Source of the DNA: a virus
Virus record (IMG/VR): IMGVR_UViG_3300042378_000010
Coordinates: 1 to 25,583 of that record
Strand: one strand, 5' to 3'
DNA: 25,583 bases
Positions 1 to 25,583 of this stretch are shown here, piece by piece (the stretch's first letter is position 1; the number at the start of each line of letters is the position of its first letter). The notes under the pieces are model-generated. The model searched no databases. It was not told where the DNA came from and saw only the letters and a list, made by a program, of their open reading frames with translations. The position numbers and the translations under genes were made by a program.

Positions 1-914
1 GAGCGACATCAGGAAACTATAAGCATTGGGTCATAGGTACATCGGGCACAAATGCTGTCAGACTTTCAATTGGTTATGCTTCTAACAATGCTAACCCACA
101 TGAAGGTATCTATGGTTGGGGTTCTGTTGCTATGTGGTTTGAAAATGATAGTAACGTCTACTGTAATGCAAGTATTCGTCCTACTATCATGTATGATAGA
201 AATGATACTGGTTATTATTGTGATCCTAATGGAACATCTTTCTTGAACGTAGTTGGATTGGGGACAACTGGATACGAAGGTCGTTTCCAGGTTTATAATG
301 GTGGTACTGTAGCAGCATCCTTTATGGGCGGTTGGGGTCAGTATGGTAAGGTCATTCAATTAAGAACTGACGGCGCTGGTGGTCAAGATGGTCCAATGCT
401 ATGGTTCCACAAAGCTGGCGCCAAACACTGGGCTTGTGGTATTAGACCATATTCCGGAGACAACAGTTTCTGGATTTCTGAAGATTCTTATAACGGTTCT
501 TGGGGTTCAGAGAGACTTAGACTCGAACCAGGCGGAAACCTATTGGTTACAGGTAACGTAACTGCCTACTGGTCAGATCGTCGTCTGAAAAAGAACGTCG
601 AAACCCTTGAAAACTCTATCGATGTTGTTAAGAAGTTAAGAGGTGTTATTTTCCAGTGGAACGAAACTGGTAAAGGTATCTTCAATGGTTCTGATGAACC
701 AGAAACTGGATTTATTGCACAGGAAGTCCAGGAACATATTCCTTCTGCTGTAAGAGAAAACAAACTAGCTAAAGCAGAAGATGGTTCTCACTACCTAACA
801 ATCGACCAAGACAAGATCGTTCCTTATCTTGTTGAGGCAATCAAAGAACAGCAAGAAATGATTGAGACTATGAAACAAGAAATGAGCGATTTGAAAAAAC
901 TGATAAATAGTTAA
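1..914 (+). CDS. Tail fibre protein, C-terminal part, S74 chaperone domain (5' end outside window)
   Basis: The frame is open from base 3 with no stop before the TAA at 912-914, so the gene starts upstream of the window and about 303 residues are visible. It is probably a receptor-binding tail fibre. One copy of the motif YDRNDTGYYCDPNGTS is encoded near base 190, and similar motifs recur in the next gene. The last ~115 residues form a Peptidase_S74 intramolecular chaperone: YWSDRRLKKN near base 567, GFIAQEVQEHIP, YLTIDQDKIVPYLVEAI, then a short coiled-coil tail. In this family the domain helps trimerise a beta-rich fibre and is then released by self-cleavage at the Ser of SDxRLK, here the codon at 573-575. 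The fibre role is inferred from the family and from the neighbouring fibre genes. A late-promoter-like octamer lies in its last codons. Confidence 0.85.
   Translation, partial: ATSGNYKHWVIGTSGTNAVRLSIGYASNNANPHEGIYGWGSVAMWFENDSNVYCNASIRPTIMYDRNDTGYYCDPNGTSFLNVVGLGTTGYEGRFQVYNGGTVAASFMGGWGQYGKVIQLRTDGAGGQDGPMLWFHKAGAKHWACGIRPYSGDNSFWISEDSYNGSWGSERLRLEPGGNLLVTGNVTAYWSDRRLKKNVETLENSIDVVKKLRGVIFQWNETGKGIFNGSDEPETGFIAQEVQEHIPSAVRENKLAKAEDGSHYLTIDQDKIVPYLVEAIKEQQEMIETMKQEMSDLKKLINS
903..910 (+). promoter_or_regulatory. Late-promoter-like octamer GATAAATA
   Basis: GATAAATA differs at one base from the T4 late -10 box TATAAATA. It lies inside the last codons of the upstream fibre gene and 27 bases before the ATG at 938. 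It would drive the 1255-aa fibre gene. This is motif evidence only. Confidence 0.5.
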
Positions 915-937
915 AAAACAAATAATAAAGGCAAAAA

Positions 938-3900
938 ATGGCTCAGAATAGAGAAATTGGCGAACTTGGTCAAGTTGTAACAGTCAATACAGCTGCAGAA
1001 AGCGTTAGCGTTGGTAACACTGTTATCCATACTATCGGAATAACTGTAGGTAATACTTCCATTCATAGTAATGGTATTACTATTTCTGGCCAGTCTATGA
1101 ACAACACTTCATATCCAGGCACAGCAAATAACACTCTTTATGTCGGGTCAGTAACGGCTAATGATGTTGTTTCTAATACAGACCTTCAAGCTAATTTAGT
1201 TGTCATTAGATCAGATATAGCCAACTCCTATTCTAATACAGTTTCATATATCAGTAGTTCTATAGAAACTGCTAACGCTGCAATGGTTGCTAATGCTGCA
1301 GCAGCCTATTCTAACTCTGTAACATATACTGATACCAAGATATTCACGGCTAATGCTGCTATAGTTGCTAATGCTTCTGCTGCATATTCTAACGCTGTGA
1401 GTTATACGGATAATGCATATTCCAATGCAGTATCATATATCAACAGTTCTATTGGAACTTCTAATGCTGCTATAGTTGCTAATGCTTCTGCTGCATATTC
1501 TAACGCTGTTACATATACAGATACTAAGATTGGAACAGCTAACCTAGCAATTGCTGATGCATACTCTAACTCCGTTTCTTATACTGATTCTAAGATAGCA
1601 ACAGCTAACCTAGCAATCGCTAACGCATATTCTAATGCAATTTCTTATGCAGACTCAAAGATAGCTACTGCTAACTCTGCTATAACAGCTAATGCGTCAG
1701 CTGCATATTCTAATGCAGTTTCGTATACTGATTCTAAAATTGCTACTGCGAATCTAGCGATTGCTGACGCATATTCGAATTCGGTCAGTTATACAGATTC
1801 AAAGATAACTACCGCTAATTCAGCCATAACAGCTAATGCGTCAGCAGCGTATAGCAACTCCGTTTCTTACACAGATTCAAAGATAGCTACTGCTAATGCC
1901 GCTATCTCTAGTGCATACTCCAACTCCGTTTCTTACACAGATTCAAAGATAGCTATCGCCAATTCAGCCATAACAGCTAATGCTTCTGCAGCATATTCTA
2001 ATGCCACAACATACGCATCAAACGCTTCTAATATTTCTTCCGGAACTGTAGCTGAAGCTAGACTTCCATACAGAATGGATCAGAATGTCAGAACTTCTGA
2101 TTCTGTAGAATTTAAAGGTATGACCCTAACTGGAAACCTTGTTGTTTCTGGTAATGTTAACATTGTTGGTGCGAATAATCTTTCGCTAGTCGATAATATG
2201 ATTTACCTAAATTCTAACAGCACTGTTTCCAATCCAGATCTTGGATTTGCTGGTAATTATAACGATGGTACTTATCGCCATACTGGGTTTTTCAGAGACG
2301 CCAGCGATGGTATCTGGAAAGTTTTTGACAATTATGGACCAGAACCAGATGCTAGTCCTTATATAGACACTTCAAATACAACTTTCCATCTAGCTAATTT
2401 TCAAGCGAACAACTATTTCGCAGGTAACACAACATCTAACTGGTTTGTTGCTAACAATTCTGGCGCATATGCTACTAAATTCTATGACATCAATAATACT
2501 GCTTATTATCTAGACCCTGCTTCTACCTCTTTGTTGAACGGGTTGATAGTAGGATATGGAGGAACATCATCAACTATCACAATGTATGATAGTGATAATG
2601 GTAATAGATTCATTCATGCCAATTCTGGTAGATTAGGATTCTTAAATCTTGCTGCTGATGGTTGGTGGGCATGGAACGATGACAGTGGTAACTGGTTTTC
2701 TGCAACTTCTAGTAGATCACCAATCTTCTATGATTCGGACAATACTGCTTATTATATTGATGCCGCATCAACCTCTGTTTTAAATGCTGCGATCATTGGT
2801 GGTCATACATATTCATCTTACAATACCAGTAACATTCAGATAAACACCGCAGGAAATAGTTCTGTAGGATTGTTGATGAAAAACTCTGGTGGTACTTTTG
2901 GTTTCCAATTGTATGGTGGATCCGGAACCGAATATGGGTTCCTTGGATCTTCTTGGGGCAATTGGGATATGCAGAAAACCGTTGGCGGTAATCTATATCT
3001 AAATAACAATACAAATTATTATCTGAACCCACCAAGTGCGTCGTTACTAAGCACACTAACTCTCAATGGCGGAACGAGCAATCCATTAAACGTCAGAACT
3101 TCTTCTGCTGGGCCATGGGCTATCCACTTAACTCGTGATGATTTGTCAAATTCTGTTAGTGTTTACAACGCAGGTGGTTATTGGTATTTCAGCTCTTATG
3201 TTGCTTCTGGTGGTTCTTTCCGTGCTCCGATCTTCTATGATTCTGATAATACTGCATACTACATCGATCCGAATAATACATCGAGCGTGTTAGGTATCAC
3301 ACTCAACGGTAAAATTAATTTTCCATCAGGTTCAGGCGGTGGTACTACTTTCTCTGCCAATCATTACAGTATGGGCGAAGATATTGCTGATGGTGGATGG
3401 TCACATCCCCATTACTCAGATTTGATTATTGGTTATCATACTGGTATTCGTATTGGCGCATCATATTCTGGCATAAGATTCTATAATAATTCACCAACAA
3501 CAGATGCTAATAACGATGGTAATGGTGACGGTGGTGAAGCATTACTTATGACTGTTGGTGGCCATGCTGGTGGATTTGTTACCGCTCACGAATCAATACG
3601 TTCTCCAATTTTTTATGATTCTAATAATACTGCTTATTATGTTGATCCTAACTCCACAACATCACTAAGAACTGTTGGTAGTTGGAGAGCAGATTCATCA
3701 TCATGGGACGGCGAGTATTCTGGTAAAATTCAATATCACGGTAGTAACTGGTATTTTCAAGCTGCAAGCGAATGGATTTTCAGAAATTCCGGTGGCTCCA
3801 ATGTATTTTATGTCAATCAATCTGGAACAATATATGCGCCATTTTGGTATGATTCTAATAATACCGCAAGATATGTTGATCCTAACTCCACAACTCTACT

Positions 3901-4705
3901 CGAAGATTGTAGAGCAAGCATCTTCTATGATATTTATGATACAAACTATTATGTTCAAGCAAGATCGATTTCATATCTAAATGATATTAGACCTAACATC
4001 ATCTATGATCGTAATGATACTTATTACTACAATGATCTTAATGCGGGTAGAAGATTTGCTGGAAGAACATACATTCATGAGTGGATCGAGTTCGTAAACT
4101 TCACTGGACTATATTCACCAAACAATGGCGCCCATTTTCATCCAAATGATTTGTCTTATGGGTCGTGGCGTTCAAGAGGATCTAGAAATGGTTGGGCAGG
4201 TATCGAATTTGATGCGTCACAGAATATTTCATTGATGATCAATACTGCTGGCACCGTTCAAGGATTTCATAACAATGCTGTGGGATGGAGACTTTATATC
4301 GAAAACGGAACAGGCCACTTCCCAGGAAACGTTATTGCTTATTGGTCAGATAGAAGACTCAAAGAAAATTTGAGACCAATTGGTAACGAGGCAACTCAAA
4401 TATTGTCTAAACTGACAGCCTATAGATTTAACTGGAATAATAAGGTAAAAGATTTCCATGCTGAAATCGAACCAGGTAAAGAAGAAATCGGTCTTATCGC
4501 ACAGGAAGTTCAGGCCGCCATTCCGGACGCTGTTGTCATTAATAGATCAGCTAATAAAGCACACATCGATGGAACAGAATCAGAATCAGAATATCTAACA
4601 ATCAATTGGAACAAGATCACTCCATTGTTGGTTCAGGCCTTAAATGATACAACAAAAGAACTTAATGAATTGAAACAACTTCTAAAAGATAAGGGAATAC
4701 TATGA
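938..4705 (+). CDS. Long tail fibre protein with repeat stalk and S74 chaperone domain
   Basis: This 1255-aa protein is probably a trimeric tail fibre. An AAAGG ribosome site precedes the ATG. In order it shows: an N-terminal segment opening MAQNREIGELGQ, likely the virion-proximal end; about eleven Ala/Ser/Asn-rich repeats of 22 or 26 residues (AYSNSVSYTDSKIATANLAI type) over roughly residues 95-365; a segment containing GTVAEARLPYRMDQNVRTSD and DLGFAGNYNDG, of a kind recurrent in fibres of marine T4-like phages; about eight copies of a motif like FYDSDNTAYYIDPNNTS between residues 515 and 1035; and a C-terminal S74 domain (AYWSDRRLKENL, GLIAQEVQAAIPDAV, YLTINWNKITPLLVQAL). Ser1137 is the expected self-cleavage residue. 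The motif repeats and S74 domain are shared with the upstream partial gene, so the two are probably paralogues. The receptor is not predictable. Confidence 0.88.
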   Translation: MAQNREIGELGQVVTVNTAAESVSVGNTVIHTIGITVGNTSIHSNGITISGQSMNNTSYPGTANNTLYVGSVTANDVVSNTDLQANLVVIRSDIANSYSNTVSYISSSIETANAAMVANAAAAYSNSVTYTDTKIFTANAAIVANASAAYSNAVSYTDNAYSNAVSYINSSIGTSNAAIVANASAAYSNAVTYTDTKIGTANLAIADAYSNSVSYTDSKIATANLAIANAYSNAISYADSKIATANSAITANASAAYSNAVSYTDSKIATANLAIADAYSNSVSYTDSKITTANSAITANASAAYSNSVSYTDSKIATANAAISSAYSNSVSYTDSKIAIANSAITANASAAYSNATTYASNASNISSGTVAEARLPYRMDQNVRTSDSVEFKGMTLTGNLVVSGNVNIVGANNLSLVDNMIYLNSNSTVSNPDLGFAGNYNDGTYRHTGFFRDASDGIWKVFDNYGPEPDASPYIDTSNTTFHLANFQANNYFAGNTTSNWFVANNSGAYATKFYDINNTAYYLDPASTSLLNGLIVGYGGTSSTITMYDSDNGNRFIHANSGRLGFLNLAADGWWAWNDDSGNWFSATSSRSPIFYDSDNTAYYIDAASTSVLNAAIIGGHTYSSYNTSNIQINTAGNSSVGLLMKNSGGTFGFQLYGGSGTEYGFLGSSWGNWDMQKTVGGNLYLNNNTNYYLNPPSASLLSTLTLNGGTSNPLNVRTSSAGPWAIHLTRDDLSNSVSVYNAGGYWYFSSYVASGGSFRAPIFYDSDNTAYYIDPNNTSSVLGITLNGKINFPSGSGGGTTFSANHYSMGEDIADGGWSHPHYSDLIIGYHTGIRIGASYSGIRFYNNSPTTDANNDGNGDGGEALLMTVGGHAGGFVTAHESIRSPIFYDSNNTAYYVDPNSTTSLRTVGSWRADSSSWDGEYSGKIQYHGSNWYFQAASEWIFRNSGGSNVFYVNQSGTIYAPFWYDSNNTARYVDPNSTTLLEDCRASIFYDIYDTNYYVQARSISYLNDIRPNIIYDRNDTYYYNDLNAGRRFAGRTYIHEWIEFVNFTGLYSPNNGAHFHPNDLSYGSWRSRGSRNGWAGIEFDASQNISLMINTAGTVQGFHNNAVGWRLYIENGTGHFPGNVIAYWSDRRLKENLRPIGNEATQILSKLTAYRFNWNNKVKDFHAEIEPGKEEIGLIAQEVQAAIPDAVVINRSANKAHIDGTESESEYLTINWNKITPLLVQALNDTTKELNELKQLLKDKGIL
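1219..2037 (+). repeat. In-frame repeat array encoding the Ala/Ser/Asn-rich fibre stalk
   Basis: About eleven units encode AYSN-(S/A)VSYTDSKIATAN-type peptides, alternating between a 22-residue form and a 26-residue form with an added TANASA segment. Some copies are identical at DNA level: 48 bases at 1351-1398 recur at 1462-1509 (111 bases apart), and 34 bases at 1855-1888 recur at 1921-1954 (66 bases apart). All spacings are multiples of three. Confidence 0.9.
2478..4040 (+). repeat. Dispersed repeats of the YDxxNTAYYxDPxST motif
   Basis: About eight diverged copies of a roughly 20-residue motif are encoded near bases 2480, 2720, 3000, 3226, 3603, 3838, 3919 and 4000. The central copies read IFYDSDNTAYYIDPNNTS or close variants, and the last two are degenerate. 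Spacing is irregular, so they probably divide the distal fibre into unlike modules. A further copy lies in the upstream partial fibre gene near base 190. Confidence 0.8.
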
Positions 4706-4860
4706 CAAAAGAAGAATATATCGTAGCAATTAAAGAAGCGGAAACAACAATAAATAATCTAGTTAGAGAAGCTAGATCGAATAATATTGTTGTTGATTTA
4801 ACCGTGACAATCGAGGCTCCGATGAGCACTGTCAGTCTAGTATCCGTAATAGTAAAATAA
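4702..4860 (+). CDS. Small protein of unknown function, 52 aa
   Basis: The ATG at 4702 overlaps the fibre stop codon (ATGA), and AAGGGA lies 5 bases upstream, so translational coupling to the fibre gene is likely. The product begins MTKEEYIVAIKEAETTINNL, a probable amphipathic helix, and ends in a beta-prone stretch rich in Val, Ile and Ser. No signal peptide or known motif is visible. Tight coupling suggests a role with the fibre, perhaps in assembly, but that is inference from position only. I do not recognise the family. Confidence 0.65.
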   Translation: MTKEEYIVAIKEAETTINNLVREARSNNIVVDLTVTIEAPMSTVSLVSVIVK

Positions 4861-4867
4861 CTAAATA
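4860..4867 (+). promoter_or_regulatory. Late-promoter-like octamer ACTAAATA
   Basis: ACTAAATA begins at the last base of the preceding stop codon and lies 20 bases before the ATG at 4888, with an AAGGAG ribosome site between. It resembles the T4 late box with C at the second position, as at two other sites in the window. It would yield a very short leader. Confidence 0.45.
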
Positions 4868-4887
4868 TAAGGTTAAGGAGATAAAAA

Positions 4888-5292
4888 ATGGCAGTAACAT
4901 ATACTTGGGAAGTAACAGGTCTTAAGACAACAACAGTAGCTAACACTTCTGATGTTGTCGTTCAGACATACTGGAAGAAAAAGGGAACCGATGAAAGCGG
5001 TAATGTTGGCGAGTTTAGTGGAGCAACTCCGTTCTCTGCCAATAGCATGCCAGCAAACACAACTTTCGTTCCATTCTCTGATCTAACAGAATCAGACGTT
5101 CTATCATGGATTAAAGCCGTTGTTGTTGGTAATTACGAAGAACATGTAAACGGCCAGATCCAGAAACAGATTGATGATAAGAAGAACCCAGTCGTAGAGA
5201 ACGTTCTACCTTGGGCTCCAGTAACAAATACTTCACCATCAACACCAGAACCATCAGTAAACACATCAAATAGTTCAACTAGCAACACTTAA
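4888..5292 (+). CDS. Small fibre-region protein, paralogue A of three
   Basis: This 134-aa protein has an AAGGAG ribosome site. It opens MAVTYTWEVTGLKT, then QTYWKKKGTDESGN, an F-x-PFSDLTESDVLSWI segment, an IQKQIDDKK helix and a VLPWAP end. The same plan (Y-x-W start, YW strand, LT/LK-x-(S/E)-x-V-x-x-W helix, LPW near the end) is seen in the proteins at 5500 and 5841, so the three are related. This copy alone carries a Ser/Thr/Pro/Asn tail of about 27 residues after LPW. Small proteins of this type occur beside fibre genes in marine T4-like phages, to my recollection. Function is unknown; a virion accessory or fibre-linked role is inference from position. Confidence 0.8.
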   Translation: MAVTYTWEVTGLKTTTVANTSDVVVQTYWKKKGTDESGNVGEFSGATPFSANSMPANTTFVPFSDLTESDVLSWIKAVVVGNYEEHVNGQIQKQIDDKKNPVVENVLPWAPVTNTSPSTPEPSVNTSNSSTSNT

Positions 5293-5306
5293 TAGGAGAA
5301 AATAAT

Positions 5307-5486
5307 ATGGATAAGAATGTAACTCTTGAATTGACTGTAGATCACCTTAACGTAATTCTACACGCTCTTTCTAAGCAGCCTCTTGAGGCAGTTATCATGA
5401 CTTTCACTGAAATCCAGAAGCAGGCAGATCCTCAGGTAAGAGGAGCTAGACCAGAAGGTCCACTTTCAGATAAAGTGTTAAACTAA
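5307..5486 (+). CDS. Small helical protein of unknown function, 59 aa
   Basis: The ATG at 5307 has an AGGAG site 8 bases upstream, and the frame ends with TAA at 5484-5486. The product begins MDKNVTLELTVDHLNVILHA, a short strand followed by a helix, and continues with TFTEIQKQADPQV. It has no membrane segment or Cys. Short proteins with a VTLELTVDEVN-like start are, to my recollection, frequent in T4-like marine phages, but no function is known to me. It sits between paralogues A and B, so it is probably expressed with them from the 4860 promoter. Confidence 0.75.
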   Translation: MDKNVTLELTVDHLNVILHALSKQPLEAVIMTFTEIQKQADPQVRGARPEGPLSDKVLN

Positions 5487-5499
5487 AAAAGGTTAACCA

Positions 5500-5829
5500 A
5501 TGGCTATTGTCTACGAATGGGTCGTTTCTCAAATGGAATGTCACTCAGAAAAAAACAAAAAGAAACAAGTCGTTTCCCTTGTGTATTGGAGATATGCAGC
5601 TAGGGATGGCGAATATTACGCTGATGTTTATGGGTCTCAGCATTTGGATACAGACAACTTAAAAGGTTTTGTTCCATATGCGAACCTAACTAAAGAACAA
5701 GTCATTGGTTGGCTCGAAACTACTATGGGCGAAAAGAAAATCGCAGATTTTCAGGCATCTCTGAAGGCTGCGATTGAAGAAATGAAAGAGCCTAAAGTGG
5801 TTACGCCTCCACTGCCATGGTCGAATTAA
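5500..5829 (+). CDS. Small fibre-region protein, paralogue B of three
   Basis: This 109-aa protein begins MAIVYEWVVSQMECHSEKNK and follows the same plan as its neighbours: a VYWRYAARDGEYYADVYG strand region, the FVPYANLTKEQVIGWLETTM helix, and PPLPW four residues from the end. It is the most diverged of the three copies. It contains one Cys and has no signal peptide or membrane span. AAAGG precedes the ATG. Function unknown. Confidence 0.8.
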   Translation: MAIVYEWVVSQMECHSEKNKKKQVVSLVYWRYAARDGEYYADVYGSQHLDTDNLKGFVPYANLTKEQVIGWLETTMGEKKIADFQASLKAAIEEMKEPKVVTPPLPWSN

Positions 5830-5840
5830 GGAGTCATTAA

Positions 5841-6191
5841 ATGTCAGTATCATATAAATGGGCTGTAAAAAATATTAAGTGCAAAAAGAACGATAAAGAC
5901 GAAGATGTTGTTGCAGAAATTTACTGGAGCAAGGTCGGTAAAGATTCTTCTACTGGCGCCGAAGGCTATTTTGAAGGAATTGTTCATGCTGACAATATTC
6001 CTGTTGTTGAAGGCAAGCCATCGAAATTCGTTGCTTATAATAAACTAAAAGAATCAGACGTTCTTAATTGGGTTAAAAAGGTTGTTGGTTCTCATGAGAG
6101 TCAAATAGACCTTTCAATTCAGAAACAAATTGATGAACAGAATAATGTGTTAATTGATACTCCTTTGCCATGGGTTAAACCAGAAAAATAA
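5841..6191 (+). CDS. Small fibre-region protein, paralogue C of three
   Basis: This 116-aa protein begins MSVSYKWAVKNIKCKKNDKD and is closest to paralogue A: ESDVLNWVKKVVG against ESDVLSWIKAVVVG, SIQKQIDEQ against QIQKQIDDK, then PLPW near the end. Its ribosome site is AAGGAG, 8 bases before the ATG and 11 bases after the previous stop. It lacks the Ser/Thr-rich tail of A. Together with A and B it looks like a local gene triplication. Function unknown. Confidence 0.82.
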   Translation: MSVSYKWAVKNIKCKKNDKDEDVVAEIYWSKVGKDSSTGAEGYFEGIVHADNIPVVEGKPSKFVAYNKLKESDVLNWVKKVVGSHESQIDLSIQKQIDEQNNVLIDTPLPWVKPEK

Positions 6192-6199
6192 TCTAAATA
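6192..6199 (+). promoter_or_regulatory. Late-promoter-like octamer TCTAAATA
   Basis: TCTAAATA begins at the last base-pair region of the preceding stop and lies 31 bases before the ATG at 6231. It has C in place of A at the second position of the T4 late box, the same variant seen at 19482. Confidence 0.45.
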
Positions 6200-6230
6200 T
6201 CAAAAATAACTCCATAGGGGATAGGGAACC

Positions 6231-8153
6231 ATGGCGTCAGTAGACTTTAAAGTAAAAAACGGTTTAGTAACCGGAGCAAACAATACATCACTAGGAACAG
6301 CTGTTACAGTCTTAATTGGTGGTAACGTTGGTATTGGTGATACAAATCCAAGTTACAAACTATCTGTTTCGGGTTCGTTAAATGCTACTGGTGCCATTAC
6401 CCAAGCTGGTAATCAGGTACTTCATGCCTCTAACTATAACAGCTATGTTCCAACATTCTCAGGAACTGGTGCTACTGGCACTTGGGGCATTAATATTACA
6501 GGAAATGCTGTTACTGCAGGTGGTCTTGCTGTTTCATCTGCTCAAGCTGCATCTACAATTGTAGCTAGAGATGCAAGCGGTTATGCGTTCTTTAGTTATA
6601 TCAACAGTGCTTCTCCAAACAACGAAAATCCAACCATATCTCAGATTGTTGTTACTACCGGCTCCGATGGTTATTATCGTAAATCTTCAATAGCTTCATT
6701 GACTTCAGCTGTCCAGAGCAACGCTTCTGGTAACTGGAACATCAATTCATATAACATAACACAGTATCCTCTTAATCAGAGTGTTCTTACAACTGCAGCC
6801 CCAACCTTTGCTGGCCTAACATCAACAAGTAATTTGACAGTGGCTGGAGGAGACCTTTATTCTTATAGGTCAGGAGGAACTACTGGCGTATTGTTTTTAA
6901 ACAGCTCTGGAAGTAGATACCTTTATTGGGATAATACAACTTATAATTTGAATGGAGCAGAATTAAACATTAATGGGCAGCGTGCTCTTAATGCTGGTAA
7001 TTATAACAGTTATGCAGTAGCCAGAACTTCTACAAACAGAAATGGTGTTTATAAACTATTCAGAAACGATAACGATTCAGACTACAATATTCAGACTACT
7101 TGGGGCGCTGATCGTTCTGGTTATTGGTCATTAAGAGGTTACAATGGAGACACATATCATGCTCCATGTTATGTAGGTTATTCTGGATATGCAGATTCTG
7201 CTGGTTCTGCTGGTTCTGCCACTAATGCCTCAAACGCTACTAGAGCAACCTGGGCAAATGGTATTGACACAACTCAGCCATTGTTAGGTTACGCAGTTTC
7301 TGGTGTTAATATTGATTATGGCGCACAAGGCGGACCACAGATTCAAAGTCAAGGTTCTGGTGCTGCGATGATTTCTTTTCATCGCGTTGGTTCTTATGCT
7401 ATCAATCTTGGTCTTGGAACTGATAATCAGCTACGCACTGGTGGTTGGTCGCGTAGCGGTAGTTTTGTTATTTTTGATAGTGGTAACTATAGTTCTTATG
7501 TTCCTGCAAGAGATGGTTCTTATGCTTATGGTACTTGGGGTATTAATATCACAGGTAATGCGAATTATGCTTCTTCTGCTGGTTCTGTTGCTTGGGGCAA
7601 CGTTTCAGGAAGACCAACAACAGTATCAGCATTTACTAATGACTCGGGGTACGTCACTTCTGCTGGATCCGTTGCTTATGCTAACTATGCTGGATATATT
7701 GCAGGTAGCACTTTCTGTTATACTACTGCCGGGTTGTCTGTTGGTACAAGTTCTAATCCTTATGGCGCAGGTCATATTGTAGCTACTCAGAATATTACCG
7801 CTTATTTTTCTGACCAAAGACTTAAGACAGACATTAAACCAATTGAAAATGCTATTGATAAGATTAAACAAATATCAGGCGTTACTTTCAGAAGCAATGA
7901 ATTGGCAGCTTCTTTCGGATATACAGACAAAGAAGAACAAGTTGGTGTTATTGCTCAAGAAATTGAGGCAGTGTTGCCTCAGGTTGTTAAACCTGCTCCA
8001 TTTGATGTTGATAGAGTTGATGGTGTTATTGTTTCTAAGTCTGGACAAAATTATAAGACTGTTCAATACGAAAAGATTGTTCCATTGTTGATCGAAGCAA
8101 TCAAAGAACAACAGAAACAAATTGATAGATTAAATAATAAAATTGGAGATTAA
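6231..8153 (+). CDS. Tail fibre protein with S74 chaperone domain, 640 aa
   Basis: This is the third fibre-type gene ending in a Peptidase_S74 domain. The N-terminus MASVDFKVKNGLVTGANN leads into NVGIGDTNPSYKLSVSG, a motif common in phage fibre proteins. The middle contains two near-copies of an NYxSYVP...GTWGINITGNA module, around residues 65-95 and 420-450, then a WGNVSGRPTTVSAFTNDSGY stretch typical of beta-rich fibre repeats. The C-terminus has AYFSDQRLKTDI with Ser527 as the expected self-cleavage residue, GVIAQEIEAVLPQVV, VQYEKIVPLLIEAI and a final coiled coil. It lacks the 22/26-residue stalk repeats of the 1255-aa fibre, so it is probably a separate shorter fibre. Receptor unknown. 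Confidence 0.85.
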   Translation: MASVDFKVKNGLVTGANNTSLGTAVTVLIGGNVGIGDTNPSYKLSVSGSLNATGAITQAGNQVLHASNYNSYVPTFSGTGATGTWGINITGNAVTAGGLAVSSAQAASTIVARDASGYAFFSYINSASPNNENPTISQIVVTTGSDGYYRKSSIASLTSAVQSNASGNWNINSYNITQYPLNQSVLTTAAPTFAGLTSTSNLTVAGGDLYSYRSGGTTGVLFLNSSGSRYLYWDNTTYNLNGAELNINGQRALNAGNYNSYAVARTSTNRNGVYKLFRNDNDSDYNIQTTWGADRSGYWSLRGYNGDTYHAPCYVGYSGYADSAGSAGSATNASNATRATWANGIDTTQPLLGYAVSGVNIDYGAQGGPQIQSQGSGAAMISFHRVGSYAINLGLGTDNQLRTGGWSRSGSFVIFDSGNYSSYVPARDGSYAYGTWGINITGNANYASSAGSVAWGNVSGRPTTVSAFTNDSGYVTSAGSVAYANYAGYIAGSTFCYTTAGLSVGTSSNPYGAGHIVATQNITAYFSDQRLKTDIKPIENAIDKIKQISGVTFRSNELAASFGYTDKEEQVGVIAQEIEAVLPQVVKPAPFDVDRVDGVIVSKSGQNYKTVQYEKIVPLLIEAIKEQQKQIDRLNNKIGD

Positions 8154-8155
8154 AT

Positions 8156-8281
8156 ATGGCTACTCCTGCTCCTGGTAATAAAATAAGTATGTCAGATATT
8201 CTTGCAGTCGTTAATGGTGGAAATTCAAGAAAAATATCATTTGGCGAGAATATGGCCAACAGATTGGACGTTTACCCATAG
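8156..8281 (+). CDS. Very small protein, 41 aa, fibre-adhesin-like start
   Basis: The ATG lies 3 bases after the fibre stop, with GGAG 7 bases upstream of it. The peptide begins MATPAPGNKISMSDILAVVN and continues GGNSRKISFGENMANRLDVY. An ISMSDI-type motif is common near the N-terminus of small phage tail adhesins, and a YMSDAYSKRW segment appears in the next gene. It could be a genuine tiny tip protein, or a truncated relic of an adhesin gene. Its spacing and ribosome site favour translation. Confidence is moderate because of size. Confidence 0.55.
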   Translation: MATPAPGNKISMSDILAVVNGGNSRKISFGENMANRLDVYP

Positions 8282-8303
8282 AGGTATAACAAGTGAGAAA
8301 AAG

Positions 8304-8311
8304 GATAAATA
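8304..8311 (+). promoter_or_regulatory. Late-promoter-like octamer GATAAATA
   Basis: GATAAATA lies in the 73-base gap before the glycine-rich gene, 43 bases from its ATG. It is identical to the octamers at 903 and 11777. Confidence 0.5.
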
Positions 8312-8354
8312 TATAATAACAGGTTCTTATCTATTTAAATAACAAGGGACTATA

Positions 8355-9038
8355 ATGACAGCTGGATTACCCGCTTCTGGTGTTATCTCTATCGGTAACA
8401 TTTCTGTAGAAATTTTGAGAGCTTCTACCGCTACCACAACGATGAACGACACTAATGTTCGTACTTTGTTGGGTCGCCCAACTAATGCAAGCATCATTTA
8501 TATGTCAGATGCATATAGTAAAAGATGGGTCACACCTGGTTCTCAGTCTATTACAGCGGTTGGTACTACCAACTTTACTGTTCCTAGATATGAAACATTG
8601 ACAGTCACAGTTAAAGCTGGCGGTGGTGGTGCTACAGGTTATTGCGGTAATGATGGATTTGCTCATGGTTACTGTGGCGGTGCTGGAGCAGCTGGCGGTA
8701 ACAGTAATTTTGCTTCTGGAACTGCTGTTACTGCATATGGCGGTGGTGGTACTTCAGCAGGAAGTAATGACTATTGCCCTCCATCCGGCGCTGCTAGTGG
8801 TGGCGTAGGAGGAACTGTTACTACTGGAGGCGGTGGTGCTGGCGGCACAGGGTGTAATAGCGGCGGCGCTGGTGGTATGGTCGTTAAGACATGGAACTGG
8901 GCTGATGCTGGAGCTCCAGCTTATGGAGCAGTTATAGCTGCAACTATCGGTGGCGGAGGCGCTGGTGGCGGGGGTGGCGAACGTGCTGGCGCTGCTTCTC
9001 CGGGTGCTTCTGGTAGTGTTGTTATTTCTTGGACGTAA
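8355..9038 (+). CDS. Glycine-rich tail tip / adhesin-like protein
   Basis: This 227-aa protein has AAGGG upstream of its ATG. Residues 1-58 form a compact start with GVISIGNISVEI, NDTNVRTLLGRPTN and IIYMSDAYSKRW, resembling the N-terminal module of small phage adhesins. A short strand segment with TNFTVPRYETLTVTV follows. Residues 88-221 are dominated by Gly runs (GGGG at several points) with Ala, Ser, Thr and four Cys (97, 107, 141, 167). It ends GASGSVVISWT, a typical close of Gly-rich phage domains. By analogy with gp38-type adhesins of T-even phages, where Gly-rich segments pack as a polyglycine sandwich bearing receptor loops, it is plausibly the receptor-binding tip. That role is inference; the Gly-rich fold and its position after fibre genes are what is seen. 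Confidence 0.75.
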   Translation: MTAGLPASGVISIGNISVEILRASTATTTMNDTNVRTLLGRPTNASIIYMSDAYSKRWVTPGSQSITAVGTTNFTVPRYETLTVTVKAGGGGATGYCGNDGFAHGYCGGAGAAGGNSNFASGTAVTAYGGGGTSAGSNDYCPPSGAASGGVGGTVTTGGGGAGGTGCNSGGAGGMVVKTWNWADAGAPAYGAVIAATIGGGGAGGGGGERAGAASPGASGSVVISWT

Positions 9039-9272
9039 TCATTCAGTAGATTCTGTAACTACAACTTCGCCAGAAATGTCTTTGAATACCATTAGATGCG
9101 GCCACTTAAAGGGTTCGCCGTCTTTCATATCATAGTAAATATCTGCTTGAGAAATTAGCACGCCGTTTTTGTAATAATACTGGTGTGCTATATTTCTTCC
9201 GTCTGGAAGAAGTTCGCTTACCACATTGTAATCATCATAATCTGGAAGATCAAAAGTGTAAATCTTTGCCAT
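9039..9272 (-). CDS. Minus-strand small protein of unknown function, 77 aa
   Basis: This is the only credible minus-strand gene. I chose the start at 9272 because AGAGGAAATA lies directly upstream of that ATG on the minus strand; an in-frame ATG at 9305 would add 11 residues but has no clear ribosome site. The protein begins MAKIYTFDLPDYDDYNVVSE and is rich in Asp, Glu and Tyr, with DGRNIAHQYYYKNGVLIS and FKWPHLMVFKDISGEVVV; alternating strands are likely. No known motif is visible. Its stop abuts the stop of the glycine-rich gene with no spacer, and it would be transcribed from the divergent palindromic promoter region at 9323-9350. Confidence 0.65.
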   Translation of the reverse strand: MAKIYTFDLPDYDDYNVVSELLPDGRNIAHQYYYKNGVLISQADIYYDMKDGEPFKWPHLMVFKDISGEVVVTESTE

Positions 9273-9322
9273 TATTTCCTCTTTAACGGTTGAACTAAAA
9301 TTCAAAAATATTTGTATGAACG

Positions 9323-9350
9323 TATTTATATAAATATATTTATATAAATA
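9323..9350. promoter_or_regulatory. Duplicated 14-bp palindrome reading as divergent late promoters
   Basis: TATTTATATAAATA occurs twice head to tail with no spacer. Each copy is a perfect palindrome and contains the exact T4 late box TATAAATA on the plus strand (9329-9336 and 9343-9350) and on the minus strand (9323-9330 and 9337-9344). The plus-strand boxes face the gene at 9376 and the minus-strand boxes face the gene ending at 9272. Bidirectional late transcription is the simplest reading; a protein-binding palindrome is an alternative. Confidence 0.7.
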
Positions 9351-9375
9351 TGTAAAACCTGATAGGAGATTTGTT

Positions 9376-10164
9376 ATGTTCTCGTTTTTTCACAGATCAT
9401 CTGTAATCCATTTAGATTGTTTTACATCCAGCAATGACGCTTATAAATTCGCCCCAATAGTCTATTCCAATCAAGCAAAACCAGAATGGTATGACGGCGT
9501 ATTAAAACCCCAGCCGACCAACACAAAATGGCCTCAGTTCAAATTGAACGAAGATGGTAATATTTATTTTGATTGGAACATTTCCATAAGAACAGTAAGA
9601 GCTTGTCCTGGTTTCCATGAACTCTATAAAAGAGGGTTTATGTTGGAAAACTGGTGCGATTTTGTTGTAAATGTAAATGGAACTGGTGATATTTCTTATA
9701 ATTTTTCTAACGGTAAAGCTCCTATACTGCATGGTTATCATCAGGTAGATCCAGGTTTCAAAGACCATCATATTCTGAAATTGAATAGTCCTTGGATAAT
9801 CCAGTCTAAAGAAGATGTTCAGTTTATAGTTGTTCCTGCTCAATGGTCGTTAGAAAAATACAATTTTCATATCCTACCTGGGATGGTAAATTTTCATCAT
9901 CAAACAGGAAGCAATGTTTTTTTGGCCATACATAAATTTAAACAAGATCAATTCGCAATTCATATGGGTCAGCCATTGGTCCAATTCATTCCTTTATCGG
10001 ATAAGAATATAAAAATCCACAATCACATTGTTACCGAGGCAGAACTTACCACTAAAACTTATAGTGTGATTGGAAGATCTTTTGGATGGAGAAAGAACGT
10101 TTCTTTGGTGAAAAGAAACGACAGAAGAGAAAACAAAAAATGCCCTTTTGGATTTGGTGAGTAA
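9376..10164 (+). CDS. Conserved-looking phage protein of unknown function, 262 aa, His-rich
   Basis: The ATG follows ATAGGAGATTTGTT, a good ribosome site, 25 bases after the divergent promoter. Visible features are an N-terminal FFHRSSVIHLDCFTSSNDAY, a KPEWYDGVLKPQP segment, IRTVRACPGFHELYKRGFML with ENWCDFVV after it, many His (119, 122, 131, 132, 165, 174, 175, 186, 196), and AIHMGQPLVQFIPLSD. The tail is strongly basic, ending near KKCPFGFGE. The IRTVRACPGF block resembles hypothetical proteins I recall from marine T4-like phages. The GQPLVQF segment faintly recalls dUTPase/dCTP-deaminase-like barrels, but I see no catalytic motif set and do not assign that function. Its stop overlaps the ribosome site region of the SGNH-like gene, so the two are probably co-expressed. 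Confidence 0.75.
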   Translation: MFSFFHRSSVIHLDCFTSSNDAYKFAPIVYSNQAKPEWYDGVLKPQPTNTKWPQFKLNEDGNIYFDWNISIRTVRACPGFHELYKRGFMLENWCDFVVNVNGTGDISYNFSNGKAPILHGYHQVDPGFKDHHILKLNSPWIIQSKEDVQFIVVPAQWSLEKYNFHILPGMVNFHHQTGSNVFLAIHKFKQDQFAIHMGQPLVQFIPLSDKNIKIHNHIVTEAELTTKTYSVIGRSFGWRKNVSLVKRNDRRENKKCPFGFGE

Positions 10165-10165
10165 T

Positions 10166-10876
10166 ATGTTATATACATTTGGCGATAGTATGTCTTTTGG
10201 TTGGAACTTGTATAAAGTTTATTCCGAAGAAGATCGTAAAGCTCTGGCATGGCCAGGTAAGTTATCTAAGATGTTAGACGTTCCTTTGACCGATTTTTCT
10301 TTTCCAGGAGCTAGTAACTGGCGTGCTGCGAGAATACTCCAGTCTTTGCCGCTAACCAAAGACGATGTTGTAGTAATTCAATGGTCTTCGTTTGGTAGAA
10401 CAGAAGTCGGAGTTAATCCAAATTACCAATATAATTCTACAATGCATGAAGATGAGAAATATAAAATCTTAGATGGCACTCAAGAGGATTTTGGTGTAAG
10501 AACTAAAAATCTTTGTAGGACTATTATTCCTCATACGACTGATGAGTTCACTAAAAAATATATGTATCATACTTTTAATACATTCTGGAACGAAGAATGG
10601 TTTTTACAGATGTTTAAGGTTATGATGTCTAGTAGCCTGTATGTTCTACAGAAGTCTGAATGTAAGTTCATTATATTTGATGGCTGGATGCAGCATTGTG
10701 ATATAAATGACTATAGAGATGTCCCTCAATATATAATCAGAGGGACTACCATGAATAATATTACCAAAAATATAACAGGTATTACAGAACAAGATCTTAG
10801 TTATGGTGGTCCAGAACAGAATCAGGTTATAGCTGATACTGTGTATGCGCATTTGGAGAAGATTTATGGACTTTGA
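10166..10876 (+). CDS. SGNH/GDSL hydrolase-like protein, possibly catalytically altered
   Basis: I place the start at 10166 (GGTGAG 6 bases upstream) rather than an in-frame ATG at 10148, because MLYTFGDSMSFGWN puts the family's first block at the N-terminus. The protein has 236 residues. Block I is GDSMSFG with Ser8 as nucleophile, block II is FPGASNWRAAR near residue 48, and a VVVIQWSSFGRTEVG strand-loop near residue 70 occupies the block III position. The last block, which normally carries the Asp and His, reads DLSYGGPEQNQVIADTV at residues 210-226, with Gly where family members usually have His (GHP type). The protein may hydrolyse or bind ester-linked acyl groups, or may have lost catalysis. 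It overlaps the following membrane-protein gene. Confidence 0.75.
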   Translation: MLYTFGDSMSFGWNLYKVYSEEDRKALAWPGKLSKMLDVPLTDFSFPGASNWRAARILQSLPLTKDDVVVIQWSSFGRTEVGVNPNYQYNSTMHEDEKYKILDGTQEDFGVRTKNLCRTIIPHTTDEFTKKYMYHTFNTFWNEEWFLQMFKVMMSSSLYVLQKSECKFIIFDGWMQHCDINDYRDVPQYIIRGTTMNNITKNITGITEQDLSYGGPEQNQVIADTVYAHLEKIYGL

Positions 10877-11078
10877 TTGGAACCACATAAAGAAAATTAA
10901 ATCTGATTATTTTACTCACTGTTATCTTGCAATGAAGTTTAACCTTATGCTTTTATTCGCCGTTATAACAGGCACCATACATGCATTCTTTCCATTTATA
11001 TTCGCTTTTACTCCATATAGATTGGCCAAAAAGGTGGTAAATGAAACTGAAAAATATTTTGTCCACGATAATGACTGA
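10866..11078 (+). CDS. Small membrane protein, DUF6356-like
   Basis: The start at 10866 has GGAG 7 bases upstream and overlaps the SGNH-like stop; an ATG at 10845 in the same frame lacks a site. The 70-aa product begins MDFDWNHIKKIKSDYFTHCY and has one hydrophobic stretch, roughly residues 22-46 (MKFNLMLLFAVITGTIHAFF onward), then a basic tail. The plan SDYFTHCYLAMKF...IHAFFPFIF matches what I recall of the DUF6356 family of small membrane proteins (SYxxH...A...IHxxxP). Function is unknown. It sits between the SGNH-like and adenylation-like genes and overlaps both, suggesting a common role at the inner membrane; that is inference. Confidence 0.7.
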   Translation: MDFDWNHIKKIKSDYFTHCYLAMKFNLMLLFAVITGTIHAFFPFIFAFTPYRLAKKVVNETEKYFVHDND

Positions 11079-11781
11079 TGGAATAATAATTAAAAGCTCA
11101 GGTTCATCTGGTCCTCCCAAGAGCTATTATCAACCAACTGGTAAAATATTTGCGGCCAATAAAGTTGCCAGAGAAGTTCAAGGTATAACGCAGAACAGTA
11201 AAATATACACTGTTATGAAGTTGTCTCATGCTGGAGGATTGTTCGGTCAGACGGTGCCAGCGCTGGAAGTTGGCGCTTATGTTTACACAGATCAATTTAA
11301 TGCATACGAATGGGTTAAAAAGATAAACAATTTTACCCATTCTCACATAACCCCATTACACGCCAAAGCTATTATGATGACCAAGAGGTTCTGGGAGCTA
11401 GATCTCAAAGGCGTGACAATTACTTGTGGCGCTGAACCAGTAACCTGGGATATTATTGAAGCATTTGTTCCAAGGGGTTGTAAATTTATAGTAAATTGGG
11501 GCATGAGCGAAATTGGGCCAATAGCAATAAATCATATATTTGAAACCATGGAGGAAGTCCAAAGAGTAAAGAATATGTGCCCCAAGGGAGCCACGGTAAT
11601 GGGTTCTAATAAATACTGTGAATATCAAATAAATAATGGAGAATTGGTTGTAAGAGGAGATATTTGTATATACGATGATTGGTATCATACCAAGGATGCA
11701 GTTATAGAATTAGATAATATCCTTTTTTATACTGGAAGAACCAATAAAGAGGTGGATTTTAATAACCCGACAAAGGGATAA
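11041..11781 (+). CDS. Compact adenylate-forming (ANL superfamily / acyl-CoA synthetase-like) protein
   Basis: This 246-aa protein carries ordered motifs of AMP-forming acyl/aryl-CoA synthetases: phosphate loop SSGSSGPPK at 19-27, HAGGLFGQ near 63, ITPLHAKAIM near 103, CGAEPVTWD near 129, the NWGMSEIGP (YGxTE-type) motif at 152-160, GELVVRGD at 200-207, YHTKD (usually YxTGD) at 215-219 and YTGRTNKEVD at 230-239 with Arg233. Typical ANL enzymes have about 500-600 residues. Here the first ~150 residues before the P-loop and the whole C-terminal subdomain with the adenylation Lys are absent, although there is no frameshift. It may make an acyl-adenylate only, or need a partner. The start at 11041 follows AAGGTGG; an ATG at 11071 is possible. 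It overlaps the membrane-protein gene. The substrate is unknown. Confidence 0.8.
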   Translation: MKLKNILSTIMTDGIIIKSSGSSGPPKSYYQPTGKIFAANKVAREVQGITQNSKIYTVMKLSHAGGLFGQTVPALEVGAYVYTDQFNAYEWVKKINNFTHSHITPLHAKAIMMTKRFWELDLKGVTITCGAEPVTWDIIEAFVPRGCKFIVNWGMSEIGPIAINHIFETMEEVQRVKNMCPKGATVMGSNKYCEYQINNGELVVRGDICIYDDWYHTKDAVIELDNILFYTGRTNKEVDFNNPTKG

Positions 11782-11784
11782 ATA
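11777..11784 (+). promoter_or_regulatory. Late-promoter-like octamer GATAAATA
   Basis: GATAAATA overlaps the TAA stop of the adenylation-like gene and lies 32 bases before the gp13 ATG. AATAAATA and TATAAATT follow within 20 bases, so the exact box is uncertain. Confidence 0.5.
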
Positions 11785-11816
11785 AATATTATAAATTCAT
11801 CAAAGGTAGGAATCTA

Positions 11817-12554
11817 ATGGTACCAACAACAAGAACAGAGTTTGCCGAATATTGTCTTAGAAAATTGGGCAAACCAGTAATCGAGATTAATGTTGATGAT
11901 GATCAGGTTTCAGATCGTGTAGACGAAGCTCTTCGTTGGTATTGGGATTATCATTTTGATGGATCCGAAAAGACCTACTACAAGAAAATAATCACAGCTG
12001 AAGATATAGCCAATAAGTATGTCACAATGCCAGACAATATTATTGGCGTTGTTAATATCTTTGACCTTGGTTCTGCATTGGGGTTAGGCAATCTATTCAA
12101 TATTCGTTATCAGATTGCTTTGAATGACCTTTATACTCTTACTTCAGTATCTATGGTTCCTTATTATATGGCCATGAATCATGTCCAGTTTCTAGAACAG
12201 ATGCTGGTTGGTAAAAAACCATTACGTTACAACCGCCATATGAACAAACTTTACATTGATATGGACTGGAACCAAGTTGTTGAAGGTCAATATCTTGTTG
12301 TAGAAGCATATCAAGTCGTCGATCCCGACGTATATACAGATGCATGGGGCGACCGCTGGTTACAGCGTTATGCTTCTTGCCTAATAAAACAGCAATGGGG
12401 TCAGAATATGAAGAAGTTTCGTGGTATGAAACTTCCAGGCGGCATAGAATTCAACGGTCAGCAAATTTATGATGAAGCCACTCAAGAAAGAGAAGAACTT
12501 GAGAAGGAAATGATTTACACATACAGCTTGCCAGCAACTGATATGATTGGATAA
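11817..12554 (+). CDS. 13: gp13-like neck protein
   Basis: This is a head completion (neck) protein that, with gp14, closes the packaged head and makes the tail attachment site. The 245-aa protein begins MVPTTRTEFAEYCLRKLGKP with VIEINVDDDQVSDRVDEALR, the characteristic start of gp13 in environmental T4-like phages. Later it has MDWNQVVEGQYLVVEAYQVV and WGDRWLQRYASCLIKQQWG, also typical. T4 gp13 is longer (309 aa). It is followed by gp14 after 2 bases. AAAGGTAGG lies before the ATG. It is the first gene of the conserved morphogenesis block. Confidence 0.9.
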   Translation: MVPTTRTEFAEYCLRKLGKPVIEINVDDDQVSDRVDEALRWYWDYHFDGSEKTYYKKIITAEDIANKYVTMPDNIIGVVNIFDLGSALGLGNLFNIRYQIALNDLYTLTSVSMVPYYMAMNHVQFLEQMLVGKKPLRYNRHMNKLYIDMDWNQVVEGQYLVVEAYQVVDPDVYTDAWGDRWLQRYASCLIKQQWGQNMKKFRGMKLPGGIEFNGQQIYDEATQEREELEKEMIYTYSLPATDMIG

Positions 12555-12556
12555 TT

Positions 12557-13279
12557 ATGGCCACCAATTTCTTTTTCAATAACTTCCAAGCATCTCAGGA
12601 GCAATTGCTTCTAGAGAACCTAGTTATTGAATCTATTAAAATCTATGGCCACGATGTTTACTATCTCCCTCGTAAACTTAACAATTACGATGAGGTGTAT
12701 GGCGCAGACGATCAATCTTCGTTTGAGATGGCCTATCCTGTAGAAATGTATATTAAATCTATTGATGGATTTGGTGGCGATCAAGAATTTTTATCTAAAT
12801 TTGGTGTAGAAATTCGCAATCAAGTTGTGTTTTCTATGGCCAGAAGAATATTTAATGAAGAAATTGGGGAATTTACTGCACAAGTAAGACCAAACGAAGG
12901 CGATATTATTTGGTTCCCATTGAACCAAAGAGCATTCCAGATTAAATACGTTAACAAATATGAAATGTTTTATCAATTAGGTTCGCTTCAGACATGGGAA
13001 ATGACTTGCGAAGTATTTGAATATTCTGGCGAGAATTTCTCTACTGGCATTCCGCAAATTGATGATATGCAGAAAAGATTTGATACTAATATTCTTGATT
13101 GGACTGTGTTGACAGAAGATAATGACATGTTGTTAACGGAAGATGGTTCTTATCTTGTTTTGGAAAATTATCCAATCAATCAACTAATCACAGTTTCTGA
13201 TAATTTAGCAATCCAAGAAGAATCTGATTTATTTGTTGACTTCAGTTCTGTAGATCCATTTAGCGAAGGTAACATTTAA
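12557..13279 (+). CDS. 14: gp14-like neck protein
   Basis: This 240-aa protein (T4: 256) acts with gp13 in the neck. It begins MATNFFFNNFQASQEQLLLE, followed by SIKIYGHDVYYLPRK, which is typical of gp14. RPNEGDIIWFPLNQRAFQIK and FYQLGSLQTWEMTCEVFEYS are further family landmarks. The tail has a short internal repeat, LTEDNDMLLTEDGSYLVLE. It starts 2 bases after gp13 with a weak ribosome site, so translational coupling is likely. Its stop overlaps the next start by one base. Confidence 0.9.
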   Translation: MATNFFFNNFQASQEQLLLENLVIESIKIYGHDVYYLPRKLNNYDEVYGADDQSSFEMAYPVEMYIKSIDGFGGDQEFLSKFGVEIRNQVVFSMARRIFNEEIGEFTAQVRPNEGDIIWFPLNQRAFQIKYVNKYEMFYQLGSLQTWEMTCEVFEYSGENFSTGIPQIDDMQKRFDTNILDWTVLTEDNDMLLTEDGSYLVLENYPINQLITVSDNLAIQEESDLFVDFSSVDPFSEGNI

Positions 13280-14136
13280 TGTTTGGTTCACCGTTTTATT
13301 TTGGTCTTATTCGTAAATACGTTATTTTGATGGGGACCCTGCTCAATCAGATCCGTATCACAAGAACGAATAAGACAGGAGAAGTTGTATCTTTACTTCA
13401 AATTCCAATTACATATGCTCCTAAAGATAAAATGTTAGCACGTGTCATGCAGGATCCTGGTTTGGATGTTGGCAGCGCCGTTGCTCCTTTACCAATGATC
13501 TCATTTGAAATGGGCAAAATGGTTTATGACGGATCAAGAAAACTCAATACTATTGGTAAAGTTTCTGTTAAAAACAATTCCGATTTAAACAAATTCAAAT
13601 ACCAATATAATCCAGTTCCTTATAATATAGAATTCAAAGTATATGTTTATGCCAAAAACGCTGAAGATGGAACTAAGATAATTGAACAGATTCTTCCATA
13701 TTTTACCCCTGATTGGACGACTACTTGTAATTTGATCCCAGAAGTTGGTATTACTATGGATATTCCTATTATCCTAAATAACATTAGTTATAGCGATAAC
13801 TATGATGGAGAATACAAAGACAGAAGAGCCATTATCTGGCAGCTTGATTTTGTTCTCAAAGGTTATCTTTATGGACCAGTGAAATCTTCTGGAATCATTA
13901 AGTTTGTAAACACAAATTTCTATATTCCTACTACAAATACTGCTGTCCAGGGAAGAGGTATAACTCCTCTTGCAGAAAAGATAACAGTACAGCCAGGTTT
14001 AGATGCTAATGGCAATCCTATAAATTATTATGGCGGACCAAATGCAAACACCGGCACTCAGCCATATACTGAGATTGAAGTTGATGATGATTATGGGTTC
14101 ATAACCCAGATCTACAATACAGACGAGTTAGAATGA
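13279..14136 (+). CDS. 15: gp15-like tail completion / sheath terminator protein
   Basis: This 285-aa protein (T4: 272) caps the tail and links it to the neck. It begins MFGSPFYFGLIRKYVILMGT, followed by PKDKMLARVMQDPGLD and PLPMISFEMGKMVYDGSRKL, all typical of gp15. It also has YNPVPYNIEFKVYVYAKNAE and the QILPYFTPDWTTTCNLIPEV segment. The start codon shares a base with the gp14 stop (TAATG). The C-terminal ~60 residues after YIPTTNTAV are low-complexity and acidic at the end, probably an exposed tail. The stop overlaps the terminase small-subunit start (ATGA). Confidence 0.9.
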   Translation: MFGSPFYFGLIRKYVILMGTLLNQIRITRTNKTGEVVSLLQIPITYAPKDKMLARVMQDPGLDVGSAVAPLPMISFEMGKMVYDGSRKLNTIGKVSVKNNSDLNKFKYQYNPVPYNIEFKVYVYAKNAEDGTKIIEQILPYFTPDWTTTCNLIPEVGITMDIPIILNNISYSDNYDGEYKDRRAIIWQLDFVLKGYLYGPVKSSGIIKFVNTNFYIPTTNTAVQGRGITPLAEKITVQPGLDANGNPINYYGGPNANTGTQPYTEIEVDDDYGFITQIYNTDELE

Positions 14137-14552
14137 CAGATAAAGAAGATGATCCAATGGGCAAAGCTCTAGGCATTGCTCCGTTGCAATATGAAAAACA
14201 AATTGATACTTTGCTTGCTAAGGCTCATGATGATTCTGCTAAAAACGATTTTGAAGCAGCTAGAGCTAATTTGTATGAAGTAATCCAAACAGGTCAAGAA
14301 GCTATGGGCAAGCTATCAGAAATAGCTGGTCAATCTCAGCATCCAAGAGCATTTGAAGTGTTGGCTAAATTAATGGACACCATGGTTAATACTAATAAAG
14401 AATTATTAGAATTACAAACCAAGATCCGAGAGATTGATGCTTCTGATTCTCCGATCAATGAAAAAGCTCAGACTATTAATAATAATCTATTCGTAGGTTC
14501 TACTACAGAATTACAGAAAGTTTTGAAGGAACTAAAGAATACTGATGAATGA
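14133..14552 (+). CDS. 16: gp16-like terminase small subunit
   Basis: This 139-aa protein (T4: 164) should recognise DNA and regulate the large terminase. The central helices contain NDFEAARANLYEVIQTGQEA and EIAGQSQHPRAFEVLAKLMD, a clear signature of gp16 in environmental T4-like phages. A second helical stretch (NTNKELLELQTKIREIDAS) completes the helical hairpin that oligomerises in the T4 family. It overlaps gp15 by 4 bases and gp17 by 8 bases, so expression of the three is coupled. Confidence 0.88.
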   Translation: MTDKEDDPMGKALGIAPLQYEKQIDTLLAKAHDDSAKNDFEAARANLYEVIQTGQEAMGKLSEIAGQSQHPRAFEVLAKLMDTMVNTNKELLELQTKIREIDASDSPINEKAQTINNNLFVGSTTELQKVLKELKNTDE

Positions 14553-16191
14553 TTTAGTTGCAGGTTATAAGGGTAACGTACTACTTAAAAAATCTAATCA
14601 GAACATTGAGTGGACTCCCGATCTTATTGCTGAATATGTAAAATGCGCTGAAGATCCAGTTTATTTTACCGAAACATATATGAAGATTATCAGTATCAAT
14701 GAAGGTCTGGTAAACTTCAAGCTATACGATTATCAGAAAAAGATGATACGTTCTTTCAAGGAAGGACGTTTTAATATCGTTACCACAGCCCGTCAGGCAG
14801 GTAAGTCAACAACAACCTGTGCATTTATTCTGTGGTATATTATGTTCAACCCTGACAAAACTGTTGCCCTTCTGGCCAACAAGGGTGATACGGCCAGAGA
14901 AATTCTTTCCCGTGTTCAGCTTGCATACCAACACCTACCTAAATGGCTACAGCAGGGTGTTGTTGAATGGAATAAAGGTTCGTTCCTTTTAGAAAATAAC
15001 AGCCGTGTTTTGGCTGCAGCAACGTCTGCCAGCGCCATTCGTGGATATTCTATTAACCTTCTATTCATCGACGAAGCGGCGTTCATTGATAACTGGGACG
15101 AGTTCTTTACCTCAGTTTATCCTACTATTTCGTCAGGTTCAGAATCAAAGATTATTCTGGTTTCCACGCCGAACGGTTTGAATCACTTTTATTCAACTTG
15201 GGTAAATGCTATCGAGGACCGAAACGGTTATACGCCCATTTTGGTAAACTGGAAAGAAGTTCCAGGCAGAGACGAAAACTGGAAAAAAGATACTCTGGCT
15301 GGTATGAACTTCGACTTAGAGAAATTCGATCAGGAATATAACTGCGAATTCTTGGGTTCATCAGGCACCCTGATCGCAGGTTGGAAACTCAAAGAACTGG
15401 TCCACCAATCTCCAATGGTAGAAAGGGATGGGTTGATACAGTATTATCAACCTATAGAGGGCCATGTTTATATGATGGTCTGCGACGTTTCTCGTGGTAA
15501 GGGTCTAGACTATTCGGCGTTCCAACTTATTGACGTCACAAAAATGCCATACCAACAGGTGGCGGTTTACAGAAACAATGCTGTTACTCCTGTCGATTAT
15601 GCTGATGTTATTTTGAGAACTGCCAAGGCGTATAATAACGCCTCTGTTCTTGTTGAAATTAATGATATTGGTGAACAGGTTTCTTATACCCTTCATTATG
15701 ATTTTGCCTACGAAAATATTTTATTTACTGAGAATGCTGGGCGTTCTGGTAAGAGAGTTACTCAGGGGTTTGGTGGTACATCAACTACAGTGGATAAGGG
15801 TATCAGAACAACTAAAATAGTAAAGTCAGTTGGATGTTCAATATTAAAACTTCTAGTAGAGGGCAACCAATTTGTCGTCAACGATTTTCATACCATCAAC
15901 GAGCTTTCGACTTTCTCAAAGAAAGGAAATTCTTATGAGGCAGAATCTGGTAAGCATGACGACTTGGTAATGTGCCTTGTTCTGTTTGCTTGGCTTTCAG
16001 AACAACAGTATTTTAAAGATTACACTGACATCAATACCCTCATGTCATTGAGGGAAAAAACTGAAGAAGATATGGAGCAGGACCTGTCTCCATTTGGGTT
16101 TGTAGACTCTGGTAGAGATGATTTTTATGAAGAAGAATATGAAAAATACGTTCCTGATAGTTGGATGTGGGATACCCCAAGAGACTTCTAA
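14545..16191 (+). CDS. 17: gp17-like terminase large subunit (TerL)
   Basis: This is the ATP-driven packaging motor and headful nuclease. The 548-aa protein (T4: 610) shows Walker A TARQAGKSTT at 81-90, Walker B LLFIDEAAFI at 172-181 with Asp176/Glu177, and the coupling motif VSTPNG at 206-211. It also has an RNase H-type nuclease domain: CDVSRGKGLDYS with Asp314, VLVEINDIGEQ with Glu371, and KHDDLVM with Asp472/Asp473. The acidic C-terminus ends MWDTPRDF. No intein or frameshift is visible. The overlap with gp16 implies coupled synthesis of the two subunits. Confidence 0.96.
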   Translation: MNDLVAGYKGNVLLKKSNQNIEWTPDLIAEYVKCAEDPVYFTETYMKIISINEGLVNFKLYDYQKKMIRSFKEGRFNIVTTARQAGKSTTTCAFILWYIMFNPDKTVALLANKGDTAREILSRVQLAYQHLPKWLQQGVVEWNKGSFLLENNSRVLAAATSASAIRGYSINLLFIDEAAFIDNWDEFFTSVYPTISSGSESKIILVSTPNGLNHFYSTWVNAIEDRNGYTPILVNWKEVPGRDENWKKDTLAGMNFDLEKFDQEYNCEFLGSSGTLIAGWKLKELVHQSPMVERDGLIQYYQPIEGHVYMMVCDVSRGKGLDYSAFQLIDVTKMPYQQVAVYRNNAVTPVDYADVILRTAKAYNNASVLVEINDIGEQVSYTLHYDFAYENILFTENAGRSGKRVTQGFGGTSTTVDKGIRTTKIVKSVGCSILKLLVEGNQFVVNDFHTINELSTFSKKGNSYEAESGKHDDLVMCLVLFAWLSEQQYFKDYTDINTLMSLREKTEEDMEQDLSPFGFVDSGRDDFYEEEYEKYVPDSWMWDTPRDF

Positions 16192-16203
16192 GAGAGCCCA
16201 TTT

Positions 16204-16211
16204 TATAAATA
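16204..16211 (+). promoter_or_regulatory. T4-type late promoter TATAAATA
   Basis: An exact TATAAATA box lies 46 bases before the gp18 ATG, 12 bases after the gp17 stop. It probably drives the abundant sheath and tube transcripts. Confidence 0.7.
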
Positions 16212-16257
16212 TAAAAAATTCATAATTGCAAATTCTCGTAACAGGGAGAAAATAAAA

Positions 16258-18834
16258 ATGGCTTTTCAACTATCACCAGGCGTAAACGTATCTGAAATCG
16301 ACCTTACAACGGTCGTTCCATCAGTAGCCACATCTGATGGCGCCATCGCTGGCGTTTTCCGTTGGGGTCCAATCGGAGAAAGAGTTCTAGTAGACACTGA
16401 GAACACTCTAGTTTCCAGATTCGCCAAACCAACCAATTTCAATGCAGAAACATGGTTCTCAGCAGCCAACTTCCTTGCATACGCCAACCGTTTGTACGTA
16501 TCCCGTGCAGCTGACACTTCTGGAGCAACTCCATTCGTCTCAGCTAATACAACTGGTGCCAATACAATTCTCAACGTTGGTAATACATCAGCTATTACTG
16601 TTGGCATGTACGTTACACAGGTTGGTAACTCAAGCCTACTAAGCGGAAATGTTGCTTCTTATACAGTAGTTTCAAAGAATACTTCTCATGTTGTATTGAA
16701 TAAAGTTACTGCTTCTAATGTGGCCACATCATTTACAGACGTTAATGTTTATTTTGGCCGCCCAGAAACTGTATATACTGCTGTTGGTTTCGACCCATCA
16801 AATACTGTTGCTAAGGCAGCTAATCTTGTCAACCAGATTGTCAAGAATAACTCTCATTATTCTCAGAAAGATGGAACATTCGACGCTGACGTTATTTACG
16901 TAGCTAAGTTCCCAGGCGCTATTGGTAACTCTCTAAGAGTTTCAGTCTGCGATACTGCAGAAGGTTTCAATTCAAACGTAGCTCTTTCTGGAGCCAACGT
17001 TGGTGGTGGTTCTATCACTGCTAATGCTGCTCTAGAATTCCGTGTTGGTTCAAATGTAGCTACAATGAAGGTGGTCGGTACAACTAATGCTGTAACAAAT
17101 TCTGTTTCATCAAAGATTGCTGTTGGTGATCAGATCCTTGCTGGTAACGGCACACTAGGCGTTCAGTACCTACAGGTAAGATCAACAGCTATCTCTGCAC
17201 AATCAACTGCAAATAGTTCATTTGTTGGTAATACTGCTGTTAATAGTAATATCAACTTCATTAACATTCCTTCAAACCCATTCAGTAACGGTGACATTGT
17301 TACCTATGCTAACAATGCTGGTGAAGCCGAAGTTCAGGGTCTATATAGCGGAACAAACTATCATGTTGTTCATGCTAATTCAACTGGTCTAAAGCTATCA
17401 TCTTCACCATTCGGAACTGAAATTGATATTACTGCAACTCCAGGTTCAAATTCTTCTCTAACTGCAAACTATCGTGTTATGTCAGTTCACTTCGAAGATC
17501 CTTATAGACTTCGCGAGAACTACACAACTCAGACAATTGAGCGTTATTGGGAATTCTTCAACGTAGTTGAAACTGCTCCAGGTCAATCAAACCATGTTCT
17601 TTACAACGGTAATACAGCTGCTCAAGACGAGTTGCACGTCGTTGTTCTTGATGACGGTGGAGCTTTCACTGGAACTCCAGGCACAGTTCTTGAAGTCTAT
17701 AAGGGTCTTTCAAGAGCTACAGACGCTAAGAACGTTGATAACACTGTAAATTACTATAAAGATGTAATTAATCAGGAATCAAATTACGTATGGTGGGCAA
17801 ATGATCGTGGTACAGCTCCTTCAGCTAACTCACTAAATGTTGCTTCTGCTACTTCGCAGTCTCCTGGTAACATTCAGTTGGTTCTTGGTGCCGATGGTCT
17901 AAACGAAGCTGATGCTACACTAGGTATTTTGGGCGCTGGTTATGACCTATTCAAGTCAGCTGAAGATATTGACATTTCTCTAGTCCTACAGGGCAAGCCA
18001 GTTGGTGGTTCAACTGTAATTGGTGGAAGAACTGTTCAGAACTTCCAGCTAGCCAACTATATAATTGAGAATATCTGTGAAACAAGAAAAGACTGTGTTG
18101 CTCTTGTTTCTCCTGACCGTTCTCTTGTTCTTAACAACGTTGGTAGCGAAACTCTAGACCTTAAATCATGGAGAGGCGCTGTTACAAGTAGCTCCTATGC
18201 TGTTCTAGATTCTGGTTGGAAGTATCAGTATGACCGTTATAACGACGTATATCGTTGGGTCCCACTAAATGGTGACATTGCTGGTATCTGTGTAAGAACA
18301 GATAACACTAATGACGCTTGGTGGTCACCAGCTGGATTTAACCGTGGTCAGATTAAGAACCTTATCAAACTTGCTTGGAACCCAAACAAGTCAGAGCGTG
18401 ACGTTCTTTACAGCAACGGTATTAACCCAGTTGTTACTTTCCCAGGTCAGGGTACAATTCTTTTCGGAGATAAGACTCTACAGGCTAAACCATCTGCCTT
18501 TGATCGTATCAATGTTCGCAGACTGTTTATCGTTCTTGAAAAGGCTATCTCAACTGCTGCTAAGTATCAGTTGTTTGAATTCAACGATGCTTTCACAAGA
18601 GCACAGTTCCGTAACCTTGTGACTCCATACCTACGCACCATCCAGGGTCGCCGTGGTATTACTGACTTCTATGTTGTCTGCGATGATACTAACAACACTC
18701 AGCAGATTATCGATAGCAATCAGTTTGTTGGGGATATCTATATTAAACCTGCGAGAAGCATTAACTTTATCCAGCTTAATTTCGTGGCTGTTCCATCTGG
18801 AGTACAGTTCTCTGAAGTTATCGGAAAGTTTTAA
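16258..18834 (+). CDS. 18: gp18-like contractile tail sheath protein
   Basis: This is the contractile sheath subunit. A GGGAG ribosome site precedes the ATG. It begins MAFQLSPGVNVSEIDLTTVV with SVATSDGAIAGVFRWGPIGE, characteristic of gp18. The C-terminal core has FDRINVRRLFIVLEKAISTA, FNDAFTRAQFRNLV and INFIQLNFVAVPSGVQFSEV, also characteristic. The protein has 858 residues against 659 in T4. The excess seems to come from small beta-rich insertions around residues 100-165 and 325-405, the second containing NGDIVTYANNAGEAEVQGLY. Such insertions would lie on the outer sheath surface by analogy with T4; that is inference. It is in its own promoter unit with gp19 downstream. Confidence 0.95.
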   Translation: MAFQLSPGVNVSEIDLTTVVPSVATSDGAIAGVFRWGPIGERVLVDTENTLVSRFAKPTNFNAETWFSAANFLAYANRLYVSRAADTSGATPFVSANTTGANTILNVGNTSAITVGMYVTQVGNSSLLSGNVASYTVVSKNTSHVVLNKVTASNVATSFTDVNVYFGRPETVYTAVGFDPSNTVAKAANLVNQIVKNNSHYSQKDGTFDADVIYVAKFPGAIGNSLRVSVCDTAEGFNSNVALSGANVGGGSITANAALEFRVGSNVATMKVVGTTNAVTNSVSSKIAVGDQILAGNGTLGVQYLQVRSTAISAQSTANSSFVGNTAVNSNINFINIPSNPFSNGDIVTYANNAGEAEVQGLYSGTNYHVVHANSTGLKLSSSPFGTEIDITATPGSNSSLTANYRVMSVHFEDPYRLRENYTTQTIERYWEFFNVVETAPGQSNHVLYNGNTAAQDELHVVVLDDGGAFTGTPGTVLEVYKGLSRATDAKNVDNTVNYYKDVINQESNYVWWANDRGTAPSANSLNVASATSQSPGNIQLVLGADGLNEADATLGILGAGYDLFKSAEDIDISLVLQGKPVGGSTVIGGRTVQNFQLANYIIENICETRKDCVALVSPDRSLVLNNVGSETLDLKSWRGAVTSSSYAVLDSGWKYQYDRYNDVYRWVPLNGDIAGICVRTDNTNDAWWSPAGFNRGQIKNLIKLAWNPNKSERDVLYSNGINPVVTFPGQGTILFGDKTLQAKPSAFDRINVRRLFIVLEKAISTAAKYQLFEFNDAFTRAQFRNLVTPYLRTIQGRRGITDFYVVCDDTNNTQQIIDSNQFVGDIYIKPARSINFIQLNFVAVPSGVQFSEVIGKF

Positions 18835-18840
18835 TAAATA
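18833..18840 (+). promoter_or_regulatory. Late-promoter-like octamer AATAAATA
   Basis: AATAAATA overlaps the gp18 stop codon and lies 28 bases before the gp19 ATG. It is the weakest match to TATAAATA in the set. Confidence 0.4.
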
Positions 18841-18868
18841 ATAATAAATTCTCAAAGGAGTAAGTTAG

Positions 18869-19480
18869 ATGCCTTTTAATATTAATTCTTTCAAAGCTCA
18901 AGGACTACCATGGGGGGGCGCTCGCCCCTCCCTGTTCCAAGTTCAGATTACACCTCCACCAACACTTCCGTTGAACCCAGAGGCGTTTTCTAAGCTAACC
19001 TTCACATGCCGTGGAGCAGAACTACCAGAGTCAACTATAAGTCAGATTGAAGTTCCTTACTTCGGTCGTAGAATTAAATTGGCTGGTGAAAGATCATTCG
19101 CTGATTGGTCAATCACAGTAATGAACGATGAAGATTTTTCTGTACGTTCAATGTTTGAAGCATGGCAGAATGCTATCAATACAATGCAGACAAATATTCG
19201 TCTACCACAGGCTGCTTTTGAACTTTATAAAGCATTCGCTGTTGACATTACACAGTATGGTAAGGGCGGAGAAATTCTTCGTGTTTACCAGCTAGTTGGT
19301 GCTTTCCCAACTCAGGTAAGCTCAATTGGTCTTGGATGGGATACTCAGAATGCCATCGAAGAATTTACTGTAAACTTTGCCTACGATTACTGGCTACCAG
19401 TTGACGAAGGTACGACAGTCCAGACTGCCGGTAAGGTTACTCCATATCTTGGCGAAACTAATATCGGTCCACAGTTCTAA
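18869..19480 (+). CDS. 19: gp19-like tail tube protein
   Basis: This is the inner tail tube subunit. An AAAGGAG ribosome site precedes the ATG. The 203-aa protein (T4: 163) begins MPFNINSFKAQGLPWGGARP; then FTCRGAELPESTISQIEVPY, FGRRIKLAGERSFADWSITV and RSMFEAWQNAINTMQ are all family landmarks. The near C-terminal INFxYDYW-type element appears as VNFAYDYWLP. A GC-rich hairpin falls within codons 15-21. A second hairpin follows the gene at 19501-19522. Confidence 0.94.
   Translation: MPFNINSFKAQGLPWGGARPSLFQVQITPPPTLPLNPEAFSKLTFTCRGAELPESTISQIEVPYFGRRIKLAGERSFADWSITVMNDEDFSVRSMFEAWQNAINTMQTNIRLPQAAFELYKAFAVDITQYGKGGEILRVYQLVGAFPTQVSSIGLGWDTQNAIEEFTVNFAYDYWLPVDEGTTVQTAGKVTPYLGETNIGPQF
18912..18931 (+). 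other. GC-rich potential hairpin inside gp19
   Basis: Seven G then C at 18912-18919 can pair with GCCCCTCC at 18924-18931, giving eight pairs (one G-T) around a GCTC loop. It encodes Gly-Gly-Ala-Arg-Pro-Ser with GGG, GGC, CGC, CCC and TCC codons that are rare elsewhere in the window. It starts 43 bases after the start codon's first base. Confidence 0.5.
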
Positions 19481-19481
19481 G

Positions 19482-19489
19482 TCTAAATA
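19482..19489 (+). promoter_or_regulatory. Late-promoter-like octamer TCTAAATA
   Basis: TCTAAATA begins just after the gp19 stop, 50 bases before the portal ATG. It lies upstream of the hairpin at 19501, so a transcript from here would carry that hairpin in its leader. Confidence 0.45.
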
Positions 19490-19500
19490 CTATATTATTC

Positions 19501-19522
19501 GGAGGGAGCCAAAACTCCCTCC
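19501..19522 (+). terminator. Hairpin after gp19, possible terminator or processing signal
   Basis: GGAGGGAG at 19501-19508 pairs perfectly with CTCCCTCC at 19515-19522 around a CCAAAA loop. The following TTCTATTG is only weakly T-rich, so a rho-independent terminator is likely but not classic. Its place between gp19 and gp20 would lower portal expression relative to the abundant tail proteins, or mark an mRNA end. Confidence 0.6.
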
Positions 19523-19539
19523 TTCTATTGGAGAAATAA

Positions 19540-21366
19540 ATGCCAGAATTATTCGGATTCGAATTTAGAAAGAAACGCCCGGAACAAGAACTTCCTAGTT
19601 TTGCTCCACCAAGAGATTCAGACGACGGAGCCGTTGTCGTATCAGCAGGTGGTGCATTTGGCACGTATGTAGATCTTGACGGTACAGTTAGATCCGAAGC
19701 AGAGTTAGTTACTAAGTATCGTGAAATGTCGTTGCAACCAGAATGCGATGCAGCAATTGATGAAATTGTTAATGAGTCTATTTCTATTGACGAAGAACAT
19801 ACAGTTCAGATTAATCTAGAAGAACTAAAAGTAAACGATACAGTTAAAAAAGCTATCCGTGATGAGTTCCAGAATTGTTTGAACATCTTAGAGTTCAACA
19901 AATATGCCTACGAAATTTATAGACGTTGGTATATTGATGGCCGTTTATACTATCATGTTATTATTGATGACAAAAATCCATCAGCTGGTATTAAAGAAGT
20001 AAGATACGTTGACCCACGTAAGATTCGTAAAGTCCGTGAGGTCCAGAAGAAAAAGATTCAAGCCAATAATCCAGGCGATGCAGTTGTAACCAAAACAGTC
20101 AACGAATATTTCATTTTCAATGACAAGGGTTTCAACTTCGGAAATAAAGCAGTTGGTCCATCTACTACAGGACTAAAGATTGCTAAGGATTCAGTTTTAC
20201 ATATTGTGTCAGGTCTAACAGACAATCAAGGCACAATGGTTCTTTCTTATCTACATAAATCAATCAAGCCACTTAACCAGTTAAGAACATTGGAAGACGC
20301 TCTAGTTATCTACCGTCTTGCTCGTGCTCCAGAACGCCGTATATGGTATATTGATGTTGGTAATCTTCCTAAGATGAAGGCAGAGCAGTATGTTCGTGAC
20401 ATTATGGTTAAGCATAAGAACCGTCTAATCTATGACGCTCAGACAGGTGACATTAGAGATGACCGTAAGTTCATGACAATGCTTGAAGACTATTGGCTAC
20501 CACGCCGTGAAGGCGGTAGAGGTACGGAGGTTACTACCCTACCAGGTGGCCAGACACTGGGACAGATGGACGACGTCCTATACTTCCAAAAGAAGTTTTT
20601 GAATTCATTGAACGTTCCAGTGTCAAGACTTAATTCAGATGCTCTATTCTCAGTAGGTAGAGCTACAGAAATTACTAGAGACGAATTAAAATTCACTAAA
20701 TTTACCTCAAGATTGAGAGGAAGATTCTCTCATCTGTTTACTAAGATGCTAGAAAAGCAGCTAGTTCTAAAAGGTATTTGCACTCTAGAAGAATGGAAAT
20801 TCTTTTCTGACGATATCCGTTTTGATTTTGCTAAGGATAACTACTTTACAGAACTCAAAGAAGCTGAGATTCTTGAAGGCAGAATTAATCAGGCAAGAAA
20901 CATTCAGGATATGGTTGGTAAATATTATTCGCATGAATGGGTTCGTAAGAATGTTCTGCATCAATCAGATGATGACGTTGTAGAAAACGATAAGGCAATT
21001 CAGCTAGAAAATCAACTCGCCGAACAGGGTGACTATAAATGGGTCAATCCTACTGTTATTAATAATGAAATGTTATTACAGCAGGCTGAAATGCAAACTC
21101 AACAGATGCAAATGTCTCAGGATCAACAACAACAGTTGCAACCTGGCACTGAAGGTTCTATGGGAGGAGATCCAGAAATGGCTCAGAAAATGGAACAAGT
21201 CAGAACAGCTCAGATTATTGTTGATCAAATGAAAAAAATGCCAAAGGCTAACAGAACTATGGCAGACGAAGCCAAATATAAAGCTGCTGTTCAAGTTCTA
21301 GCTAAGAACCCAGAATTAGTAAGTAGAGCACAAGCTGGTGGCGCTCCACAGCAAACACAACAGTAA
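19540..21366 (+). CDS. 20: gp20-like portal vertex protein
   Basis: This is the dodecameric portal through which DNA is packaged and to which the neck binds. The start follows a TTGGAG ribosome site. The 608-aa protein (T4: 524) begins MPELFGFEFRKKRPEQELPS. It has QPECDAAIDEIVNESI, WYIDGRLYYHVIID, LARAPERRIWYIDVGNLPKM near residue 265, YWLPRREGGRGTEVTTLPGG, and NSDALFSVGRATEITRDELK near residue 366. All are typical of T4-like portals. The extra length is mostly a Gln/Met-rich C-terminal tail, about residues 505-608, which would lie at the head-interior crown by analogy and may contact the prohead core; that is inference. Confidence 0.95.
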   Translation: MPELFGFEFRKKRPEQELPSFAPPRDSDDGAVVVSAGGAFGTYVDLDGTVRSEAELVTKYREMSLQPECDAAIDEIVNESISIDEEHTVQINLEELKVNDTVKKAIRDEFQNCLNILEFNKYAYEIYRRWYIDGRLYYHVIIDDKNPSAGIKEVRYVDPRKIRKVREVQKKKIQANNPGDAVVTKTVNEYFIFNDKGFNFGNKAVGPSTTGLKIAKDSVLHIVSGLTDNQGTMVLSYLHKSIKPLNQLRTLEDALVIYRLARAPERRIWYIDVGNLPKMKAEQYVRDIMVKHKNRLIYDAQTGDIRDDRKFMTMLEDYWLPRREGGRGTEVTTLPGGQTLGQMDDVLYFQKKFLNSLNVPVSRLNSDALFSVGRATEITRDELKFTKFTSRLRGRFSHLFTKMLEKQLVLKGICTLEEWKFFSDDIRFDFAKDNYFTELKEAEILEGRINQARNIQDMVGKYYSHEWVRKNVLHQSDDDVVENDKAIQLENQLAEQGDYKWVNPTVINNEMLLQQAEMQTQQMQMSQDQQQQLQPGTEGSMGGDPEMAQKMEQVRTAQIIVDQMKKMPKANRTMADEAKYKAAVQVLAKNPELVSRAQAGGAPQQTQQ

Positions 21367-21372
21367 GGTGAT

Positions 21373-21633
21373 ATGATGTCTGAAGAAAATAAATATGAAT
21401 TGCAAGATATGATTAATTCAGCTGCACTACAAGAACCATTGACATTCCAGAATGCATTTAATGATCTTGTGGTCGATAGAATCAGGACTGCAGTAGAAAA
21501 CAAAAAAGTTGAGATAGCTCAACAGATGTATAATTACGAACCACCAGAAGATATTGAGACGGATGAAAATGATGATGAGTTTGGTGCTGGTGAAGCAGAA
21601 CTAGAAAACTCAGAGGAAGAAATAGATGGCTAA
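21373..21633 (+). CDS. 67: gp67-like prohead core protein
   Basis: This 86-aa acidic protein lies at the gp67 position between portal and protease (T4 gp67: 80 aa). Two ATGs are adjacent, at 21373 and 21376; AAGGTG at 21365 fits the second slightly better. An N-terminal helix (LQDMINSAALQEPLTFQNAF, then VVDRIRTAVENKKVEIAQQM) is followed by a tail rich in Asp, Glu and Gly. This helix plus acidic tail design is typical of gp67 in environmental T4-like phages, where it is part of the prohead core and is later degraded by gp21. Its end overlaps the next gene by 8 bases. Confidence 0.75.
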   Translation: MMSEENKYELQDMINSAALQEPLTFQNAFNDLVVDRIRTAVENKKVEIAQQMYNYEPPEDIETDENDDEFGAGEAELENSEEEIDG

Positions 21634-22450
21634 ATCCCTTAAAGATATTCTTACTGGAGTTAAATCCAGCAAGACAGTAAAACCCGATCTCAAAGATCTT
21701 GCTATGTCACCAGAAGGTAACAAGGGCGAGCTAGAATTTGCTGCAAAGCATGACATCGAGAAGCACGCTGACCGTGTTGGTAACGATGAAAAAGTATATG
21801 CTGGCGGAACATCAAAAACAACTAAGTATAAATTCCAGAAGGATGGAGTTTATGAAGAAACTAGTTGTAATCGTTCTGGTAAAGGCGTTCATTGCGAAAT
21901 GCATGGAGAAGATGACTGTTCTTCTTCATCAGATAAAGAGCCAAGATATAAAGGCAAAAAACTTTTAACTGATAAGAAACAGGTTTCAGAAGGACGTGTT
22001 GAAGATGTAGCTCACAAGAAAGTTACTAAGCAGCTTTCAGCTATCGCTAAGTCTTCTAATGTTCCTGTAACAAAAGTAAAGCCAGGTAAGAAACAGTATA
22101 ATGAATTAAAGAGCACTGGCTCAATGTTTGGTGGAGCAAGAACTATGGCTGCTGGCCTAGCAAAGCGTGACATTGAAGCCACTAGTGGCAGAGGTTCTTC
22201 AGTTGGTAAAGCTATCGTTAAGGAAGATGAAATTAACGAAGTAGCTCCACCAAATCCAAAGATTGAAAAATGGATCAAGGCAAACAAAGAACGCTTTGTA
22301 AAAGAATATGGTAAAGAAAAAGGCACACAGGTTCTTTATGCCAAAGCATGGAAAATGCATGGTCAGTCAGAATCCGGCGGGGCCACTAATACTGATTACA
22401 CTGGCGGAACATTAGGTTCTACTGGTAGACTAGATGTGGGGACTTTATAA
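21626..22450 (+). CDS. Prohead-region protein at the gp68 position, possible Cys/His metal site
   Basis: This 274-aa basic protein lies where T4 has gp68 (141 aa), but I cannot show homology. GAGGAAG precedes the ATG. It begins MAKSLKDILTGVKSSKTVKP, then HDIEKHADRVGNDEKVY, which I recall from uncharacterised proteins at this position in marine T4-like phages. Residues 77-98 contain Cys81, Cys90, His93 and Cys98 within EETSCNRSGKGVHCEMHGED, a possible zinc site. The C-terminal WIKANKERFVKEYGKEKG and LYAKAWKMHG form a second conserved-looking block. The spacer is rich in Lys, Gly and Ser. A prohead core or internal head role is inference from position. Confidence 0.72.
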   Translation: MAKSLKDILTGVKSSKTVKPDLKDLAMSPEGNKGELEFAAKHDIEKHADRVGNDEKVYAGGTSKTTKYKFQKDGVYEETSCNRSGKGVHCEMHGEDDCSSSSDKEPRYKGKKLLTDKKQVSEGRVEDVAHKKVTKQLSAIAKSSNVPVTKVKPGKKQYNELKSTGSMFGGARTMAAGLAKRDIEATSGRGSSVGKAIVKEDEINEVAPPNPKIEKWIKANKERFVKEYGKEKGTQVLYAKAWKMHGQSESGGATNTDYTGGTLGSTGRLDVGTL

Positions 22451-22695
22451 TGTTTATTAAATTACTTGGAGCCGAAAGATCAATTTCAACAGCAAACAAT
22501 TTTGGTAACACAGCAAACCTTTGTAGAGTTGTAAACCCAACTACTGCTGCTGTTCTTAATATTGCTTATGCTAATGGTGTTGTATACGCTAACACTACTG
22601 TTACTAATACATGCCCAATCTTTGTTGTTAAAGATTTAACAGACACACTACAAGGCACTGGTCTGCTAGCAACACCAGTAGCGTACAGAGGATAA
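22450..22695 (+). CDS. Small head-region protein of unknown function, 81 aa
   Basis: The start shares a base with the previous stop (TAATG), and GGGG lies upstream. The protein begins MFIKLLGAERSISTANNFGN and contains CRVVNPTTAAVLNIAYANGV, a Thr/Val-rich middle and IFVVKDLTDTLQGTGLLATP. It looks like a small all-beta domain. Similar short proteins with an F-x-KLLGA start occur among head genes of marine myoviruses, to my recollection. The TDTL-x-xTG...ATPV end resembles small proteins that sit on capsids, but that is weak. It lies 3 bases upstream of gp21. Function unknown; a virion or head-decoration role is possible. Confidence 0.7.
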   Translation: MFIKLLGAERSISTANNFGNTANLCRVVNPTTAAVLNIAYANGVVYANTTVTNTCPIFVVKDLTDTLQGTGLLATPVAYRG

Positions 22696-22698
22696 GAG

Positions 22699-23358
22699 AT
22701 GAAACTCATCGCCGAATTAAACGAAGATACTCAATATATTACTGAGAGATCTGAAGACGGTAAGAAGCACCATTATATCTCTGGGCGCTTCATGACAGCC
22801 GAAGAAAAGAACAAGAATGGCAGAATGTATAAGAAGGATATTCTTGTGAACGAAGTCTCAAGATATATTCGCGAAGTTGTTAATGCAAAAAGAGCATTCG
22901 GCGAGCTTAATCATCCTTCTGGACCAACAATCAATTTAGATCGTGTATCTCACATTATTACTGAATTGAAATGGGATGGTAATTTTGTCAATGGCAAAGC
23001 AAAAATCACTTCAACTCCAATGGGTGAAATTGCTCGTGGCCTTCTAGAATCAGGCGGGCAGTTGGGAGTTTCTACACGTGGCATGGGTTCTTTGAAAGAA
23101 CAGAATGGTGTCATGGTTGTTCAGAGCGACTTCAAACTATCAACTGTTGATATTGTTTCAGACCCAAGCGGTCCTGGATGTTTTGTAAACGGTATCATGG
23201 AAAATGTTGAGTGGATTTACGATCCAGTTAAGAACACTTGGCATGAAGAAAAACTTCATGAGACAAAGAAGTATATTAATACTCTATCAAAGTCAAAGCT
23301 CGAAGAGCAGAAACTTGCTATATTTGAAGAGTATTTGTCGTCTTTAACTCTAAAGTAA
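22699..23358 (+). CDS. 21: gp21-like prohead core protease
   Basis: This is the serine protease that matures the prohead by cutting gp22, gp23 and core proteins. The 219-aa protein is close to T4 (212). It begins MKLIAELNEDTQYITERSED; KNKNGRMYKKDIL is followed by FGELNHPSGPTINLDRVSHI with catalytic His72. GQLGVSTRGMG holds the probable nucleophile Ser125. VDIVSDPSGPGCFV holds a likely third residue, Asp151 or nearby. The order protease, scaffold, capsid follows T4. Confidence 0.93.
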   Translation: MKLIAELNEDTQYITERSEDGKKHHYISGRFMTAEEKNKNGRMYKKDILVNEVSRYIREVVNAKRAFGELNHPSGPTINLDRVSHIITELKWDGNFVNGKAKITSTPMGEIARGLLESGGQLGVSTRGMGSLKEQNGVMVVQSDFKLSTVDIVSDPSGPGCFVNGIMENVEWIYDPVKNTWHEEKLHETKKYINTLSKSKLEEQKLAIFEEYLSSLTLK

Positions 23359-23365
23359 CAATTAT

Positions 23366-23373
23366 TATAAATA
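23366..23373 (+). promoter_or_regulatory. T4-type late promoter TATAAATA
   Basis: An exact TATAAATA lies in the gp21-gp22 gap, 32 bases before the scaffold ATG. Confidence 0.7.
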
Positions 23374-23405
23374 AATTAAAATTTCTATTATAGGAGATTA
23401 TTCTA

Positions 23406-24560
23406 ATGGCTAATAACGAAGAACATGATCTCGACGACGTTGCTAACCTAGAAGATACAGCTGTATCTGAGGCAAAGCACGAAGAAGAGGAAGAAGAAGA
23501 GGAATCTTCTAAGAAGAAGATGAAGAAGAAGTGCGAAGAAGAAACAGAAGTTTCTGAAGAAACACTAGCTGGTTCATCACTTCATCCAAAGGCTCGCCAT
23601 TCAGACCCAATGTCAAAGCTAGGCGCTATGCATGGTGTTATGAATGTAATGGCTGGAATGGGTAAGTCTGATCTTATCAACTTCTTCAATCAGGTTCAGT
23701 CTCAGTTTGGTCCAGGTAAGGACTGGGGTGTTGGCGATAAGTCTGGTCACAACCAGTCTTCAATCGACATGAAGCCATCAGATGCTACTGGCAAGTCAGC
23801 TCCAAAGACTCGCGACGCTATGCCAAAGCTAAACGTCAAGGAAGACATTGAAGAAATGTTCAATGGCCAAGACCTTTCCGAAGAGTTCAAGGAAAACGTA
23901 TCAACCCTATTTGAAGCTGCTGTTTCAGCTAGATTAATTGCTGAACAGGCTCGTCTTGAAGAAGAATTTGAGACAAAGCTACAAGAAGAAATTGCTACCT
24001 TCAACGAAGAAATAACTTCAAAGCTCGACACTTATCTTGATTATTGTGTTGAGAATTGGATGAAGGAAAACGAAGTAGCTATCGAATCAACCCTACGCAA
24101 TGAGCTTGCCGAAGAGTTCATGGAAGGATTGAAGAACCTATTCGCTGAGCACTATATCAGTGTTCCAGAGGAGAAGGTTGATGTTCTAGAAGCAATGGCC
24201 GAAAAGGTTGCTGCCCTAGAAGAAAAACTTGATGAAACAATTTCTGAAAATTATGAGCTAAAGAACTTTGTTGTTGAGAACGAAAGACAGGACATTGTTG
24301 AAGGTCTTGCTTCCGATCTAGCATTGACACAACAAGAAAAGTTTGCTGCTCTTGTTGAAGGAATTGAGTTCGATGGTGATCTAGACACATATGCTAAGAA
24401 GCTAATGATTGTCAAGGAAAACTATTTCAAGGGTGAAGCAACTTCACATTCTTCAAACATTGAAGAAGAAACATTTGAAGGCGAAGTCGCATCAACAGTT
24501 GGCGTTGACCCAGTCGTTAACCGCTACGTTGCTGCACTTTCCAGAACAGTTAAAAAGTAA
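23406..24560 (+). CDS. 22: gp22-like prohead scaffold core protein
   Basis: This is the major internal scaffold, removed by gp21 after assembly. A TAGGAG site precedes the ATG. The 384-aa protein (T4: 269) has an unusual N-terminal extension: an acidic run near residues 24-36 followed by KKKMKKKCEEETE. Then come SKLGAMHGVMNVMAGMGKSD and FGPGKDWGVGDKSGH. The rest is a long Glu-rich helical region (residues 150-355) with probable coiled coil, including FKENVSTLFEAAVSARLIAE, typical of gp22. It ends VNRYVAALSRTVKK, a basic C-terminus like that of other T4-like scaffolds. It has its own promoter, separate from gp23. Confidence 0.9.
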   Translation: MANNEEHDLDDVANLEDTAVSEAKHEEEEEEEESSKKKMKKKCEEETEVSEETLAGSSLHPKARHSDPMSKLGAMHGVMNVMAGMGKSDLINFFNQVQSQFGPGKDWGVGDKSGHNQSSIDMKPSDATGKSAPKTRDAMPKLNVKEDIEEMFNGQDLSEEFKENVSTLFEAAVSARLIAEQARLEEEFETKLQEEIATFNEEITSKLDTYLDYCVENWMKENEVAIESTLRNELAEEFMEGLKNLFAEHYISVPEEKVDVLEAMAEKVAALEEKLDETISENYELKNFVVENERQDIVEGLASDLALTQQEKFAALVEGIEFDGDLDTYAKKLMIVKENYFKGEATSHSSNIEEETFEGEVASTVGVDPVVNRYVAALSRTVKK

Positions 24561-24565
24561 TTTAT

Positions 24566-24573
24566 TATAAATA
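24566..24573 (+). promoter_or_regulatory. T4-type late promoter TATAAATA
   Basis: An exact TATAAATA lies between gp22 and gp23, 33 bases before the capsid ATG. A dedicated late promoter here matches the need for very high capsid expression. Confidence 0.7.
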
Positions 24574-24606
24574 GATAAAGTATATTTTCTAAGAAAGGAA
24601 AACTAA

Positions 24607-25583
24607 ATGTATCTAGCTGAGGAAATTCAAAATAAGTGGGCTCCAGTCCTAGACCATGATGCTCTAGGCAGCATCAAGGACCAGCACCGCCGTTCAGTCA
24701 CTGCAGTTATGCTCGAGAACACAGAGAAGGCTCTCCGTGAATCAGCAGCACACGGTGATTACCAGACACTAACTGAAACAAGTTCACTAGTTCCAGCTAA
24801 CCTAATGGGCGCTTCAAGCTCAACTCAGGGTACTGGCGGTATCGATACTTTCGATCCAGTTCTTATTTCACTAGTTCGTCGTGCAATGCCAAACCTAATT
24901 GCTTACGACATCTGCGGCGTTCAGCCAATGACTGGCCCAACTGGCCTCATCTTCGCAATGCGTTCACGTTATGCTAACACTAGCACATACAACAACGCTG
25001 GCGCAGAAACTTTCTACAACGAAGTTAATACCCAGTTCTCATCTGTTACTTCAGGTGCTAACACTTTCGGTAACAAGTTCGTTGGAACAATTCCAGGTGC
25101 TACAAACACTTCACCACTAACAGCTGTTAACACTTATAACACTGGTGCTGGTATGTCAACTGCTCAGGCAGAAGCACTAGGAACTGATTCAAATACAGCT
25201 TTCCCACAGATGGCATTCTCAATCGAGAAGGTTACTGTTACTGCTAACACTCGCGCTCTAAAGGCAGAGTATACTATGGAACTAGCCCAGGATCTTAAGG
25301 CTATCCATGGTCTAGATGCTGAAACAGAACTAGCTAACATTCTTTCAGCTGAAATTCTAGCTGAAATTAACCGTGAAGTTGTTCGTACTATCAACATCAC
25401 TGCTGAAGCTGGCGCTCAGGATAACGTAACCACTGCTGGTGTGTTCGATCTTGACACTGATTCAAACGGTCGTTGGTCAGTTGAAAAGTTCAAGGGTCTA
25501 ATGTTCCAGCTAGAGCGTGAAGCTAACCAGATCGCCAAGCAGACTCGTCGTGGTAAGGGTAACATCGTTATCTGTTCTTCAGA
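24607..25583 (+). CDS. 23: gp23-like major capsid protein (3' end outside window)
   Basis: The frame runs open from the ATG at 24607 to the window edge, about 325 residues of a family near 520 in T4. AAAGGA precedes the start. It begins MYLAEEIQNKWAPVLDHDAL with IKDQHRRSVTAVMLENTEKA, the gp23 N-terminal region that is cut by gp21. A Leu-Thr-Glu at residues 55-57 fits the (L/I)xE cleavage rule. FDPVLISLVRRAMPNLIAYD, ICGVQPMTGPTGLIFAMRSR and TALKAEYTMELAQDLKAIHG-type segments are strong landmarks of the HK97-fold capsid of T4-like phages. Leu is encoded mostly by CTA. Confidence 0.95.
   Translation, partial: MYLAEEIQNKWAPVLDHDALGSIKDQHRRSVTAVMLENTEKALRESAAHGDYQTLTETSSLVPANLMGASSSTQGTGGIDTFDPVLISLVRRAMPNLIAYDICGVQPMTGPTGLIFAMRSRYANTSTYNNAGAETFYNEVNTQFSSVTSGANTFGNKFVGTIPGATNTSPLTAVNTYNTGAGMSTAQAEALGTDSNTAFPQMAFSIEKVTVTANTRALKAEYTMELAQDLKAIHGLDAETELANILSAEILAEINREVVRTINITAEAGAQDNVTTAGVFDLDTDSNGRWSVEKFKGLMFQLEREANQIAKQTRRGKGNIVICSS

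Follow-up and report, generated by a model that had tools for sequence, protein, structure and literature searches.

The window (the whole stretch of DNA analysed, 25,583 bases) is an IMG/VR record of a T4-like phage. Its TerL is about 56% or less identical to that of cultured phages, e.g. the Sinorhizobium phages phiN3 and phiM12. The gene of interest codes for a half-size ANL protein (half-ANL). The first-pass annotation had placed it in a phage late region, and the surrounding genes are indeed T4-like structural genes (TerL, head-tail adaptor). The features of the locus are listed here; fractions refer to a set of 74 half-ANL proteins (see below).

9376..10164, + strand: gene for a phrog_7084 protein, function unassigned; first gene of the cargo island
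10148..10876, + strand: SGNH/GDSL-hydrolase-like gene, a weak match (PF13472, E 0.0028, under the cut-off); part of the island, shared only with locus L088
10845..11078, + strand: DUF6356 small membrane-protein gene, 77 aa (PF19883, 2.6e-9); 38-base overlap with the ANL start
11031..11037, + strand: Shine-Dalgarno-like sequence AAGGTGG, three bases 5' of the ATG at 11041
11041..11781, + strand: half-size ANL protein, 246 aa, from the P-loop (A3) to A8, without subdomain A and without the C-terminal domain
11095..11121, + strand: A3 P-loop SSGSSGPPK (residues 19-27); G21 74/74, S20 73/74, G24 71/74, K27 68/74
11227..11238, + strand: A4 motif H63-A-G-G66; H63 64/74, G66 74/74
11494..11520, + strand: A5 motif NWGMSEIGP (residues 152-160); W153, G154, M155, E157 and G159 each 74/74
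11680..11697, + strand: A7 motif WYHTKD (residues 214-219); W214, T217 and D219 74/74
11737..11739, + strand: A8 arginine R233; 74/74
11817..12554, + strand: head-tail adaptor (phrog_211), the island boundary, kept in relatives without the ANL gene

In relatives whose adaptor genes are 74-88% identical, the structural genes are the same, but the stretch from the fibre gene to the adaptor is without the four genes at 9376-11781. The half-ANL gene is thus cargo, carried at a variable site of a T4-like phage. Among 79 adaptor-matched loci, neither a half-ANL gene nor a GNAT-like gene (see below) was found (0/79 each), and DUF6356 was found once, in the T4-like relative L017. There, DUF6356 and an adjoining aminotransferase-like gene (L017:2-1079) occupy the same island position, without a half-ANL. 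Elsewhere in the window, three tandem paralogous small proteins are encoded between two fibre genes (4888-5292, 5500-5829 and 5841-6191). The product of the last matches phrog_7802, and a single paralogue is seen in the related phages L008, L011 and L014. The fibre proteins encoded at 938-4705 and 6231-8153 have ends which, by eye, resemble Peptidase_S74-type intramolecular chaperones (GLIAQEVQ... motif).

The 246-residue frame is uninterrupted, without an internal stop, and contains all motifs that had been noted, in order: SSGSSGPPK (19-27), HAGG (A4), GAEPV, NWGMSEIGP (A5), GELVVRGD (A6), YHTKD (A7) and TGR (A8). The protein passes the cut-off of the Pfam AMP-binding family PF00501 (1.5e-12; 47.4 bits, cut-off 29.9), with a match that spans only profile positions 167-377 of 384. 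It begins just ahead of the P-loop and ends 13 residues past R233, at the position where other ANL enzymes have the hinge, followed by the C-terminal domain. Subdomain A and the entire C-terminal domain, including the catalytic lysine (A10), are absent, as proposed previously, and both ends are shared by the 74 family members. One detail needs revision. YHTKD had been considered a replacement of the usual YxTGD; the motif is present, but its lysine is not special, as this position is G in 31/74 and K in 24/74 members, and only the Asp is invariant. None of the NCBIfam named ligase models came near its curated cut-off with the window protein (best PRK06187, 47.3 bits vs 476; menE, 19.8 bits vs a cut-off of 330); for other half-ANL members, NCBIfam results were taken by E-value only. 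A PHROGs search returned nothing for the window protein at 0.001, and a weak match to phrog_36676 for 15 half-ANL members. The window protein has no match among cultured phages; two other half-ANL members showed only matches of about 25%, in uncultured faecal records.

Structure prediction, proposed as a check in the first-pass annotation, yields an ANL fold over the full length. The AlphaFold2 model from the 74-row alignment (pLDDT 94.6, pTM 0.91) has the N-domain fold (subdomain B plus beta-barrel). Its best Foldseek matches in the PDB are MenE enzymes (3ipl, E 2e-14), and VIA-align gives Z of about 19-22 to many ANL enzymes across model residues 1-246; a non-ANL fold is rejected by these matches. 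The nearest solved chains by sequence profile are feruloyl-CoA synthetase 8wev and Staphylococcus aureus MenE. By its modelled fold and its motifs, the half family is a member of the ANL superfamily, yet not a complete ANL ligase. In BFVD, three giant-virus proteins named arylamine N-acetyltransferase (A0A3G4ZRZ8, A0A2I2L327 and A0A3G5A6B2) match the ANL model and are possibly ANL fusions.

A search with the single protein returned near-identical contigs only. A three-row alignment retrieved same-size proteins, 39-72% identical, in other viral contigs. A search with an alignment of those proteins (A2) reported 198 viral-contig relatives, of which 80 were kept, plus 54 on contigs of bacterial genomes; the bacterial set includes at least four full-length enzymes of the ordinary type (L239-L242). 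Reduction of the half-ANL set to <85% identity left 74 members (50 viral, 24 bacterial), all 223-283 aa long. The half-ANL homologues thus all have the same half length, the point on which the earlier interpretation had been made to depend. With 8-54 residues N-terminal of the P-loop (mostly 12-31), they have no subdomain A, and with 1-17 residues C-terminal of the A8 arginine, they have no C-domain and no A10 lysine. Fifteen of them stop one residue past that arginine. Because 74 non-redundant homologues keep both boundaries, this is not a chance or isolated truncation. In the open-access literature, no description of half-size or C-domain-less ANL proteins or of these phage islands was found, and family libraries gave no description of the half-ANL family, though one may exist all the same.

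The nucleotide-site motifs (A3, A4, A5, A7 and A8) are all present, with near-invariant key residues. Residues common to the half family and to 31 full-length ANL proteins belong mainly to the nucleotide site (S20, G21, G24, K27, G65-G66, G154, E157, W214, T217, D219 and R233). Specific to the half family are H100, H102, T104, T114, K115, W153, M155 and G188, which may contact the substrate or a partner. In eight of the nine estimable close pairs, dN/dS is 0.04-0.15; the ninth pair has too few changes (dS 0.018). The window protein and that of L088 differ by a pS of 0.78 (saturated) and a pN of 0.16. The half-ANL family is under purifying selection, in line with a suggestion made when the gene was first noted.

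Members from bacterial contigs include SAR11, SAR116, Methylophilaceae and Gammaproteobacteria. In the tree, they occur at several places among the viral ones, and well-supported branches require four or more switches between viral and bacterial carriers; the window protein is inside an all-viral clade. In SAR11, the half-ANL gene has an SDR gene on one side and a PQQ-dehydrogenase-like gene on the other; folD- and hemC-like genes (by eye) are found in these loci too, so that the gene is chromosomal. Its occurrence is sporadic: a half-size gene was found in 1/289 Alphaproteobacteria, and a general spread through SAR11 is not supported (2/147 Pelagibacteraceae). Absence in the first-look genome search is weak evidence, as the PF00501 search of G000 was empty though hmmscan matches. 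Three contigs (L229, L235 and L236), whose neighbours are otherwise typical of viral loci, may be phage DNA in bacterial assemblies.

The gene upstream of the half-ANL gene passes the cut-off for DUF6356 (37.5 bits, cut-off 24.4). The DUF6356 protein is small, is predicted to sit in the membrane and has conserved His, Tyr, His and IH..FP positions; the open-access literature covered mentions it once, in passing. It is encoded immediately upstream of the half-ANL in 63/146 loci (32 viral, 31 bacterial) and elsewhere in the locus in 24, counts which include repeat fetches of some contigs. Five of the eight bacterial genomes tested have exactly one DUF6356 match and, in these, it directly precedes the half-ANL wherever coordinates were compared. 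DUF6356 occurs in 61/289 Alphaproteobacteria, of which only one (G001) has a half-size gene, so that it has roles of its own.

Other phages have a third gene family (C1), in the orders GNAT-DUF6356-ANL, GNAT-ANL or ANL-GNAT. It is assigned a GNAT fold from an AF2 model (pLDDT 93.9), for which the top Foldseek PDB matches are GNAT proteins (E 3e-5 to 1e-3); Pfam reports a GNAT match in 1/42 members only. DUF6356 and GNAT are both missing near 9 viral and 14 bacterial half-ANL loci.

In marine phages, the half-ANL occurs in dense islands (L093, L095, L099, L101, L104 and L105). By Pfam or by eye, genes there resemble sulfotransferases, radical SAM proteins, methyltransferases and Asp-hydroxylases, besides carbamoyltransferase-, tryptophan-halogenase flavoprotein- and class IV aminotransferase-like genes. 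To judge from this gene content, the islands look biosynthesis-like. L104 and L105 combine DUF6356, a class IV aminotransferase and the half-ANL in a single cluster. A phage cytochrome P450 (PF00067, 3.6e-13) directly precedes the GNAT-like and half-ANL genes at L098:449-1729 and L092:4231-5481; in L098, a B12-type radical SAM-like gene (3017-4525, by eye) comes after these genes. Full-length phage ANL enzymes of 456-475 aa, with a C-domain, also exist (L108:5563-6936; G323, G327, G328 and G324), and G323, G327 and G328 encode carrier-protein domains as well.

ANL enzymes have been described as two-domain machines, in which the C-domain has to swing so that the active site receives first the catalytic lysine and later the acceptor. 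The A10 lysine drives adenylation. A protein that had become a mere AMP-binding relic could do without the P-loop and Glu157, which lie on the phosphate and Mg side. In luciferase, the N-domain comprises residues 4-436, and K529 of the C-domain drives adenylation; fragment 1-437 alone retains residual binding and catalysis, and activity is regained when split halves are brought together (PMC4757408). The N-domain of FadD23 is almost inactive without its C-domain (PMC9989471). Because of these domain roles, the half family would be equipped for Mg-ATP and carboxylate binding, but not with the lysine that speeds up the first step or the lid that presents CoA. The invariant P-loop glycine, Glu157, Asp219 and Arg233 favour Mg-ATP use over an inert relic, and the missing catalytic lysine argues against efficient self-sufficient catalysis.

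Our preferred reading, which we give an even chance, is that the half-ANL is a minimal ATP- and carboxylate-binding core that may form or hold an acyl-adenylate and hand the acyl group to a partner protein. By its predicted fold, the stand-alone core is made up of subdomain B plus the beta-barrel that ends the usual N-domain, and the A8 arginine, near the C-terminus of the protein, closes it. Mg-ATP and a small carboxylic acid are its expected ligands, and it would form or hold the acyl-adenylate, with both the adenylation and the substrate class predicted. A separate protein would accept the acyl group, in place of the enzyme's own mobile C-domain and CoA. In the window phage, the likeliest partner would be the DUF6356 membrane protein encoded directly upstream; in many other phages, a GNAT-fold protein is encoded in the half-ANL gene unit. 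This reading is supported by the strict boundaries, the conserved nucleotide-site residues, the modelled fold, the purifying selection and the recurrent neighbours, with luciferase fragment 1-437 as a precedent. We speculate, with more doubt than confidence, that half-ANL, DUF6356 membrane peptide and often the GNAT-fold protein constitute a two- to three-gene acyl-transfer unit, common to phages and abundant marine bacteria, in which a core that has given up its C-domain for good adenylates together with a membrane partner. Against the preferred reading stand the absence of the A10 lysine, the near inactivity of the FadD23 N-domain on its own (PMC9989471), the lack of DUF6356 or GNAT near some members and the occurrence of DUF6356 elsewhere in Alphaproteobacteria.

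A partner might instead supply the lysine and the lid in trans, half-ANL plus DUF6356 and/or the GNAT-like protein then being a complete ligase or transferase. The overlapping half-ANL/DUF6356 gene pair recurs in phages and bacteria, and ANL-adjacent DUF6356 proteins mostly have an FTPY-LAK tail that is not seen in other alphaproteobacterial DUF6356 proteins. The reactivation of joined luciferase halves (PMC4757408) would also fit. However, 44 viral records (which are fragments) contain no stand-alone AMP-binding_C domain, all five matches being within frames of 456-475 aa, and the GNAT-like gene is absent from the window and from most bacterial half-ANL loci. We consider such a split enzyme unlikely.

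The first-pass annotation had also brought up a binding-only protein, which would sense or sequester an adenylate, nucleotide or acyl compound without any chemistry. The missing A10 lysine and C-domain fit this proposal, as does the near inactivity of the isolated N-domain of the related enzyme FadD23 (PMC9989471). Conserved together with the ribose-side residues D219 and R233, however, are the P-loop, Glu157 and the A4 region (H63 in 64/74). P-loop, Glu157 and A4 region are needed for ATP phosphates, Mg and carboxylate, and pure binding is in our opinion rather improbable.

In the window and in L088, the SGNH-like, small membrane-protein and ANL genes are consecutive, which would allow for O-acylation of a surface polymer by the three products, in analogy to DltD, DltX and DltA. 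This is very unlikely: no DltB-type acyltransferase was seen, the SGNH match is under the Pfam cut-off, other half-ANL members lack that gene, and the window record has no carrier protein match. A carrier protein as the acyl acceptor of the half-ANL was rejected in general, since PP-binding occurs in only 5/44 viral records (which are fragments). Finally, a decayed or truncated, non-functional copy of a full-length acyl-CoA ligase, for which half length is the sole argument, is rejected as extremely improbable, given same-size homologues, shared boundaries, intact frames and purifying selection.

The shared boundaries and unchanged ATP-binding residues point to a functional minimal form of an enzyme that is otherwise regarded as dependent on the half missing here. 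A family that occurs in nature, is under selection, stops at the domain hinge and has no subdomain A serves as a natural experiment on how little the fold can manage with, and the protein is small and predicted to fold well. What began as one odd gene is now a conserved, mobile family with recurrent partners. It belongs to a known superfamily, and the variant was not found to have been described before. Many uncultured phages carry it, as do some chromosomes of SAR11 and SAR116, and it travels with a widespread membrane protein (DUF6356).

Several known proteins are comparable. A short MenE-like protein from Dyadobacter fermentans (PDB 4gs5, 350 residues) has the ANL fold without a preceding subdomain A. 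Its residues 22-250 align to model residues 1-238; the absence of subdomain A therefore has a precedent among solved ANL proteins. The Dyadobacter protein continues, however, for about 100 residues past residue 250 and, to judge from this length, apparently keeps its C-terminal domain, whereas the proteins of the phage family stop at that point. o-Succinylbenzoate-CoA ligase MenE (3ipl, 6nj0 and 5bur) has P-loop, A5, A7 and A8 residues in common with the half family, but it is a full-length enzyme that has the A10 lysine and makes CoA thioesters. The ANL amide-bond synthetase McbA (6sq8), which hands acyl-AMP straight to an amine, has the same fold as the model (Z 19.7) but is full length, with a C-domain. 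In an uncultured Caudovirales phage, a 214 aa protein deposited as "AMP-dependent synthetase/ligase" (A0A6J5L770, BFVD) has a half-size ANL model (TM-score 0.80, normalised by target); it is only 20% identical, but is probably a similar protein. The N-domain fragment of firefly luciferase (1-437) ends in the same C-terminal boundary region as the half family and has residual activity (PMC4757408); this fragment is, however, artificial and laboratory-made, and it keeps subdomain A.
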